NCBI GenBank assembly: GCA_020072845.1
Contig: JAIQGF010000009.1
Location: 248,001-312,000, forward strand
Length of the DNA: 64,000 nt
Direction: 5' to 3'
Source: Terriglobia bacterium
Lineage (GTDB): Bacteria > Acidobacteriota > Terriglobia > Terriglobales > Acidobacteriaceae
Below the pieces are notes generated by a model, which made no database searches, had not been told where the DNA came from, and saw only the letters and a program-made list of their open reading frames with translations. Shown here piece after piece: positions 1 through 64,000 of this stretch. The position numbers and the translations under genes were made by a program. Within the stretch, counting starts at the first letter, position 1; each line of letters starts with the position of its first letter.

Positions 1-155
1 TCAAGCGCTCCATCCAGACCGGCTGGGAAATTCCCATGGAGTCGGCGCTGGCGGTGGAGCGCGAACTGCAAGCGCTGCTCTTCAACAGCCAGGACGCGAA
101 AGAAGGTCTGGCGGCGTACGTGGAGAAGCGTCCGGCGGAGTTCAAGGCGAAATAG
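1..155 (+). CDS. Enoyl-CoA hydratase/isomerase (crotonase), C-terminal fragment
   Basis: Only the last 50 codons are present, in the frame starting at base 3 and ending in TAG at 153-155; the start lies outside the window. The tail ALAVERELQALL followed by DAKEGLAAYVEKRPAEF is the typical C-terminal helix of crotonase-fold acyl-CoA hydratases, where 'EGLxAFxEKRxPxF' is characteristic. The gene runs in the same direction as the aromatic acyl-CoA genes that follow and is probably part of the same pathway. Which hydratase or ring-opening hydrolase it is cannot be told from the tail alone. A heptamer repeat begins two bases after the stop. Confidence 0.75.
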   Translation, partial: KRSIQTGWEIPMESALAVERELQALLFNSQDAKEGLAAYVEKRPAEFKAK

Positions 156-156
156 C

Positions 157-186
157 GGTCGACGGTCGATAGTCGACGGTCGATGG
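157..186. repeat. Heptad repeat, GGTCGAC type
   Basis: Four 7-bp units read GGTCGAC, GGTCGAT, AGTCGAC, GGTCGAT. The same unit recurs at 1766, 5735, 7965 and 22006-22188. Confidence 0.85.
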
Positions 187-220
187 CCAAAACAAGAGCA
201 AAACCGAAGGCGGGCTCAGC

Positions 221-275
221 CACAGAGGACACGGAGGATGTCTTGAAAGAAAAATCCTCCGCGCTTGCCTCTGTG
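221..275. repeat. Inverted repeat, CACAGAGG...GGAGGAT arms
   Basis: The left arm (221-239) has CACAGAGG then GGAGGAT. The right arm (254-275) is its complement, ATCCTCC then CCTCTGTG. The arms differ only by the spacer between their halves, so a hairpin can form just upstream of the aldehyde dehydrogenase start at 296. A related CACGGAGG motif occurs at 15919. Confidence 0.7.
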
Positions 276-295
276 ACCCCGGTGGTTGAGGTGTT

Positions 296-1765
296 ATGGC
301 AACTGCGACGCAAGCGAAGATTGAGCCAGGGAAGCTGCTGATTGGCGGCGAGTGGCGGGAGGCGACGGGCGGAAAGACGTTTGAGACCGTCAATCCCGCG
401 ACCGCGGAAGTGCTGACCACGGCTGCGGAAGCGAGTGCGGCCGATGTGGATGCGGCGGTGCAGGCGGCGCGCAAGGCGTTCGACGACGCCAGCGGACCGT
501 GGCGCAAAATGTCGGCCAGCGAGCGCGGGCGCCTGCTCTGGAAAATTGCAGACCTGGTGGAGCAGCACATTGACGAGCTTGCCGAGTTGGAGACGCTCGA
601 CAACGGGAAACCAATTTTCGAGTCGCGCTACGTTGACATGCCGATGGTGGCGGACGTCTTCCGCTACTACGCCGGGTGGGCGACCAAGCTCCACGGCGAG
701 ACAGTCAACATCAACGAGAGCGCGTTCACCTACACACTGCGCGAGCCGGTAGGGGTGGTGGGCGCGATTGTGGCGTGGAATTTTCCGCTGCTGCTGGCGA
801 GCTGGAAGCTGGGCCCGGCGCTGGCTTGCGGCAACACCGTGGTGCTGAAGCCGGCCGAACAGACGCCGCTTACGGCGTTGCGCTTCGGCGAATTGTGCCG
901 CCAGGCGGGATTGCCGGCGGGCGTGCTGAACATCGTGACCGGCGGGCCGGAGACGGGCAAGGCGCTGGTGCAGCACGCGCAAGTGGACAAGGTGGCGTTC
1001 ACCGGGTCAACCGTGGTCGGCAAGGAGATCATGCGGTCGGCGGCGGACACGCTGAAGCGCGTGACGCTGGAGCTGGGCGGCAAGTCGCCCAACATCGTGT
1101 TTGCCGATTCCGATCTCGACAACGCCGTCAAGGGCGCGATCAATGGGATTTTCTTTGGCAAGGGCGAGGTGTGCTGCGCCGGGTCGCGCCTGTTCGTCGA
1201 GAAGAAAGTTGAAGACGAGTTCCTGACCAAGCTGGTGGAGAGAGCGAAAAAGCTGCGGCCCGGCGATCCTCTGGACCCCAAGACCAAGCTGGGCGCGATT
1301 GTCAGCGAGCAGCAGATGAAGACCGTTCTGGGGTATATCGAGGCCGGCAAGAGCGAGGGCGCGCAGGTGGTGATCGGCGGCAATCGCGTGCAGATCGGCA
1401 ACGGCAAGGGGTACTTCATCGAGCCGACGATCTTCGGCGGTGTGCGTAACGACATGAAGATCGCGCAGGAAGAAATTTTCGGGCCGGTGCTGGCCACGCT
1501 CGCGTTCGACGACGTCGAGCAGGTGGCGGAGCAAGCGAATCGCAACCCGTACGGGCTGGCGGCGGCGATCTGGACGCGCGACATCAAGAAGGCGCACGCG
1601 CTGTCGCGGCGGCTGAAGGCAGGCACCGTCTGGATCAATACCTACGGGCTGATGGATGCGGCGCTGCCCTTTGGCGGTTTCAAGCAGTCGGGCTTCGGAA
1701 GGGAACTGGGCCAGGCCGCGCTGGAGAGTTATACGGAAGTGAAGAGCGTGTGGCTGAGCCTATAG
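296..1765 (+). CDS. NAD(P)-dependent aldehyde dehydrogenase
   Basis: This 489-residue protein is a full-length member of the aldehyde dehydrogenase superfamily, which oxidises aldehydes to acids with NAD(P). Visible motifs are WNFP (161-164, cofactor pocket), FTGSTVVGKEI (235-245, nucleotide-binding turn), the general base Glu259 in LELGGKSP, and the catalytic Cys293 in EVCCAGSR. The C-terminal FGGFKQSGFGRELG motif is intact. It lies between a crotonase and a BoxB-like epoxidase, so a role in oxidising a ring-cleavage semialdehyde (as BoxD does in the box pathway) is attractive, but it looks like a general ALDH and the substrate is an inference. Confidence 0.9.
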   Translation: MATATQAKIEPGKLLIGGEWREATGGKTFETVNPATAEVLTTAAEASAADVDAAVQAARKAFDDASGPWRKMSASERGRLLWKIADLVEQHIDELAELETLDNGKPIFESRYVDMPMVADVFRYYAGWATKLHGETVNINESAFTYTLREPVGVVGAIVAWNFPLLLASWKLGPALACGNTVVLKPAEQTPLTALRFGELCRQAGLPAGVLNIVTGGPETGKALVQHAQVDKVAFTGSTVVGKEIMRSAADTLKRVTLELGGKSPNIVFADSDLDNAVKGAINGIFFGKGEVCCAGSRLFVEKKVEDEFLTKLVERAKKLRPGDPLDPKTKLGAIVSEQQMKTVLGYIEAGKSEGAQVVIGGNRVQIGNGKGYFIEPTIFGGVRNDMKIAQEEIFGPVLATLAFDDVEQVAEQANRNPYGLAAAIWTRDIKKAHALSRRLKAGTVWINTYGLMDAALPFGGFKQSGFGRELGQAALESYTEVKSVWLSL

Positions 1766-1852
1766 TCGACGGTCCCCTCGACTGCGCTCGGGGCAGGCTT
1801 TGGTCGATGGCACAAGCAGATTCCTCGCTACGCTCGGAATGACAAGAGCAGA
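1764..1852. repeat. Composite of dispersed repeats
   Basis: A mosaic between the aldehyde dehydrogenase and boxB. It holds GTCGACGG (heptad family), an imperfect hairpin of CCCCTCGA/CTCGGGG type at 1775-1794, GGTCGATGG, and GCAGATTCCTCGC ... GCTCGGAATGACAAGA (1817-1852). The last unit returns at 10301-10385, where it is interrupted by another repeat. Confidence 0.75.
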
Positions 1853-1888
1853 GAGAGCACTGCGAATGACAAGAGGTGAAGGGTTTTC

Positions 1889-3064
1889 ATGCCGGGAAAA
1901 GTTTTGAAGATCGGGACGTTCAGCGACTGGGTTGGACTGTTTGACGAGTGGCGCAAAGACATTGGCGTCAACCAGGCCGAGGTTGCCGATTTCAAGTTCG
2001 ACACGCTCTACGGCGCCATCGAGACCGACGAGATCCAGTTCGGACATTACATGGGCCGGCGCAAGTGGGAGAACCTGCGCCAGATCCCGACGCAGCAGAT
2101 GCGCGACGCGCTGATGAACCTGATCGTGTACCAGGGCGACACGGAGTTCGCCAGCGTGGAGCAGCAGCGCTGGCTGTACGAGACCGCGCCCACCGATTAC
2201 GACCGCAAGGCGCTGCTGCGGGTGTGGATCGAGGAGATGCGGCACGGCTGGCAGATGTGCGCGCTGCTGGTGGACCACTTCGGCCACTCGGGCAAGGTGG
2301 AGGCGCAAAAGATGCTGGAGCGGCGGGCGTTCGAAAACAAGCGCCTGCTGGGCGCGTTCAACGTGGACGTGGACAACTGGATGGATTTTTTCACCTACAC
2401 GGATTTCGTGGACCGCGACGGCAAGTTCCAGTTGCAGATGCTGAAGTATTCGGCGTTCGCGCCGCTCGGACGCTCGATGTCGTACATGCTGCGCGAAGAG
2501 GCGTTCCACATGGGCACGGGCAACGACGGCCTGGCGCGCGTGGTCAAGGCCGGAAAAGTCCCGGCATGGCTGATACAGAAGTATCTGAACAAGTGGATTT
2601 CGGGATCGTACGACCTGTTCGGCACCGACCACTCGTCGTCGGCGCACTGGGCTTACGTGTGGGGCATCAAGGGGCGGTACGACGAGCTGAAGAATGCGCA
2701 GCAGCCGGACATGGAAGATCTGAACGACTACAACCGCAACCTGTACCGCGACGAGGTGGCGGGGCTGATCGAGCGGCTGAACAAGTATCTGCCGGCGGGC
2801 ACGGAGCCGCTGCACGCGCCCAACATCAAATTCAACCGCGCCATCGGGCGCTGGGCGGGACAGAAATTCCATCCGAAGACGGGCGAGCCGATGGACGACA
2901 AGGCGTACGAGCAGCAACTCGATGAATTCCTGCCGACCGCCGCCGACAAACAATTGCTGGTGGACATCATCAAGAACGAGAAAAACTGGATTGCCGAAAA
3001 AACCGGCGCGCGCGACCCGCTGGAGACTATCGGGGAAGTGAGAAAGTCGGCGATAAATCTCTAG
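1889..3064 (+). CDS. boxB: BoxB-like benzoyl-CoA 2,3-epoxidase oxygenase subunit (diiron)
   Basis: The 391-residue protein resembles BoxB, the diiron oxygenase of the aerobic benzoyl-CoA (box) pathway, which converts benzoyl-CoA to 2,3-epoxybenzoyl-CoA. Matches to remembered BoxB include QGDTE-ASVEQQR (82-94), LGAFN (154-158), FTDRDGKFQL-like FVDRDGKFQL (173-182) and the C-terminal FNR-IG--AG. Diiron ligands are visible as Glu86 and two ExxH pairs, E116/H119 and E204/H207. It is about 80 residues shorter than classical BoxB (about 470). A PaaA-like phenylacetyl-CoA epoxidase is the alternative family, but the motifs fit BoxB better. No BoxA reductase is in the window, so the electron donor is unknown. 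Start ATG at 1889. Confidence 0.75.
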   Translation: MPGKVLKIGTFSDWVGLFDEWRKDIGVNQAEVADFKFDTLYGAIETDEIQFGHYMGRRKWENLRQIPTQQMRDALMNLIVYQGDTEFASVEQQRWLYETAPTDYDRKALLRVWIEEMRHGWQMCALLVDHFGHSGKVEAQKMLERRAFENKRLLGAFNVDVDNWMDFFTYTDFVDRDGKFQLQMLKYSAFAPLGRSMSYMLREEAFHMGTGNDGLARVVKAGKVPAWLIQKYLNKWISGSYDLFGTDHSSSAHWAYVWGIKGRYDELKNAQQPDMEDLNDYNRNLYRDEVAGLIERLNKYLPAGTEPLHAPNIKFNRAIGRWAGQKFHPKTGEPMDDKAYEQQLDEFLPTAADKQLLVDIIKNEKNWIAEKTGARDPLETIGEVRKSAINL

Positions 3065-3065
3065 C

Positions 3066-3145
3066 AGTTATCGGTTGTCGGTTCTCGGTTATCGGTACCG
3101 GAGCCAAGAAACCGAGAACCGAAAACCGATAACCGATATCCGATA
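3066..3145. repeat. Heptad inverted repeat, TTATCGG type
   Basis: The left arm (3066-3098) has units TTATCGG, TTGTCGG, TTCTCGG, TTATCGG. The right arm (3109-3145) is the complement with units such as AACCGAG, AACCGAA, AACCGAT. The downstream CoA-transferase gene starts 8 bp after the right arm. Confidence 0.85.
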
Positions 3146-3153
3146 CCCTCACG

Positions 3154-3942
3154 ATGACTACTCCCGCTCACATTTCGGAGAGCGCCGGCTGCACGCTGGG
3201 CGAGTTGATGGTCGCCAGCGCAGCGCGCGAGATCCGCGATGGCGAAGTAGTGTTTGTGGGCATGCGGCTGCCGCTCATTGCGTTTGTGGTGGCGAAACGC
3301 ACGCATGCGCCGAACGCAGTGGGGTTGTTCGAGAATGGCGTGATCCGCGCGACGCCGGCCCTGGAACTGATTTACACCATGGCCGATCCGCCCAATATCC
3401 TGGGCGCGACGCAATGCCTGGACATGCTCAGCGTGATGAGCCTGCTGCAATCGGGCAGAGTGGATTTGGGATTCCTGGGAGCGGCCGAGGTGGATCGGTT
3501 CGGAAACTTGAATTCTACTCGAGTCGGAGACCCGAGCCACACACGCGTTACGCGGCTTCCAGGTTCCGGCGGCGCGTGCGACATCGCGTCCCTCGCGAAA
3601 CGATTTGTTGTGCTGCTGGAACATTCCAAGCGGCGGCTGCCGGAGAAAGTTTCCTATGTCACCAGTCCGGGCAATGGCGACGGTGCGGGGTGGCGTGAGC
3701 GCACCGGTCTGCCGCGCGGCGGGCCCAGTGCGGTGATCACCACCAAGGCGGTGCTGCGGTTCGGCGAAGACGGCGAGGCGCGGCTGGCGTCGGTGCATCC
3801 CGGCATGGTGATCGACGACGTCGTGGCGAACACCGGATGGAAGTTGCGCGTCCTGGACAATGTGGCGGAGACGCCTTCGCCGAGCGCGGCGGAATTGCAG
3901 GCCATTCGGGAGTACGACAAAGAAGGTTTCTGGACGAGATGA
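3154..3942 (+). CDS. CoA-transferase subunit beta (IpdB/GctB-like)
   Basis: A 262-residue protein of the family I CoA-transferase beta type, related to glutaconate CoA-transferase subunit B and IpdB. Supporting segments are FENGVIRATP, SVMSLLQSGRVDLGFLGAAEVDRFGNLN and the C-terminal SVHPGMVIDDVVANTGW, all typical of this subunit. The partner alpha subunit is encoded at 4827-5732, separated by a crotonase gene, which is an unusual split. In IpdAB-type proteins this fold can act as a C-C ring hydrolase rather than a transferase, so either CoA transfer or hydrolysis of a ring-derived acyl-CoA is possible. ATG at 3154 directly follows a heptad hairpin. Confidence 0.8.
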   Translation: MTTPAHISESAGCTLGELMVASAAREIRDGEVVFVGMRLPLIAFVVAKRTHAPNAVGLFENGVIRATPALELIYTMADPPNILGATQCLDMLSVMSLLQSGRVDLGFLGAAEVDRFGNLNSTRVGDPSHTRVTRLPGSGGACDIASLAKRFVVLLEHSKRRLPEKVSYVTSPGNGDGAGWRERTGLPRGGPSAVITTKAVLRFGEDGEARLASVHPGMVIDDVVANTGWKLRVLDNVAETPSPSAAELQAIREYDKEGFWTR

Positions 3943-3955
3943 AAGAAGGTTGGTT

Positions 3956-4744
3956 ATGGCCCTGCCGAATGCGACTTTGTCCTACAAGAAGCTGATGGTC
4001 TCAATGCAGGCGCCGGTGGCGCGCATCATCCTGGCCAACCCGCCGGTGAACGTGATGGATGTTCCGATGATGGAGGAGTTGCTGGCCGCGATGGAGCAGA
4101 TCGAAGCGCGGGCCGACATCGCGGCCGTGGTGTTTGCGGGCAGCGACCGCGCGTTCTCCGCGGGGGTGGACGTGGGCGCACACACGCCCGACAAGGTGCG
4201 CGACATGCTGGTAAAAATGCACGCGGTGATGCGCGCGCTGGCCGACACCCACAAGGTGACCATCGCGGCCGTGCGCGGCAACTGCTTTGGTGGCGGCGCG
4301 GAGCTGGCCGCGATGTGCGACCTGGTGTTCACGACCGACACTTCGAACTGGGGATTTCCGGAAATTACGTTGGGATGTTTTCCGCCGGTGGCGGCGGTGG
4401 TGCTGTCGGCAATCGTGGGGCAGAAGCGCGCTGCCGACCTGATCCTCACCGGACGCCGGATCAGCGGCGAGGAAGCAATGCGCATTGGCTTGGCCAACGA
4501 GGCCGTGCCCGATGACGAATTATCGGAGCTGGTGGACGAGGCGGCGGAGCGGTTGGGCAAGCTGAGCGCCGCATCGCTGGCCATGACCAAGAAGGCGCTG
4601 TACTCGTGGGAGGCGATCCACTTCGACAAGGGCCTGGCACGCGCGGAGCAGATTTATCTGGAAGAGCTGATGAAGCTGGAAGACGCGCACGAGGGAATCG
4701 CGGCATTCATGGAGAAGCGGCAGCCCGTGTGGAAGGGGAGATGA
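3956..4744 (+). CDS. Enoyl-CoA hydratase, cyclohexadienoyl-CoA hydratase-like
   Basis: A 262-residue crotonase. The oxyanion-hole segments are FSAGVDVGAHTPDKV and NCFGGGAELAAMCD. The pattern PPVNVMDVPMMEEL plus 'AGVDVxxHxP' is reminiscent of cyclohexa-1,5-diene-1-carbonyl-CoA hydratases (Dch/BamR) rather than fatty-acid hydratases; this comparison is from memory. ATG at 3956 was chosen because the upstream in-frame extension is Arg-rich and overlaps the previous gene. The gene is 13 bp after the CoA-transferase beta stop and probably co-transcribed. Exact substrate is uncertain, but it fits an aromatic or alicyclic acyl-CoA pathway. Confidence 0.8.
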   Translation: MALPNATLSYKKLMVSMQAPVARIILANPPVNVMDVPMMEELLAAMEQIEARADIAAVVFAGSDRAFSAGVDVGAHTPDKVRDMLVKMHAVMRALADTHKVTIAAVRGNCFGGGAELAAMCDLVFTTDTSNWGFPEITLGCFPPVAAVVLSAIVGQKRAADLILTGRRISGEEAMRIGLANEAVPDDELSELVDEAAERLGKLSAASLAMTKKALYSWEAIHFDKGLARAEQIYLEELMKLEDAHEGIAAFMEKRQPVWKGR

Positions 4745-4825
4745 ATTTGCAATTGGTAATTTGTAATTTGCAAAGTAGGCGCATGCGTAAGCTGGAAAAT
4801 TGCAAATTACAAATTGCAAATTACA
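4744..4825. repeat. Heptad inverted repeat, TTTGCAA/TTGTAAT type
   Basis: AT-rich arms at 4744-4773 (AATTTGCAATTGGTAATTTG...) and 4797-4825 (complement, AAATTGCAAATTACAAATTG...). Between them is a small GCGCATGCG palindrome. The next start codon (4827) is one base after the right arm. Confidence 0.85.
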
Positions 4826-4826
4826 G

Positions 4827-5732
4827 ATGAGTAAGCTCGCGACAATGCGGGAAGCGATCTCGACGCTGGTGCCGGACGGGAGCAGTGTTGTGCTCGGCTG
4901 CCAGTTGGAGCAGATGATTCCGTTTGCCGCCGGGCACGAGATCATGCGGCAGAACAGGCGCGGGCTCACGCTGATCGGACCGATTTCCGACATCCTGTTC
5001 GACCAGATGATTGGCGCGGGGTGCGCGGAGCGCGTGATCGCCGCCTGGGTCGGGAATGTGATGATGGGCTCGGCGTACAACTTCCGGTGCGCGGTGGAGC
5101 GGGAAGGGCTGAAGGTCACCGACATGACCAACTTCACCGTCGCGCTGGCGCTGCAGGCAGCCGCGACGGGTGTGCCATTTCTGCCGACGCTGTCCGCGCT
5201 GGGGAGTGACGTAGCGCGGGATAACGAGTTCTTTGCCGAAATTGAGTCGCCGTTCGGCCGCGAGAAGCTGCATGCGGTGAAGGCGCTGCATCCGGATGTC
5301 ACGATCGTGCACGTGCAGCGCGCGGACGCAGAGGGCAACGCGCACTGCTGGGGAAATTTTGGAATCATGCTGGAGGCGGTGAAGGCGGCGAAGCGCGTGA
5401 TCGTGACGGCAGAGGAAATTGTTGCGCCGGAGGTGATCGCCAGCGACCCCAACCGCACCGTGATTCCCGGGTTCCTGGTGAGCGCTGTGGTGGAGGCGCC
5501 GATGGGAGCGCATCCGTCGCCGGTGCAGGGATATTACAAGCGCGACGATGCGTACTTCCGCCAATATCATGAGCAGACGAAGACGAAAACGGACTTTGAT
5601 GCCTGGGCGCGGCGCTGGGTGTACGGCGCGGCGGACCGCAAGGCATATGTTGACCTGCTGGGCGAGTGCCGGGTGAAGGAACTTGGCGTGAAACGGCACG
5701 CGTATGCGGCGGCAGCGGATTTTGGATACTGA
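4827..5732 (+). CDS. CoA-transferase subunit alpha (IpdA/GctA-like)
   Basis: A 301-residue family I CoA-transferase alpha subunit, the partner of the protein at 3154-3942. Typical segments are AAGHEIMRQNRRGLTLIGP, GSAYNFRCAVERE and the long C-terminal AHPSPVQGYYKRDD. The frame is open further upstream (from 4800), but those codons come from the heptad array, so ATG at 4827 is preferred. The pair is interrupted by the crotonase gene. It could activate an aromatic acid as CoA ester, transfer CoA between pathway acids, or hydrolyse a ring as IpdAB does; the sequence does not decide. Confidence 0.8.
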   Translation: MSKLATMREAISTLVPDGSSVVLGCQLEQMIPFAAGHEIMRQNRRGLTLIGPISDILFDQMIGAGCAERVIAAWVGNVMMGSAYNFRCAVEREGLKVTDMTNFTVALALQAAATGVPFLPTLSALGSDVARDNEFFAEIESPFGREKLHAVKALHPDVTIVHVQRADAEGNAHCWGNFGIMLEAVKAAKRVIVTAEEIVAPEVIASDPNRTVIPGFLVSAVVEAPMGAHPSPVQGYYKRDDAYFRQYHEQTKTKTDFDAWARRWVYGAADRKAYVDLLGECRVKELGVKRHAYAAAADFGY

Positions 5733-5734
5733 AA

Positions 5735-5766
5735 CGGTCGACGGTCGATGGTCGATGGTCGACGGC
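5735..5766. repeat. Heptad repeat, GGTCGAC/GGTCGAT type
   Basis: Four units CGGTCGA-C, GGTCGAT, GGTCGAT, GGTCGAC, a direct array without a second arm. Same dialect as 157-186. Confidence 0.85.
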
Positions 5767-5780
5767 AAGAACAGGCTGCG

Positions 5781-6104
5781 ATGGAATTTGAAATTACTCC
5801 CGCGGAAGTGAAGCACAAGTTGGGAAGCGGCGAGCCGCCGGTGCTGCTCGACGTGCGTGAGCCGGTCGAGTTGCAGATGGCGCACCTCGAGGGCTCGGTG
5901 CATATCCCGATGGGAGAGATTCCCATGCGCGCCAACCAGGAACTTGATCCCGATGCGCACATCGTGGTCATGTGCCATCACGGCGTGCGCTCGCTGAACG
6001 TGACCAACTGGCTGCGGCAGCAGGGATTCGAGAAGGTTCAGTCCATGCGCGGCGGGATTGACCGCTGGTCGCGCGAAGTGGACTCGAAGGTGCCGACGTA
6101 CTGA
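5781..6104 (+). CDS. Rhodanese-like domain protein
   Basis: A 107-residue single-domain rhodanese. The segment VLLDVREPVELQMAHLEGS is the conserved N-terminal CH2A-like region, and the active-site loop is CHHGVRS with the catalytic cysteine. The C-terminal GGIDRW is also conserved. The fold carries persulfide sulfur. The frame is open to 5748, but those codons are heptad repeat, so ATG at 5781 is chosen. Its position next to a molybdenum hydroxylase suggests a role in sulfur supply to that enzyme or its cofactor, which is only inferred from context. Confidence 0.85.
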   Translation: MEFEITPAEVKHKLGSGEPPVLLDVREPVELQMAHLEGSVHIPMGEIPMRANQELDPDAHIVVMCHHGVRSLNVTNWLRQQGFEKVQSMRGGIDRWSREVDSKVPTY

Positions 6105-6180
6105 AGCTCTTAGCTGTCAGCTCTTAGCTCTTGGCCAGACGGGTTTCAGCTAAGAGCTAAAAGCTAAGAGCTAAGAGCTG
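6105..6180. repeat. Heptad inverted repeat, AGCTCTT type
   Basis: The left arm (6105-6133) has units AGCTCTT, AGCTGTC, AGCTCTT, AGCTCTT. The right arm (6147-6180) is the complement with units CTAAGAG and CTAAAAG. The hcrC ATG at 6183 comes two bases after the array, whose last AAGAGCTG is the only Shine-Dalgarno-like sequence available. Confidence 0.9.
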
Positions 6181-6182
6181 GA

Positions 6183-6680
6183 ATGAAAAAAGAACTCGTA
6201 TCGCTAAAAATCAACGGGCGCGTGCACGAAATCGCCCTCGCGCCCAACCGGCTGCTGCTGGACGTGTTGCGTCAGGAGCTCGGGCTGACCGGATCAAAGC
6301 GCGGCTGCGACGATTCCTCGTGCGGCGCCTGCACCGTGCAACTGGACGGCGTGCCGGTGCTGTCGTGCGCGCTGCTGGCGGCGTCGTGCCAGGAGCAGGA
6401 GATCACGACCGTCGAGGGCATCGCCGAGCACGGTTCGCTGGCGGCGATACAGAAGGCCTATGGCGACTGGGGCGGCGCGCAGTGCGGCTACTGCACGCCC
6501 GGCTTCATGATGACCGTGGATCACCTGCTGACGGAGAATCCCAATCCATCGGAAGACGAGATTCGTGGCGCGTTGAGCGGCAACCTGTGCCGCTGCACCG
6601 GGTACATGCAGATGTTCCAGGCGATCAAGGCGGCAATCGAAGCGGAGCGGAAGGGAAGAGCGGCGGTGTCGACGAAATGA
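6183..6680 (+). CDS. hcrC: 4-hydroxybenzoyl-CoA reductase, small 2x[2Fe-2S] subunit
   Basis: A 165-residue iron-sulfur subunit of the xanthine oxidase family. The N-terminal plant-type 2Fe-2S site is Cys42, Cys47, Cys50 and Cys62, and the C-terminal site is Cys101, Cys104, Cys136 and Cys138 in CGYCTPGF and LSGNLCRCTGY. It passes electrons between the molybdenum centre and FAD. It overlaps the large subunit by 4 bp (ATGA). Assignment to 4-hydroxybenzoyl-CoA reductase rather than a generic xanthine or CO dehydrogenase rests mainly on the medium subunit, see 9322-10299. Confidence 0.85.
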   Translation: MKKELVSLKINGRVHEIALAPNRLLLDVLRQELGLTGSKRGCDDSSCGACTVQLDGVPVLSCALLAASCQEQEITTVEGIAEHGSLAAIQKAYGDWGGAQCGYCTPGFMMTVDHLLTENPNPSEDEIRGALSGNLCRCTGYMQMFQAIKAAIEAERKGRAAVSTK

Positions 6681-9322
6681 GCGAGTTCTCGACCATCGGC
6701 AAGCCGGTCGCATTCGTGGACGCGGCGGAGAAAACCACCGGCCACGGGAAATACACCGACGACCTCAGCGTCCCGGGAATGCTGATCGGGAAGATCCTGC
6801 ATTCGCCGCACCCGCACGCACGGATCAAGAGCATTGACACGTCGCGAGCGCGGGCGCTGCCGGGCGTGGTGGCTGTGGTCACCGGCAAAGACGCGCCGAC
6901 CACCTACGGAATTCTGCCCATCGGGCACGACGAGCACGCGCTGGCGCTGGACAAAGTGCGCTACGTCGGGGACAACGTGGCGTGCGTGGCGGCGGTGGAC
7001 GAAGCCACGGCGGAAAAGGCGTTGGAGCTGATTGATGTCGAGTACGAACTGCTGCCGGCGTGGTTCGATCCTGAGCAGTCCATGAAGGCCGAGGCCGACT
7101 TTATTCACGAGAGCCGGCCGCACAACATCGAAAAGGAGTATCACCACACGTTCGGCGATCCGGACAAGGCGTTCGCCGATGCGGATTATGTGGCCGAGGC
7201 GCGCTACCTCGCCAACGAGGTGACGCACGCGGCGATGGAGCCGCACTCGACCTTGGCGGCGTTCGAGATCGACCCGCACACCGGAAAGGCGGGGCGGCTG
7301 ACCGTGTGGTCATCCACGCAGGTGCCGTATTACCTGCAACACAAGCTCTCGCTGGTGCTGGACATGCCGATGTCGCAGATCCGCGTGATCAAGCCGCTGG
7401 TGGGCGGCGGCTTCGGCGGCAAGAGCGAGGTGATCCCGCTGGAAATCACGGCGGCGATCGCGGCGCGCGCGGCCAACGCTCCGGTGAAAATCACCTACAC
7501 GCGCGAGGAAGTGTTCTGGGCGCACCGCGGGCGTCCGCGCACCATCATCGACCTGAAAATGGGTGCGAAGCATGACGGGCGGATCGTCGCAGTAGCAGCG
7601 CGCGTTATCCAGGACGGCGGCGGGTACTGCTCCTACGGTCCGGTGACAATTCTTTATTCCGGCGCGCTGCTGGGCGCGCTCTACGACATTCCCAACGTGC
7701 GCTATGACGGCTATCGCGTGCTGACCAACAAGCCGGCATGCGGCGCGATGCGCGGGCACGGGACGGTGAATGTGCGCTTCGCCTTCGAGTCGCAGCTGGA
7801 CGAGATTGCAGCGGCGCTGAAGCTGGACCCGGCGGAGGTGCGGCGGCGCAATCTCTTAAAGCCTCCCTGCGTGACGGTGAACGGCCTGCGGGTGCTGAGC
7901 TATGGGCTGCCGGAGTGCATTGAGAAGGTTGTCGCGGCGTCGCGATGGAACGAAAGGCGTGTGGCCGTCGACGGTCGACAGTCGACGGTCGACAAAGCGC
8001 AGAAGCGCGGTCTCGGGATTGCTTGCTCGCACTACGTCAGCGGGGCATCGAATTCCATCATTCGTTCCGACATGCCGCACTCGACGGTGAACATCAAAGT
8101 GGACCGCGACGGGGGCGTGGTGGCGTACACGGGCGCGTCGGAAATCGGGCAGGGGTCGGACACGATGACGGCGCAAATTATCGCCGAGGTCCTGGGCTGT
8201 GACCTGGCGCGGGTGAAAGTGGTTGCCGCCGACACCGATCTCACACCGATTGATCTCGGGTCGTATTCCAGCCGGGTCACGTTTATGAACGGGAACGCGT
8301 CGCTGCGGGCCGCCGAGGACGTCAAGAAGCAAATCACGGCTGCGGCGGCGCGCAAACTGAATTGCGCGCTGGAAGACGTGGTGTTTCGCGGAGACAAGGT
8401 TTTCCGCAAAGGCGTTGGGACCGCGGGAGCTAAGGATTCGGAGGCGGAGATTCTCGAGCGCAAGGACGCTCCTCGTGGTCCCGCGGGCGAGGGCGCCCGC
8501 GCCACAGGTGACGTCAAAGTCCAGGGCCGCGTCGAAGGCCAGACCCTGCGCGGGTCGGTGCAGCAGAAGAGAAAAGAGGAAGGGCCGAAGGACCGGATGA
8601 GCTTCGAAGAAGCTGTAGTCGCCGCAATTGATTTCAGCGGAGCGCTCACCGGGACGGGATCGTACGCACCGCCTCCGGAAGCGCGTGGCGGGCAGTTCAA
8701 GGGCGCGGGAGTCGGGCCGTCGCCGGCGTACTCCTACTCGGCGCAGGTAGCCGAGGTCAGCGTGGACGAGGAGACCGGCGAAGTCACGGTGCACAAGATC
8801 TGGGCGGCGCACGATTGCGGCCGCGCTTTGAACCCGGTTGCGGTGGAAGGCCAAGTGATCGGCTCGGTGTGGATGGGCCTGGGACAGGCGCTGGAAGAAG
8901 AGATGGTGTGGAAAGACGGCCTGCTGATGAACCCCGGCCTGCTGGAGTACCGGTCGCCATCGGCGGCGGAGTCGCCGGAGATCGAGTGTTTCATTGTCGA
9001 GAGCATCGATCCCGAGGGGCCGTTCGGCGCCAAGGAAGCCGGCGAAGGCTCGCTGGCGGCGACGATTCCGGCGATCTCGAACGCGATCTACGATGCGGTC
9101 GGCGTGCGCTTGCGCGAGGCGCCATTCACGCCCGAGCGCGTGCTGGCCGCCCTGCGCGCGAAAAAAGGCGAAAAGAAGTTAGACATGACGCGCGATGTTG
9201 ATCCCACCGCGCCCACGACGTTCCCGGAGCATGGCGGCGCGTTGTGCTTCAGAGGCAAAGGCCCGGCGCGACATCCACTCGATGTGGCGCGGGCGCCCTC
9301 GCCTGCGGAAGGGGACGATTAG
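6677..9322 (+). CDS. hcrA: 4-hydroxybenzoyl-CoA reductase, large molybdopterin subunit
   Basis: An 881-residue molybdenum hydroxylase catalytic subunit that would remove the para-hydroxyl of 4-hydroxybenzoyl-CoA to give benzoyl-CoA. Motifs include VGGGFGGKSE, ACGAMRGHG, EIGQGSDT and the C-terminal GAKEAGEG with the active-site glutamate. It is about 110 residues longer than the classical subunit (about 770). The extra length is at least partly repeat DNA: a heptad array (7965-7993, read as VDGRQSTVDK), a low-complexity segment around 8400-8600 holding a 24-bp element, and a tail holding the same element inverted. Start ATG 6677 overlaps hcrC; the stop overlaps hcrB by one base. Confidence 0.8.
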   Translation: MSEFSTIGKPVAFVDAAEKTTGHGKYTDDLSVPGMLIGKILHSPHPHARIKSIDTSRARALPGVVAVVTGKDAPTTYGILPIGHDEHALALDKVRYVGDNVACVAAVDEATAEKALELIDVEYELLPAWFDPEQSMKAEADFIHESRPHNIEKEYHHTFGDPDKAFADADYVAEARYLANEVTHAAMEPHSTLAAFEIDPHTGKAGRLTVWSSTQVPYYLQHKLSLVLDMPMSQIRVIKPLVGGGFGGKSEVIPLEITAAIAARAANAPVKITYTREEVFWAHRGRPRTIIDLKMGAKHDGRIVAVAARVIQDGGGYCSYGPVTILYSGALLGALYDIPNVRYDGYRVLTNKPACGAMRGHGTVNVRFAFESQLDEIAAALKLDPAEVRRRNLLKPPCVTVNGLRVLSYGLPECIEKVVAASRWNERRVAVDGRQSTVDKAQKRGLGIACSHYVSGASNSIIRSDMPHSTVNIKVDRDGGVVAYTGASEIGQGSDTMTAQIIAEVLGCDLARVKVVAADTDLTPIDLGSYSSRVTFMNGNASLRAAEDVKKQITAAAARKLNCALEDVVFRGDKVFRKGVGTAGAKDSEAEILERKDAPRGPAGEGARATGDVKVQGRVEGQTLRGSVQQKRKEEGPKDRMSFEEAVVAAIDFSGALTGTGSYAPPPEARGGQFKGAGVGPSPAYSYSAQVAEVSVDEETGEVTVHKIWAAHDCGRALNPVAVEGQVIGSVWMGLGQALEEEMVWKDGLLMNPGLLEYRSPSAAESPEIECFIVESIDPEGPFGAKEAGEGSLAATIPAISNAIYDAVGVRLREAPFTPERVLAALRAKKGEKKLDMTRDVDPTAPTTFPEHGGALCFRGKGPARHPLDVARAPSPAEGDD
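7965..7993. repeat. Heptad repeat inside hcrA
   Basis: Units CGTCGAC, GGTCGAC, AGTCGAC, GGTCGAC in the same dialect as the intergenic arrays at 157 and 5735. The reading frame stays open through it. Confidence 0.85.
8483..8506. repeat. 24-bp GC-rich element, copy 1 (inside hcrA)
   Basis: GCGGGCGAGGGCGCCCGCG followed by CCACA. The reverse complement occurs at 9283-9306 with one mismatch. It contains the self-complementary core GCGGGCG/CGCCCGC. Confidence 0.75.
9283..9306. repeat. 24-bp GC-rich element, copy 2 (inverted, 3' end of hcrA)
   Basis: Inverted copy of 8483-8506, 23 of 24 bases identical. It encodes part of the non-conserved C-terminal tail of the large subunit and ends 16 bases before the hcrB start. 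Confidence 0.75.
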
Positions 9323-10299
9323 TGGCACTCCCCGACTTCCAGCTTCTCCGTCCGCGCACGGTTGCTGAAGCGATCGAATTCCTCGCGAAACACGCGGCCA
9401 GCGCGCAGATCGTCGCCGGCGGCACCGATCTTGTCCCCTCGTTGGGGCAGCACCTTTTCGCGCCGCGCTTTCTGGTGGACATCCGCGGCATCGGCGAACT
9501 GCGCGGAATTCGCGAGCACGATGGCGGCCTGGAGATCGGCGCGCTAACGACGCTGACGACAATCGAGCGCTCGCCAGAGATCGCGCGCAGTTATCCCGTG
9601 CTGCATGAGGCAGCGAAGACGGTGGCGTCGCCGGTGCTGCGCAACATGGGAACGATCGGCGGGAACATCTGCCTGGATACGCGCTGCCTCTGGTACAACC
9701 AGTCGCTGCAATGGCGGAAGTCGTGCGGCTTTTGTATCAAGAAAGACGGCGACCTGTGCCACGTCGCGCCCGGCGGAACCAAATGCTGGGCGGCTTTCTC
9801 CGGTGACACGCCTCCGGCGCTGCTCTGCCTGGAAGCGGAGATTGAAATTGCAGGGCCCAAAGGCACGAGGCGCGTCCCGCTGAGCGAGTTCTACACCAAC
9901 GTTGGCGACGCGCGCATGAGGCTGGGAAAAAACGAGCTGCTCACGGGCGTACTGCTGCCGGCGAAGACGGCCGGCTGGCGCGGCATTTATCGCAAGTTGA
10001 GGATACGCGGCTCGATTGACTATCCGCTCGCCGGCGTGGCCATCGCACTGAAGCGCGGCAACGGGCACGTCGTGGATGCCAAGGTTGCGATCACCGCGGT
10101 GAATCCGGCGCCACTGATGGTGAAGGGCGCAGCCGAGGCATTGACGGGCAGGGAAGTGAACGAAGAGCTGGCGCTGCACATCGGCGAACTGGCGGCGCGG
10201 ACAGCGAAACCGCTCACGACATCAGCCCTCACGCCTGAGTACCGGCGTGAGATGATTCGGGTGTTCACGAAACGGGCGGTCTTGGAGGCCGCGCGGTAA
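9322..10299 (+). CDS. hcrB: 4-hydroxybenzoyl-CoA reductase, medium FAD/[4Fe-4S] subunit
   Basis: A 325-residue FAD-binding subunit (GGTDLVP near 33-39; MGTIGGNI at 109-116). A Cys-rich loop places Cys122, Cys138, Cys146 and Cys155 with spacings 16, 8 and 9. This is the arrangement I recall for the extra 4Fe-4S cluster of Thauera aromatica HcrB, also 324-325 residues long. This loop separates 4-hydroxybenzoyl-CoA reductases from ordinary xanthine oxidase family members, so it is the key evidence for the whole complex. GTG at 9322 overlaps the hcrA stop (TAGTG) and gives translational coupling. The order C-A-B makes a compact three-gene operon. Confidence 0.88.
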   Translation: MALPDFQLLRPRTVAEAIEFLAKHAASAQIVAGGTDLVPSLGQHLFAPRFLVDIRGIGELRGIREHDGGLEIGALTTLTTIERSPEIARSYPVLHEAAKTVASPVLRNMGTIGGNICLDTRCLWYNQSLQWRKSCGFCIKKDGDLCHVAPGGTKCWAAFSGDTPPALLCLEAEIEIAGPKGTRRVPLSEFYTNVGDARMRLGKNELLTGVLLPAKTAGWRGIYRKLRIRGSIDYPLAGVAIALKRGNGHVVDAKVAITAVNPAPLMVKGAAEALTGREVNEELALHIGELAARTAKPLTTSALTPEYRREMIRVFTKRAVLEAAR

Positions 10300-10300
10300 A

Positions 10301-10390
10301 GCAGATTCCTCGCGGGCTTCGGCGCGGGGCGCCTCGGTCACGGCTGAAGCCATGACCTACCGAGCCCGCTCGGAATGACAAGAACATAGG
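10301..10390. repeat. Nested dispersed repeat
   Basis: The unit GCAGATTCCTCGC ... GCTCGGAATGACAAGAAC (compare 1817-1852) is split here by about 54 bp, which carry their own inverted segments (GGGCTTCGG near one end, CCGAGCCC at the other; GGTCACGGCTGAAGCCATGACC inside). This suggests one repeat landed in or grew inside another. Confidence 0.65.
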
Positions 10391-10401
10391 GTGGTCGTAT
10401 T

Positions 10402-10421
10402 GGCACGGCTAAAGCCGTGCC
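10402..10421. repeat. Perfect hairpin GGCACGGCTAAAGCCGTGCC
   Basis: A 20-base inverted repeat with a 9-bp stem and minimal loop. No T-run follows, so it is not an obvious intrinsic terminator. A similar compact hairpin lies at 42374-42393. Confidence 0.75.
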
Positions 10422-10429
10422 CTTCCACG

Positions 10430-10456
10430 CCTGGTGCCTGAAACCTGGAGCCTGCC
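10430..10456. repeat. Heptad repeat, CCTGGAG type, copy 1
   Basis: Units CTGGTGC, CTGAAAC, CTGGAGC, CTGCC directly abut the TTG start at 10457. The GGAG in the third unit sits at Shine-Dalgarno distance. Confidence 0.8.
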
Positions 10457-11299
10457 TTGATCACCGACTGCCACATCCACATTCATCCGCCGGACCTGGT
10501 GCTGAAGCCCGGTGCACAGGCGTTGATGGAAGCGAGCGCCAACTACGAGCAGTCGCGCCAGTTCGCGCGCTCCCCCTCGACTTTCCTGAAGTACCTGGAC
10601 AGTATTGAGGTGGACCGTGCGGTGCTGATCGGGTCAGTGTCGCCGGAGGTGATCGGGATCGATTCCAGCATCAACACGTTTTATGCCGAGTACGCGCGCA
10701 CCGATCCGCGGCGGCTGATCCCCTGCGGCGGACTGCACCCGCGCCACGCGCAGAACTTCATGGCCGAGCTCGACAATTTTCTGCGGCTGGGCATTCGCGT
10801 CATCAAGATCCATCCCCCACACCAGCTTTTCTATCCCAACGAATACCTCAACGGGCTCACCGAACTCGAACTGCTCTACCGCGCCGCGGAGGTGAATGGA
10901 ATTCCGGTGATGTTCCACACCGGCACGTCCATTTTCCCCGGGGCGCGCAACCGCTACGGCGATCCGATGTACATTGACGACGTGGCGGTGGATTTTCCGC
11001 AGATGAAAATCCTGATGGCGCACGGCGGGCGTCCGCTGTGGATGGACACGGCATTTTTTCTACTGCGCCGCCATCCCAATGTTTATCTCGATATCAGCAG
11101 CATACCGCCGCGGCAACTGTTGAACTGGTTTCCGCGGCTGGAGGAGATTGCGTACAAGACAATGTTTGGCAGCGATTGGCCGGGTCCCGGCGGCGTGGAC
11201 ATCCGCCGCAACATTGATGCGATCCGCGCGTTGCCGCTGTCGGATGCGGCAAAGCAGCACATTCTCAGTAAGACCGCGCTCGCGATCTGGCCGGAATGA
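10457..11299 (+). CDS. Amidohydrolase 2 family metal-dependent hydrolase, copy 1
   Basis: A 280-residue TIM-barrel amidohydrolase (amidohydrolase_2 / ACMSD-like family). The metal-binding N-terminal motif is TDCHIHIH, and later MFHTGTS and the C-terminal FGSDWPGPG carry the other conserved histidine and aspartate. Enzymes of this family hydrolyse or decarboxylate cyclic or carboxylic substrates with a divalent metal. The start is TTG at 10457, because an in-frame stop precedes it and the protein begins at the metal motif; the GGAG of the heptad repeat is the only Shine-Dalgarno. It is a clear tandem paralogue of the next gene. Confidence 0.85.
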   Translation: MITDCHIHIHPPDLVLKPGAQALMEASANYEQSRQFARSPSTFLKYLDSIEVDRAVLIGSVSPEVIGIDSSINTFYAEYARTDPRRLIPCGGLHPRHAQNFMAELDNFLRLGIRVIKIHPPHQLFYPNEYLNGLTELELLYRAAEVNGIPVMFHTGTSIFPGARNRYGDPMYIDDVAVDFPQMKILMAHGGRPLWMDTAFFLLRRHPNVYLDISSIPPRQLLNWFPRLEEIAYKTMFGSDWPGPGGVDIRRNIDAIRALPLSDAAKQHILSKTALAIWPE

Positions 11300-11325
11300 G
11301 CAATTAGCGATTAGCAATTAGCGTA
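11299..11325. repeat. Heptad repeat, GCAATTA/GCGATTA type
   Basis: Units AGCAATT-type: GCAATTA, GCGATTA, GCAATTA, GCGTATA. The array begins at the last base of the amidohydrolase stop codon. Confidence 0.8.
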
Positions 11326-11346
11326 TAGGGTTGAAAGCTGACACGT

Positions 11347-11375
11347 GCAGCCTGGAGCCTGCAGCCTGGAGCCTG
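11347..11375. repeat. Heptad repeat, CCTGGAG type, copy 2
   Basis: Units GCAGCCT, GGAGCCT, GCAGCCT, GGAGCCT. Same dialect and same position relative to a TTG start as 10430-10456. Confidence 0.85.
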
Positions 11376-11377
11376 TT

Positions 11378-12220
11378 TTGATCACCGACTGCCACATCCA
11401 CATTCAGCCGCTGGAGATGTTCAAGCCGGAGGCGCTGCGCCTGATGAAGGCCAAGCGGCCGGAGTTCCCGCAGATCGAGGAGTTCTGCCGATCGCCGCGC
11501 GCCTTCCTTCACCACATGGACAAGGCGGGGATCGATCGCGCGGTGCTCATCAACTACGTGGCGCCGGAGGTGATCGGGTTCACGGCCGGCGTGAACCAGT
11601 TCGTGGCCGATTACGTGAAGGAAGATCCGCGGCGGCTGATCCCGTGCGGGTCGCTGCATCCACGGCACTCCGCGAACATCATGGCCGATGTCGAGCACCT
11701 GGTGCGGCTCGGGATCCGGCTGATTAAAATCCATCCGCCGCATCAATTGCTCTATCCCAACGACTACCTGCGCGGCGTGAATGAACTGGAAATCATTTAC
11801 CGCGCCGCCGAGGCAAACGGCATCCCGGTGATGTTCCACACCGGCACATCCGTCTTTCCCGGCGCGCGCAACAAGTACGGCGATCCGATGTTCGTGGACG
11901 ATGTCGCGGTGGATTTTCCCAAACTCAGGATCCTGCTGGCCCATGGCGGGCGCCCGCTGTGGATGGACACGGCATTTTTCCTGATTCGCCGCCACGCCAA
12001 TGTCTTTCTCGACATCAGCGGCATCCCGCCGAAAACGCTGCTGAAGTATTTTCCGCGGGTGGAGGAGATCGCCTCCAAGACGCTGTTCGGCACCGATTGG
12101 CCCGGGCCGGGAGTGCCCGACATCCAACGCAACCTGGACGATTTCAGGGCGCTGCCGCTGAAGGCAGGGGCGCAGGATCAGATTCTCAGCAAGACGGCGC
12201 TCAGCATCTGGCCGGATTAG
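11378..12220 (+). CDS. Amidohydrolase 2 family metal-dependent hydrolase, copy 2
   Basis: A 280-residue paralogue of the preceding gene, with the same TDCHIHIQ, MFHTGTSVFPGARNKYGDPM and FGTDWPGPG motifs and near-identical length. The two are strongly similar along their whole length by eye, so they are a tandem duplication that has diverged, perhaps forming a heteromer. TTG at 11378 is preferred by analogy with copy 1; the frame is open back to 11345, but those codons are heptad repeat. Substrate unknown; the location points to an aromatic-derived acid or CoA ester. Confidence 0.85.
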   Translation: MITDCHIHIQPLEMFKPEALRLMKAKRPEFPQIEEFCRSPRAFLHHMDKAGIDRAVLINYVAPEVIGFTAGVNQFVADYVKEDPRRLIPCGSLHPRHSANIMADVEHLVRLGIRLIKIHPPHQLLYPNDYLRGVNELEIIYRAAEANGIPVMFHTGTSVFPGARNKYGDPMFVDDVAVDFPKLRILLAHGGRPLWMDTAFFLIRRHANVFLDISGIPPKTLLKYFPRVEEIASKTLFGTDWPGPGVPDIQRNLDDFRALPLKAGAQDQILSKTALSIWPD

Positions 12221-12231
12221 AAGCAAAAGAA

Positions 12232-12303
12232 AACCGCGGATCGCCGCGGATTTTCACGGATCAGAAATAGTCGATCCGTGTTGATCCGCGAGAATCCGCG
12301 GTT
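12232..12303. repeat. Inverted repeat between convergent genes (possible bidirectional terminator)
   Basis: Arms 12232-12262 (AACCGCGGATCGCCGCGGAT...) and 12273-12303 (complement, ending GAATCCGCGGTT) form a long imperfect hairpin. An A-rich stretch precedes it and a T-run (12307-12311) follows, so it could terminate transcription from both sides. Confidence 0.7.
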
Positions 12304-12316
12304 AGGTTTTTCGGTC

Positions 12317-14422
12317 CTATTTCTTTGCCGCAGTTCCCTCCAGTTCATCCACCAGGCGGGTGGCGCCGTAGATGCTGCGCAGCGCCTCCAGGATGCCCTG
12401 CGAATCCACGTGCAGCGAGCGCCCGATCGCGTCCTCGTACTGGAAGTTCCAGGGGAGCGACTGAATGTTGCCGTCGAAGATGATGCCGACCACCTCGCCC
12501 GCCTTGTTCACCACCGGGCTGCCCGAGTTGCCGCCGATAATGTCGGCGGTTTCGATGGTATTCAGCGGCGTGTTCAGCTTGATCTTCGATTTGTTCTGGA
12601 GCCAGCTCGCGGGCAGGTTGTAGGGCGGCTTGTTGTCGTGTTTGGCGGCGTGTTCAAACGCGCCGGCAAAGGTGGTGAAGAAGGGAAGCTTGGTCCCGGC
12701 GGGCACGATGCTGCCGCGCCCGTCTTCGGTAAAGCCCTTCACCGCGCCGTAGCTGAGGCGCAGCGTGAAGGTTGCGTCAGGATAGGTGTCGGTGCCGAGT
12801 TCGGCAAAGCGGATCTTCGACAAGGTCGCGCCGTTGCGCCGCTCCACCGCGTCCACCTGGTCGTCATACTGCTTGCGGTACTGGCGCGCTTCCGAATCAA
12901 TGTTGCGCATGACGACGATCAGCGGGTCAGTGCTGGCGTTGACGGCCGCAGCGCCGCCTGCATAGAGCTGCTTGCGGAGGGTGACGTCTTCCAGCTTCGT
13001 GCCCTCGATCAGCGCCTTGGCTGCCTGCGTGGGGTCTTGGCCCTTGAGCACCCCGGCGACGGCGGGATCGTTGCCCAGATCGCTCTGCATCTGGCGAAGC
13101 GCCTCCGTCACGATGACGGTCTCCAGGTCCTTGTAGATGGGAGCGGTCGAGAACAGTTGCTGCTCGAGCGAAGGTAGCGCCGACTCGCGATACTCGCGCA
13201 GACGCTCGCCGTTCGGTTTCGGCTTTTCCGCCGCGGCACGCACCAGGATGCGGGCAATGCCGGCCAGATCGCCCCGCAGACCCTGCCGGCGCTCCAGATA
13301 GGTGAATGGCATGAAGATCTGTTTGTAGGTGCTCGCCGCCTGTGCGGCATCAGCCCAGGGATCGCCGAATTCCTGCTTCTTCTTGGCATCAGAGGCGACG
13401 CCCTGCTTCAGTTTGTTCTCCTCCTGTTGTCTTTCCGCCATCAGCTTCTTGTCGAGCAGGCCCGACTGGTACCCAGTGATCGCCTTCAGCGAATTCTCCA
13501 TGCCGAAGATGTCTTCCTGGGCTCGGCGCGCGTTCTCGGGCGACTGGGCGGAGAAGGCCTTCAACGTCTTCACCATACCTTGCAGAGACTTCAGCCGCCA
13601 CGGATAGCTGGTGTCGCGCAGGAACTCCAGTTGCGACATGGTCAGCAGGCGGCCGGTGGAGCCGGGATGGCCGGAGACGAAGATCAACTCGCCGTCGCTC
13701 ACGCCGGCCTTCGAAAACTTAAAGGACTGGGTGAGGGTTGCCGGCTTATCGTTCTCATAAACACGGAAAAACGTGATGTCGAGGTCGTAGCGCGGATATT
13801 CGAAGTTGTCGGGATCGCCGCCAAAGAATGCGGCGTCGAATTCGGGCGCGAAGACCAGGCGCACGTCGGTGTACTTTTTGTAGCGATAGAGGTTGTACAT
13901 GCCGCCGGCGTAGAGCGTGACCACGTCACAGCGCAGTCCGGTGGACTTGGTGCAGTCGCTCTCGATGGCCGACATGGCCGCGCGCTGCGCGGTGCCGGCC
14001 GCGGCGGCCGAAATGCCCGGCTTCACCGCCGCCTGGACTTTGGCGGTGACGTCTTCAATGCTCTGCAGGACGTTGAGTTCCAGGTCAGGGCACTTGGCCT
14101 CGTCCGCCTGCGTTTTGGCGTAGAAGCCGGTCTTCATGAAATCTTTGCCGCCGGTGGAAAGCTGCTGGACGCAAACCGCGCCGACGTGATGGTTGGTGAA
14201 TGCCAGGCCGTGGGGCGAAACGAACGACCCGGACCCGCCGTTGTTGAAGCGCACCGACGACAGGCGCACGTGATCGAGCCACGCCTGCGTCGGCTCGAAC
14301 CCGTATTTCGCCTTGACCCGGGCTTTTGGAAATGCGTTGAACAGCCACATGCCTTCGTCGGCCGGGGCGATGCCCGCCAAAATGACTGCAATGCCGAAAC
14401 ATAGAACTGCGCGTTTTAACAT
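12317..14422 (-). CDS. S46 family dipeptidyl peptidase (DPP7/DPP11-like)
   Basis: A 701-residue exported serine peptidase. A signal peptide covers about residues 1-21 (LKRAVLCFGIAVILAGIAPA). The trypsin-like catalytic histidine is in TNHHV (76-80) and the nucleophile is Ser633 in GNSGSP. The N-terminal MWLFNAFPK motif is typical of S46. These periplasmic enzymes remove dipeptides from oligopeptide N-termini and feed amino-acid catabolism. Start ATG at 14422 is chosen because GGGAG stands 7 bases upstream and the signal peptide starts there. Specificity (acidic versus broad) cannot be read with confidence. Confidence 0.9.
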   Translation of the reverse strand: MLKRAVLCFGIAVILAGIAPADEGMWLFNAFPKARVKAKYGFEPTQAWLDHVRLSSVRFNNGGSGSFVSPHGLAFTNHHVGAVCVQQLSTGGKDFMKTGFYAKTQADEAKCPDLELNVLQSIEDVTAKVQAAVKPGISAAAAGTAQRAAMSAIESDCTKSTGLRCDVVTLYAGGMYNLYRYKKYTDVRLVFAPEFDAAFFGGDPDNFEYPRYDLDITFFRVYENDKPATLTQSFKFSKAGVSDGELIFVSGHPGSTGRLLTMSQLEFLRDTSYPWRLKSLQGMVKTLKAFSAQSPENARRAQEDIFGMENSLKAITGYQSGLLDKKLMAERQQEENKLKQGVASDAKKKQEFGDPWADAAQAASTYKQIFMPFTYLERRQGLRGDLAGIARILVRAAAEKPKPNGERLREYRESALPSLEQQLFSTAPIYKDLETVIVTEALRQMQSDLGNDPAVAGVLKGQDPTQAAKALIEGTKLEDVTLRKQLYAGGAAAVNASTDPLIVVMRNIDSEARQYRKQYDDQVDAVERRNGATLSKIRFAELGTDTYPDATFTLRLSYGAVKGFTEDGRGSIVPAGTKLPFFTTFAGAFEHAAKHDNKPPYNLPASWLQNKSKIKLNTPLNTIETADIIGGNSGSPVVNKAGEVVGIIFDGNIQSLPWNFQYEDAIGRSLHVDSQGILEALRSIYGATRLVDELEGTAAKK

Positions 14423-14597
14423 GCTCGATCTCCCATGCCGGTCCGGCATGAATGTGAGTTTCACAAGGTGAAAACCGGGTTGCCTCAGCCCAATTGCGCC
14501 GGGCCAGAATCACAAAACCCTCGAATATACGCTGGCGCGCGCTGCCCGGCAACGTCGCATGCGACTCGTCCCCACCCGTTCGCAACCACGTCCCGAT

Positions 14598-14626
14598 TTG
14601 GAATTGCACGAAGTTTGCGGTATGGT
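14598..14626 (+). promoter_or_regulatory. Candidate sigma-70 promoter for citrate synthase
   Basis: TTGGAA (14598-14603), a 17-bp spacer and TATGGT (14621-14626), about 80 bp before the gltA start. Found by eye only. Confidence 0.4.
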
Positions 14627-14709
14627 ACCCGGTACTCACGCCCATGTGTCAGCCGGGGGCCCTGCGTCGCCTGCGTTCGATCCCGCAGCAATAGGATTGC
14701 GAGGAATTT

Positions 14710-15846
14710 ATGTCCAGCAGCACTCTTACGCCCAAAGGCTTGGAAGGCGTCATCGCGGCGGTTTCCAGCATTTGTTTTATCGATGGCGACCGCGGCATCC
14801 TGGCCTACCGCGGCATTGACATTCACGAGCTCGCCGACAATTCCACGTTCGAGGAAACCTGCTACCTGCTCTGGTTCGGCAAGCTGCCCAACCGAGCCGA
14901 GCTGCGCGAGTTCGCCCGGGCGCTCGCCGACGAACGTAAGCTTGATACCGCCATCATCAACCTGCTGCGCCAGGCTCCGCGGCACGCGCTGCCCATGGAC
15001 GTGTTGCGCACGGCGGTTTCCGCTCTCTCTTTCTACGATCCCGAGGAGAGCCTCAACACCCCGGAAGCAAACCTGCACAAGTCGCTGCGGCTGACCTCCC
15101 AACTCGCCATGATCGTGGCTGCCTATGACCGCATCCGGAAAGGCCGCCCGGTTGTAGAGCCCGACCGTTCGCTGTCGCATGCCGCGAATTTCCTGCTGAT
15201 GTTGAACGGCGACCCGCCGTCGAAAACCGCCGAGCGCGCCCTGGACATCGCCCTGATCCTGCATGCCGACCACGAACTGAACGCGTCCACCTTCGCGGCG
15301 CGCGTGACCGCCGCCACGCTGTCGGACATGCATTCGGCCATCACCTCCGGCATCGGCGCGCTCAAGGGGCCGCTGCACGGAGGCGCCAACGAAGCGGTGT
15401 TCAAGATCCTGGCAGAAATTGCCAAGGCCGGCGCCGACCCGGTGGAGCACATCAAGGGCATGCTGGCGCAAAAGAAAAAAATCCCGGGCTTCGGACACCG
15501 CGTGTATCACACCGAGGACCCGCGTGCCACGCACCTGCGTCAGATGTCGCGCGAGCTGGGCGAGTCCAGCGGGCAGGCGAAATGGTTTGAGTACTCCAGC
15601 AAGATCGAACAGTTCATGAAGGCCGACAAGAAGCTAAACGCCAACGTGGACTTCTATTCCGCCTCGACCTATTACACGCTGGGCATCGAGCTTGACCTGT
15701 TCACCCCGATCTTTGCCGTCTCGCGCATCAGCGGCTGGACGGCGCACGTGATGGAGCAGCTCGGGGACAACCGCCTGATCCGGCCTCGCGCCGATTACGT
15801 TGGCCCGGCGTACCCGCAGCGCTACGTTCCCATTGACCGGCGCTGA
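14710..15846 (+). CDS. gltA: Citrate synthase
   Basis: A 378-residue citrate synthase of the shorter (type I-like/2-methylcitrate synthase length) bacterial class, which condenses acetyl-CoA and oxaloacetate in the TCA cycle. Catalytic residues are His224 (KGPLHGGANE), His263 (GFGHRVYHTEDPR) and Asp314 (NVDFYS). The start ATG at 14710 has GAGGAA just upstream. The gene diverges from the S46 peptidase and is followed by a good terminator, so it is probably monocistronic. A 2-methylcitrate synthase role cannot be excluded from sequence alone. Confidence 0.92.
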   Translation: MSSSTLTPKGLEGVIAAVSSICFIDGDRGILAYRGIDIHELADNSTFEETCYLLWFGKLPNRAELREFARALADERKLDTAIINLLRQAPRHALPMDVLRTAVSALSFYDPEESLNTPEANLHKSLRLTSQLAMIVAAYDRIRKGRPVVEPDRSLSHAANFLLMLNGDPPSKTAERALDIALILHADHELNASTFAARVTAATLSDMHSAITSGIGALKGPLHGGANEAVFKILAEIAKAGADPVEHIKGMLAQKKKIPGFGHRVYHTEDPRATHLRQMSRELGESSGQAKWFEYSSKIEQFMKADKKLNANVDFYSASTYYTLGIELDLFTPIFAVSRISGWTAHVMEQLGDNRLIRPRADYVGPAYPQRYVPIDRR

Positions 15847-15871
15847 TTCGACGATGGGAAGAAGAAGTTGG

Positions 15872-15905
15872 AGCGCGCTCGCCCGGGAGCGCGCTTTACT
15901 TTTGC
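15872..15905 (+). terminator. Intrinsic terminator after citrate synthase
   Basis: A 9-bp perfect stem AGCGCGCTC / GAGCGCGCT (15872-15880, 15887-15895) followed by TTACTTTT. The 22 bases leading into it recur before the terminator at 31307. Confidence 0.75.
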
Positions 15906-15918
15906 GAAGATGAATCCC

Positions 15919-16074
15919 ACCACGGAGGCACGGAGACACGGAGCAGATTTGGTAATTGGGTAATTTCGTAATTTGGTAATTTCAGAACCTCATTTGGACA
16001 GAGGCCGGGCCGAAATTACCAAATTACAGAATTACGAAATTACCAATTCCGATTGCTTCCGTGTCTCCGTGGTA
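15919..16074. repeat. Doubly nested inverted repeat, two motif families
   Basis: The outer arms are ACCACGGAGGCACGGAGACA-type at 15919-15945 and its complement at 16055-16074. The inner arms are TAATTGGGTAATTTCGTAAT-type at 15949-15983 and the complement at 16012-16046. The inner arm motif is found again at 19489-19604. Confidence 0.85.
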
Positions 16075-16110
16075 GATCACTTGCCGCTGTGACGGCGTAA
16101 AATAGAGCCC

Positions 16111-17280
16111 ATGCGCCGCGCCTATCTCGACAACAACGCGACCACGCCGCTGCTGCCGCCGGTGCTGGAGGCGATGCAGCCGTATTTCATCGAGCAGTTC
16201 GGCAACGCGTCGTCCATCCACCATCACGGCCAGCAGACGCGGGCGGCGGTGGAGCGCGCGCGCGAATCGGTCGCGGCCCTGCTCGGCTGCCGGGCCTCGG
16301 AAATTGTGTTCACCAGCGGCGGCACCGAGGCCGACAACCTCGCCATCTTCGGCATCACCCGCCCCGGCGATCACGTCATCACCAGTTCGATCGAGCACCA
16401 TGCCGTGCTGAACGCCTGCAAGCGCCTGGAAGAAGACGCGATGGGATGCGAGGTGACCTACCTGCCGGTGGACGGCCAGGCGCTGGTTTCGCCCGATGAC
16501 GTCAAGCGCGCGCTGCGGCCCAACACGCGTCTGATCAGCATCATGATGGCGAATAACGAAACCGGCGTGCTCCAGCCGGTCAACGAGATTGGCGCCATCG
16601 CCGCCGAGGCCGACGTTTATTTCCACAGCGACGCCGTGCAGGCTGCGGGCAAGGTGCCGGTTGACGTGAGCGCGATTCGCTGCGACCTGCTCTCCATCTC
16701 AGGACACAAGATCCATGCCCAGCAAGGCGTGGGCGCGCTGTACGTGCGCAAGGGAACGCTGCTGCAGCCGATGCTGTACGGCGGACGGCACGAGCGCGCG
16801 CGGCGTGCCGGAACAGAAAACGTTGCCGGGATCGTCGGCCTGGGCAAGGCGGCGGAACTGGCGCGCGCCGGGCTCGGCAATGGCGAGGTCGGCCGCATCG
16901 GCGCATTGCGTGATCGCCTCGAGCAGACCATCACCGAAACCATCGATTCGGTCGGTGTGAACAGCGCCGGTGCGCCACGCGTGCCCAATACCAGCAGCAT
17001 CTATTTTGATTTCATCGAGGGCGAGGCGCTGGTAATTGCCCTCGACCTCAAGGGCATCGCCGTTTCCACCGGCGCGGCCTGCTCTTCGGGAGCGATTGAG
17101 CCCTCGCACGTGCTGACCGCGATGGGCCTCTCCCCCGACCGTGCCCGCGCCAGCCTGCGATTCTCCATCGGCAAGCAGAACACCAGCGAAGACGTGGACC
17201 TGCTGCTCTCCATCCTGCCCGCGACCCTTTCGCGGCTGCGTGAGCTGTCGCCCATTTACAATAAAGTACAAGCGGGGTGA
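16111..17280 (+). CDS. iscS: Cysteine desulfurase
   Basis: A 389-residue PLP enzyme that takes sulfur from cysteine as a persulfide. Key residues are the PLP lysine Lys200 in SGHKIHAQQG, the HHAVL motif preceded by SSIEH (PLP stacking), and the sulfur-carrying Cys324 in GAACSSGAIEPSHVL. The N-terminus YLDNNATTP is typical. It is directly followed by mnmA, whose reaction needs persulfide sulfur, so the pair probably forms the tRNA 2-thiouridine relay. The two genes are joined by a heptad hairpin rather than a normal intergenic region. No IscU or other Fe-S assembly gene is adjacent. Confidence 0.92.
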   Translation: MRRAYLDNNATTPLLPPVLEAMQPYFIEQFGNASSIHHHGQQTRAAVERARESVAALLGCRASEIVFTSGGTEADNLAIFGITRPGDHVITSSIEHHAVLNACKRLEEDAMGCEVTYLPVDGQALVSPDDVKRALRPNTRLISIMMANNETGVLQPVNEIGAIAAEADVYFHSDAVQAAGKVPVDVSAIRCDLLSISGHKIHAQQGVGALYVRKGTLLQPMLYGGRHERARRAGTENVAGIVGLGKAAELARAGLGNGEVGRIGALRDRLEQTITETIDSVGVNSAGAPRVPNTSSIYFDFIEGEALVIALDLKGIAVSTGAACSSGAIEPSHVLTAMGLSPDRARASLRFSIGKQNTSEDVDLLLSILPATLSRLRELSPIYNKVQAG

Positions 17281-17381
17281 GTCTTCAGTCGTCGGTCTTC
17301 AGTCGTCAGGGACCGCGACTGGAAAGTTCCATTTCCTCATTTCCGCTTGCTGACGACCGAAGACTGATGACTGAAGACTGT
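17280..17381. repeat. Heptad inverted repeat, GTCTTCA/GTCGTCG type
   Basis: The left arm (17280-17310) has units GTCTTCA, GTCGTCG, GTCTTCA, GTCGTCA. The right arm (17350-17381) is the complement (TGACGAC, CGAAGAC, TGATGAC, TGAAGAC). The likely mnmA ATG (17367) is inside the right arm. Confidence 0.9.
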
Positions 17382-18479
17382 CCCATTGCCGTTGCCATGT
17401 CGGGCGGTGTGGATTCCTCCACCGTTGCGGCCATGCTGTGCGCCGAGGGCCGCCAGGTGATCGGTCTCACCATGCAGCTCTGGAACCAGCGCCGCCTGGC
17501 GGGTCACAACGGCATGCCGGAAACGGTCACGGGGCGCTGCTGCTCGCTCGACGACGTGTACGACGCCCGCCGTGTCGCCGAGACGCTCGGCATCCCGTAC
17601 TACGTCGTCAACCAGGAGCGGCGCTTCGAGGACGAGGTGGTGCGCCCGTTCATCGGCGAGTATCTGTCCGGCCGTACGCCCATCCCGTGCAGCCTGTGCA
17701 ACAACCACCTGAAGTTCGATCAGCTCCTGATCACGGCGCGCCAGATCGGCGCCGAGCAGCTGGCCACCGGCCACTATGCGCGAGTCGAATTCGACGCCGC
17801 GCGCCAGCGCTGGCTGCTGCGCCGTCCCGCCGATCTCGGAAAGGACCAGACGTACTTTCTGTTTGGCCTGACCCAGGAGCAGCTCTCGCGCACCTTGTTT
17901 CCGCTGGGAGACTTGCGCAAGTCCGAAGTGCGCGAGCTAGCGCGCCGGCACGGGCTGGCGCTGGCCGAGAAGCCGGATTCCCAGGAAATCTGTTTTGTCC
18001 CCGGCGGTGACTACAAGCAGTTCATTGACGCGTACCTGGCGGAGCAGGGCGAATCGCTGCCCGACACCGCGGGCGAGCTGGTCACAACCAGCGGAGAGGT
18101 GATCGGCACCCACGCCGGCATTCACAATTTCACGGTCGGCCAGCGTAAGGGACTGGGCGTGGCCACCGGCTCGCCGCTCTACGTTTTGGAGATCAACGGC
18201 GAAAAGCGCCAGGTGGTGGTTGGCGGCGGGGAAGAGCTGTACGCGACCACGCTGCGCGCTCGACGCCTGAACTGGATTGCGGTGGATGATCTGCGGCAGC
18301 CGATGCGCGTATCGGTAAAGATCCGCAACCGCCACGAGCCTGCGCCCGCCGTGGTCGAGAAGACCGGTGACGATGAAGTGCTGGCGACCTTTGACCAGCC
18401 CCAGCGCGCGGTTACGCCCGGCCAGGCAGCGGTGTTCTATGACGGCGACGTGGTGGTCGGCGGCGGATGGATTGTTTAG
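17367..18479 (+). CDS. mnmA: tRNA-specific 2-thiouridylase
   Basis: A 370-residue enzyme (Escherichia coli MnmA is 368) that thiolates U34 of Lys, Glu and Gln tRNAs. The PP-loop is MSGGVDSS near residues 11-18. The catalytic cysteines are Cys111 (CSLCNNHLKF) and Cys209 (SQEICFVPGG). The frame is open back to 17277, but that part is heptad repeat, so ATG 17367, itself within the right repeat arm, gives the family length. An alternative is the ATG immediately before SGGVDSS, which would remove the beta-strand before the PP-loop and is less likely. It works with the upstream cysteine desulfurase. Confidence 0.92.
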   Translation: MTEDCPIAVAMSGGVDSSTVAAMLCAEGRQVIGLTMQLWNQRRLAGHNGMPETVTGRCCSLDDVYDARRVAETLGIPYYVVNQERRFEDEVVRPFIGEYLSGRTPIPCSLCNNHLKFDQLLITARQIGAEQLATGHYARVEFDAARQRWLLRRPADLGKDQTYFLFGLTQEQLSRTLFPLGDLRKSEVRELARRHGLALAEKPDSQEICFVPGGDYKQFIDAYLAEQGESLPDTAGELVTTSGEVIGTHAGIHNFTVGQRKGLGVATGSPLYVLEINGEKRQVVVGGGEELYATTLRARRLNWIAVDDLRQPMRVSVKIRNRHEPAPAVVEKTGDDEVLATFDQPQRAVTPGQAAVFYDGDVVVGGGWIV

Positions 18480-18488
18480 ACGCCCATC

Positions 18489-18773
18489 CTAGAAGCTAGG
18501 CGGCCACCTTCGTTTCCCGTGAAATACACGCAGGATTTCCACGGCATAGCTACGAACTCGGTACGGAACTATATATGGGGTATCAGGTACAACGAGTTCG
18601 CGCGTTCCGGGAACCCGACCAGGTCGGCCAATAGCGGGATGCACCGCAAGTTGCGCGATTGATCTCTGAATAGCTGTTACGACCCTGGCTGCAGCAGCCG
18701 GATCATCGCGACTGATGTACTCAGCTTCCGCGTCTAGGTTATCCAGTGCAGCCTGCAACCATCTAACGCGCAC
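18489..18773 (-). CDS. RelE/ParE family toxin
   Basis: A 94-residue ParE-like toxin. Typical features are the N-terminal VRWLQAALDNLDAEAEYIS helix, HPAIGRPGRVPGTRELVV, and the C-terminal YRV...VEILRVFHGKRRWP strand. ParE toxins poison DNA gyrase and RelE relatives cleave mRNA; the PGTRELVV segment favours ParE. It overlaps the upstream antitoxin by 11 bp on the same strand, the usual antitoxin-first order. The pair is a small island facing against the surrounding + strand genes. Confidence 0.88.
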   Translation of the reverse strand: MRVRWLQAALDNLDAEAEYISRDDPAAAARVVTAIQRSIAQLAVHPAIGRPGRVPGTRELVVPDTPYIVPYRVRSYAVEILRVFHGKRRWPPSF

Positions 18774-19014
18774 GACCAGTCCACTTTCTCATCACCTTTT
18801 CCACTTGTTTTTCGCTCGCAAACTCGCCACGATCTGCTTCAACGAGAGCCTTCGAGATCTCTTCGACCTGCCATTCGTTCAAGGACACGTATTCACGAAT
18901 TGCCTCGGCTGCCAAGAATGAGCGGCTGCGCTGCGTGGCCTTAGCTAGTTTGTCGAGTTGTTTTTTCAAGCGCGGGTCTAGACGCAAGGACAACACATTG
19001 GCTTCGCTGGACAT
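18763..19014 (-). CDS. Ribbon-helix-helix antitoxin (ParD/CopG-like)
   Basis: An 83-residue protein. ANVLSLRLDPRLKKQLDKLA is the ribbon and first helix of an RHH DNA-binding domain, and RSRSFLAAEAIREYV is the second helix. The acidic, flexible C-terminus would wrap the toxin. ATG at 19014 was chosen because GGAG is 7 bases upstream; the frame remains open to 19062 but with no better signal. It should bind the operator-like inverted repeat at 19031-19055 and repress its own operon. Confidence 0.85.
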   Translation of the reverse strand: MSSEANVLSLRLDPRLKKQLDKLAKATQRSRSFLAAEAIREYVSLNEWQVEEISKALVEADRGEFASEKQVEKVMRKWTGRAR

Positions 19015-19030
19015 GGTCGGTCTCCGCATG

Positions 19031-19055
19031 CGTATGTACTCTTCTACATCATACG
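19031..19055 (-). promoter_or_regulatory. Candidate operator of the toxin-antitoxin module
   Basis: The sequence CGTATGTAC-tcttc-tacatCATACG is an imperfect inverted repeat (arms CGTATGTA and TAcatCATACG) 17 bp upstream of the antitoxin start on the - strand. It overlaps a TATGAT -10-like hexamer. RHH antitoxins normally bind such sites. Confidence 0.45.
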
Positions 19056-19148
19056 TAAGCAAATGTAAACAATCCCAACACCGGTTCGTGCCCGAGATGA
19101 GGCCATGAGATGATCGGCGCGTGCGAGATGTAGGATAGTGACAAAGAA

Positions 19149-19499
19149 ATGGGCGACGACTCCTTCTTCCGCCGCATCGCCGATGAAGCGCTCGATGACG
19201 AAACCGCGCGCCAGATCGCCGAGCAGCAGCGCGCTCTGGAACAGAATCCCGAGTGGGCGGAAGGGCACTATCACCTGGCGCAGCTTTTGCGCGTGCAGCA
19301 CAAACGCGAAGCAGCGAAGCATCATCTGCTGATCGCGCTGGGAAAGAAACCTACGTTGGCGGACGCCCACGTCGCGCTCGGCGAAATCTACATTGCCGAA
19401 GGCGACTTTGACCGGGCGCGTGTGCACGCCGAATTTGCCGCCGCCTGCGGCAATCCCCGGTTGCTGGAGCAGATGCAGCGGCACGGGGAAATTGGGTAA
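19149..19499 (+). CDS. Small tetratricopeptide repeat protein
   Basis: A 116-residue soluble protein with no signal peptide. At least two TPR units are visible: NPEWAEGHYHLAQLLRVQHK (about 33-52) and PTLADAHVALGEIYIAEGDF (about 68-87), followed by a helix RARVHAEFAA. TPRs mediate protein-protein contacts; the partner is unknown. The stop codon TAA at 19497-19499 lies inside a heptad array, so the last residues (GEIG) come from repeat DNA. Confidence 0.75.
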   Translation: MGDDSFFRRIADEALDDETARQIAEQQRALEQNPEWAEGHYHLAQLLRVQHKREAAKHHLLIALGKKPTLADAHVALGEIYIAEGDFDRARVHAEFAAACGNPRLLEQMQRHGEIG

Positions 19500-19604
19500 T
19501 TGGGTAATTTCGTAATTTGGTAATTTGTCAATTCGAGCAGTAACGCGTCGAACCAGCATCCAGTAGTCGCATTTACGAAATTACCAACTTACAAAATTAC
19601 CAAA
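19489..19604. repeat. Heptad/octad inverted repeat, GGTAATT type
   Basis: The left arm (19489-19527) contains TAATTGGGTAATTTCGTAAT then TTGGTAATTT. The right arm (19571-19604) is the imperfect complement with ATTTACGAAATTACCAACTT. About 30 bases of the left arm are identical to 15953-15982. Confidence 0.85.
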
Positions 19605-19732
19605 TCAGAACGCATCGTTTCCGCCGCCAGCCAGCGCAACTCCGCTAGTCTCGCCGCGTTGTATACTTTTTAGTTTGGGTAACGGGTTTTGAGCTTCATA
19701 GCTGGCTTGCGCCGGCAGAGGAGAAGATCCAG

Positions 19733-21136
19733 ATGGCTACAGCGACATCATCCACCGCACTTAGCTACGCTCGTGACAACCAAAAGCGGTTCCTGGAAGA
19801 GCTGAAAAACCTGCTTCGAATTCCCAGCATCAGCACGCTGGAGGAACACAACAAGGACACGGAGCGGGCGGCCAAGGTCTGCGCCGACGATCTGAAGCGC
19901 ATCGGCTTCGAGCACGTCGAGATCATTCCCACCGCGACCAAGGAGCGCCCCAGCGCGCACCCGCTGGTGTACGCCGACTGGCTGCATGCCGCGGGAAAAA
20001 CGACCGTGCTCTGCTACGCCCACTACGACGTGCAGCCCGCCGAGCCGCTGGACGAGTGGAAGTCCCCGCCCTTCGAGCCGACCGAACGCAACAACAACAT
20101 CTATGCCCGCGGCGCCGTGGACGACAAAGGCCAGCTCTGGATGCAGTTGAAGGCCTTCGAATCGCTGATGAAGTCCGGCGACGGCAAGCTGCCGATCAAC
20201 GTGCGCGTCATCCTGGAAGGTGAGGAGGAGGTAGGAGGCGAGTCCATCGCCGAATACGTTCGCAAGCACAAGGACAAGCTGAAGGCGGACTTCGCGCTTG
20301 TCACCGACACCGAACTGTTCGCGCCCGACATGCCCACGCTGTGCGTAGGCCTGCGCGGGCTGGTGTACACCGAAATCGAAGTGCAGGGTGCGGCCACCGA
20401 CTTGCATTCCGGCGTCTATGGCGGCGCGGCCCCCAACCCGCTGTTCGCGCTGGTCGAGATCATCAGCAAGCTGAAGGATGCCGGCGGCAAAATCCTGATC
20501 CCCGGCTTCTATGACAAAGTGAAGGAGCCCAGCAAGGCGGAACTCGAAGCCTGGCAGCGTCTGCCGTTCGATGAAGAGGAATACCGCAAGAAGGAAGTCG
20601 GCTCCAGCATGCTGACCGGCGAGCCGGGCTACTCGGTGCTGTATCGCACCTGGGCGCGTCCGACGCTGGAGGTCCACGGCATGCCCGGCGGCTTCACCGC
20701 GCCCGGCGCCAAGACGGTGATTCCGGCGCGCGCTTCGGCCAAGGTTTCCATGCGCCTGGTCCCGGACCAGAACGAGGACGACATCCTAAAGAAGTACACC
20801 GACTTCGTGAAGCAGCTCACGCCGAAGGGGATCAACCTCAGCATCAAGGTGCACAGCAAGGGGCCGGCTTGCGTGGTTTCGACCGATAACCGGTACATCA
20901 AGGCAGCCACCGACGCCCTGCATGAAATTTTCGGCAAGGACACGGTGTACATCCGCTCCGGCGGCTCGATTCCGATCGTCTCCGATTTCGAGAACGAGCT
21001 GAAAATTCCCAGCGTCATGATGGGCATGGGGCTGCCCGACGACAACCTGCACGCTCCCAATGAGAAGTTCCATATCCCGAACTTCTACCGCGGGATTGAG
21101 TCCATCATCCGCTTCTTCCAGATCCTGGGGAAGTAA
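19733..21136 (+). CDS. M20 family metallopeptidase (dipeptidase)
   Basis: A 467-residue cytosolic peptidase of the M20/CPG2-carnosinase group. Metal ligands and catalytic residues are His97 and Asp99 in YAHYDVQP, Asp130 in RGAVDDKGQ and the glutamates of LEGEEEVGGES (161-171). A dimerisation (lid) domain lies between about 190 and 400, with the bridging histidine in DLHSGVYGG. It would hydrolyse dipeptides or similar amide bonds with two zinc ions. GAGGAGA is the Shine-Dalgarno. It is a single gene with its own terminator. Confidence 0.9.
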   Translation: MATATSSTALSYARDNQKRFLEELKNLLRIPSISTLEEHNKDTERAAKVCADDLKRIGFEHVEIIPTATKERPSAHPLVYADWLHAAGKTTVLCYAHYDVQPAEPLDEWKSPPFEPTERNNNIYARGAVDDKGQLWMQLKAFESLMKSGDGKLPINVRVILEGEEEVGGESIAEYVRKHKDKLKADFALVTDTELFAPDMPTLCVGLRGLVYTEIEVQGAATDLHSGVYGGAAPNPLFALVEIISKLKDAGGKILIPGFYDKVKEPSKAELEAWQRLPFDEEEYRKKEVGSSMLTGEPGYSVLYRTWARPTLEVHGMPGGFTAPGAKTVIPARASAKVSMRLVPDQNEDDILKKYTDFVKQLTPKGINLSIKVHSKGPACVVSTDNRYIKAATDALHEIFGKDTVYIRSGGSIPIVSDFENELKIPSVMMGMGLPDDNLHAPNEKFHIPNFYRGIESIIRFFQILGK

Positions 21137-21162
21137 CGCGGGAACCACAAACCACCGAAATG

Positions 21163-21185
21163 GGGGCGCAGCGGCGCCCCTTTTT
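21163..21185 (+). terminator. Intrinsic terminator after M20 dipeptidase
   Basis: Stem GGGGCGC / GCGCCCC (21163-21169, 21174-21180), loop AGCG, followed by TTTTT. Confidence 0.85.
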
Positions 21186-21582
21186 GCTCGCCTGCCCACG
21201 GTCGCAGTGACGCTAGTTGATTATTGAAAAGCTAATGTAATTGCGCTAGGCTTACTCTGCTCTTGCGGTCCATCCTGCCGATCTCCTTTCCCATCTAAAA
21301 ACAGGCGTTCGAAGTGCAACACGCATGTGCTGCAATGGCTGTGCAAGATGCTGGGTTCTTCCACAGGCCGCCACAATATATAGCGTTTTCTGTCTTGACG
21401 CCGGCCCTTCGCGACGGTACATTGACTCTAATTTCGTGGTACGCGGGATTGCCGGGCAGGGAATGTGGAGCGGCGTCTCTCTCAGCCGGAACGCGCCGCG
21501 TCGCCCGCAGTGGCCGTAGCGGGCTGTACGCAACGTTGTGGGACCAGCGAAAGGCCGGCCCCGCCAGTTGAAGGAGTGGACG
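21186..21582. other. 397-bp gene-free region upstream of smc
   Basis: No protein gene or recognised RNA was seen. It contains the candidate promoter at 21395-21423 and otherwise mixed-composition sequence, leaving a leader of about 150 bases before smc. Confidence 0.5.
21395..21423 (+). promoter_or_regulatory. Candidate sigma-70 promoter for smc
   Basis: TTGACG (21395-21400), a 17-bp spacer, TACATT (21418-21423). Confidence 0.45.
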
Positions 21583-24500
21583 TTGCTGAAACTCAAGAAG
21601 CTCCAGATCCTCGGGTTCAAGTCATTCTGCGACCGCACTGAACTGGGTTTTCACGGCGACGGCATCGCTGCCATCGTCGGCCCCAACGGTTGCGGCAAAT
21701 CCAACATCTCCGACGCCATCGCCTGGGTTTTGGGCGAGCAATCGGCGCGCACCCTGCGCGGCGCGCGCATGGAAGACGTTATCTTTGCCGGCACGCGCGA
21801 CCGCAAGCCCACCGGCATGGCCGAAGTTTCCCTCACCCTGATCGACCCTGACGTTTACGACGGGCCGGAAGCATTGGCCGAGCCGGAAATTGAAATTCAC
21901 GACGAGATGTCGGAAGCGGACTGGGACGAAGCCGCGTTGCGCGAAAAAGCCGCCGTCGAGACCGACGAATACCTTTCCGACGTGCAGCCCGGCCAGGTGG
22001 ACGAAGTCGACGGTCTACGGTCGACGGTCGACGGCCAAAACAGCGGTGCGCCCGAATCGAACCTGGGACCGCAGACCACCCCGGCCAACAGCTCCGCCGA
22101 TCCTGGTGCTGAATCCGCCAACGCCATCGAGCAACCGTCAGCGACTTCCGAGTTGCCGCCGTCGACCGTCGACCGTCGACCGTCGGCCGTGGTTTTGAAA
22201 ATCCGCCGCCGCAAGTTCAGGCCCAGCTTCAAGGCCGGCGAGATCGTGGTCACGCGCCGCTTGTTCCGCTCCGGCGACAGCGAGTACCTGCTCAATGGCA
22301 AGCTCTGCCGCCTGCGCGATATCCAGGACATCTTCATGGGCACCGGGCTGGGCCCGGAGTCCTATGCCATCATCGAGCAGGGAAGAATCGGCCAGATTCT
22401 CTCCAGCAAGCCCACAGACCGGCGCGCCATCATCGAGGAGGCGGCCGGGATTACCAAGTTCAAGACGCGCAAGCGCCTCGCCGAAGCGCGGCTCGAGGAA
22501 GCCAAGCTGAACCTGGCGCGGGTCAACGATATCTTCGAGGAAGTCACGCGCCAGATGAACTCGCTCAAGCGCCAGGCCTCCAAAGCCGAGCGCTACGCGC
22601 GCCTGCGCGACGAAATGCGCGGCAAGCTGCGCCTGGTGCTGGCCGGCAGGTTCGCGCAACTCCGCCGCGAGAGCGAAGAACTGGAAGCGACCCTCATCGG
22701 CCTCGGGGAAGAACTGCGTGCGAAAACGCAGGTGGTCGGCGAGCTGGAACTGGAGCAGGCCGAAGGCACGCAGCGCGGCTATGCTATCGAAACCGACGTG
22801 CGCAACAATGGCGAGCGCTTGTCGGCAATCACGCGCGAGATTGATCGCGCATTCTCGCGCCAGCGCACCAACGAGGAGCGCTGCGCCGAGCTGACACACC
22901 GCGCCGAATCCGCCGCCGCCGAACTCGCGCAGACACGCCTGCGCCTGGTGGGCATCGAGGCGGAACGGGAATCGCATCGCGGGGTTTTGCAAGCGGCCGA
23001 GGGCGAGGTGGCCGCCGCGCAGCAACAAGCCGCCGCGGCGCAGCAGGAAGCCACCATCGCCGCCGGCGTGCTGGCCGACATCGAGTGCCGCCAGGAATCA
23101 CGCCGGGCCGCGATCATGGAAGCAGTTGCCGCCGCTTCCGCGGTCCGCGAGCAGCTTACGCGCGCGCAGGAGCACATCGCCGGCCTGGAACGCGAACTGC
23201 GCCGCCTGAATCACGAAATCGAATCCGGGCGGGCGCAGATTGAGACCTTCGGCGACCAGCGCGGGCAGATCGCCTTCGAGTTCGAAAATGCCTCCGAACG
23301 CGTGCAGGCGCTTGCCGAGGACATCGAGCAGACGCGCGCCGCGATCGGCGAGGTGCGCATGGCGGAGACCGAGTCCAAGCGCCGCCTCGATACCCTGCGC
23401 GCCGAGTACGCCACCGCGCTGGGCAAAAAGGGTTCGCTGGAAGCGGTGATTGCCGAGCACGGTTATTCCACCGATTCGGTTCGCCGGCTGTTCCAGTCCG
23501 GCGCGCTCAACAGCGGTTTTGCGCCGGTCGGGGTGCTCGCCGATTTCCTCGAAGTCGATGACCGCGTCGAGCACGTGGTCGAGGATTTCCTGCGCGACGA
23601 GCTCAACTTCATCGTGGTGAAATCCTGGGACGCCGCCGACGAAGGCATGCGCCTGCTGCGCACCGACGTCGAGGGCCGCGCTACCTTCCTGGTGCATCCC
23701 AATGACTCGCAGGCGCGCTTCTCGTTCGTGCTCGACGAGGCCGCGCACCATGCGCCCGCGCACGCGCAACTGGTTCGACCGTTGAAGCAGGCCATCCGCG
23801 TGCTCAACGGCTTCGGCAAATCCCTGGAAGTCATCCTGCCCAAGCTGCGCGACGGCTACCTCGTGCCCGACTCGGGAGTCGCGCGCGAGTTGGCCCTGTC
23901 GAACCCCGACGCATTCTTTCTCTCCGAATCGGGCGAGTGCTTCCACAATGTCACCGTGACCGGCGGCAAGCAGCGCAGCGAGGGCCCGCTGTCCATGAAG
24001 CGCGAGTTGCGCGACGTGCTGCGCGTGCTCGCCGAAATGGAACGGGCGCTGGGCGGCGAAGAGCGCAAGGCATTGATCCTGGCGCGCGAGATCGCCGACC
24101 TCTCCTCGCTGCTGGAGCGGCTGGAAACGGAGAAGCGCGAGGCCGACAGGGCCGCGCTCACCTCCGGTCATGACCTGCGCCAGTTGGAGAGCGAGGTGAC
24201 GCGCATCGCCGAGCGGGTGGCGCTGGCGGAGCGCGAAGCGCTGAACATCACCGCCGAACGGGCGGCGAACGAGGCGCTGATTGCCGAACAACAGGCCGAA
24301 CTTGGCGCTCGCGATGCCCGCCGTGCCGCGCTGGAGAACGAAGCCGCCGCGGCGCAGGAAAGTCTTGCCGGGCTGCGCGCCGCGCGCGATGCCGCCGCCC
24401 ACGTTGCCTCCGAGATGAAGGCGCAAGTCGCGGCCGTGGAAGAGCGGCGCCGCGCCGCGTCGGCTGCGCTGTCCCGGGTTGCCACCATGTTCGCCGAGAT

Positions 24501-25548
24501 CGCTTCGCGCGTGGAGTCGCTGGAGTCGCAGCAGCAGATGGCCGCCGCCGAACAGGCGCAGCGCGAGATCGAAAACCTGCAGATTTCCGAGCAACTGGAT
24601 TTGCTGGGCGCGCAGAAAGAGCAGGCCGAAGCGCGCGAAGCCGAACTGCAGGCCGAATCCGAACAGGTGCGCGGCCGGCTGGTCGAAATCGAGCACCAGC
24701 TTCGTAGCGCGCGCCTGGAAATGGACTCGGTGCGCGACCGCCGCGGAGAACTGTCGGCGCAGGCCGCCAAGCTGCAGTCCGATCAGCAGCACATGGCGGA
24801 AACCTGCCTGAACGAGCTCGGTGTGGCCGCCGGCACGCTGCTCGCTGACGAGTCCGTTGCCCAGCTCGGCCCGGAACTGCTCGCCCTGGAGGAGACCGCA
24901 TATCGCGAGCTGCGCGCGAAACTTGACAACATGGGCCCGGTGAACATGATGGCCCTGGAGGAGTATCAGGAGGCGGCGCAGCGCCACGGATTCCTGGAAA
25001 CGCAACGCAAAGATTTGATGGACTCCATCGAAAATACGCAGAACGCCATTCGTGAAATCGACACCATCTCGCGCCAGAAATTCCAGGAAGCGTTTGCCGC
25101 CATCAACATCAATTTCCAGGCGGCATTCCGCAAGTTGTTCGGCGGCGGCAACGGATTCATGCGGCTCACCGACGAAGAGAACGCCGCCGACAGCGGCATT
25201 GACGTGGTGGCGTCGCCTCCGGGCAAGAAGCTGCAGAACGTGCTGCTGCTCTCCGGGGGAGAAAAAGCGCTGACGGCCCTGGCGCTGCTGGTCGGCATCT
25301 TCCAGTACCAGCCGAGCCCGTTCTGCATTCTCGACGAAGTGGACGCTCCGCTTGACGAAAGCAACATCGGACGCTTTACCGAACTGGTGCGCGAGATGAG
25401 CGATACCACCCAGTTCATCCTCATCACGCACAGCAAGAAGACCATGAGCATTGCGCCGGTCATGTACGGCGTCACCATGCAGGAGCCCGGAGTTTCCAAG
25501 CTGGTCTCGGTGCGCTTCCACGAAAACGCGCAGGCGGCGACCGCGTAG
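21583..25548 (+). CDS. smc: Chromosome segregation protein SMC
   Basis: A 1321-residue SMC ATPase, 130-170 residues longer than usual. The N-terminal head has KLQILGFKSFCDRT and Walker A GPNGCGKS (33-40). Long coiled coils flank a hinge around 620-780. The C-terminal head has LLSGGEKALTALALL (near 1222) and Walker B CILDEVDAPLDESN (near 1248). The excess is an acidic, Pro/Ser-rich insertion at about 91-217 in the N-terminal head, between SLTLIDPD and GEIVVTRRLFRSG, where other SMCs have a short loop. It contains two opposed heptad arrays. TTG at 21583 is chosen for the AAGGAG six bases upstream. ScpA and ScpB are not in the window. Confidence 0.93.
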   Translation: MLKLKKLQILGFKSFCDRTELGFHGDGIAAIVGPNGCGKSNISDAIAWVLGEQSARTLRGARMEDVIFAGTRDRKPTGMAEVSLTLIDPDVYDGPEALAEPEIEIHDEMSEADWDEAALREKAAVETDEYLSDVQPGQVDEVDGLRSTVDGQNSGAPESNLGPQTTPANSSADPGAESANAIEQPSATSELPPSTVDRRPSAVVLKIRRRKFRPSFKAGEIVVTRRLFRSGDSEYLLNGKLCRLRDIQDIFMGTGLGPESYAIIEQGRIGQILSSKPTDRRAIIEEAAGITKFKTRKRLAEARLEEAKLNLARVNDIFEEVTRQMNSLKRQASKAERYARLRDEMRGKLRLVLAGRFAQLRRESEELEATLIGLGEELRAKTQVVGELELEQAEGTQRGYAIETDVRNNGERLSAITREIDRAFSRQRTNEERCAELTHRAESAAAELAQTRLRLVGIEAERESHRGVLQAAEGEVAAAQQQAAAAQQEATIAAGVLADIECRQESRRAAIMEAVAAASAVREQLTRAQEHIAGLERELRRLNHEIESGRAQIETFGDQRGQIAFEFENASERVQALAEDIEQTRAAIGEVRMAETESKRRLDTLRAEYATALGKKGSLEAVIAEHGYSTDSVRRLFQSGALNSGFAPVGVLADFLEVDDRVEHVVEDFLRDELNFIVVKSWDAADEGMRLLRTDVEGRATFLVHPNDSQARFSFVLDEAAHHAPAHAQLVRPLKQAIRVLNGFGKSLEVILPKLRDGYLVPDSGVARELALSNPDAFFLSESGECFHNVTVTGGKQRSEGPLSMKRELRDVLRVLAEMERALGGEERKALILAREIADLSSLLERLETEKREADRAALTSGHDLRQLESEVTRIAERVALAEREALNITAERAANEALIAEQQAELGARDARRAALENEAAAAQESLAGLRAARDAAAHVASEMKAQVAAVEERRRAASAALSRVATMFAEIASRVESLESQQQMAAAEQAQREIENLQISEQLDLLGAQKEQAEAREAELQAESEQVRGRLVEIEHQLRSARLEMDSVRDRRGELSAQAAKLQSDQQHMAETCLNELGVAAGTLLADESVAQLGPELLALEETAYRELRAKLDNMGPVNMMALEEYQEAAQRHGFLETQRKDLMDSIENTQNAIREIDTISRQKFQEAFAAININFQAAFRKLFGGGNGFMRLTDEENAADSGIDVVASPPGKKLQNVLLLSGGEKALTALALLVGIFQYQPSPFCILDEVDAPLDESNIGRFTELVREMSDTTQFILITHSKKTMSIAPVMYGVTMQEPGVSKLVSVRFHENAQAATA
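22006..22188. repeat. Heptad inverted repeat inside smc
   Basis: The left arm (22006-22035) has units GTCGACG, GTCTACG, GTCGACG, GTCGACG. The right arm (22157-22188) is the complement (CCGTCGA units). About 120 bp of coding sequence lie between them. The frame is preserved; the arms read as LRSTVDG and PSTVDRRPS. Confidence 0.88.
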
Positions 25549-25763
25549 ACGCGCCGTATCGCGGTGCGGAGAGAGCGCGGCGGAACTTGGCGCGACCAGA
25601 AGATTACGGCAAGATTACGGGAGCGGGGGGAAGCTCTTTCCGATTTTCCACATCATGATCCGCTAAATCCCTTCCCCAGAGCCTGTTTCGCGGGAACGCC
25701 TCTCCTGTCAATGATTATTCTTCGCGGAGGAAATCGCGTCGCACGCAATTGTGACGCGAGGCG

Positions 25764-25791
25764 TTGACAAAAAAACGTAGGCGGCTAGAAT
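25764..25791 (+). promoter_or_regulatory. Sigma-70 promoter of purC
   Basis: Consensus TTGACA (25764-25769), a 16-bp spacer and TAGAAT (25786-25791). It implies a leader of roughly 27 bases before the GTG start. Confidence 0.65.
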
Positions 25792-25824
25792 ACGCGACGT
25801 TCTTTTGCGCAACAATTTTCCGTC

Positions 25825-26742
25825 GTGGCTCACTCCCTACAAGACGTCCTGCTGCACACCGACTTTCCGGACTTGGAGCTTTATGCCAGCGGAAAGGTGC
25901 GGGACCTCTACCGCGTGGACAACGAGCACCTGCTGTTGGTGGCGACCGACCGCATTTCCGCTTTCGATTACGTGCTCGCCACCGGCATTCCCAACAAGGG
26001 CAGCGTCCTGACCCAGCTTTCTCTTTTCTGGTTCGACTTCCTCAAGGACATCGTCCCCAACCACCTGGTCACCGCCGAGGTGGAGCGCTATCCGCAGCAC
26101 CTGCGCAAGTACCAGGCTCATCTGCGCGGCCGCTCCATGCTGGTGGTCCATGCCGACATGGTTCCGGTGGAGTGCGTGGTGCGCGGCTACATTTCCGGTT
26201 CGGCGTGGAAGGAATACCAGAACAAGGGCTCGGTGTGCGGCATCACCCTGCCCTACGGCTTGCGCGAATCCGACAAACTGCCGCAGCCGATCTTTACGCC
26301 GGCAAGCAAGGCCAACACCGGCCATGACGAAAACATTTCCTTCGCCGAGATGAAGAAGATCGCCGGGGCCGCGTTGAGCGAGCAACTGCGCGACCTGAGC
26401 CTGCGCATTTATCAGGCCGCCGCCGACTACGCCGCCGCCCGCGGTATCCTCATCGCCGATACCAAGTTCGAGTTCGGACGCACCGCCGCCGGCTTGGTGC
26501 TGGCCGACGAAGTCTTGACGCCCGATTCGTCGCGCTTCTGGCCCGGCGACGCGTATGCGCCCGGCCGCGGCCAGGAGTCGTTCGACAAACAATACGTGCG
26601 CGATTACCTGGAGAAGATTCGCTGGAACAAGCAGCCGCCGGCTCCCTCGCTTCCGCCCGAGGTGGCCGACAACACCAGCGCGAAATACATGGAAGCGTTT
26701 CGCCGGCTTACCGGGCGGGACTTGCAGGTGCAGGCGGCCTGA
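25825..26742 (+). CDS. purC: Phosphoribosylaminoimidazole-succinocarboxamide synthase
   Basis: A 305-residue SAICAR synthetase that joins CAIR with aspartate using ATP in purine synthesis. Signatures are SGKVRDLYRVD (nucleotide loop), LVATDRISAFDYVL, VVRGYISGSAWKEY and the DTKFEFG motif. The length corresponds to the longer, yeast-like class. GTG at 25825 begins the conserved N-terminus (HSLQDVLLHTDFP). The strong promoter upstream suggests it heads a unit with cvpA, which is also linked to purine genes in many bacteria. Confidence 0.95.
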   Translation: MAHSLQDVLLHTDFPDLELYASGKVRDLYRVDNEHLLLVATDRISAFDYVLATGIPNKGSVLTQLSLFWFDFLKDIVPNHLVTAEVERYPQHLRKYQAHLRGRSMLVVHADMVPVECVVRGYISGSAWKEYQNKGSVCGITLPYGLRESDKLPQPIFTPASKANTGHDENISFAEMKKIAGAALSEQLRDLSLRIYQAAADYAAARGILIADTKFEFGRTAAGLVLADEVLTPDSSRFWPGDAYAPGRGQESFDKQYVRDYLEKIRWNKQPPAPSLPPEVADNTSAKYMEAFRRLTGRDLQVQAA

Positions 26743-26814
26743 TGGTTGGCGGGCCGGTTGGAGCGCAGGAAATCTGCGGTTGAGGTGAGAGCAAGCGTTG
26801 TCGCGAGGGCCCGC

Positions 26815-27390
26815 ATGACCGGACTGGATTGGCTGATCGTTGCCATCGTTCTGTTTTCTGTGCTGGTCGCGGCTTCGCAAGGGTTCATGCACGAAGTGTT
26901 TTCCCTGGCCGGGGTGGTCGTAGGATATCTGCTCGCGGCCTGGGGATACCGCCAGGTGGCGAACTGGTACGCGCCGTATGTGAAGACGCCCTGGGTGGCC
27001 GATCTGTGCGGGTTTCTGACGATCTTTTTTGTTGTCGTCCTGCTGGCGGGAGGTATCGGCCGGATCGCGCGTTTCGGCATGAAGGAAGCCGGACTGCGCT
27101 GGTTCGACCGCGTTTTGGGCGGGATGTTCGGGCTGGTGCGCGGCGTCCTGATCGTGATGATCTCGTTGCTCGCGCTGGCATCGTTCTCGCCCGGGTCAAC
27201 CCTGCTGGCGCGATCGCGCACGGCGCCGTATCTGCTGGTGCTGGCGCGGGCCGCCGTCTGGGTTGCACCGTCGCAGGTACGGCAACAGTTTCGTGCCGGC
27301 ATGGACGCCATCGCCAACATCCGCGAAGGCGCGCCTCCGGCGGCGAATCATAATGCCGCGCCCGGACCGCCCGCGGTCCCGGCTAAGTAA
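26815..27390 (+). CDS. cvpA: CvpA family inner-membrane protein
   Basis: A 191-residue membrane protein with four hydrophobic segments (about 4-22, 28-46, 62-84 and 100-122). The N-terminal LDWLIVAIVLFSVLVAASQGFMHEVFSL with the conserved GF and DW positions is typical of CvpA (colicin V production family). It follows purC by 72 bp, matching the frequent purine gene linkage. ATG at 26815 removes a basic, non-membrane extension that is open to 26746. Molecular role in the envelope is not established here. Confidence 0.85.
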   Translation: MTGLDWLIVAIVLFSVLVAASQGFMHEVFSLAGVVVGYLLAAWGYRQVANWYAPYVKTPWVADLCGFLTIFFVVVLLAGGIGRIARFGMKEAGLRWFDRVLGGMFGLVRGVLIVMISLLALASFSPGSTLLARSRTAPYLLVLARAAVWVAPSQVRQQFRAGMDAIANIREGAPPAANHNAAPGPPAVPAK

Positions 27391-27396
27391 AACGAA

Positions 27397-27424
27397 CGGA
27401 CAGTCATAAACGGACAGTCATAAA
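27397..27424. repeat. Perfect 14-bp tandem duplication
   Basis: CGGACAGTCATAAA occurs twice in a row, 28 bp in total, which is 4 x 7 bp. It lies just upstream of the Fis-like gene's Shine-Dalgarno. Confidence 0.8.
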
Positions 27425-27436
27425 AGGAGAGGTCCC

Positions 27437-27715
27437 GTGAAAGACCAACTGGAATCCCTGGTCATGCAGATGTACAAAAGCGGCATTCTTTATTCCGAAG
27501 CCGTCCGCGAATTCAAGAAGCGCTTTATTCTCACGGTCCTTCAGGAGAACCAGGGAAACCAGTGCAAAGCTGCCCGCAATTTGGGCATGCACCGCAATAC
27601 GCTCTCCCGCACCATCGCCGAACTCAAGGTTGACGTTCGCAGCCTGCGCGACGGCGCCCGGCGCCCCCCGCGCAGTGCCCGCCCCCTCACCATGGAGAAG
27701 AAAGCGGCGCGCTAG
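27437..27715 (+). CDS. Fis-type helix-turn-helix protein
   Basis: A 92-residue protein whose centre is a Fis/NtrC-type HTH: FILTVLQENQGNQCKAARNL followed by GMHRNTLSRTIAEL. It is the size of a stand-alone Fis-like nucleoid or transcription factor. The basic C-terminal tail RDGARRPPRSAR may add DNA contacts. GTG at 27437 is preceded by GGAGAGG. It follows cvpA by 46 bp and may be co-transcribed. Target genes are unknown. Confidence 0.85.
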   Translation: MKDQLESLVMQMYKSGILYSEAVREFKKRFILTVLQENQGNQCKAARNLGMHRNTLSRTIAELKVDVRSLRDGARRPPRSARPLTMEKKAAR

Positions 27716-27730
27716 TCATTGGGTACACAG

Positions 27731-27755
27731 CTTGCCCTGAGCGAAGTCGAAAGAC
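27731..27755. repeat. Dispersed repeat CCCTGAGCGAAGTCGAAAG
   Basis: This matches the complement of CTTTCGACTTCGCTCAGGG-type sequence. A related CCTTCGACTTCGCTCAGGG occurs at 46482-46500. Confidence 0.65.
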
Positions 27756-27873
27756 GCGCGGTTGGTCCGCACGCGCGCCGATTCGCAGGCTCCCGCGCCA
27801 CACGGGGGCTGCTGACAGTCATTGCGCGAGTCCTGAGGCGGCCACCGCCCTCGGTCGCGGCTACCTGCTGCGG

Positions 27874-27904
27874 AAACAAAAAGGGCACGGCGTTTCGCCG
27901 TGCC
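27874..27904 (-). terminator. Intrinsic terminator of the secreted TPR gene
   Basis: A 9-bp perfect stem GGCACGGCG / CGCCGTGCC (27884-27892, 27896-27904) with a 3-base loop. On the - strand it is followed by CTTTTTGTTT. Confidence 0.85.
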
Positions 27905-27930
27905 TGTATCTGGCTGGACCTGACCAAAAA

Positions 27931-29211
27931 CTATTGCTTCTTGCGCACTGGCGGCTTGTGCGCCGGCGGCTTGGGCGGCGCACCGATAAATGCGCCACTG
28001 GTCATGTGAATCATGAACGGGCTGACATCGTAGGTCGCCGGCGTGCCTTGCACCTTGGACATAGCGCCCTGCTTCGGGACTAGCGCTGCGGCAATCGGCG
28101 CTTCGAACGTCAATTCCACGTCCGCCTTGTTGTTCTGGATATCGTCCACCGTGGCGGCCAGCATCACCGAGTTCCTGGTCGTGCTGATCACCTTGCCCTC
28201 AAACGCAATCGGTTTGCCCTTGATGGCACTCCACACCTTGTCGGCGGCTGGTTGATTGCCCGAGGTGAGGATCAGCTGAAATTCATCGAACGACATCTGA
28301 TCCACCGGTTTGGTATTCGCCAGGTTGGCGGCTTGCTCGGCCGGCGTCGGCGCCGGTTTGACGGTGAATCCCGCGGGAGGTTCTGCGGTGGTCTTGGTCT
28401 GCGCCATTAACTGGTCCCAACCATCGTCGCCGGCGTGATAGATCGTGTACGCGCGCTTGCCGTAGGCCGTAATCTGCGCCTGGGCCGGTGTGCCGGCAGC
28501 CAGGTTCGCAGAGCGCGCGATGTACCACAGTCCGCGGACGTCCTGCGGTTTCTGCTGCAGGTACGCCAGCGCCAGCGGGTACACGTTGCGCAAATCGTTG
28601 GGCTGCCCCTGCGCGGCCATTGTCAGATACTTCTGCGCATTGGGGTAATCCTTCTGCTGTAGCGCCGCCATGCCCGCCGCTCCGGCGAAGATCACCTGGG
28701 TCTGCCCCTTTAGTTTTTCCCAATCCTCCGCGGTCAACTCCGCCGGTTTGGGCGCGGTCTGGCTTGCCTGCAGGCCCTTCTGCGCGTACTGAGCCGCCTG
28801 CTGCAGCGACTGGGCGGCATTCGACCCGCCCGCTTCCGCCTGTTGGCGGTAGATGTAGGTCATGAGCGCCAGAGCTCGCAGATTGGTGGGATCGGCTTGC
28901 AGCACACGATCGGCCGTTTCCAGCACCTTCTGCATATTGCCAAGCTGCTGGTAAGTGGCCATCAGCAATTCCAGCCCGCTCACCTTGACCACGCTGTTCG
29001 GGTACTGCTGCAGGAACGTGTCCAGCGCCTGCGCCTTGGCCGCGGGATCGGATTGGTTCAGCGCGGTGACGTAAGCGTTGTACTCGGCCGGGTCCTTGAT
29101 CGTCGGCCCGGTTGGCGCGGCTTGTCCACCCTGTGCCTGCGCGTCGGCGCCGGTCGGTGCCATGGCCACGGCGGCGAATACCAGCACAAGGATGATGAGC
29201 GACTTCTTCAT
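27931..29211 (-). CDS. Exported tetratricopeptide repeat protein
   Basis: A 426-residue protein with a clear signal peptide (KKSLIILVLVFAAVAMAPTG, cleavage after GADA near residue 24). Several degenerate TPR helices follow, for example LELLMATYQQLGNMQKVLE and LRALALMTYIYRQQ. A C-terminal beta-rich segment (about 330-420) and a Pro/Lys-rich tail (PPKPPAHKPPVRKKQ) end the protein. It is a periplasmic protein of a type common in Acidobacteriota; function unknown. ATG at 29211 is chosen for the AAGGAG upstream and the signal peptide; an open frame extends to 29370. Confidence 0.8.
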   Translation of the reverse strand: MKKSLIILVLVFAAVAMAPTGADAQAQGGQAAPTGPTIKDPAEYNAYVTALNQSDPAAKAQALDTFLQQYPNSVVKVSGLELLMATYQQLGNMQKVLETADRVLQADPTNLRALALMTYIYRQQAEAGGSNAAQSLQQAAQYAQKGLQASQTAPKPAELTAEDWEKLKGQTQVIFAGAAGMAALQQKDYPNAQKYLTMAAQGQPNDLRNVYPLALAYLQQKPQDVRGLWYIARSANLAAGTPAQAQITAYGKRAYTIYHAGDDGWDQLMAQTKTTAEPPAGFTVKPAPTPAEQAANLANTKPVDQMSFDEFQLILTSGNQPAADKVWSAIKGKPIAFEGKVISTTRNSVMLAATVDDIQNNKADVELTFEAPIAAALVPKQGAMSKVQGTPATYDVSPFMIHMTSGAFIGAPPKPPAHKPPVRKKQ

Positions 29212-29561
29212 GCGATGGCTCCTTACTTCGATTCCTGGAGAAAATAGCGACGTCGCCCACGCACGCCAGCCGGCTCGCGCAGACGACACGCGCAGTTTGG
29301 AAGGCCTGCGCGCGCCCGGGCCCGGAAACGGCAAATTCTTACTACCGCCTGCCCCGATTCCGCTTCTCAAGAGAGCAGGAAACTCAGCGGAAAGGGATTA
29401 TAAGAATGTACCTCGTACAAAGGCAAGTTACGTTACGATTACGGCTCTTCCCGCCAGATTTGATGCGGGTTCTGATGCGGGTTTTCCGGCTGCTGGATAC
29501 ATGGCAGGCCGCGCCGGCCTGCTGAATCGGCCTCCGGCGCGGCTACGAGGAGCTGGGCACG
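29212..29561. other. 350-bp divergent intergenic region
   Basis: It separates the - strand TPR gene from the + strand SDR gene and should hold both promoters. No clear consensus promoter, RNA or repeat was recognised. Confidence 0.5.
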
Positions 29562-30287
29562 ATGAACGACGGCACGAAACCTCTGCGCGACAAAGTAGCC
29601 GTGGTCACAGGCGGTGGCCGCGGCATCGGATACGCCATCTCGGCCCGCCTGGCGGAAATGGGGGCGACCACCGTCATCTGTGGTCGCTCGCCGCAAACAC
29701 TCGATGCCGCCGCACAACAGATTCGCTCCGCCGGCGGACCGTGCGAGGCCATCGTCTGCGACGTCGCCCAGCTGGCCTCGGTGGAGGCGCTCGCCGCGCG
29801 CGTGCAGCAAAGCTTCGGCCGCACCGACATCCTGGTCAACAACGCCGGCGTCGGCGATTTCAGCCGCCCTCTGCATCAGCTTCCGCCCGACGACTGGGAG
29901 CGCATCCTCAACACCAATCTGCGTGGCGCGTTCTACGCCATTCGCTGCTTCGCGCCCATGATGATCAGCGCCGGCCGCGGCGACATCGTCAACATCTCCT
30001 CCATCGCCAGCAAAAACCCGCTGCCCAACGGCGCCGCCTACGCGGCTTCGAAGTGGGGCTTGAACGGCCTGAGCTACTCCGTGGCCGAAGAACTTCGCCG
30101 CTATAACATCCGTGTGAGCGTGGTTTGTCCCGGCAGCACGCAATCGGAACTCGGCCCACACGCCGGCAAGGACCCGCTCAAAATGTTGCGTCCCGCCGAC
30201 GTCGCCCACGTGGTGGCGATGCTGGTTACACAGGCGCCGCAGTCTTTCGCCAGCGAAGTCGTTCTGCGGCCGACGCAGAAACCGTGA
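29562..30287 (+). CDS. SDR family oxidoreductase (3-ketoacyl-ACP reductase-like)
   Basis: A 241-residue classical short-chain dehydrogenase. The NAD(P)-binding motif is TGGGRGIG (16-23), NNAG is at about 93-96, the catalytic Ser is in VNISSIAS, and Tyr-Lys are in AAYAASKWGL. CGRSP after the second strand suggests NADP preference. FabG-like proteins of this size reduce beta-ketoacyl groups or many other carbonyls, so the substrate is not certain. Start ATG at 29562 is preceded by GAGGAG. Heptad repeats follow the stop. Confidence 0.88.
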   Translation: MNDGTKPLRDKVAVVTGGGRGIGYAISARLAEMGATTVICGRSPQTLDAAAQQIRSAGGPCEAIVCDVAQLASVEALAARVQQSFGRTDILVNNAGVGDFSRPLHQLPPDDWERILNTNLRGAFYAIRCFAPMMISAGRGDIVNISSIASKNPLPNGAAYAASKWGLNGLSYSVAEELRRYNIRVSVVCPGSTQSELGPHAGKDPLKMLRPADVAHVVAMLVTQAPQSFASEVVLRPTQKP

Positions 30288-30299
30288 TCAAGACAGGGA

Positions 30300-30380
30300 A
30301 ATTAAGAATTCAGAAGTCAGAACAACATCCGCCGCGAAGGTCTTACCATTCTGCATTCTGACTTCTTAATTCTTCATTCT
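30300..30380. repeat. Heptad inverted repeat, GAAGTCA/GAATTCA type
   Basis: The left arm (30300-30321) reads AATTAAGAATTCAGAAGTCA. The right arm (30348-30380) is its complement, ATTCTGACTTCTTAATTC with extra units. A further direct array (CTTGCCG, CTTGCCG, CTGACTG) follows at 30396-30416. Confidence 0.85.
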
Positions 30381-30463
30381 CACGGCCATGGCCGCTTGCC
30401 GCTTGCCGCTGACTGCCACGAGTGCTAACATCGCCAGTTTCAGGAAATGTTTGGGAGGATTTT

Positions 30464-30766
30464 ATGTCCGATAGAGACGGAAACGGCTTTCTCTGGTTCC
30501 TGGCCGGTTTGGGGATCGGCGCCGCGATTGGTGTTCTTTATGCTCCGGCCTCCGGCCGCGAAACCCGCGAAACTCTCGCCAGCAAGGCGGAAGAGGGACG
30601 GAACCGTGTCGTTGAGCGCGCCCAGCGCGCCCGCGAACAGGCCAGTGAGTGGGTAGAAAAAGGCCGCGACGTCGTCAGCCAGCAGAAGGAGCAGTTCAAG
30701 TCCGCCTACGACGCCGGCCGGCAGGCATATCGCGAGGCCACCGAGGGCGAAGGGAAAAGCGTCTAG
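30464..30766 (+). CDS. YtxH domain-containing protein
   Basis: A 100-residue protein with one N-terminal membrane segment (FLWFLAGLGIGAAIGVLYAP) ending in the APxSGxETR motif of the YtxH family. A charged amphipathic helical tail follows with alternating RVVERAQRAREQASEWVEKG. Such proteins are linked to stress in other bacteria, but the function is not known. ATG 30464 has a strong GGGAGG upstream. It forms an apparent operon with the next membrane-anchored protein 17 bp downstream. Confidence 0.82.
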   Translation: MSDRDGNGFLWFLAGLGIGAAIGVLYAPASGRETRETLASKAEEGRNRVVERAQRAREQASEWVEKGRDVVSQQKEQFKSAYDAGRQAYREATEGEGKSV

Positions 30767-30783
30767 CGCGCCCGCCGACGATT

Positions 30784-31284
30784 ATGGAGACGCGCTTTAC
30801 AGTTCTGCTCATTGAAATCGGCGTGGCTCTGGCGTTGCAGATCGGTATCCTGCTCGCCATTCTGTTCACCGTGAAGAAGAGCTCCGCGCGCATGCAGGCG
30901 CTGGCCGAAGAGGTCCAGCGCCGTGCCCTGCCCACACTGGACGCAGCCCAGTCGCTGCTGACCACCACCAAGCCCAAGATTGAGGAGTTGATCGCCAACG
31001 CCACTGCCACCACCGCGACCATCAAGGGCCAGGTCGAGCGGCTGGATGCCACGGTCAACGACGTGATTGACCGCACGCGCTTGCACGTCATCCGCGCCGA
31101 CGAACTGGTCACCCGCACCATGGACCGCGTCGAAGAAACCACCGAACTCGTCCATCACACCGTGATCTCGCCCGTGCGCCAGGTCGCCGGCATTGTGCAG
31201 GGCCTGACCGCCGGCCTGGGCACGCTGCTCGGCCGCCGTACCCGCAACCACGCCGGCCAGCCGCAAGACGAGATGTTTATCTAG
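30784..31284 (+). CDS. DUF948-like membrane-anchored helical protein
   Basis: A 166-residue protein with an N-terminal membrane helix (about 6-26, LLIEIGVALALQIGILLAIL) and a long helical region rich in heptad-type residues (about 35-140). The pattern 'IKGQVERLDATVNDVIDRT' resembles DUF948 general stress proteins, which often neighbour YtxH genes. No catalytic motif is present. It ends in a good terminator at 31307. Confidence 0.7.
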   Translation: METRFTVLLIEIGVALALQIGILLAILFTVKKSSARMQALAEEVQRRALPTLDAAQSLLTTTKPKIEELIANATATTATIKGQVERLDATVNDVIDRTRLHVIRADELVTRTMDRVEETTELVHHTVISPVRQVAGIVQGLTAGLGTLLGRRTRNHAGQPQDEMFI

Positions 31285-31306
31285 CGATTTCGCAAAGAAG
31301 TTGGAG

Positions 31307-31333
31307 CGCGCTCGCCCTCGAGCGCGTTTTTTT
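31307..31333 (+). terminator. Intrinsic terminator after the YtxH/DUF948-like operon
   Basis: Stem CGCGCTCG / CGAGCGCG, loop CCCT, followed by seven T. The preceding sequence AGAAGTTGGAGCGCGCTCGC is shared with the terminator region at 15864. Confidence 0.85.
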
Positions 31334-31453
31334 GGCACGCCTATCGTCGCGTGTGGCACACGCGAACCTCTCTGCAACACTCGGCGCCATGCTCGCGGCT
31401 CCGGTGTCGCAACTCGCAACTCCGCTACGGGTTCATTGACAGTACAGAGCTTA

Positions 31454-31470
31454 TGCTCAACAATTGAGCA
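31454..31470. promoter_or_regulatory. Small palindrome TGCTCAA-caa-TTGAGCA
   Basis: Perfect 7-bp arms with a 3-base loop, 26 bp before the start at 31496. It could be an operator or a short leader hairpin. Confidence 0.4.
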
Positions 31471-31495
31471 TCCTTCGAGTGAATTCAGGAGAGTT

Positions 31496-32329
31496 ATGCC
31501 CGACGAACATGAGGACAAAGGTGTAGATGCAGGCTCCACCGGCAACCTGCTGCGCAATGTGATTTTGGGAGTTGCCATTGTTTACGTAGCGGTCTCGCTC
31601 TACTTCATTTTCGATTCGCGCGGCCGCATCGACAGGCTCGAGGCTGCTCAAACCGCCGCCAAGGCGGAGAATGCGCAGCTTCTGAAGCGGCTCGGCATCG
31701 CCGAAACCAGTCTCAAGGCGGAGAACCAGGTGCTGGCGGAAAAAGTCGGCTTGACGCAGAAGGAAATCGCCTCGCGTTCGGCCGCTCTTCAGCGCCAACA
31801 GAGAGAGGCCGAACAGCGGCTCAGCGAGCAAACCAAGCAGCAGGTGGGCGCGGTCAGCGGGGAAGTCGCCGGTGTCAAGACCGAGCTGGGCGGCGCCAAG
31901 AGCGACATCGCCACCACCCGGTCCGATCTGGAGGCGACCAAGTCCAAGCTGGAACGCGTCATGGGCGACCTCAACGTGCAGAGCGGCCTGATTGCTCATA
32001 CCCGCGACGACCTGGAAACCCTCAAGCACCGCGGCGATCGCAATATCTACGAGTTCTCGCTGCAGAAAGGCGCGCGGCCCACGCCGGTTTCCACGGTGAG
32101 CCTGCAACTTAAGAAGGTGGATGGCAAGAAAGGCAAGTACACGCTCAATGTGATGGCCGACGACCGCACGATTGAGAAAAAAGACCGCACGCTGTACGAG
32201 CCGCTGCAGTTCTACAGCGGACGCGACCGCTTCCTCTACGAAGTCGTCGTCATGACCGCCGACAAGAACAAGATCTCCGGCTACTTGAGCACGCCCAAAG
32301 GCGCGCCGGTTCCAGCCGTCAAGCAGTAG
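31496..32329 (+). CDS. Membrane-anchored coiled-coil protein, unknown function
   Basis: A 277-residue protein. A short acidic N-terminus is followed by one membrane helix (about 18-40, NVILGVAIVYVAVSLYFIF), then a coiled coil of about 110 residues (about 45-165) with many AEN, EQR and TRSDLEATKSKLERV segments. The last 90 residues are predicted beta-rich (YEFSLQKGA, VSLQLKKVDGKKGKYTLNVM) and could be an extracytoplasmic domain. I do not recognise a named family. ATG 31496 has AGGAGAG upstream. Confidence 0.7.
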   Translation: MPDEHEDKGVDAGSTGNLLRNVILGVAIVYVAVSLYFIFDSRGRIDRLEAAQTAAKAENAQLLKRLGIAETSLKAENQVLAEKVGLTQKEIASRSAALQRQQREAEQRLSEQTKQQVGAVSGEVAGVKTELGGAKSDIATTRSDLEATKSKLERVMGDLNVQSGLIAHTRDDLETLKHRGDRNIYEFSLQKGARPTPVSTVSLQLKKVDGKKGKYTLNVMADDRTIEKKDRTLYEPLQFYSGRDRFLYEVVVMTADKNKISGYLSTPKGAPVPAVKQ

Positions 32330-32338
32330 TCAGTGATG

Positions 32339-32362
32339 TGGCACACACGCCCTGGCGTGTGC
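32339..32362. repeat. Hairpin GGCACACACGCCCTGGCGTG...
   Basis: Arms GGCACACACGCC / GGCGTGTGCC form an almost perfect hairpin after the coiled-coil gene. No T-run follows. Confidence 0.65.
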
Positions 32363-32373
32363 CGCTGAGGATC

Positions 32374-32440
32374 AACCGCAAAGGTCGCCAAGGCCGCCAG
32401 GATTATCTCCTTTGCGTTCCTTCGCGTCCTTTGCGGTTTG
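32374..32440. repeat. Inverted repeat, AACCGCAAAGG / CCTTTGCGGTT arms
   Basis: The left arm (32374-32400) is AACCGCAAAGGTCGCCAAGG-like and the right arm (32408-32440) ends CGTCCTTTGCGGTTT. Period is about 8 bases. Confidence 0.75.
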
Positions 32441-32470
32441 ATGTTTCGCGTTCCTGGCGTACACTCGCGG

Positions 32471-32499
32471 CCAACTCGCGACTCGCGACTCACAACTCG
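32471..32499. repeat. Heptad repeat, AACTCGC/GACTCGC type
   Basis: Units CAACTCG, CGACTCG, CGACTCA, CAACTCG run up to four bases before the ATG at 32504. Confidence 0.8.
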
Positions 32500-32503
32500 A
32501 AAA

Positions 32504-33025
32504 ATGTATCCAGGCGGCGCAGTCCTCGTTCAAATCGTCCTTCGCACGCTGGTCATCTACCTCGTGGTGCTGCTCGGGGTTCGCCTCAGCGGCAAGCGCG
32601 AAGTCGGCCAGATGACTCCCTTTGACCTCACGCTCCTGCTGCTGATCAGCAACTCGGTGCAAAACGCCATGACCGGCCCCGATAATTCGCTGCTCGGCGG
32701 CATCGCCGCGGCGGCCACGTTGCTGGTGGTGAATTACCTGGTGGCGGAGGTTTCGGGCTTGAATCGCCGCTTCCGGCGCGTCATCCAGGGATCGCCGACG
32801 CTGCTGGTGCATAACGGCCAGGCGATCGAGTCGCACATGGCGCGCGAGCACGTCTCGCACGACGAACTGACGCGCGCCCTTCGCGAGCATGGCATCGGCA
32901 ACTTGAGCGACGTCGCGCTCGCCGTGCTCGAGGTGGATGGCTCCATCAGTTGCCTCAAGTACGACGACGTCAACCCGGCGGCGCAGCCGCATAAGCGGCT
33001 GAAGTTTCTCCACAAAAACCAGTAG
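32504..33025 (+). CDS. DUF421/YetF family membrane protein
   Basis: A 173-residue protein with three membrane helices in the first 85 residues (about 8-25, 40-58 and 63-82) and the family motif LGVRLSGKREVGQMTPFDL. A soluble C-terminal YetF domain follows (GSPTLLVHNG, then LREHGIGNLSDVALAVLEVDGSIS). The function of these proteins is not known. ATG 32504 is chosen by the family N-terminus; no Shine-Dalgarno other than the preceding repeat is seen. Confidence 0.85.
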   Translation: MYPGGAVLVQIVLRTLVIYLVVLLGVRLSGKREVGQMTPFDLTLLLLISNSVQNAMTGPDNSLLGGIAAAATLLVVNYLVAEVSGLNRRFRRVIQGSPTLLVHNGQAIESHMAREHVSHDELTRALREHGIGNLSDVALAVLEVDGSISCLKYDDVNPAAQPHKRLKFLHKNQ

Positions 33026-33031
33026 GCGCGC

Positions 33032-36000
33032 TCAATCACCCGACGCGGCCGCGCTCGCCGTGCGATCTGGCGAGGCGGTTCGCATGGCAACCAGCGGCCA
33101 GGCGACAAGTACGACTGCCGCCCCCGCCGCCAGCCAGCCGTTGGCGCGGAATAAAGTGTTGGGTTGTTGTAAGAGTTCCGCCGCGGCCATGACCAGGCCG
33201 GGCAGCGCAGCGAGCAGGAAGTACGCGAGCGGGTTGAAGCGAACGACCTTCTGCACGCCCAGCCAGACGACACCCAGCAGCACAATCTCGATGAGCAGGC
33301 GCTTGGCGAAATCTGCCGGGCTGCCCCAATCGCCCACCAGCGCAAGCGCTGCGCCCAACAGGAGCGCCGAACGCATCCATCGTTGTTGCAGGTGGCACGC
33401 GATAAAACCCGCGGCCAGTCCGACCGAGGCCGTCAGTAACAGACCCGCGCTGAGCGCGTGGCCTACCGCATTTCCGGCCGGCACATAGCTGTCGAGGTGC
33501 GACGGCAACGCGGCGGCGAGCGAGCGCGTGAGGGTCGGCCACGCTCGCGACGCGACCTCCGCCAGCCGATCCAGTCCCGCCAGGGCCGCGGTTCCGCCTA
33601 CGCCCACGATCAGAGCGTCGCGATAGTAGCTGGCAGGAAGCCCGCGCCAGCCGCTGAGTTTCTCCTCGCCAAAGGCGCGCGCCAGGAAAAACCATGCCAG
33701 CCCGAGGAGGAAGAATGCCGAAGAGTAGCCGAAGAGCACGGCGACAAACAGCGAAACGCCGGTGATCGCCTCGAAGGTGCGCAGCGGAACCGCTGTGGGA
33801 TAACTGGCCAGGATGTTGGGCAGGCTGTTCAGCGTGACCAAGGCTGTCCCGAACAGCGCGGCCAGGGCCCAAATCGCCAGCCGCCGCCAGGGAACCGACT
33901 GCTGCCGGAGGTTCTTGAAGAACAGGACGAGCGCGGCGCCGCCGAGTCCGGCGAAGAAGACGATGCGCCACACGATTCTCAGCACTCGTGGCAGCGTGCG
34001 CTTCTGCTGATCGCGCTCCCACTGCTCCGGAATCTTGAAAAACACGCGATAGCCCGACACCTCGTCGCCCTGCACCTGGACTTCGGCGCGGACATAAGCG
34101 GCGTCCGTTCCCGATCCCGCCGACGGCTGCTTCTCCTCCCAGACAAAGCGGTGATCGGTGCGCGCCGGGCGTGCGTCGGCCGACGAATCCACCAGCTTCC
34201 ACTGGCTCAAATCGAGTTTCTTCTCGTCGCGCAGGTACTTTTCCGCAAGCGCCTGCGCCTCTTCGCGCGACAGCTTGGCTCCGGGAGCTTTTTCCTCGAG
34301 GGTATGGTGTAGCGAGTGAATGCCGCCGTCCGGCCGCACGATGACCGCGTACTCTTCGGTTTCGCTATCGCGGAAGTAACGCACGCGCCACAGCGCCAGC
34401 GGCACTTTTTCACCATAGAGACGATTCGCTCCTGCGATGCCCACCTTCCGCCGCAGGAACTCATTCACGTACTTGTCGGACCGGTCCGCCAGCGCGGTCG
34501 CGCGGTGATAGCGCTCGGGATGGATGCCGCGGGCCCGCAGAACGGCATCGCCGCGCTCCGCCGCCTGCCGGGCATTCACGCGAAAGCGCAGGAAATCGCC
34601 GATCTCGTGCGGTTTCGCCAGGACCACCAGCAGCACTCCCACCACGCCGCAGCCCACCACCAACTTGATGCGCGATGACGTCAGCGCTTCCACCGGTGCG
34701 GTCTGCCGTTCCACCGCTACCGCGATTGGGGCGGGCTGCTCCGTCAGAGCCTCGGCGCGATTCAACAGCGCTTCGTCAGGCTCGAATCTCCTGCGCGCCA
34801 GGTAGAAACCTCCGGAGATCAGCAGCGGAACCAGCGCGCCGGCGGCGACCAGTGCTCCCGACGCGCGGAAATATGCGTTGCCCGAGCGCAGCAGGAACAG
34901 GCTGATCAGCGCCGCATCCACCGTGTAGTGCCACACCAGCGTGGCCAGGATGCCGTAGCGCAGCATCACCACGCCGGCGACGATCCCAATCAGGCCGACC
35001 TCGATGCCGCGGATGTAGCCAGGCTGCTGCGGATAGGTGGAGTGCAGGAAGCCCCAGAAGAACGCCGGCAACACCACGGCCAGGACGCGCGACCTGGTCA
35101 GCCGCATGAGGAAGGGAATGGCGAATAGCCGGAACAAAAACTCTTCGCTGGTGGCGGCGTACACTCCGATGGTCAGCGGGTACAACCAGGGGAAATGCGT
35201 GCTCAAGACATCGGTGTAGGGAATGTCCTGCGGCGCCCAGACGCCGATCCGGCTGCCCAGCAAGTAAAAGAGCACGACGAAGCCGATGTGTCCGGCGGCC
35301 ATGCCCAGGCCGATCACGCACGAGCGGAAGAATTCCTTGGTGCGGATGCCGGGCAGCGTCCACGCCGCGCTCAGGCGCAATTGGTCCGGTTGAGAAGCGC
35401 GGTACAGCGGTTCGGCCGCGGCCACGGTCAAGGCCACCATTAACCCGAGCGCGATGCTGCCTGCGGCGGCCAGCGCCAAGTGCTGCACCACAAACGACAA
35501 ATAGGACGAGTTGGTGTCGTAGCCGGCGCGCGTGACCGGCCAGTTGTTCGCCGTCATGGCGAAGAACAGCACCGCCAGTACGGCCCCAAGCTGGAGCGCG
35601 CCCTTCCAGCGGATGATGCCGCGGCGGCCGAGATCGAACAGCACCCATAGCATGGCGCCGTTCAGGAACAAGTAGGGAATCAGCGCGAGGCTGCCGTAGA
35701 AGGTGTTGCTCGACCGCAGCTTCTGATAGCTCCGTTCCCACTCTTCCGGCACTTTCAGGAATTCGCCGGAACCTCCGGGACGGTCGCCCTGGACGCTGAC
35801 TCGCAGGCGGTAGGGCGCGCCGTCTGCCCGCTGCGGCGCCTTGAAGCCGCGCCGCTCCCAGGTGAAACTCCAGTCGCTCCGATTGGGACGGTCGTTGGAG
35901 TTCGCCTCGGCGGGAAGAAAATCATAGTCAGCGAAATCGGCGTACTGCGTTCGGGCAAAAGCTTCCGCGACCGCCTGCGCCGCATCGCGCTCCAGCCGCG

Positions 36001-36433
36001 CGCCGGCACGCGCCTCCTCGATGACATGGGAGAAGCTGACAACGCGTCCCGCGGGAGTGACCCCAACGTGAAACTCCTCCTGCTGGCGCGGGCGGAAGAA
36101 GCGGACGTCCCATTGCCACACCACCACCGGTCCGGCCATGAGCTTGTTGGCCTGCTCCAGGCCGACTACGCGCTCCAGGTATGTCTTCGCGTTTTCGTCA
36201 ACGTGGAAAACGATGCTGGTTTCGTAGCCTTCGACCGGCATGCCATTGGCGGCGAGAAATTTCCGCGCGGTTTCCAGAGCCTCGGCCTTGGACACTTTCA
36301 GGTCAAGCGCAGCTTCCGGAAAGGCGGCATGGAAATAGCGGAACGCGACCACCGCGCCGACGATGCCGATGACGATCCACAACAGCAGGGTTCGGAGATC
36401 TTTGCCTTCGAGACGGGACAATTGGGGCTCCAT
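33032..36433 (-). CDS. Giant CPBP intramembrane protease with duplicated soluble module
   Basis: A 1133-residue polytopic protein. The CPBP (CAAX protease/bacteriocin-processing) core at about 360-530 has the motifs EExxxR (Glu430, Glu431, Arg435), WGFLH ending in His464 and HxxxD (His502, Asp506). An N-terminal membrane helix (15-32) is followed by a soluble domain (about 45-240). A similar domain recurs at about 620-830; both contain an 'AxxxARxxLxxxG...Y...VGxxxANxLxxxxVPxxxWxVRYF' pattern, an SDWSFTWE/TDHRFVWE strand and a FLKVPEEWER/FFKIPEQWER ending. A second multi-helix membrane block fills the C-terminus. Substrates are unknown. Confidence 0.85.
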   Translation of the reverse strand: MEPQLSRLEGKDLRTLLLWIVIGIVGAVVAFRYFHAAFPEAALDLKVSKAEALETARKFLAANGMPVEGYETSIVFHVDENAKTYLERVVGLEQANKLMAGPVVVWQWDVRFFRPRQQEEFHVGVTPAGRVVSFSHVIEEARAGARLERDAAQAVAEAFARTQYADFADYDFLPAEANSNDRPNRSDWSFTWERRGFKAPQRADGAPYRLRVSVQGDRPGGSGEFLKVPEEWERSYQKLRSSNTFYGSLALIPYLFLNGAMLWVLFDLGRRGIIRWKGALQLGAVLAVLFFAMTANNWPVTRAGYDTNSSYLSFVVQHLALAAAGSIALGLMVALTVAAAEPLYRASQPDQLRLSAAWTLPGIRTKEFFRSCVIGLGMAAGHIGFVVLFYLLGSRIGVWAPQDIPYTDVLSTHFPWLYPLTIGVYAATSEEFLFRLFAIPFLMRLTRSRVLAVVLPAFFWGFLHSTYPQQPGYIRGIEVGLIGIVAGVVMLRYGILATLVWHYTVDAALISLFLLRSGNAYFRASGALVAAGALVPLLISGGFYLARRRFEPDEALLNRAEALTEQPAPIAVAVERQTAPVEALTSSRIKLVVGCGVVGVLLVVLAKPHEIGDFLRFRVNARQAAERGDAVLRARGIHPERYHRATALADRSDKYVNEFLRRKVGIAGANRLYGEKVPLALWRVRYFRDSETEEYAVIVRPDGGIHSLHHTLEEKAPGAKLSREEAQALAEKYLRDEKKLDLSQWKLVDSSADARPARTDHRFVWEEKQPSAGSGTDAAYVRAEVQVQGDEVSGYRVFFKIPEQWERDQQKRTLPRVLRIVWRIVFFAGLGGAALVLFFKNLRQQSVPWRRLAIWALAALFGTALVTLNSLPNILASYPTAVPLRTFEAITGVSLFVAVLFGYSSAFFLLGLAWFFLARAFGEEKLSGWRGLPASYYRDALIVGVGGTAALAGLDRLAEVASRAWPTLTRSLAAALPSHLDSYVPAGNAVGHALSAGLLLTASVGLAAGFIACHLQQRWMRSALLLGAALALVGDWGSPADFAKRLLIEIVLLGVVWLGVQKVVRFNPLAYFLLAALPGLVMAAAELLQQPNTLFRANGWLAAGAAVVLVAWPLVAMRTASPDRTASAAASGD

Positions 36434-36554
36434 AAAAAGGCAGAATGCGCAGGAATCGTAATCTGCTCAATCGGCGCGGTCAAACCTTTGTCACTTGCGA
36501 TCTGCTGGGGCGAGGCGCTCGGCCCGAACCGGCGGCGAAGTCCTCACCTAGAGT

Positions 36555-38870
<2,316 letters not shown>

Positions 38871-38873
38871 GGC

Positions 38874-39464
38874 TCAGTCTCTCCAGAACTCGTCCGGAAC
38901 CGCCGTTGACATGCTCATCAGCTTGGCGCTGATGCGCAGGCGCGCCCGTTGCGCGGCGTTCGGATTGACCAGCAGACGCAGTTTGTTGCCTTGCGCCTCG
39001 AACCCGATCACGCCTCCCATGCGCACGAATGCCTCTCCGTCGCCGATCGTCAGCACGCTGGCCCCTTGCAACTGGGCCAGGGCCTCCCGCATGCGCGTGC
39101 CGTCCGGGTACGCCAGGAACAGGACATGGCAGGCGCGCAGTTCGTTGCGTCCATGCACCACGCGCATCTCAATGCCGGAAGCTCGTGGCCCCTGTTCCTT
39201 GAAGAAGGATTGCAGTGCGGTTTCCATCGGCCCTTCGCCGGCGAAGCCCACCACCAGCCGCTCGCCCGCTCTCGCCGCCGGCCATTCCACGAAGGGGATC
39301 AGGTTGAAAACGAAGGCGGCTTTGAGCTGGTGCTCCTCGGGGAGCGAATGTTTGCCCTGCGCGGATGCCGGCGAAGATAAAATTCCGGGCCCGAGCGCGA
39401 GGGCGACTGCGCCCAACACGATCGCGCGTAGCATGCCGGCGAATTGCGAGCTTGTGTGTCCCAT
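38874..39464 (-). CDS. YfiR-like (DUF4154) periplasmic protein
   Basis: A 196-residue exported protein. The signal peptide is MLRAIVLGAVALALGPGILS (from residue 11; the ATG there is an alternative start). The mature part begins with LKAAFVFNLIPFVEWPAARA, the 'FxxNxxxFxxWP' hallmark of YfiR/DUF4154. In Pseudomonas, YfiR represses a diguanylate cyclase in the periplasm. Here the neighbours are a TonB receptor (8 bp upstream) and a hybrid kinase (3 bp downstream), so it may pass a signal between them. That role is inferred. Confidence 0.85.
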   Translation of the reverse strand: MGHTSSQFAGMLRAIVLGAVALALGPGILSSPASAQGKHSLPEEHQLKAAFVFNLIPFVEWPAARAGERLVVGFAGEGPMETALQSFFKEQGPRASGIEMRVVHGRNELRACHVLFLAYPDGTRMREALAQLQGASVLTIGDGEAFVRMGGVIGFEAQGNKLRLLVNPNAAQRARLRISAKLMSMSTAVPDEFWRD

Positions 39465-39472
39465 GTTCCCGG

Positions 39473-41464
39473 CTAATCCCGTGAAAATGCGCGCGCGATC
39501 TTGATGCGGAAGCCGCGCCCATCCTGCAGGATGCGCTGCTGTCGCAGGTACGAGCCCACCGGATCGTAGTTGCTGCGGTCGAACAGGTTGTAGCAGCTTG
39601 CCGAGATGTCGAATCCCAGCAGCGGCTTGCGGTTCGACACCGTGATGTTGGTGATAAACCGCTCGGGAATTCGGTATCCCGGGTCGGTGTATTGCGGGCT
39701 GGCGTAGCGCAATTCAATCCCGCCCAGGAAGGTGCTGCCGATCGGAACTTGCACTTTCAGCTTGGCCAGGTGCAGCGGCGCATTCGGCAGCCTCTCATGC
39801 GTCTGCTGATCCTCGCCCTTCTGCAGCGTGTAGCTGAGGTCTCCCCGCCAGCCGTGCCGCTGCGCCTGGATCTCAAATTCCAAGCCCTGTCCCCGGTTCG
39901 AGTGGACATTCTCGTAGCGCATCGACCCGTTTGCCGGATTGACCGAGAGATCAATGAGATCTTCCATGTTGTTGAGGAACGCTTCCGCCGACACGCGCAG
40001 TTCAGGAGTCAGCGCGCGTTCCACGCCCATGTTGTGGCTCAGGATGGTCTCCGGTTTCAGCAACGGATTCGCCTGCAATAAAACGATATTGCCGAAAAAC
40101 AGTTCGTTGGCCGAGGGCGCCCGGAAAGCACGACCAAAGATGTACTTCAAAGTGGTTTTTCCGTCGGGGTGATAGATGGCGGCAAAACGCGGGCTCACCG
40201 CTGTTCCGAAGGTGCTGTAGTGGTCGATGCGAACCCCGGTATTGAGCGACAGCCGCGAGGTCAGCGTGATCTCGTCTTGCGCAAAAACAGCATAGACGCT
40301 GGAGTTGCGGCGGTCATCCAGGAGGAGATCGGGAAAGATGTCGGCGCGCGCTTGCTGGATTTGCCGCAGGTTGTACCGAAATTCCGTCCCGGCGGTAACG
40401 ATGTTCCGCTGTCCTAAAGGGCGCGACAGGTTGATTTCGCTGCCGACCAAGTCGTCCCGCATGTTGAAGTCCCCCACGACGGTCACATCGGGAAAATCGA
40501 AGGCGTAAGTGCCATGGAAGGCATAGGCGTCGTAATACCACCTCGCCATCAACTGCATTCCGGATGCGAACTGGCGTTTGTAGGCCAGGTCCACGAATCC
40601 GCGTGAGTCAATCGTCTGGTCGATGGAATCGTTGAAAGACCCACCGTAGGGGGCCGTCGGCACTTGTTTCCGGCGCGAACCCACCAGCGCCTGCAACTCA
40701 AAGTGTTCTTTCAGTTGCACCACAGCGAAAGCGTTGCCATAGCGGTCGCCGTCCCGTCCGGAGACAATTCCATGGTTGGTTGGCGGCGAGTCGAATTCGG
40801 GAAAATACAGCGATTCCGCCCCGTCGGATTGGTAAAGCGAGGCCGAAAACAGCGCCCCCTTCAGCAGCTGCGGCAACCCGATCGTCACCCGCCCCCGGCG
40901 GGCGTACTGGCTGCCAACATCGCTGGAAACCTCGACCTTGGTGGCAATCGGCGCTTGGCGCGTCAGGATGTTGATCACTCCGAAGAAGGCGTTGGTGCCG
41001 TACAGCGATGAACTCGGGCCGCGGACGATCTCGATCCGCTCAATCAGATCCAGATCCAGCGGGAAGTCGGTTCCGATCATCCCTCCATCCACGATATCGT
41101 CATTGAGCCGGTGCCCGTTGACCAGCAGTAGGATGCGCGTGTTGTAGTTTCCCGGACGTGAGAAACCGCGCACTCCCAAGTAGCTGTAATTGCGGTCGTA
41201 GTTCACCCATAATCCGCGAACCCCATCCAAGACCTCCGCCAGCGTTCGGTAGCCGAAGGTGCGAATGTCGTCGGCGGTCACCACCGTCACCGATGCCGGT
41301 GTGTCGCTGGCCTTCTGCGCTCGTTTCGACGCCGTGTAGAACTGCACGTTCATGAGCTGCTCGAGGTTGAGCGTTTTTAAGTCACCGCCCGCATCCTGTT
41401 GTCCTGCCGCGACCGGCGCAACCAGCCCGAGCACTACCAGAAAAGCCAAAATGCGCACCGTCAT
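39473..41464 (-). CDS. TonB-dependent outer-membrane receptor
   Basis: A 663-residue receptor. A signal peptide (TVRILAFLVVLGLVAPVAAG) is followed by a TonB-box region (LNLEQLMNVQFYTASKR), a plug domain (VTVVTADDIRTFGYRTLAEV, IERIEIVRGPSSSLYGTNAF) and a beta-barrel ending in an aromatic-poor tail FRIKIARAFSRD. The 'LKTLNLEQLMNV' start and small size place it with the BtuB/FhuE-like or signalling receptors found beside YfiR genes. Ligand unknown. ATG 41464 is preferred for GGAG five bases upstream. Confidence 0.9.
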   Translation of the reverse strand: MTVRILAFLVVLGLVAPVAAGQQDAGGDLKTLNLEQLMNVQFYTASKRAQKASDTPASVTVVTADDIRTFGYRTLAEVLDGVRGLWVNYDRNYSYLGVRGFSRPGNYNTRILLLVNGHRLNDDIVDGGMIGTDFPLDLDLIERIEIVRGPSSSLYGTNAFFGVINILTRQAPIATKVEVSSDVGSQYARRGRVTIGLPQLLKGALFSASLYQSDGAESLYFPEFDSPPTNHGIVSGRDGDRYGNAFAVVQLKEHFELQALVGSRRKQVPTAPYGGSFNDSIDQTIDSRGFVDLAYKRQFASGMQLMARWYYDAYAFHGTYAFDFPDVTVVGDFNMRDDLVGSEINLSRPLGQRNIVTAGTEFRYNLRQIQQARADIFPDLLLDDRRNSSVYAVFAQDEITLTSRLSLNTGVRIDHYSTFGTAVSPRFAAIYHPDGKTTLKYIFGRAFRAPSANELFFGNIVLLQANPLLKPETILSHNMGVERALTPELRVSAEAFLNNMEDLIDLSVNPANGSMRYENVHSNRGQGLEFEIQAQRHGWRGDLSYTLQKGEDQQTHERLPNAPLHLAKLKVQVPIGSTFLGGIELRYASPQYTDPGYRIPERFITNITVSNRKPLLGFDISASCYNLFDRSNYDPVGSYLRQQRILQDGRGFRIKIARAFSRD

Positions 41465-41710
41465 AGTCGCTCCATTCCTCCGCGCTCTGCGCGTTGCCTT
41501 CGATTGCTTGGTTGTCCAATTCTCCGTTAGCGGGCAGGGAAGCAAGGTGCAATTCCTGTGCTATCGGCGATGCCGAAGTTTCACTTCGGAGTCATTCCCG
41601 ATTTGCAGAGGCGTCGACGCGACAGTCTGCCGGTGCTGGCAGACGCGGGATACGTGATCGAGGGCTATGGGCGGGCGAGAGGCAGGCGAGTTGGGCGCGA
41701 ACGATGGGCG

Positions 41711-42301
41711 TTATTTCGTCAGCACCACCGCTTTTTGATCGTACGGCTGGATGGTGACGGTCAGCGACTTGCGCTTGTCGAACTGGTCCTTGGTGACCGG
41801 AAAACTGAAGACCATAGTGCCCGCTTGCTGGCCGCCGGGAGCAATTTTGGCCTCGGGGAGCAGCGCGGGCAAGGTGTTCTGTTTGAGATCGGGGAAGGCC
41901 TGGTAGTAGCGCTCCACGTCCACGGCGGGCGCGGCCTCGTCGGAGAAGTTGCCCTTATCGGTCGCCACTTGCGCCTTGATGTCGTGGATCCAGAGCGGCT
42001 TCTTGCCGGTGTTGTTGAGGGTGGCATTGATCGCGACCAGCACGTTGCTGCCGTCCTGCAGTTGGACCACGTTGATGTTGTCGATGGTCGCCTTGCCTTG
42101 CGGCTTGACCTTGGTAACCCAGGAAAAAATTGCGACCACAATGCCGACCACGACCAGCGCGATGACGACCGGCTGCCAGGGCGGAAGCGTCCATTTGGCC
42201 TTGTCGAACTCTTCTCCCATGGGGACGTGGGCGCGATCGTAGCTGTCGGCGTCCTTCTTGGGCGCCGGCGTTGGTTTCAGTTTCTCGTTATCTTCCGGCA
42301 T
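41711..42301 (-). CDS. Membrane-anchored hypothetical protein
   Basis: A 196-residue protein with an acidic, Pro/Lys-rich cytoplasmic N-terminus (about 1-40), one membrane helix (about 43-63, PVVIALVVVGIVVAIFSW), and an extracytoplasmic beta-rich domain. The segment LVAINATLNNTGKKPLWIHD looks like an FxLyD or late-embryogenesis-like Ig fold. It is probably conserved among Acidobacteriota, but I do not recognise a name. It is flanked by 246 bp without genes upstream of the TonB receptor, so it is likely a separate unit. Confidence 0.65.
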   Translation of the reverse strand: MPEDNEKLKPTPAPKKDADSYDRAHVPMGEEFDKAKWTLPPWQPVVIALVVVGIVVAIFSWVTKVKPQGKATIDNINVVQLQDGSNVLVAINATLNNTGKKPLWIHDIKAQVATDKGNFSDEAAPAVDVERYYQAFPDLKQNTLPALLPEAKIAPGGQQAGTMVFSFPVTKDQFDKRKSLTVTIQPYDQKAVVLTK

Positions 42302-42373
42302 AAAAGGACCTCCCGACTGATATTGGATTCGTTCAGCCGTCCCTACAGGACTGGCGCGATCACGCTATTCTTT

Positions 42374-42393
42374 CCCGGCACTAAAGTGCCGGG
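42374..42393. terminator. Hairpin CCCGGCACTAAAGTGCCGGG
   Basis: A perfect 9-bp stem followed on the + strand by CTATTTT; on the - strand preceding side there is AAAGAATAG. It may be a terminator or a dispersed compact hairpin like 10402-10421. Confidence 0.5.
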
Positions 42394-42399
42394 CTATTT

Positions 42400-44202
42400 T
42401 CATTCGCCGCTATGCGGCTGGTGGTCCTGACCACTGACCACCGGCCATTGCTTCTTCATCGCCTTAGCGAATTTTTCTGTAGTCAAGGTGTTGAGCACGT
42501 CTTCTTTCGTCAGCCAGGCGCGGCGGGCCTGCACGACGCCGTACTTGATTAGTTCCAGGTGCGTGGTGTGGTGGGAGTCAGTGTTGATGACGATCTTCAC
42601 ACCACGGTCCTTGGCCATGCGCAGATGGCGATCGCAGAGGTCGAGGCGATCGGGATACGCGTTCAACTCCATAGCGACCAGGTTGCGCGCGGCGGCGGCG
42701 AGCACGGCTTCCATGTCGAACGGATAGGCATCGCGCCGCAGCAGGATACGTCCCGTGGGATGGCCGATGACGGAGACGTGCTTGTTCGCGATAGCTTTCA
42801 GCAGGCGGTCGGTCATCTGCTGCGGTTCCTGGTTGAAGGCCGAGTGGACGCTGGCGATGACGATATCCATTTCTTCCAGCACGGAGTCGGAGAGGTCGAG
42901 CGAGCCGTCAGCGAGGATGTCCAATTCAATGCCGGCAAAGATGCGAATGCCGGCGGCCTTCTCGCTCGCCTTGCGGATTTTCTTGACGTGCGCCAGCGCT
43001 CGCTTGTCGTCGAGGCCGTTGGCCATCGCCAGATTTTTGGAATGGTCGGTGATGGCCATGTACTTGTAACCGCGAGCGCGGGCGGCGTCGGCCATCTCCT
43101 CGATGGTGCACTTGCCGTCGGTTTCCACGGTGTGCATGTGCACGTCGCCCTGGAGGTCGCGCTGCTCGATGAGCTTGGGCAAGCGGTGCTCGATGGCGGC
43201 TTCGATTTCGCCGCTGTTTTCGCGCAGCTCAGGAGGAGGGCAATCCATGCCGAGCTTGGCGTAGATTTCCTCTTCCGTCTTGCCGGCGACGCGCTTCTCG
43301 CCTTCGAGCTTGACCAAGCCGTATTCGTTGAGCGTGTAGCCGAGCTTGAGCGCGCGCTGGCGCAGGGCGACGTTGTGCGATTTCGAGCCGGTGAAATACT
43401 GCATGGCGGCGCCGAAGGATTCCGGCGGGAGCAGGCGCACGTCCACCTGCATGCCGCTGCTCAGCTTGAAGCTGACCTTGTTTTCCCCGCGGGCGATGAC
43501 CTCGAGAATGCCGGGGAAGCCCACGATCTGCTCGATGACGGCGTTGCGCTGCTCCTCGTGCAGGCAGCACTTGCCGGTAATGAGGATGTCGAGGTCGCCG
43601 ACGGTTTCGCGTCCGCGGCGCAGCGAGCCGGCAGGCGTGACCTTGTCCACGCCCGGCAAATGCGCCACGTGATCGCTGAGTTTCTGCGCGATCTCGTCGG
43701 CGTGGTCGAGGCAGAAGCGGCCGGAGATGCGGCGGTAACTCTCGATTGCCTTGAGGATTTTCTGTTCCTGCTTCTCGCCCATGCGCGGCAGCTCGCGCAG
43801 CTTGCCGGCGCGTGCCAGCTTTTCCACGCCTTCCAGATCGCTGACCTGGTGCGCGCTCCACAGCAGAGCGATGGTCTTGGGGCCGAGGCCCTGGATCTTC
43901 AGCAGCTCAAGCATGGAAGGGTGGTACTTCTTGAGAAGTTCGGCGTGCGTTGTGACCCGGCCGGTCTCGTAGAGGTCTTTCAGGTGGGCGCTCATGCCTT
44001 TGCCGATGCCGGGAATTTCGAGCAGCTTCTTGGGTTCGGGTATCAGCGCCCAGATGGGCTGGTCGAGCGCTTCGATGGCTTCGGCGGCGCGGCGATAAGA
44101 ACGGATACGGAAGGGATCGTCGCCGTTGATCTCCATCAAGTCGGCCGTTTCATTGAGGATGGAGGCGATGGCTTTGTTGTCGAGCGGGCGTTGTTCGGGC
44201 AT
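42400..44202 (-). CDS. polX: DNA polymerase/3'-5' exonuclease PolX
   Basis: A 600-residue family X polymerase. The N-terminal helix-hairpin-helix regions (IPGIGKGMSAHLKDL; IQGLGPKTIALLW) precede a polymerase-beta core with GSLRRGRETVGDLDIL containing the metal-binding aspartates and VDVRLLPPESFGAA. The C-terminal PHP nuclease domain has DVHMHT, ITDHSKN, GIELDIL and DSHHT. It functions in base-excision-type gap repair. The last 15 or so residues (QWPVVSGQDHQPHSGE) are encoded by a heptad array, so the natural C-terminus may be altered. Confidence 0.93.
   Translation of the reverse strand: MPEQRPLDNKAIASILNETADLMEINGDDPFRIRSYRRAAEAIEALDQPIWALIPEPKKLLEIPGIGKGMSAHLKDLYETGRVTTHAELLKKYHPSMLELLKIQGLGPKTIALLWSAHQVSDLEGVEKLARAGKLRELPRMGEKQEQKILKAIESYRRISGRFCLDHADEIAQKLSDHVAHLPGVDKVTPAGSLRRGRETVGDLDILITGKCCLHEEQRNAVIEQIVGFPGILEVIARGENKVSFKLSSGMQVDVRLLPPESFGAAMQYFTGSKSHNVALRQRALKLGYTLNEYGLVKLEGEKRVAGKTEEEIYAKLGMDCPPPELRENSGEIEAAIEHRLPKLIEQRDLQGDVHMHTVETDGKCTIEEMADAARARGYKYMAITDHSKNLAMANGLDDKRALAHVKKIRKASEKAAGIRIFAGIELDILADGSLDLSDSVLEEMDIVIASVHSAFNQEPQQMTDRLLKAIANKHVSVIGHPTGRILLRRDAYPFDMEAVLAAAARNLVAMELNAYPDRLDLCDRHLRMAKDRGVKIVINTDSHHTTHLELIKYGVVQARRAWLTKEDVLNTLTTEKFAKAMKKQWPVVSGQDHQPHSGE
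42418..42443. repeat. Heptad repeat, GTGGTCC/TGACCAC type (3' end of polX)
   Basis: Units GTGGTCC, TGACCAC, TGACCAC, CGG; internally self-complementary. It is read in frame as the tail of PolX. Confidence 0.75.
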
Positions 44203-44230
44203 ACGCGTTGAGGATTCTATGCCTGAGAAG

Positions 44231-44258
44231 CGGCTGTCGGCTATCGGCGGTCGGCCGT
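44231..44258. repeat. Heptad repeat, TGTCGGC/TATCGGC type
   Basis: Units CGGCTGT, CGGCTAT, CGGCGGT, CGGCCGT between polX and the cold-shock gene; direct array only. Confidence 0.75.
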
Positions 44259-44399
44259 GAAGGTTTGAAAGCAGCGGCCGTGATGCAGGATTTCGCGGGT
44301 GATTGGAAGACCCGAGAGCCGGGCGCCGAGGGCCGATTCGCCAAAAAGCGCAGCCCAGCCGCGGTAGCCGGGCTCGATGACGGTCAAACCTGGTGCTGC

Positions 44400-44612
44400 T
44401 CAGGCCGTCAGCTTGGTAACATTTCCGGCTTGCGGCCCCTTCTGGCCTTGGACGATCTCGAACTCGACATCGTCGCCTTCCTGCAGGCTCTTATAGCCCT
44501 CCGAAGTAATGGCGCTGTAATGGACGAAGACGTCCGGACCATCCTCGCGGCCGATGAAGCCGAATCCCTTTGCGTTGTTGAACCACTTCACTTTGCCTTG
44601 AATACGTGCCAC
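44400..44612 (-). CDS. cspA: Cold-shock protein (CspA family)
   Basis: A 70-residue single-domain cold-shock protein that binds single-stranded RNA and DNA. RNP1 is KGFGFIGRE and RNP2 is VFVHYSAI; the start [12 protein letters not shown] is canonical. GTG at 44612 is chosen because the protein then begins in register with CspA and GGAGG lies 8 bases upstream; the frame is open to 44693 with Arg-rich, unlikely sequence. The symbol denotes the family, not strict orthology. Confidence 0.9.
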
Positions 44613-44911
44613 CGTTCTCTTCCTCCGTGCTTTGAACGCCACCGCGCCCCCACGACGCGCGCGGCCCTGTCGGCCCTTCGAGATTGCGGCCAATTACGAC
44701 GGCGAGTCTCGGCTTGCCGGCGCCTCGCCTAGTTTGGCAGAAGGGGACCTTGCGAATGGTTTGATGTCATTCTGATGCGGTTGGGATGTGTGGTCAAGAG
44801 CGCATAGAGGTAAAGCTCTCCGTTCATGCGCGTGCGCCTCGTCCCTAAGTGCAGGAAGGTGCTTGAGTAACAGCGCTGGCTGATAGCCGGCGGCTAGGCC
44901 CCAGGCCACGA

Positions 44912-45475
44912 TTATTTTTTTCGAGATGTCTCGGAGAGCCAAAGGACGGCCGCAATGGTTTTGCCGTCGCGGATGGCGCCGCTCATGACCATGCGAACCA
45001 GTTGCGCAAGCGGGAACATGCGTTTCTGGATGACCTCATCTTCTTCGGGCTGCGCCTTGCCGCGCTTCAACCCGGTAGCGAGATAGACGGCCATGGTTTC
45101 GTCGAGGAAGCCGGGGCTGGAATAGAAGAAGAGGGCGCGGCGCCAGTGCGCGGCGGTGTAGCCGGTTTCCTCGATCAGCTCGCGCTTGGCGCCCTCGAGC
45201 TCGGATTCGCCGGGGTCAATGCGTCCAGCAGGAAGCTCCCACAGGTAGTCGTTGGCGGCGTGGCGGTACTGGCGCGCGAGCAGGACGCGCGGCTCGGAGC
45301 GGGTATCGTCCACCGCCATGATGACGATAGAGCCGCTGTGGCGGACGACGTCGCGGCGGACCACGATACTTCCGGGCTCGTGGACGCGGTCGGTAGTGAC
45401 AAAGAAAACCGGTCCGCGATAGACGGCGCGGGAGGAGATGATCTTGGCTCGCTTGCGCTTGCGGGTTCGTGGCAT
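44912..45475 (-). CDS. Nudix hydrolase (ADP-ribose pyrophosphatase-like)
   Basis: A 187-residue protein with a perfect Nudix box (GX5EX7REUXEEXGU) in GRIDPGESELEGAKRELIEE followed by TGY. Upstream LARQYRHAANDYLWELPAG is the typical substrate-binding strand of ADP-ribose pyrophosphatases, where QYR and WELPAG are conserved. It would hydrolyse ADP-ribose or a related nucleotide diphosphate with magnesium. The basic N-terminus PRTRKRKRAK is unusual but present. A 299-bp region between its end and the cold-shock start holds no gene I can support. Confidence 0.88.
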   Translation of the reverse strand: MPRTRKRKRAKIISSRAVYRGPVFFVTTDRVHEPGSIVVRRDVVRHSGSIVIMAVDDTRSEPRVLLARQYRHAANDYLWELPAGRIDPGESELEGAKRELIEETGYTAAHWRRALFFYSSPGFLDETMAVYLATGLKRGKAQPEEDEVIQKRMFPLAQLVRMVMSGAIRDGKTIAAVLWLSETSRKK

Positions 45476-45500
45476 GGGTTCAATATACGCGAGTGGAACT

Positions 45501-45535
45501 GATGGGCGATTTGTGATTGGCGAGTGGCGATTGAC
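45501..45535. repeat. Heptad repeat, GGCGATT/GGCGAGT type
   Basis: Units GGGCGAT, TTGTGAT, TGGCGAG, TGGCGAT, TGAC in the divergent region between the Nudix and DUF2520 genes. Confidence 0.75.
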
Positions 45536-45558
45536 AACTGTTATGCTTCGGCGACTTC

Positions 45559-46413
45559 ATGCCACGCAAGCCAGCGATCACGATGGTCGGGCCGGGGAAC
45601 CTGGGCAGTGCCATGGCACGCGCGCTGCACGCGGCGGGATATCGCGTGCGGGAGATTGTTCATCGCGGCGGCATATCGGCTAAACGCGCCCGCGCCTTGG
45701 CACGCGAGATCGGCGCCCGTGACGCGGTTACAGGCGAGGCCAGGTTCGATGCCGAGATCGTTTGGATCTGCGTGGGCGACGGTGCGATCGCTGCCTGTGC
45801 GGCGGAGCTGGCCAAGGCCACCAGGTGGGATGGAAAGATCGCGTTCCATTCCAGCGGGGCGCTGAGCAGCCGGGAGCTGCAGCGGCTCAAGAAGCGGGGT
45901 GCGGCAGTCGCGTCCGTTCATCCCATGATGACATTCGTACGCAACGTGCGGCCGGACTTGCGAGGGGTCACGTTTGCCATCGAGGGTGATGCCGGGGCGG
46001 TGCGCGCGGCGCGGCGGATTGCGCGTGACCTGGGCGGACGCGCGGTGCTGATTGAGGCGCGGCGCAAGCCGATGTATCACGCGTTTGGGGCATTTACGTC
46101 GCCGCTGATTGTGGCGACCATTGCGGCGGCGGAGCGGGTGGCACGCAAGGCCGGATTGGACCGGGTTTCAGCCCGGGCGGCGATTGCGCCTATCCTCCGG
46201 CAGACGGTGGCGAATTATATCGAGCACGGCCCGGGGGGTGCGTTCAGCGGACCCCTGGTGCGCGGGGACATCGAGACCGTGCGGCGGCACCTGGAGGTGC
46301 TGCGGGCGCTGCCCGAGGCGCGAGCGGCGTATGTGGCGCTGGCACGGAGCGCGATGAAAACGCTGCCGGTGAAGAGGAAGAGGGCGATTGCGGAGTTGTT
46401 GAAGAATTTGTGA
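45559..46413 (+). CDS. Rossmann-like/DUF2520 domain protein
   Basis: A 284-residue protein with an N-terminal dinucleotide fold (GPGNLGSAMARALHAAGY), a conserved HSSGALSS motif after the fourth strand, SVHPMMTF, and a helical C-terminal DUF2520 domain with GPLVRGDIETVRRHL. This is the well-conserved architecture of NADP-reductase-like proteins (F420 reductase/PanE-like fold) whose activity is not settled. ATG 45559. It may be linked to pantothenate or CoA metabolism as suggested elsewhere for this family, but nothing here proves it. Confidence 0.85.
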   Translation: MPRKPAITMVGPGNLGSAMARALHAAGYRVREIVHRGGISAKRARALAREIGARDAVTGEARFDAEIVWICVGDGAIAACAAELAKATRWDGKIAFHSSGALSSRELQRLKKRGAAVASVHPMMTFVRNVRPDLRGVTFAIEGDAGAVRAARRIARDLGGRAVLIEARRKPMYHAFGAFTSPLIVATIAAAERVARKAGLDRVSARAAIAPILRQTVANYIEHGPGGAFSGPLVRGDIETVRRHLEVLRALPEARAAYVALARSAMKTLPVKRKRAIAELLKNL

Positions 46414-46432
46414 TTTGCGATTGGTGACTTGA
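46411..46432. repeat. Heptad repeat remnant, TTGTGAT/TTGCGAT type
   Basis: Units TGTGATT, TGCGATT, GGTGACT start at the DUF2520 stop codon. Confidence 0.65.
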
Positions 46433-46470
46433 GGTCGCCTCGGGCGGCTCGGTTACGCCTGGCGAAAACC

Positions 46471-46516
46471 TAGATCCCTCCCCTTCGACTTCGCTCAGGG
46501 TCGGGATGACAAGAAC
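46471..46516. repeat. Dispersed repeat with CCTTCGACTTCGCTCAGGG core
   Basis: The core pairs with itself (CCTTCGA... GCTCAGGG is a partial palindrome) and is followed by GGGATGACAAGAAC, the same ending as the 1817 and 10301 repeats. Confidence 0.7.
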
Positions 46517-46530
46517 ATCAAAATAAATGG

Positions 46531-46563
46531 GCCCCGTGGCAGTTGTGTTCTCCGCCACGGGGC
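46531..46563 (-). terminator. Hairpin/terminator GCCCCGTGGC ... GCCACGGGGC
   Basis: A perfect 10-bp stem with a 13-base loop. On the - strand it is followed by CCATTTATTTT, so it may terminate transcripts from the - strand TonB gene. Confidence 0.6.
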
Positions 46564-46803
46564 AGTCCATCCGCGCGGCGCTCGCGAGCACCTTTACGCC
46601 GCAGTCACGCGGCACGCGGGCGTCGGGCGGACGGGACCAGCACGCGTGTTGGGCGCGCTGGGGAAGAACTTGTGCTCACCGAGCTTAGGATCAGCCGAGA
46701 GGAAGTCAAGAAAATCGGCACGCCAGGAAGCGACGTTGACTAAACGGTCAGTCCCAAATTGGGGCGGAACCAGAAACGGTTTGCCAATGAACTAACTGGC
46801 CGG

Positions 46804-47532
46804 TCATCCGCCGCCAAGGGTGAAGTTCACGGTGATTTGAGTCTCGACCTCGACCGGCTCCCCATTGAGCAGGTACGGCCGGTACCGCCATTGCCGGACC
46901 GCTTCGATAGCGGCTTGCACGAGCATGGGATGGCCGCTTACCAGCCGGAGGTTTTCAATCGTACCGCCGCGGCTGATGAGCGCGCTCAGGATGACCGGTC
47001 CTTGCACACGGGCCGCGATGGCCAGCGCCGGATACGCCGGGCGCACTTGCTGGATCAGAAGACCCTGCGAAACGCCACCGGAAATCGGAACGGGGCGCGT
47101 CGGAGGCGCGGGCGGCGGCGCGCTGGGCCTGGGCGGAGGCGCCAGCAGCGACATGATCTGCGTGCCGGCTTCGCGAGAACCGGTGGCGCCCGGAACCGCA
47201 AATCCGTTGTCCACGATGGGTTCGGGGGAGGCCTGGTCGTGAATCTCGGCGACTCCCTTCCGAATCTGCATCGGCTCCCGCACAGTGTTGTCCACTATCT
47301 CGGAGGTTGACGCACGCGTCGAGCGCTGCTCATTCGACGCGGCATGAGCAGGCTCACCCGGCGGCGGGCCAATCAGAGGACCGAGCGTGACAATTCCGGG
47401 TAGAGCCTGGGTGTAGAACAGCGGCAACAAAACCAGCGCGACAATGGCGACGGTTTGTACGGCGAACGACAGGATCGTGGACAAGCCGCGGCGCGAGTGG
47501 GCAGACGTCTCCAGGAGAGATTCGGTGAACAC
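46804..47532 (-). CDS. TonB family energy transducer
   Basis: A 242-residue protein with one N-terminal membrane helix (about 20-42, TILSFAVQTVAIVALVLLPL), a Pro-rich periplasmic linker (PPPRPSAPPPAPPTRPVP, about 133-150) and a C-terminal TonB domain (about 158-240) with QVRPAYPALAIAARVQGPVI and the AIEAVRQWRYRPYLLNG motif. It would couple proton-motive force to TonB-dependent receptors such as the one at 39473-41464. No ExbB/ExbD genes are adjacent. Confidence 0.88.
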   Translation of the reverse strand: MFTESLLETSAHSRRGLSTILSFAVQTVAIVALVLLPLFYTQALPGIVTLGPLIGPPPGEPAHAASNEQRSTRASTSEIVDNTVREPMQIRKGVAEIHDQASPEPIVDNGFAVPGATGSREAGTQIMSLLAPPPRPSAPPPAPPTRPVPISGGVSQGLLIQQVRPAYPALAIAARVQGPVILSALISRGGTIENLRLVSGHPMLVQAAIEAVRQWRYRPYLLNGEPVEVETQITVNFTLGGG

Positions 47533-47665
47533 GTCAGTGTCCTATCTCCCCATCGCGCAGCGGCGGGGGATGGGGTCCGCGCCGCGCGCTTGCTGTCACT
47601 GGATTGGACAACAACTCTGAACAAATTGTTCCGCGGAACGCGGAAATCAATCGCTGTGCGGATTT

Positions 47666-49492
47666 CTACGCGAGCCGAAGGGAAAGATTGGGGAGGGGAA
47701 GTCCGTGAAGTTCGGCGGTCCAGGTATCGCCTGGGCCGGTCAGATGGCCGGCGGTCAGCGTGCCGGAGCTGATAATCTCGCCCGTGCCCAACGGTGGTTG
47801 ACCGCGCTTCAGCACGGCTCCCCCCAATTCCGCCAGGCATAACGCGGGACTGCGCAAGGAATTTTTTCCCGAGCCCTCTTCGACGAACGCGCCGTTTTTC
47901 GACATGCGGACCTTGAATGACGGGAGCTGCTCGATGAGCGTGGGAATCAGGTCAGGCGTGACCGGCTTGCGTTCGCCGACAATGAGCGCGGCGTGCAAGC
48001 CGAGCGATGCGACGAAATCGCCGGGTTGAAATTTCCAGTCGGGAAACGGGCCGTCAATGATCTCGAAGCCGAAGGCAATCCATTCGCAGGCGTCGAGCGC
48101 TGCCGCGGCGTCCAGGCCTTCCGCAGTGATCGGCCGCTTCAGGCCGAACATGATTTCCGGCTCGATCTTCAGCGAGCGCGCCTTGGGCAGCGAAATCTCG
48201 GCGGAATTGTTTTCGGCGTAGTGGACGGTGTCGTCGTACATGTGGCCCCAGACCAGCGTCGGCAGCTTGAGGATGCGCCACATCGCCTTGTTCGCGAAGC
48301 CGACCTTGCGGCCCACCGCCTTGTGCCCGGCCTGCTCGCGCCGGCGCTTGATTTCCCATTCCACGGCGTAGCACGCGTCGAGATCGAAACCGCGGTCCGA
48401 CGGCGGGACGGCCACCATCGCACCGGTTTCGGACGCGGCGAGGAGTTCGCGCGCGACGGAGTCGATTTCTGCGGTGGTCACTTCTTTAATGGTGATTGCT
48501 TTCTCTGGCATCTTGGACACGCTCCCGCTGCGGACTTCCGCAAGGAGTTTGGTACAGGCGTAGATGGTGCGCGTGTGCGGCATCGAAACTTTCAGGCGCT
48601 CGCCCAGTTCGACAACCGCGCCGACGATGGCATCGAGTTCGAGCGGGCGCCCGGCCTCCAGGTCCTGGAGCATGGAAGTCTTGTGCTCGCCAACTTTGGC
48701 AGCGCCGGCGATGCGCTGATCAATGGTGATGGGCAATTCGAAGCCAAGCTTCTTGCCGACAGCTTCGGTCTCGCGCATCACCTCGCGGACGATGGCCGAA
48801 ACCTCCGGATGACCCGTCATTTGCGCCAGCGTCGCCCCGCTGAGGGCGCTCACCGGATTGAACACGACGTTGCCGAGAATCTTGACCCAGATTTCCCGCC
48901 GGATGTGGGTAGTGATGGGGCAGCGCAGGCCTGAGGCAATCAGCGCCTCCGCTATTTTCCGGGCGCGTTCCGAGCGGGTTCCATCCGGCTCGCCGAGCGA
49001 GATGCGGCTGCCCTCGGTGTGGCGGACGACGCCGGGCTCGGCGATATCCGTCGCGAAGTAGATGATCGAGCCGAGTACCTGCTTCGCGGGAATCGCGGCG
49101 GAAACCACGCCGCCGGGATCGACGCGTTCCAGACGAAGGCCTTCGAGTTCGCCGCCTGCGCCCTGAAAAAACCACCAGGGAATGCCGTTCTGCGTGCTGA
49201 CGACCGTGGTTTCCGGACCGATGACGCTGCGCAACTGCGGCGCCAGTTGCGGAAGGCTGTGCGCCTTCACGGTCAGGAACACGACGTCGAAAACGCCTGC
49301 CTGCTCCAGGTTGCCGGTGGTCTTGGGCCGAGCTTGGAACTCCTCCTCGGCGCCGGCCACGCGAACGCCGCGTTCCTGGATGACCTGGAGATGCTTGCCG
49401 CGCGCGAATAGCGTGACGTCCAATCCGGCGCGCGCCATCTTGGCCCCCATGTAGGCCCCCACGGCGCCCGCGCCGGCGATCAGAAACTTCAT
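47666..49492 (-). CDS. Fusion of ketopantoate reductase-like and 2-keto-4-pentenoate hydratase-like domains
   Basis: One 608-residue frame holds two enzymes. Residues 1 to about 310 are PanE-like, with GAGAVGAYMGAKMARAG, NGIPWWFF and the catalytic KxxxN in VKILGNVVFNP. Residues about 325-608 are an FAH-fold hydratase with GRKVGFANKAMW, EPEIMFGLKRPI, GFEIIDGPFPDW and GTGEIISSGTLT. The start overlaps the upstream acyl-CoA ligase stop by 4 bp. An internal ATG at 48511 with GGGAG ten bases upstream sits at the junction (MPEKAITIKEV), so the hydratase may also be made alone, or the fusion is a recent read-through. Substrates are not identified. Confidence 0.8.
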   Translation of the reverse strand: MKFLIAGAGAVGAYMGAKMARAGLDVTLFARGKHLQVIQERGVRVAGAEEEFQARPKTTGNLEQAGVFDVVFLTVKAHSLPQLAPQLRSVIGPETTVVSTQNGIPWWFFQGAGGELEGLRLERVDPGGVVSAAIPAKQVLGSIIYFATDIAEPGVVRHTEGSRISLGEPDGTRSERARKIAEALIASGLRCPITTHIRREIWVKILGNVVFNPVSALSGATLAQMTGHPEVSAIVREVMRETEAVGKKLGFELPITIDQRIAGAAKVGEHKTSMLQDLEAGRPLELDAIVGAVVELGERLKVSMPHTRTIYACTKLLAEVRSGSVSKMPEKAITIKEVTTAEIDSVARELLAASETGAMVAVPPSDRGFDLDACYAVEWEIKRRREQAGHKAVGRKVGFANKAMWRILKLPTLVWGHMYDDTVHYAENNSAEISLPKARSLKIEPEIMFGLKRPITAEGLDAAAALDACEWIAFGFEIIDGPFPDWKFQPGDFVASLGLHAALIVGERKPVTPDLIPTLIEQLPSFKVRMSKNGAFVEEGSGKNSLRSPALCLAELGGAVLKRGQPPLGTGEIISSGTLTAGHLTGPGDTWTAELHGLPLPNLSLRLA

Positions 49493-51006
49493 GCCATGTG
49501 CTCCTTCCCGCTGCACAGGGCGGCAGCCACGGCGCGGCGCAGAATCTTGCCGGTCGCGGTGCGCGGGATGCTTTCGACGACAAAAATCTTCTTGGGACAC
49601 TCGAAGTGCGCCAGGCGTTCGCGACAGAATTTCAACAGGTCGGCGTCGCTGTGTCCTTCGCGCAAAACCACGGCGGCGGCCACTTCTTCGCCGAGCGTGG
49701 GATGCGGCATGCCGAAGGTCACGGCCTCGGCGACCGCAGGATGTTCTCCGAGCACCTCGTCGACGTGGCGCGGCGCGATCTTCTCGCCGGCGCGGTTGAT
49801 CAGTTCCTTGATCCGTCCGGAGATGTGGACGTACCCGTCCTCGTCTTTCCATCCCTCATCGCCGGTGCGGAACCATCCGTCCGTAAAGGCCTCGGCATTG
49901 GCAGCCGGGTTGTTTTCATAACCGTGAAACACGTTGGGACCCTTGATGACGATCTCGCCGCGCTCCCGGCCCGGCAAGTGATGGCCGAGCGAATCCATGA
50001 TGCTGATTTCCAATCCCGTCGGTAGCCCGACCGATCCCGCCTTGCGCGCGGCGGGCGGCAGGGGATTGGACGCCATCTGGTGCGCCGCTTCCGTCATTCC
50101 GTAAGCTTCCAGGACGGGCACGCCGAAGACCTCTTCCATCTTTCGCATGGCGTCGGGCGCCAGGGGCGCGCTGGCGGAGCGCACGAAGCGCAACGATCCG
50201 CCCTGCTGGGGGCGATCGCCGCTGCGGGCGCGGGCCGAGACCACGTGGTGGATGGTCGGAACCGCGGTGTACCAGGTGACCCGATATTGCCGCACCAGGC
50301 GCCAGAAGATGAGCGGGTTCACGCCGGTAGGCGCCACCACGGTGCCGCCGGAAAGCAGCGGCGCCAAGGTGGAGGCGACGATGCCGTGGACGTGAAACAG
50401 GGGCATGAAGCACAGCGACACGTCGTCGGGCGACAAGGCGTAGGTCTTGACGATGTTGGCCGCCGATAGAGCCAGATGGCGATGCTCCAAGGGGACGCGC
50501 TTGGGCTGCCCCGTGCTGCCGCTGGTGTGGAGAACCAAGGCGATGTCGTCCTCTGTAGGCGCTGTCGTCCACGGCTTCGGAGCGACTCCCCGAAGGCGAA
50601 CCGTACCCTGGGCATCAACTACAACCGGCAGGATTGGAACTCCGCTGTCGGCCGCGGCGTTGCCCGCCTCGCCCGCGTCGTCGTGTGCCATGATCAGCAC
50701 CTTGGCGTTTGTATCCTGCAGGTAAAAGCGGAATTCCTGGTACTTGTACGTCTGGTTCATGGGCGCGGCCGTGCCGGCGATGGTGGCCGCCAGGAAGCTC
50801 ACGATGGCGGGCAAGCCGTTAGGCAGCGCGATGGCCACCCGGCTGCCGCGACGGACTCCCGCCGCCGCCAGGGTGTCGGCCATTTCGAGCACCTGTTGAC
50901 GGAGCGCGGCATAGGTCACGCGCGCTCCGGATTCAGGGATGATGATCGCGGTGCGGCCGCCCGGGGCAAGCTGCAACGCTTCCAAAACAGTGGTTACGGA
51001 CTGCAT
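49489..51006 (-). CDS. Acyl-CoA synthetase (AMP-forming)
   Basis: A 505-residue ANL-family ligase that activates a carboxylic acid through acyl-AMP to acyl-CoA. Motifs are LHTSGSTGQPKRVPLEH (A3 loop), AYGMTEAAHQM (A5), WFRTGDEG (A7), GRIKELINRAGEKI (A8) and the catalytic lysine in PRTATGKILRR near the end. Closest remembered relatives are oxalate-CoA ligase-like (AAE3 type) enzymes, but specificity is uncertain. It is the first gene of a coupled unit with the reductase/hydratase fusion. Confidence 0.9.
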   Translation of the reverse strand: MQSVTTVLEALQLAPGGRTAIIIPESGARVTYAALRQQVLEMADTLAAAGVRRGSRVAIALPNGLPAIVSFLAATIAGTAAPMNQTYKYQEFRFYLQDTNAKVLIMAHDDAGEAGNAAADSGVPILPVVVDAQGTVRLRGVAPKPWTTAPTEDDIALVLHTSGSTGQPKRVPLEHRHLALSAANIVKTYALSPDDVSLCFMPLFHVHGIVASTLAPLLSGGTVVAPTGVNPLIFWRLVRQYRVTWYTAVPTIHHVVSARARSGDRPQQGGSLRFVRSASAPLAPDAMRKMEEVFGVPVLEAYGMTEAAHQMASNPLPPAARKAGSVGLPTGLEISIMDSLGHHLPGRERGEIVIKGPNVFHGYENNPAANAEAFTDGWFRTGDEGWKDEDGYVHISGRIKELINRAGEKIAPRHVDEVLGEHPAVAEAVTFGMPHPTLGEEVAAAVVLREGHSDADLLKFCRERLAHFECPKKIFVVESIPRTATGKILRRAVAAALCSGKEHMA

Positions 51007-51158
51007 CGTTTGAATATTAATCCATGCGGCTAGAGGTGCGGCCGGACGCTTGCGGTACTTAGCGCGTGAGCGTTGGATGTCAGACCCAGGGGCGGGGTTT
51101 CAAATTCACGTAGCGGGGTGCGAGCGCGGCGGCGAACCAGATGCACCCAAGCGTGACC

Positions 51159-53423
51159 CTATTTCTTGTTGCGCCGGCCGACGCTGATCTCCTGCTGAAA
51201 GAGAACACGGACCGGCTTCTCGGCGACGCGCATGGCGAGCTCGAACGCAACCGGAGTGACAGGCGCATCGAGCCGCACCGACGCTTGCAGCACTGGCGCG
51301 GATCGGACGAACGATCCTTCCGGAAGGTTCTTCTCATCGATGGCCAGTTGGTAGTCTCCTTCCGGCAAGTTGAAAAAAGCGAAACTGCCGTCCGGATCCG
51401 GAGTTGTGTAGCGCTCGGTGGGAAGCAGGCGAACAATGACGGACTCCGGCGACATACCGGAAGGAACCGTCACTTTTCCGGACAGCGATCCCAGGCGCTT
51501 GACGGAGAAGTCGGCGCGCGCCACGGTATGGGGCGCGACCTTCACAACAAGACTGGAGTTGTCAGCGGGTTCAAGGTCGGCGGCAAGCTCACGAACGGCG
51601 AGTCTGACCTCGTGAACACCTTCGGGAACATCGATGAACCGGTATCGGCCGCTGCCATCGGTGGTCGCCGTGCGCCCGTTATCGAGCGTCACCGGCACGC
51701 CGGCGACATCGCCGCTCGAGTTGCCGATCTGCCGAACGAATCCCTCCACCGCACCGACCAACGGGACTTGCAGTGCCGCCTGACTTAACTGGCTGATGTC
51801 GGAACCCCAACGGAATTGCTTTGATATTCGAACGTACAAACTCCACTGGTTGAAACCTGCCAGGGTTGCAGGGATGGCAGCGCCACGATTTTCGAGCACG
51901 AATATGCTCTCCGCGTTGAGCACAGAAGTCATCTGGTTCCGGAATGCCTCAATCTGCAGGCGTGAGCCTTTGACCAGGGGAGCACTTAATCCGATTACCG
52001 TCGAGCTAAAGGAATTGGTGGCAAAGAGGGTGCGGCTGATGAGATCGGTGCCCTTCTGAAGCTGCGCATAAGCCGACACTTGTTTCAGGTTCAATTGCGC
52101 TGAGGTGCGGAAGAACAATGTGTTGCGGGAGCTCTGGTCGAGTGCGCGCTGCATGCGCACCGCTCCGGCGAACGTGAAGTGGCGCCATGCGAGCGTGTCT
52201 TCAATTTCATCGGCTTGCTGCCGCTGGACGGTGTTCTTCGACTGCACGTTCAGGTCAAAGAAGGAAAACCTCAGCGTCTGACGGCCCAGTGGCCGGGCGA
52301 GACTCAGAGTGACCTGGCGCTCATTCGGTGAGTCGAGGACATCAACATCATTGCCTCCAGCGGCGCGTAGGTGGATGACTGTGACATCTCCGTTGGCGGT
52401 GAGTTTCCAGGGCAGAGTCCAAGAGATGCCGCTCGAATAGGTTGAAGACTGTAACGTCGGCACTTGGCTGGAGGCATCGAGGTTGTTCGAATATCGGCTC
52501 GCCGAACCATGCAGTTCGATCGAGCGCCGCGGCCGGTACTGCACGTCGATGAAAGGTCCGCGACGGTCCCCCACCAAGTATCCGGGGAGGGGCAGATAAG
52601 CGGCGCCCTGATAGACGTAGTTGGCGCGAACTGTGAGCGTGTCGGATTGCCACATTGGCCCCAAGAACACCGACACAGGATGTCGCGGAGGATCTGCCCC
52701 TCCTGCGACCATCGAATTCGCCGCTTCCGCATAGAACGTCAGGTGCTTGCGGACCTTGTACAAGCCCTGAATGATGAAGATATTGACCGAATCAAAGGTC
52801 CGCGTCGTGATCAACAGTGGCTGCGCCGGTGCGGAATCGGCCGACAGGTGAAGAAAACGAAAGCCAATCTCCAATCGGGTCCCCAGGTTCTGCTGAACTG
52901 CACCACCGACAACGTTCTGTGGCACGCGAATTCGGAAAGGGATCCTGGGTCCCTGCAACAAAGTCTCGTTCCCCGCAAAGAAGGTGTAGGTGCGATCACC
53001 CCGAGTGGCTTGCACGCGGAATCCTCGCGCACTTATATCGGGGGTATATAAGTTCATAAACGGATTTTGGACTAAGTTGGTGGAAAGACGAAAATCGCCG
53101 CCGGTGAAAGTCCAATGCCGGTCGAGAAATGCGACCCCACTTAATTCGAGGAAGTTGTCGCCGGTGCGGAATTCGCCATCATTGCTCCAGCCTTGAAAAC
53201 TACCCTTCAGCATGCCCAGGTGAGGAATGAAATTGCGGAACGCGACGCTGGTCCCGGCGGTATCTACGACTGGCTGGTTGTTACCTTCCGAGTAGTACGC
53301 CTGAATCGCAACGTCGGCTTCACCGGCAGTCTGACCAGCAGCCGGAAGGTTGCACGCCACCGCCATTGAAAGTACGAGCATCGCCAAAGAAGCGACGCGT
53401 CCGGTGATGAAATCATAGCTCAC
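51159..53423 (-). CDS. Usher-like outer-membrane beta-barrel with C-terminal Ig-like domains
   Basis: A 754-residue exported protein. A signal peptide (about 8-30) is followed by some 550 residues of alternating strands with Tyr/Arg-rich turns, for example FTFAGAVRMQRAL and QLNLKQVSAYAQLQKG, as in outer-membrane barrels. Two carboxypeptidase-regulatory-like domains follow: VAGVPVTLDNGRTATTDGSG-YRF (about 575-650) and SLSGKVTVPSGM...DGSFAFFNLPEGDYQL (about 655-735). It is not a classical FimD/PapC sequence. It is coupled (ATGA) to a pilus-chaperone-like protein and three secreted subunit-like proteins, so an assembly or export platform is the likely role. Confidence 0.65.
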   Translation of the reverse strand: MSYDFITGRVASLAMLVLSMAVACNLPAAGQTAGEADVAIQAYYSEGNNQPVVDTAGTSVAFRNFIPHLGMLKGSFQGWSNDGEFRTGDNFLELSGVAFLDRHWTFTGGDFRLSTNLVQNPFMNLYTPDISARGFRVQATRGDRTYTFFAGNETLLQGPRIPFRIRVPQNVVGGAVQQNLGTRLEIGFRFLHLSADSAPAQPLLITTRTFDSVNIFIIQGLYKVRKHLTFYAEAANSMVAGGADPPRHPVSVFLGPMWQSDTLTVRANYVYQGAAYLPLPGYLVGDRRGPFIDVQYRPRRSIELHGSASRYSNNLDASSQVPTLQSSTYSSGISWTLPWKLTANGDVTVIHLRAAGGNDVDVLDSPNERQVTLSLARPLGRQTLRFSFFDLNVQSKNTVQRQQADEIEDTLAWRHFTFAGAVRMQRALDQSSRNTLFFRTSAQLNLKQVSAYAQLQKGTDLISRTLFATNSFSSTVIGLSAPLVKGSRLQIEAFRNQMTSVLNAESIFVLENRGAAIPATLAGFNQWSLYVRISKQFRWGSDISQLSQAALQVPLVGAVEGFVRQIGNSSGDVAGVPVTLDNGRTATTDGSGRYRFIDVPEGVHEVRLAVRELAADLEPADNSSLVVKVAPHTVARADFSVKRLGSLSGKVTVPSGMSPESVIVRLLPTERYTTPDPDGSFAFFNLPEGDYQLAIDEKNLPEGSFVRSAPVLQASVRLDAPVTPVAFELAMRVAEKPVRVLFQQEISVGRRNKK

Positions 53424-54256
53424 GGTTTCTTCGCTGCAACCACCGCGCTGGCTTCCTGAATTTCTCCGGTCCCCAGGTCCACGCGGGCCCGTAGCCTGTA
53501 GGCGCCGGTGCGCACGTCTGTGCTAAGAGGGAAAAGAAATCGTTGTTCGCGTTCGGGAAGCACGGGCAAGTTCTGAAAGTCCTTGGTTTCCACGGTGTTG
53601 CCGCTGGCGTCCAACACGGTGAGTGTGCCCTTGGGTCGGAAGTGCATATGGCCGCGATTTTCAATCACCACCACGGCCTGCAGGACGGCTCCGTCCGGTT
53701 TGGCATTTCTTATTGGTTCGATCTGGATGAGCTTCAGGCCTCCATCCACCGTGGGGTTCCCAACCACGACGTAGAACGCGGTGACCACCCGAACGGCGGT
53801 ACGGATTCCCGTCGTCTGAACCTGGTCCGCCGGCGGCAAGGTGACGAACCCCGCAGCACAGTGATAGCTGCCTTCCTTCACGCCTTCTGGAACCCTGATC
53901 GTGAAGCGAACCGGTAGTTGAATTTCAGCCATGGCTTCCGTCTCCATGGGATTGACCATCAGCCAGGAGCGGCAGGAATAAGCGGCTTCCTGAGTGAGAT
54001 CGCGTTCAAACTGCGGAGTCGCGGTGCTGTCAACGAAGAAGTCCAACAACTCCGAACGGATACGGACTTTCGTGCCGGAGTCGTTACTGAGGTTCAGCGT
54101 GCCGGACTGTTGCTGACCGGGCGCAAGGCGAAACTCCAGGCGCATGGGCGCCAATCCCAGACCAATCTGCGCATGCGCCAGCGTAGCGCTCGCGGCCAGC
54201 ATGAGGCAGGCGATGGCTAGTTGGCAGTGACGGTGTAGGTTAAGTTTAATGAACAT
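53420..54256 (-). CDS. Pilus-chaperone-like periplasmic protein
   Basis: A 278-residue protein with a signal peptide (LAIACLMLAASATLAHA). The mature start IGLGLAPMRLEFRLAPGQQQ and the next LNLSNDSGTKVRIRSELLDF resemble the first Ig domain of fimbrial chaperones or DUF916-type proteins, where a basic residue and alternating strands bind subunits. A second beta domain (about 165-270) has VVVIENRGHMHFRPKGTLTV. It overlaps the usher-like gene by 4 bp and the preceding subunit gene by 40 bp. I would place it in a chaperone role by fold and context, not by strong family match. Confidence 0.6.
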   Translation of the reverse strand: MFIKLNLHRHCQLAIACLMLAASATLAHAQIGLGLAPMRLEFRLAPGQQQSGTLNLSNDSGTKVRIRSELLDFFVDSTATPQFERDLTQEAAYSCRSWLMVNPMETEAMAEIQLPVRFTIRVPEGVKEGSYHCAAGFVTLPPADQVQTTGIRTAVRVVTAFYVVVGNPTVDGGLKLIQIEPIRNAKPDGAVLQAVVVIENRGHMHFRPKGTLTVLDASGNTVETKDFQNLPVLPEREQRFLFPLSTDVRTGAYRLRARVDLGTGEIQEASAVVAAKKP

Positions 54257-54771
54257 GATCCACCTATATATTTCCAGGAATCCGCCAGGTTGTAGTGCAG
54301 GTTGACGGTCAGGTTCCTGCTCGAGCTATTGCCCTCAGTTCCGCTGGCGAAGGTGACACCCGTGGTGTTGAGCGTCGCCGAGCCGGCACACGTGCCAGTC
54401 CAGCCGCCTCCTGTATTGGTCGCGGAGACGCTGTCGCAGGTAATCGTCACGGCCGAAATGGGCACCGTCGAACAACCAGGAAAAGAAGCAGGAGCGGTGA
54501 CCTTCACGTTCCAGGTTCTGTTGATGGTGGCGCCGGCCTGAGTCCACCGCAAGGTCGCCGACGCGCTGGGCGTAGGATTCGTGTCGGGATCGGACGCGGC
54601 AATGGATATGGGACTCGGCGTAGCCGTAAAGCTGGTGACGCTCACGGCGAACCAGCCCAGTACGATTCGCGGCAATGCCAAAGCGGGTTGGAGCGGTAGC
54701 GGAGATGCCGCACGCGCCAACCCAGCTGGCATTAGCAAGACCCACAGCAACGCAAGTGAGCGTTTCCGCAT
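54217..54771 (-). CDS. Secreted subunit-like protein 3
   Basis: A 184-residue exported protein with signal peptide RSLALLWVLLMPAGLARA. The mature part is Thr/Ser-rich and all-beta in appearance, with two cysteine pairs likely (CSTVPISAVTITC; CAGSATL ... GGSCSLNL) and a C-terminal alternating strand CSLNLTYTVTAN. It is more distant from the next two subunits but has the same design. It overlaps the chaperone-like gene by 40 bp, supporting coordinated synthesis. Confidence 0.65.
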   Translation of the reverse strand: MRKRSLALLWVLLMPAGLARAASPLPLQPALALPRIVLGWFAVSVTSFTATPSPISIAASDPDTNPTPSASATLRWTQAGATINRTWNVKVTAPASFPGCSTVPISAVTITCDSVSATNTGGGWTGTCAGSATLNTTGVTFASGTEGNSSSRNLTVNLHYNLADSWKYIGGSCSLNLTYTVTAN

Positions 54772-54789
54772 GGTCTCTCCCGTGGCCGA

Positions 54790-55329
54790 TCAGGCCGCAC
54801 TCACGGTGAAAGTCACCGTGGCGTTGTACGAGCCGGTCGAATACACCGGATCGTTGGTCAGCGACCATACGACCGAGCCCGGGTCACCAGCGATCGGCGA
54901 CTTTGCGTCGGCGCCGAAGGTGAGCACGTTGGTGGATGAGGCGGTGGACGCGGTTACCGGGGCCGAGCAAGCCGTGCCCACACTGACAACGGAACAGGTG
55001 TAGGTCAGGGCGTCGCCCGCCGTCGGAGGAGTCCCGACCGAGGGACCGCCGGCGCCAGCGAAGTCGGTGGTGACCTTCAGCGTGATCGTGCCGCTGCCGC
55101 CGACTTTCGTGGTGCGGACTTTGTAGGTGAAGTTGGTTGTTCCCGAGTATGGGTTGGCAAAATTCGTACCCGAGGCAGTTAATGCGGTGCTGGCGGTATC
55201 GATCCGAATAGCTGCTTCGGGCCCCACCGTCACCGCAAGTGTGGTTGTGCCGGTACTGGCAAACTGCGCATAACTCAACGAGCTCATGCACAACACTGCC
55301 AGGACGGCTAAGACACTAAGACGTTTCAT
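54790..55329 (-). CDS. Secreted subunit-like protein 2 (spore coat U / pilin-like)
   Basis: A 179-residue exported protein with signal peptide KRLSVLAVLAVLCMSSLSYA. The mature protein starts with a TTTLAVTVGPEAAI strand and ends in the alternating strand STGSYNATVTFTVSAA, like donor-strand pilins. Two cysteines (YTCSVVSVGTACS) are likely paired. It is clearly paralogous to 55364-55900, sharing TFKVRTT-like, GSGTITLKVTTDF and the YTCS...GT-CS pattern. ATG 55329 is preferred for AAGGAG and the signal peptide. Confidence 0.7.
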   Translation of the reverse strand: MKRLSVLAVLAVLCMSSLSYAQFASTGTTTLAVTVGPEAAIRIDTASTALTASGTNFANPYSGTTNFTYKVRTTKVGGSGTITLKVTTDFAGAGGPSVGTPPTAGDALTYTCSVVSVGTACSAPVTASTASSTNVLTFGADAKSPIAGDPGSVVWSLTNDPVYSTGSYNATVTFTVSAA

Positions 55330-55363
55330 TCTGGTTGTTCTCCTTACCTTTGGTTGGTTTGTT

Positions 55364-55900
55364 TCAAATTGCGCTCGCCGTAAACTGCAGGGTGACCTGG
55401 TACGTCCCAGTCGAAGACCCAGGACTGTTCGTGAGACTGAATCCAAGCGATACCGAATTGGGATTCGCCGTGCTGCACGGCGCTCCTCCTCCCGTGCAGG
55501 CGGATGCTGGCAGGCTGATCACGCTGGTCGCCGAGGTGGTCGAAACCGTCAGCGTGCTAGAGCAAGTGGTGCCGAGCGTGGCTCCCGAACAGGTGTACGT
55601 AAGCTGGCCGGAGGAAATCGAGGGTCCGCCGCTGGGCGTGAAATCCGCTGTCGCCTTCGTGGTTATGTTTCCGCTCCCGGAAGAGGTGGTACGAGCCTTG
55701 TAATTCATCGTCATGGAGGCAGTAAACGGGCTGAAGAAAGTTCCGGTCGGCGAGAGGGCAAGCCCGGAGGGAACAGATACCTTCGCGAGCGCGCCGATGG
55801 CGGCAGTCAGGGTCTGTGTAGTGGTGGCCGTCGCCGCATCGCAACGGGCCAGTGCCAAACCTCCGAACGCGATAAGCAGCACGAGTGCGCGACAACGCAT
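55364..55900 (-). CDS. Secreted subunit-like protein 1 (spore coat U / pilin-like)
   Basis: A 178-residue exported protein with signal peptide RALVLLIAFGGLALARCDA. It has the same layout as the next gene: TTQTLTAAIGALAKV, MNYKARTTSSGSGNITTKAT, YTCSGATLGTTCSS and a final STGTYQVTLQFTASAI strand. Extra cysteines (SACTGGGAPCST) form a second likely pair. It is the first gene of the five-gene operon, with a 34-bp gap to the next. It resembles the subunits of chaperone/usher fibres, though no name is certain. Confidence 0.7.
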   Translation of the reverse strand: MRCRALVLLIAFGGLALARCDAATATTTQTLTAAIGALAKVSVPSGLALSPTGTFFSPFTASMTMNYKARTTSSGSGNITTKATADFTPSGGPSISSGQLTYTCSGATLGTTCSSTLTVSTTSATSVISLPASACTGGGAPCSTANPNSVSLGFSLTNSPGSSTGTYQVTLQFTASAI

Positions 55901-56283
55901 GCCGAAATCCTCAGATTTCTTGTTTGCGCCTTCGCAGATTGCACGCGAGTCGCCGTGAGTCCCGTTTCCGGACCTAATTCTGAAAATGGGGTTTTGTCAC
56001 GTAACTCTTGACCACGAAAGCGCTTATGGAATCCCGAAACGGGTAAAACTTTTCCCGGAAGGTGGAGTACGGCGTGGTGATTACCACCGTAATCTTGCTT
56101 TACGCAATTTTCGCAAGCGCTAGTGGGGTCGCTCCTCCTCGACCGGGCGGTGATACACGTCGCACGGTTTTGAGACGGAGGCAGGCCTTATCTCAAATTC
56201 TGGTTTCAAGATGAGAAAGGGTGAACGCCCACGACGGTGTATTCAGCTCTTGATTTTGCGCAACGCAAGCCAGAACGCCAGTC
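55901..56283. other. 383-bp gene-free region upstream of the fibre operon
   Basis: It should contain the operon promoter on the - strand. An imperfect hairpin (ACGGcGTGGT-gatt-ACCACCGT, 56071-56092) and a small CCCGAAACGGG palindrome are visible. No known riboswitch pattern was recognised. Confidence 0.5.
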
Positions 56284-58257
56284 CTATGGCGTGCTCACCA
56301 TGGGTAGTTCGATGAAACTGGCCTGGCCGGGGGCGTGGTAGACGCGCTGTACGGCTTTCACGTAATTTTCCGGTTTCGCCCAGAACATGTTCGGCACGAA
56401 GGTCTGCGGGTTGCGGTCGTACAGCGGAAACCAGCTCGACTGTACCTGCACCATGATGCGGTGGCCGGGAAGGAAAGCGTGGTTGGCAGTCGGCAGTGTG
56501 AAGCGATAGACCAGCGGCTTGTCAGGAGCGATCGGCTTCGCTGTTTCCAGGCTTTCGCGATAGCGGCCACGCAAGATATCGGCAGAGACCATGAGCTGAT
56601 ATCCGCCCATCGCGGGCTGCGCGGCAACCTCGTCCGGGTAAACGTCGATCACCTTCACCACCCAGTCCGAGTCGGTCCCGCTGGTGGAGGCAACGAGATT
56701 GGCGACCGGTTGACCGCTGATCTTGACCGGCGCGGTCAGGGGGTCGGAGACGAAGGTCAACACGTCGGTGCGGCTGGAGAATTCGCGCTGATCATCGGCA
56801 AGCCACTGCGACCACGGCTTCCCGTGGCTAGAGAAATTCGAGTCGATAGGCCGCAAGCGGAACGGGACAGGCCGGGCGGGGTCAGAGACGTATTCATCAA
56901 ATGCCGCGTCGTCCGCCTTGGGCGCAGTAAAGCTCAGTTTCAGACCGGCGTCGAGGTAGAGCGGCGTCGGACGCACGGTGCAGCCGCTCGTACAACCCGC
57001 CGGCCACGCCGGCAAGCGTAGCCACTGGTTCGTCCCCGTTTCGAATACATTGACGGGAGCAATGGCAGCTTCGGGAGCTTCGTCCTTCAGGTAGTGAGCC
57101 AGGAATGGCGCCAGGATGTGCTCACGGAAATAGAGCGCAGTATCGCTGTTGAACTTGACGTCGCCGAGACTGCTGCCGTCGCGGATCTCCTGCCCGTGAT
57201 GCCAGGGGCCAAGGACGAGGAACACTGTGTTATTGTTCGTGTCCTTCGGCTTGATCGCCTTGTAAACGGCGATCGCGCCGTAGATGTCCTCCTGGTCCCA
57301 CAGGCTGTGCACCAGCATGACCGGCACCTTGAGCGGTTCCCGGGCAAGCAGTTGATCCACTGCCTGGTCTCGCCAGAAGGCGTCGTAGCTCGGGTGCTCG
57401 AGTATCTTGCGCCAGAACCCAACCTGCTCCAGCCCGTGGCGGCGGCCGAGTTCGCCGGCGGAGCCGAACTGCAGGAACTCGTCATACATGTCGAAGTGGC
57501 TGGTCCACCACTTCACGCGGGAATCGCGGCTCGCCTCCTGGTCGTGGATGTAGCCCATGCCCTGTTCACGGAATGCGCCGTTGTGAAACCAGTCGTCGCC
57601 CATCCAGCCATCCACCATGGGGTTCATGGGCACGGAAACTTTGAGTGCGGGATGCGGATTGATGAGCGCCATCAGGGGCAGGAAGCCGTTATACGAGATG
57701 CCGAGGATGCCCACTTTGCCGTTGGTTTCGGGAACGTTCTTCACCAGCCAATCGATCGTGTCGTAGGTGTCGGTCGCATGGTCCACCGGCGTAGGGTTCA
57801 GCGGGCCACGGAGTGGGCGGTTCATCACGTAGTCGCCCTCGGAACCATGTTTGCCGCGCACATCCTGGACGACCCGGATGTAACCGCCATCCGCGATGAC
57901 GTCGGTGGCGTTGTCGTAGCCGTCCAAAATCGGCGCGAGATGCGAACTCTGCGCGTGACTGGTCAGCCGGTTGGCATCGTACGGAGTGCGCGTAAGCAGG
58001 ATCGGGGCGTGGCTGGCGCCCTTGGGAACAAGGATGACCGTGTGCAGCTTGACGCCGTCGCGCATGGGAATCATCGCCTCGCGCCGGACATAGTCGAAGC
58101 TGTCAGTAACCGCCTGGAACTTGGAGGGGATTTCGCTGGGCAAGGCAGGATACTGCGCTTGCGGTGGCGCCTGCGCCACGCACGTTGCCACGCACAATGC
58201 CAGGCCCGACAGCGCGATCAGCGCCATCGCGGCGCGAACGCGGCCATGAACTTTCAT
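56284..58257 (-). CDS. CocE/NonD family (S15) alpha/beta hydrolase
   Basis: A 657-residue exported hydrolase. After a signal peptide (MALIALSGLALCVATCVAQA) comes the alpha/beta fold with LTRTPYD, VVQDVRGKHGSEGDY and the nucleophile serine in GILGISYNGF. The C-terminal jelly-roll (about 500-650) with DPARPVPFR and ANHAFLPGHRIMVQVQSS is typical of the X-Pro dipeptidyl-peptidase/CocE group. It probably cleaves acyl or peptide bonds in the periplasm; examples include glutaryl-7-ACA acylases. ATG 58257 has GGGGAG six bases upstream. Confidence 0.88.
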   Translation of the reverse strand: MKVHGRVRAAMALIALSGLALCVATCVAQAPPQAQYPALPSEIPSKFQAVTDSFDYVRREAMIPMRDGVKLHTVILVPKGASHAPILLTRTPYDANRLTSHAQSSHLAPILDGYDNATDVIADGGYIRVVQDVRGKHGSEGDYVMNRPLRGPLNPTPVDHATDTYDTIDWLVKNVPETNGKVGILGISYNGFLPLMALINPHPALKVSVPMNPMVDGWMGDDWFHNGAFREQGMGYIHDQEASRDSRVKWWTSHFDMYDEFLQFGSAGELGRRHGLEQVGFWRKILEHPSYDAFWRDQAVDQLLAREPLKVPVMLVHSLWDQEDIYGAIAVYKAIKPKDTNNNTVFLVLGPWHHGQEIRDGSSLGDVKFNSDTALYFREHILAPFLAHYLKDEAPEAAIAPVNVFETGTNQWLRLPAWPAGCTSGCTVRPTPLYLDAGLKLSFTAPKADDAAFDEYVSDPARPVPFRLRPIDSNFSSHGKPWSQWLADDQREFSSRTDVLTFVSDPLTAPVKISGQPVANLVASTSGTDSDWVVKVIDVYPDEVAAQPAMGGYQLMVSADILRGRYRESLETAKPIAPDKPLVYRFTLPTANHAFLPGHRIMVQVQSSWFPLYDRNPQTFVPNMFWAKPENYVKAVQRVYHAPGQASFIELPMVSTP

Positions 58258-58493
58258 GGAACGCTCCCCTTGCGGCATGGTTCTGTTGAAATGCCGCACA
58301 GAAACGTGTACGGCATTCTGCTCCGGAAATGCAAGCGCGAACGCATCAGGAGGGCGAGCGGCGAGCACGACAGGTCTTGCAGTCAAGTGGACGTATAACG
58401 GGCTTGCCAGACAGCGGCGAACCGGTAACTGGCGATAACACCCACAGCCGTTCTCACTACTTCTCCTCCGCCTTGGGTCCAGCCAGCGGGCTG

Positions 58494-58763
58494 GTGCGGC
58501 GCGGAGTGGTGGAACCGCAGCGCGAGGTCCTGCGCCGCCTTTGCCCGCAGTTCCGCGAGATGAATCCGTGGGCGGAGTGCGCGCCCTGCGGCAACTGCAA
58601 AACGCAGTTGTGCGATCTGCTGGCGGAGCACGCGCCTTGGGAAAAGAACCGGATCCTATGTGGTGGCCTCGCGGAGCTGGTCGCGAATGCGATTACAGCC
58701 GTGCAGCCGGGCTTCCTGCAGTGGGAACGGGGTAAGCGGTTTGAGATTGCGCGAGGTCTGTGA
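58494..58763 (+). CDS. Small Cys-rich protein preceding radical SAM gene
   Basis: An open frame with coding-like, GC-rich third positions encodes about 89 residues. A cluster CAPCGNCKTQLCDLL and a further Cys in NRILCGGLAELV are its main features; FLQWERGKRFEIARGL ends the protein. The start is uncertain: GTG at 58494 and TTG at 58473 are both in frame and neither has a good Shine-Dalgarno. It ends 50 bp before a radical SAM gene and probably shares its transcript. It could be a partner protein, a metal-binding protein or a maturation substrate. Confidence 0.5.
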   Translation: MRRGVVEPQREVLRRLCPQFREMNPWAECAPCGNCKTQLCDLLAEHAPWEKNRILCGGLAELVANAITAVQPGFLQWERGKRFEIARGL

Positions 58764-58813
58764 TCGGGAATAGCATCAGTTTCGCGCACCAATGTACGAG
58801 GTGATCACGTCGC

Positions 58814-59815
58814 ATGCGCAAGGTTTCCTTCGTCGATTCGCTGCACATCATCGGGCGAGGCTCGCGGAACTGGCCGGCCGGCCGCCCCATCGTCGTCTCC
58901 TTCGAAGTCACCGACTCCTGCACATGCTTTTGCAAGCACTGCGATCACGGCGGCCCCAGGGACGATTCGCGCCAACTGGAGCCCGCCGACTACCGCCGCT
59001 ACATGAAAGTACTGCGACCATGCGTGGTCCAGGTGTCGGGCGGCGAGCCGCTGCTGCGCCCGGACGTGGTGGAGATCGTGCGCAGCATCAAGGCGGGCGC
59101 GGGCGTGCCCTACACCATCCTGGTCTCCAACTGGTCGGAGATGACGGAGGACCTGTACCTGGCGCTTCACCAGGCAGGCGTGGACCAGTTCTCCGTCAGC
59201 CTGGATTTTCCCGACGAACGGCACGACACCTTTCGCCGCCATCCTGGGCTCTACGGGCATCTCAGCGACATCGTGCCACGGCTGGCGCGCCACGGCTACG
59301 ACGACATCGTGCTGAATTCCTGCATCACCAGCGAGAATGTCGGCGAGATCAGCCGGCTGGCGGACAAGGCGCGGGAGTGGGGCGTGAATATCTGCTACAG
59401 CTCGTATTCGGCGCGCCGCACCGGCTGCCGTGACTACTCGCTCACCACGCCCGAGCAACTGGCTGCACTCAACCGTGAGCTGGATGCAGTGGAGGCCCGC
59501 CGCGACCACACCAACTGGATCGTGAACTCGCCCAGCACCCTGGCCTCCACCCGGCGCTTCTTCGAGCAGGGCGGGATGCCGGGCTGCAAGGCCGGGCACC
59601 GCTTCCTGGTGGTGACCAGCGACGGCTGGCTGCAACCCTGCTCCATGGTCTTCCAGCGTTACCGGCTGGAGGAGTATGCGCGCATGGCGGCCGAGTTCAC
59701 CCCCACCAACGGCTGCGACCAGTGCTACGTCTCCATCCGCTCCTATCTCGACAAGACCTTCCCGCAATTGCTGTGGGAGAACGTGAGTGGGTTCTTTTCG
59801 GTGAAGGCGCACTGA
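58814..59815 (+). CDS. Radical SAM protein with SPASM-like C-terminus
   Basis: A 333-residue enzyme. The 4Fe-4S motif is CTCFCKHC (CxxxCxxC) near residues 37-44, followed by the VSGGEPLLRPD glycine motif that contacts SAM. The C-terminal third has Cys residues in GCKAGHRFLVV, QPCSMVF and GCDQCYVS, as in SPASM/twitch domains that bind extra Fe-S clusters. Such enzymes modify peptides or small molecules. GAGGTGAT precedes ATG 58814. The small Cys-rich protein upstream is the only candidate partner in view. Confidence 0.85.
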   Translation: MRKVSFVDSLHIIGRGSRNWPAGRPIVVSFEVTDSCTCFCKHCDHGGPRDDSRQLEPADYRRYMKVLRPCVVQVSGGEPLLRPDVVEIVRSIKAGAGVPYTILVSNWSEMTEDLYLALHQAGVDQFSVSLDFPDERHDTFRRHPGLYGHLSDIVPRLARHGYDDIVLNSCITSENVGEISRLADKAREWGVNICYSSYSARRTGCRDYSLTTPEQLAALNRELDAVEARRDHTNWIVNSPSTLASTRRFFEQGGMPGCKAGHRFLVVTSDGWLQPCSMVFQRYRLEEYARMAAEFTPTNGCDQCYVSIRSYLDKTFPQLLWENVSGFFSVKAH

Positions 59816-59914
59816 GCGCGACGCAGCATAGCCGCATTCGCCGGTCACGTCTCGTGTGCCTGATGGACGGACAAAAGCGTCCGGTCAACTGATTGAAAAC
59901 AGAGGTAGAAAAGA

Positions 59915-60280
59915 TGGTGGAGGCGGCGGGAGTTGAACCCGCGTCCGAAGCTGTCACTGGCAGAGAGCCTACATACTTATTCGCGTTCATGCTTCCCACT
60001 CAAGGGAAACGTTCGCCGCCCGCGGTCAGAACACGACAAGAAACGCGAGCCGCTAGCCCTGCATCTCGCTGCCGCGCTCGGGCCGCACGCGGAAGCCAGC
60101 CTACTGTGCGACGCCCGCTCACGGCCCGTAGGCGAAGCCGCGGAGGACGGCTACTTAACTAATTAAGCAGCGTATGCCAGTGTTTGGTTGGCAATTATTG
60201 GTTTTGCACGCGATTACGGGTGTGTGCACCCCGGTATGCCTCTCTGCCGCAAGCATCTCCGTCGAAGCCGTGACGCCCCC
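59915..60280 (-). ncRNA. ssrA: Transfer-messenger RNA (one-piece)
   Basis: The 5' end (at 60280) is GGGGGCGTCACGGCTTCGAC and the 3' end (at 59915) is GGTTCAACTCCCGCCGCC-TCCACCA. They pair as a 7-bp acceptor stem GGGGGCG / CGCCTCC with one G-U pair, and CCA is encoded. The tag reading frame ends GCC AAC CAA ACA CTG GCA TAC GCT GCT TAA (60192-60163), giving ANQTLAYAA; if the resume codon is the earlier GCA the tag would be AKPIIANQTLAYAA. Total length is 366 nt. It rescues stalled ribosomes with SmpB, which is not in the window. Confidence 0.95.
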
Positions 60281-60386
60281 ATTCGGTGATGAGCGGCAGA
60301 TCCCTCGCTATGCCCTCCACCACGAACGGCCCTGAGGCCGGCGGAGAGCTGTACACAAGGGTTCTGCTGTCAAAGAGCTACTTCCA

Positions 60387-60414
60387 ATTATGGCAGTAAC
60401 TGATTGGAAGTCAA
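60387..60414 (-). promoter_or_regulatory. Candidate ssrA promoter
   Basis: On the - strand: TTGACT (60414-60409), a 16-bp spacer, CATAAT (60392-60387). It lies about 107 bp upstream of the mature 5' end, so a precursor would be processed. Confidence 0.35.
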
Positions 60415-60472
60415 TGTATTGGATGATCTGAAGGGATAAGCCGATTCAGCGCCGTGAAACACAAAACCATTT

Positions 60473-60500
60473 CTGATTGCCAATTGTCGATTGCCGATTG
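60473..60500. repeat. Heptad repeat, TTGCCAA/TTGTCGA/TTGCCGA type
   Basis: Units GATTGCC, AATTGTC, GATTGCC, GATTGGC end seven bases before the ATG at 60507. Confidence 0.75.
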
Positions 60501-60506
60501 GCGACA

Positions 60507-62189
60507 ATGCTTTCCGGACCCATGACGCCTTCGGCTACAATCGAATTCACGTATCCGCTGCCCATGCCGGCTCATCCAACCTGCGTGCCGACCGACTGTA
60601 TCCCGTTCACCGCGATTCCGCATACGTCGCAACTCTTCCGCGACTTCCTCTACGATTTTGAGCGGGTACGGCGCTTTTATTCCTACAACCCACGCCAACG
60701 CGACTGGCTGCCGAAGGTCGCCTCGTCGCTGCATTACGACCAGCAGCGCCGTGAGCGAGTCGCCGCAATCCTGGAGCGGCAAAATCGGGCGTTGGGCGCT
60801 TCGGAGCAGACGTTGGCCAGCATTAGCCGCCTGCGAGAGGGCGCCGCCGTTGCGGTTACAGGTCAACAGGTCGCCTTGTTCGGCGGACCGCTGTTTTCGT
60901 TGCTGAAGGCGCTCTCGGCGGTACGCATTGCGGAACAAGCCCGCGCGCACGGCCTGGATTGCGTTCCCATCTTCTGGCTGGCCACCGAAGACCACGATCT
61001 GGCGGAAGTAAACCACAGCGGACTGCTTACCTCAGAAGGGAAGCTGGAGAAGTCGGTCACGAACGCGCACGCTGCGCCCGATGCGCCGATCAGCGATGTC
61101 CGCCTGGGAGCCGAGATTGAAGGCGTAGTGGCGCGCGCCGCGGAACTGCTCGGCGACACCGAGATCACCGCCCTGCTCAAGAACGCTTACCGCCCCGGCG
61201 AGACCTTGGGAAGCGCATTCGCGCAAGTCTTTGCCCGGCTGTTCGGCGACTCGGGCGTGGTGTTGCTGGATGCCTCCGACCCGGAGCTGCACCAGATCGC
61301 ACAGCCGGTTTACCGCGCCGCGGTTATCGGGGCGGAGGAGATTGACAATGCGCTGCTCGCCCGCGGCAAGGAATTGCGCGCCGCCGGCTACCACGAGCAG
61401 GTGAAGGTCACGCCTTCCTCGACGCTGCTGTTCGAGAAGCGCAAGGGCGCCAGGGAAGTCATCCACCGCCGCGATGGCGGCTTCATCATCGGCCACGATC
61501 GCGTCGCGCAGGATGATTTGTTGGCGCAGATTGCGGCCGAGCCGCAGCGCTTCAGCGCCAACGTGCTGTTGCGTCCGGTGGTGCAGGATTTTCTGCTGCC
61601 TACCATCGCCTACACCGGCGGGCCGGCGGAGGTGGCGTACTTCGCGCAGGCCGCGGTGGTGTACGAGGAAGTGCTGGGCCGGGTGACGCCCGTCCTGCCG
61701 CGCTTCAGCGCGACCCTGGTGGATGCGCGCGCGCAGCGGTTGCTGGCCAAGTACCGCGTCAGTCTGCCCGACCTGTTTCACGGGCCGGAGGCTTTCCGCG
61801 AACTGCTCGCGTTGCGCAGCATTCCCGGCGAACTGGACGGCGATTTTCTTTCAGCCGAAGAGGCCGTGCAGGCGTCGGTGGCAAAGGTCCGGGGTTCGCT
61901 GGAGAAACTCGACTTCAGCCTGGTGGAAGCCGCGGAGCGCGCCGGGTCGAAGATGCTCTACCAGTTGCGCCGGCTGCGGGCACGCGCCGGCAAGGCGCAA
62001 CTGCGGCGCAATGAAGAAGTCATCCGCCACGCCGATTGGCTGAGCTCCGTGCTGTTTCCCAACAAGAGTCTGCAGGAGCGCGAGATTGCCGGCGTGTCGT
62101 TCCTGGCGCGCCACGGCCGCGAATTGCTTCCCAGGTTATACGAGGCGGCCAAGTCCGACTGTCCCGATCACCAGATCATCCGTTTGTGA
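60507..62189 (+). CDS. bshC: Putative cysteine ligase BshC (bacillithiol biosynthesis)
   Basis: A protein of up to 560 residues of the BshC family, thought to add cysteine to GlcN-malate in the last step of bacillithiol synthesis. Conserved segments are TGQQVALFGGPLFSLLKALS, FWLATEDHDLAEVNH, LRPVVQDFLLPT and YTGGPAEVAYFAQ. A long coiled-coil-prone region (about 460-520) precedes the C-terminus. In-frame ATGs at 60507, 60522 and 60564 are all possible; 60564 gives 541 residues, closest to the Bacillus protein (539). No BshA or BshB is in the window. The gene indicates a bacillithiol-using organism. Confidence 0.92.
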   Translation: MLSGPMTPSATIEFTYPLPMPAHPTCVPTDCIPFTAIPHTSQLFRDFLYDFERVRRFYSYNPRQRDWLPKVASSLHYDQQRRERVAAILERQNRALGASEQTLASISRLREGAAVAVTGQQVALFGGPLFSLLKALSAVRIAEQARAHGLDCVPIFWLATEDHDLAEVNHSGLLTSEGKLEKSVTNAHAAPDAPISDVRLGAEIEGVVARAAELLGDTEITALLKNAYRPGETLGSAFAQVFARLFGDSGVVLLDASDPELHQIAQPVYRAAVIGAEEIDNALLARGKELRAAGYHEQVKVTPSSTLLFEKRKGAREVIHRRDGGFIIGHDRVAQDDLLAQIAAEPQRFSANVLLRPVVQDFLLPTIAYTGGPAEVAYFAQAAVVYEEVLGRVTPVLPRFSATLVDARAQRLLAKYRVSLPDLFHGPEAFRELLALRSIPGELDGDFLSAEEAVQASVAKVRGSLEKLDFSLVEAAERAGSKMLYQLRRLRARAGKAQLRRNEEVIRHADWLSSVLFPNKSLQEREIAGVSFLARHGRELLPRLYEAAKSDCPDHQIIRL

Positions 62190-62218
62190 TTTCCGCTCCG
62201 CGGCAGGCCGGGCGGCGT

Positions 62219-63001
62219 TCACCCGCCTTTTTTCTCAATCAAGCGCGCGCTCATCACCACGCCGTCGTGGTCGTTGTGCAGCTTGATGGGAAAAACCAGC
62301 ACATTCCACGTCCAGCGCTTGGATTTGCGCGGCAGGTTGGGAAGTCCGCGGAAACCGCGATCAATATAGGTTTCGCGGGTATCGGCTACGGTCCGGATGA
62401 TCTCGCGCCAATCCTCGCCGACCTCCGGAAATTCTTCGAACTTGTTTTTGCCGGCGAAGTAATGCGGTTTCTTCTCGAAGAGCTTGGCGAAATATTCGTT
62501 GACGTAGAGCCAATTGCCGTCGCGGTCGAGAATCTCCATCACCACATCGTCGCCGATCGCTTCCGAAATGCGGCGGTAATAAAAGTCGCGCGCATCCACC
62601 ACCACCGGTTTGCCGCGGCTCTTGGCCTCAAAGGAGCGCAGCGCGCCGAGCAAGTCATCCACCGAGCTGTGCCCCTTGAGGAGATGGATGTCGGCGATCC
62701 CGCCAAACTTTCTCTCCAGCGTCGCGGAAAGAATGATGATGGGGACCTGGGGCCGCTTTTGTCGCAGCGATTCGGCAACGTCGCTGCCGAATTTTCCCGC
62801 TCCCAGGTGGTAGTCGAGCACCGCGATGTCGATATCGTCCAGTTTCTGCTCGGCTTCCTCGATCGAGGAGGCGGTGACAACGCGGTAGCCCCTCTGGCGG
62901 AGGATGGTGGAGCGCAGAATCAGATTGTCCTCGAGATCGTCGAGCAAAAGGACGCGTATGGGTTTTACGGTTTTGCCGGCGCCTGTGGTCTCATCAGCCA
63001 T
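62219..63001 (-). CDS. Response regulator with PAS output domain
   Basis: A 260-residue protein. The N-terminal receiver domain (about 15-130) has the acidic pocket VLLLDDLEDN and the phospho-acceptor in DIAVLDYHLG; LLKGHSSVDDLL carries the conserved lysine. The C-terminal PAS domain (about 140-250) has ISEAIGDDVVMEILDRDGNW and a WTWNVLVFPI strand. There is no DNA-binding or kinase domain, so it may signal through protein contacts. It is convergent with bshC, and no cognate kinase is adjacent. Confidence 0.85.
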   Translation of the reverse strand: MADETTGAGKTVKPIRVLLLDDLEDNLILRSTILRQRGYRVVTASSIEEAEQKLDDIDIAVLDYHLGAGKFGSDVAESLRQKRPQVPIIILSATLERKFGGIADIHLLKGHSSVDDLLGALRSFEAKSRGKPVVVDARDFYYRRISEAIGDDVVMEILDRDGNWLYVNEYFAKLFEKKPHYFAGKNKFEEFPEVGEDWREIIRTVADTRETYIDRGFRGLPNLPRKSKRWTWNVLVFPIKLHNDHDGVVMSARLIEKKGG

Positions 63002-63083
63002 GATGCAGGGCGTCCATCATACGTGATGCGGCGAAAAGGCTCTAGGCTCATGCTCCCGGCGCGCAAGGCAGAATTGAAAGTTC

Positions 63084-64000
63084 CTACTTCTGATCCTTGC
63101 TGCGGACGCCCGCGGATGCAGGACGTGCGGCGGCGCGAACCGCTTTGGATAATTCCGGCAGCTTGTTGAAGACGGCGACACAACGCAGCCACTGCCGATT
63201 GTCCAGGGCAGGGTAGCCGCTGACCATCTTGCCCGCCTCGACGTCGTTGGGAATGCCGCTTTGCGCCGTGGCCACCACGCCATCGCCGAGTTTGCAGTGC
63301 CCGGCAACCCCCACCTGGCCGGCGAGAATCACCTTGTTGCCGACCACGGTGGACCCGGCCAGGCCTACCTGCGCGCACAGCAGCGAGTCCTCGCCGACCT
63401 CGGAGGCGTGACCTACCTGGACGAGGTTGTCGATCTTGGCGCCGCGCCGGATGCGGGTCTCGCCGACGCTGGCGCGGTCCACGCACGCATTGGCCTGGAC
63501 CTCAACGTCGTCTTCCAGCACGGCGGGGCCGGACTGCACAATCTTTTTCCAGCGCCCTTCGCCGTCCTTGGCGAAACCGAAGCCGTCGGCCCCGATGATC
63601 GCGCCATTTTGCAGGATCACGTTGTCGCCAAGCCGGCAGAATTCGCGGACCACCGCATGCGCGTGCGCGAAAAAATTGTCGCCGATACGTGCGCCGCGAT
63701 AGATCACCACGTGCGGCAGCAGCACGCAGTGGTGGCCGATGACCACATCCTCATCAACCACGGCGTAGGGGCCGATCGAGGCATGCTTGCCGATCTTGGC
63801 CGACGGGTGCACGACCGCGGTGGAATGAATGCCGATGGGATGTCGCGGCGGGTGATAGAAGAGCTCGATCGCCTGCGCGAAGGCGAGGTAAGGATTCCCG
63901 CAGCGCAGGGTGGCGGCGGCGAGAGCCGGGAAATCGTCGCTGACGATCACCGCCGAGGCGCGCGTGGTGCGGGCGGCGGCGGCGTACTTGGGATTGGCCA
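63084..64000 (-). CDS. lpxD: UDP-3-O-acylglucosamine N-acyltransferase, N-terminus cut by window edge
   Basis: The gene runs off the end of the window; about 305 residues are visible. The visible start includes [20 protein letters not shown], part of the LpxD uridine-binding domain. A left-handed beta-helix with hexapeptide repeats follows ([14 protein letters not shown] onwards). The catalytic histidine is in [14 protein letters not shown], and [10 protein letters not shown]-like [10 protein letters not shown] is conserved. It adds the second 3-hydroxyacyl chain in lipid A synthesis, confirming a Gram-negative envelope. The C-terminal tail after KLPEL is short and Ala/Arg-rich. Confidence 0.93.

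Follow-up and report, generated by a model that had tools for sequence, protein, structure and literature searches.

Small dispersed hairpins termed Rickettsia palindromic elements (RPE) are described as lying both between genes and in frame within conserved protein genes, where they occupy 19 reading frames (PMC2229807). The same source counts NEMIS (107 bp) and ERIC among the bacterial MITEs with in-frame fusions, distinguishes two forms in Neisseria, one of which has stops in all frames and is almost exclusively intergenic, and reports demonstrated activity for one RPE-bearing enzyme, the product of gmk. Dispersed heptameric repeats are described from Xanthomonas (GGGAATC; 70–75 convergent pairs in two genomes and 7–11% of copies intragenic) and from Nostoc (GGGGA(T/C)T; 68% intergenic) (PMC4692102). 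Geobacter metallireducens has elements of four heptanucleotide repeats with the consensus GGACCGG in 49 places (PMC2700814), and the TAACTGA direct repeats of Beggiatoaceae are mostly intergenic, those in frame having the stop-free orientation or lying at the end of the gene (PMC4679880). Among the papers listed in searches of the open-licence literature, none deals with in-frame heptad elements in acidobacterial proteins.

Here we describe heptad arrays in the genome of a Terriglobia bacterium, centred on the smc gene of a 64,000-nt stretch (the window). The genome itself is referred to as G000, the other three sequenced members of its genus as G001–G003, and further relatives by higher numbers.

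The extra residues of the SMC head are an old host linker

The smc gene is open throughout, from a TTG start at the position where the matches of relatives begin (Table 1). Between SLTLIDP and GEIVVTRR the protein has 128 residues in place of the 7 found in B. subtilis Smc (5h66), with the flanking parts of the head aligning normally; these ~121 extra residues agree with the 115–125 given in the preliminary description, which took them to be derived from repeats. The origin proposed there does not hold. Extra residues are present at this place in all 70 genomes measured (own genome included), 64 of which have no heptad array at the period-7 threshold given below, and the two arrays together explain only ~20 residues. 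Insertion length is 129–135 aa in the genus (n = 4, own genome included), 75–159 aa in the remaining family (n = 41), 64–94 aa in the remaining order (n = 11) and 21–77 aa in the remaining class (n = 14). For this sample 80 genomes (own plus relatives) were searched: two (G040, G060) gave no match, eight further genomes were left out of the count as their matches were cut, fragmentary or not fetched, and the length that the period-7 survey gave for G043 was excluded for its wrong anchor.

The conserved motifs WDEA, near the start of the linker, and VVLKIRRRKF, at its end, are largely invariant in 20 family sequences and surround a hypervariable middle that is unalignable. The span from QPG to VVLK is 65–71 residues in the genus, against 79 in G024 and 68 each in G032 and G041 without the element. 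Among named records, most acidobacterial entries gave long matches to a 300-residue query, whereas the matches in the listed Clostridia and Bacilli (~525 nt) were too short for the insertion; long matches also occurred in two records titled otherwise, as Rhodanobacteraceae (L191) and Deltaproteobacteria (L196). Since a long insertion with conserved motifs occurs without heptads across relatives, the extra residues of SMC represent a long-established linker of the host protein rather than repeat DNA. The linker of G016 (L026) has a 12-nt tandem repeat, encoding SSIN peptide repeats, ahead of WDE.

The protein was modelled with AlphaFold2 from a 62-sequence alignment (mean pLDDT 72; a previous run on 20 close sequences had been poor, at 46). 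Most of residues 144–212, which contain nearly all of both arrays, fall below pLDDT 50, and this low-confidence segment is placed between the confidently predicted head strands 79–87 and 220–228, with a helix at 116–134. The best matches in a structure search with the model were SMC heads, the TM-scores being modest because of the disordered part.

Two opposed heptad arrays in the smc linker

As had been reported, two opposed GGTCGAC arrays lie in frame within the intact smc gene, 122 nt separating their arms, and they are of the same unit type as intergenic arrays of the window (Table 1). The inverted-repeat arms (22008–22035 and 22158–22185) are 28 nt each and 96% complementary, and the element, its arms made of heptads, measures about 185 bp overall. 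Both arrays together account for ~20 residues of the insertion, whose best period-7 score is 20 of 21, whereas codon shuffles (n = 20) reach at most 13; P is ~0.0003, the floor of 3000 codon shuffles. Folded as RNA, the array stretch has a minimum free energy of -95.7 kcal/mol (z = -3.8 versus dinucleotide shuffles). At gathering scores, Rfam models matched the whole window only as tmRNA and Acido-Lenti-1, so that no known RNA family was found at the arrays; the Acido-Lenti-1 match lies at 42374–42419.

Table 1. Heptad arrays and associated features of the window (coordinates are window positions; a dot stands for no strand).
Feature	Position	Strand	Basis or remark
smc (SMC chromosome partition ATPase)	21583..25548	+	SMC_N and SMC_hinge Pfam matches; matches of relatives start at 21583
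Lineage-wide insertion in the SMC N-terminal head, residues 91–218	21853..22236	+	70/70 genomes measured; 7 residues in B. subtilis Smc
Left heptad array of smc, unit GTCGACG, 4.1 copies	22006..22034	+	Encodes ~DGLRSTVDG
Stretch between the smc arms	22035..22158	+	30–57% nt identity in the genus vs 74–94% in the flanks
Right heptad array of smc, unit CCGTCGA, 4.6 copies, inverse orientation	22159..22190	+	Encodes ~PSTVDRRPSA; adjoins VVLKIRRRKF
Intergenic GGTCGAY-unit array	156..184	+	Array search
Intergenic heptad hairpin, CGGTTNT unit	3067..3145	.	Same unit type at the site in G002
Intergenic GGTCGAY array	5734..5765	+	In G002 the site holds a heptad hairpin of GTCGTTA type
Intergenic heptad hairpin, AGCTNTT unit	6105..6179	.	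Different unit, TTAGCCG/TTGGCC type, in G002
In-frame GGTCGAC array in xanthine dehydrogenase-type gene (6677–9322)	7967..7994	+	Array search, family match, relatives

Among the genomes measured, GGTCGAC arms in smc were seen in the four genomes of the genus only, where they border the variable middle on both sides. Comparison of the smc genes of relatives thus divides the earlier account: the insertion is nearly everywhere free of heptads, which removes it as a product of the repeats and comes near to the outcome that the preliminary description had named as its own refutation, whereas the arms are specific to the genus. They are largely complementary in G000, G001 and G002 and eroded or partly lost in G003, where the best inverted 20-mer match (14) equals the best of 4 shuffles and the gene remains open. 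An assembly artefact is unlikely, because the arms share one site in four separately assembled genomes (in eroded form in G003).

When the linkers of all 70 genomes were scored for period 7 (threshold 15 of 21), six passed, namely those of the four genus members, G006 and G048; the other 64 lay below, the nearest miss being G030 with 14. In G006 the linker array is of the GAGTAGG type (P 0.0003), and its unit recurs across that genome (106 matches versus 33 for the reversed-pattern control); in G048 it is of the CCCCTNN type (P 0.0007), with the unit likewise dispersed (44 matches versus 1). These data would fit three or more separate entries of differing heptad units into the SMC linker. No clean pair of empty and filled smc sites was found among the relatives, and no target site is visible there because the linker is too variable.

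Heptad arrays are dispersed and many lie within genes

Over 312 kb, the contig that holds the window contains 42 arrays of period 7 and 8 of period 8, compared with 0–2 for each of the periods 4, 5, 6 and 9–12, and a Markov-chain shuffle of the same 312 kb contains none. Two or more arrays, mostly inverted although not in all cases, were present in 15 of 57 clusters. Many heptad units coexist on this contig, several of them A+T-rich, and the window too holds many units other than GGTCGAY. Three consecutive copies of GGTCGAY (at most one mismatch, overlapping matches counted) were found 101, 65, 46 and 11 times in G000–G003, versus 5, 7, 6 and 1 times for the reversed pattern, and not at all in 8 genomes from 8 other genera of the family.

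The stretches around ~100 of the 101 matches in G000 resolve into 61 clusters (one may be missing), 36 of them intergenic and 25 inside gene calls, the calls being made with our own codon-usage script. The proposal that such elements can insert or grow inside coding regions is therefore borne out more generally than it was first made, and the Xdh and QueA loops described below add to it. Twenty-three of the 25 in-gene clusters fall in 21 family-matched proteins and two in frames without an NCBIfam match; the array proteins of loci L155 and L167 have none at 1e-10. The proteins concerned are QueA, ferrochelatase (HemH), B12-dependent ribonucleotide reductase (NrdJ, two clusters), error-prone DNA polymerase, MnmE, SelD, RecG, OppD, MnmG (two clusters), a lipid kinase, HisS, ArgS, TatD, an aconitase-family protein, MetH, TGT, Xdh, SMC, a Xaa-Pro dipeptidase and a PolY-like protein, the last two with matches that score under the NCBIfam curated cut-offs, together with a protein that we take to be an Lhr-like helicase. 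In HemH, Xaa-Pro dipeptidase and HisS the array is N-terminal, where a wrong choice of start is possible. Apart from smc, most in-gene copies are single arrays of 20–34 bp and not hairpins.

Of the 14 arrays that are open in all six frames, 4 lie in gene calls, versus 2 of the 56 others (Fisher p 0.013), in a comparison in which the smc arms split one per class, so that the six in-gene arrays are partly dependent on one another. This weakly supports the survival of stop-free in-gene copies. In background samples of 40–60 kb per genome, which are too small to judge the dispersal of a unit, the own genome gave no match for 9 of the 13 in-gene arrays tested, and the TGT unit of G031 was no more frequent in its own genome than its control. 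Some other genome's sample matched 11 of the 13, and cross-genome matches outnumbered those within the own genome. In part, the heptad units thus appear to be a vocabulary shared across the family, their abundance differing by genome; therefore an own-genome match of a unit is weaker evidence than it looks.

Other repeats were also noted in the window. At 15831–16069 an outer hairpin, its sides made of CACGGAG-type repeats, encloses an octad hairpin of AATTTGGT type, and at the orthologous place G002 has a similar outer hairpin only; this suggests that the inner element was inserted into the loop of the outer one. A 14-bp unit, AACGGACAGTCATA, is doubled in tandem at 27395–27428, just ahead of a ribosome-binding-site-like AAGGAG, and is single in G002 and G003. 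At 157–1888 G000 has an aldehyde dehydrogenase-like gene (identified by eye) with flanking repeats, and G002 has ~75 bp in that place.

Orthologous loops hold different heptad units

Of 15 xdh loci, 12 were usable (three from the genus, eight from the family and one from another family), one of the remaining three being spurious and two having no pattern match. The Xdh loop measures 33 nt in seven of the eight family relatives from other genera and 51 nt in the eighth. It measures 60 nt in G000, where it contains the GGTCGAC array (27 nt more than the 33-nt loop), and 66 nt in G002, where it contains a GGCCAAC-type array (33 nt more), in frame in both. At the same site (L133; window 7963–7995) G001 has a 174-nt in-frame stretch with a TGTCATTCCGAGCG-type repeat, which belongs to a different repeat family.

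Further loops were scored for period 7 against codon shuffles (~45 tests, with P values uncorrected for their number); G021 was dropped for MnmE, where its flanks matched poorly, and one relative for RecG, where its stretch reads N. Arrays were present in the QueA loop of all four genus members and of none of eight genomes from other genera (4/12 versus codon shuffles), and in the RecG loop of G000 and G001 only (2 of 10 genomes tested). For MnmE, the loop just after the NKxD motif reached P ≤ 0.013 for period 7 in 7 of 11 genomes, of which four reached P ≤ 0.001; some five units are involved, and G000 is the sole genus member with an array. In G003 the mnmE loop after NKSDL (L278) contains a TGTCATCCCGAGCG-type repeat and no heptad array. 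For TGT, clear arrays of differing units (P 0.0005) were found in 6 of 12 genomes (G000, G001, G002, G009, G013 and G031), and G017 has a weaker array (P 0.022); none was found in G006, G007 and G012, and the doubtful matches of G003 and G021, being very short or extending into the flanks, were not counted as clear.

The orthologous MnmE and TGT loops therefore contain different heptad units in different genera. Some of these units are dispersed in the genomes concerned. GGTCAGY, the unit of both the TGT and the MnmE array of G009, has 35 matches in that genome, both sites included, versus 0 for the control. CAGTTYY is dispersed in G031 (102 matches) and G009 (101 matches; control 0), is present in 8 of 9 genomes searched and has 6 matches in G017, the MnmE site among them.

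Discussion

We consider it probable that insertion or growth of heptad arrays is widespread and that selection keeps those in-frame, stop-free copies that lie in flexible loops. Under this explanation, the long and largely disordered acidic linker between two strands of the SMC head is an ancient host protein segment, in which a GGTCGAC hairpin element would have become established, in frame, before the four sequenced species of the genus diverged. One arm would have come to lie at each border of the hypervariable part, and the element would have been drifting since, with its arms partly lost in G003. More generally, heptad arrays would spread by insertion or local copying and mostly end up between genes, the survivors within genes being those that kept the frame, had no stop in that frame and lay in a tolerant place. 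The copies would thus come from elsewhere, by movement or copying, instead of originating in place, and selection on those in genes would probably amount to tolerance only. The loops that bear them are presumably flexible, as the model predicts for that of SMC.

The most serious rival, above all for single-array copies, is that nothing moves: arrays would arise in place by slippage in a 7-nt register within unconstrained linkers, and hairpins by template switching. Slippage was proposed by Mrazek et al. 2007, as cited in PMC4679880, in whose survey heptanucleotides outnumbered other long simple repeats in most genomes. The 12-nt repeat of the G016 linker indicates that tandem growth does occur in an SMC linker, in-gene copies are mostly single arrays, which fit local growth as well as insertion, and most in-gene units have no second own-genome copy in the small background samples. 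However, independent events would be expected to yield arbitrary units, and several in-gene units are dispersed elsewhere in their own genome (GGTCGAY in G000, the smc units of G006 and G048, and GGTCAGY in G009, with 35 matches versus 0). The dominance of period 7 over 312 kb (42 arrays, plus 8 of period 8, versus 0–2 at each of periods 4–6 and 9–12) also stands against it, and we regard slippage in place as rather unlikely to be the general explanation.

It is much less probable that the smc arms are kept for a functional RNA hairpin in the mRNA (or a cruciform), which might for example pause translation inside the head. The strength of the fold (-95.7 kcal/mol, z -3.8) and the largely complementary arms of G000, G001 and G002 would suit such a role. 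Yet in G003 the pairing has fallen to shuffle level (14) while the gene stays open, erosion that speaks against a conserved RNA hairpin in smc, and 64 of the 70 linkers measured have no arrays. That the whole ~120-residue insertion is repeat-derived, as its possession of the arrays and its absence from B. subtilis Smc might suggest, is hardly credible, being contradicted by its presence in 70/70 genomes, by the conserved WDEA and VVLKIRRRKF and by heptad-free insertions of similar length throughout the family and order.

Returning to the reading in which arrays spread and are tolerated, we tentatively raise a bolder version, which we think possible although the odds are somewhat against it. 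Certain housekeeping loops of the family (the SMC head linker, the MnmE segment after NKxD, the TGT loop and Xdh) may be reused docking sites, where lineages refill the same codon site in frame from the shared heptad vocabulary, usually with a unit abundant in the own genome, the new replacing the old. If true, this would amount to a self-copying, unit-switching repeat system that continually rewrites protein loops, with a dedicated copying activity behind it. Matches to PF01797, the family of the Y1 (RAYT) transposases that move REP elements, are present in all four genus genomes (9, 9, 12 and 1 in G000–G003). These counts do not track those of GGTCGAY except in G003, over four points only, and the one Y1 gene compared with the array clusters (contig C9, 183346–183675) has its nearest clusters several kb away; no mobilising enzyme was linked to the arrays.

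Tandem heptads, short repeats that are usually regarded as curiosities of intergenic DNA, are thus found in frame in ~20 conserved proteins of one acidobacterium, a scale comparable with that described for RPE (19 reading frames, PMC2229807). The differing units at orthologous loops across species offer a natural series for testing spread, unit switch and tolerance. The SMC insertion also exemplifies a trap, corrected here, in that the insertion itself is not the repeat.

In their behaviour, the arrays resemble RPE and the other MITEs with in-frame fusions, as far as these are described in PMC2229807. Like RPE, GGTCGAY copies lie both in frame within conserved genes (25/61) and between genes (36/61), and the frames that contain them are open and are shared by several species. 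Unlike RPE, described there as 105–146 bp long with terminal inverted repeats, the arms here consist of heptads in tandem, a single array of 20–34 nt makes up most of the in-gene copies, and one site can hold different units in different species. In sequence type, they resemble the heptameric repeats that are dispersed in Xanthomonas and Nostoc (PMC4692102) and in Geobacter (PMC2700814). As in Xanthomonas and Nostoc, seven-base arrays are dispersed genome-wide and include convergent inverted pairs; those genomes are each described with one G-rich, quadruplex-prone unit (PMC4692102), whereas many units, several of them A+T-rich, occur here, and the heptads here lie in frame in orthologous housekeeping loops, unlike those of that description. 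The Geobacter elements are presented as a predicted regulatory RNA with one consensus per family, in an account that, in the part available, does not mention protein loops (PMC2700814). The TAACTGA repeats of Beggiatoaceae are likewise heptad arrays with an intergenic majority, and are described as mostly lying just upstream of start codons, with a single inverted set in the genome studied and with related heptads rarely repeated (PMC4679880). Set against these descriptions, the arrays reported here are distinguished from RPE and from the heptameric repeats alike by the diversity of units within one genome and by the occurrence of different units at one codon site.
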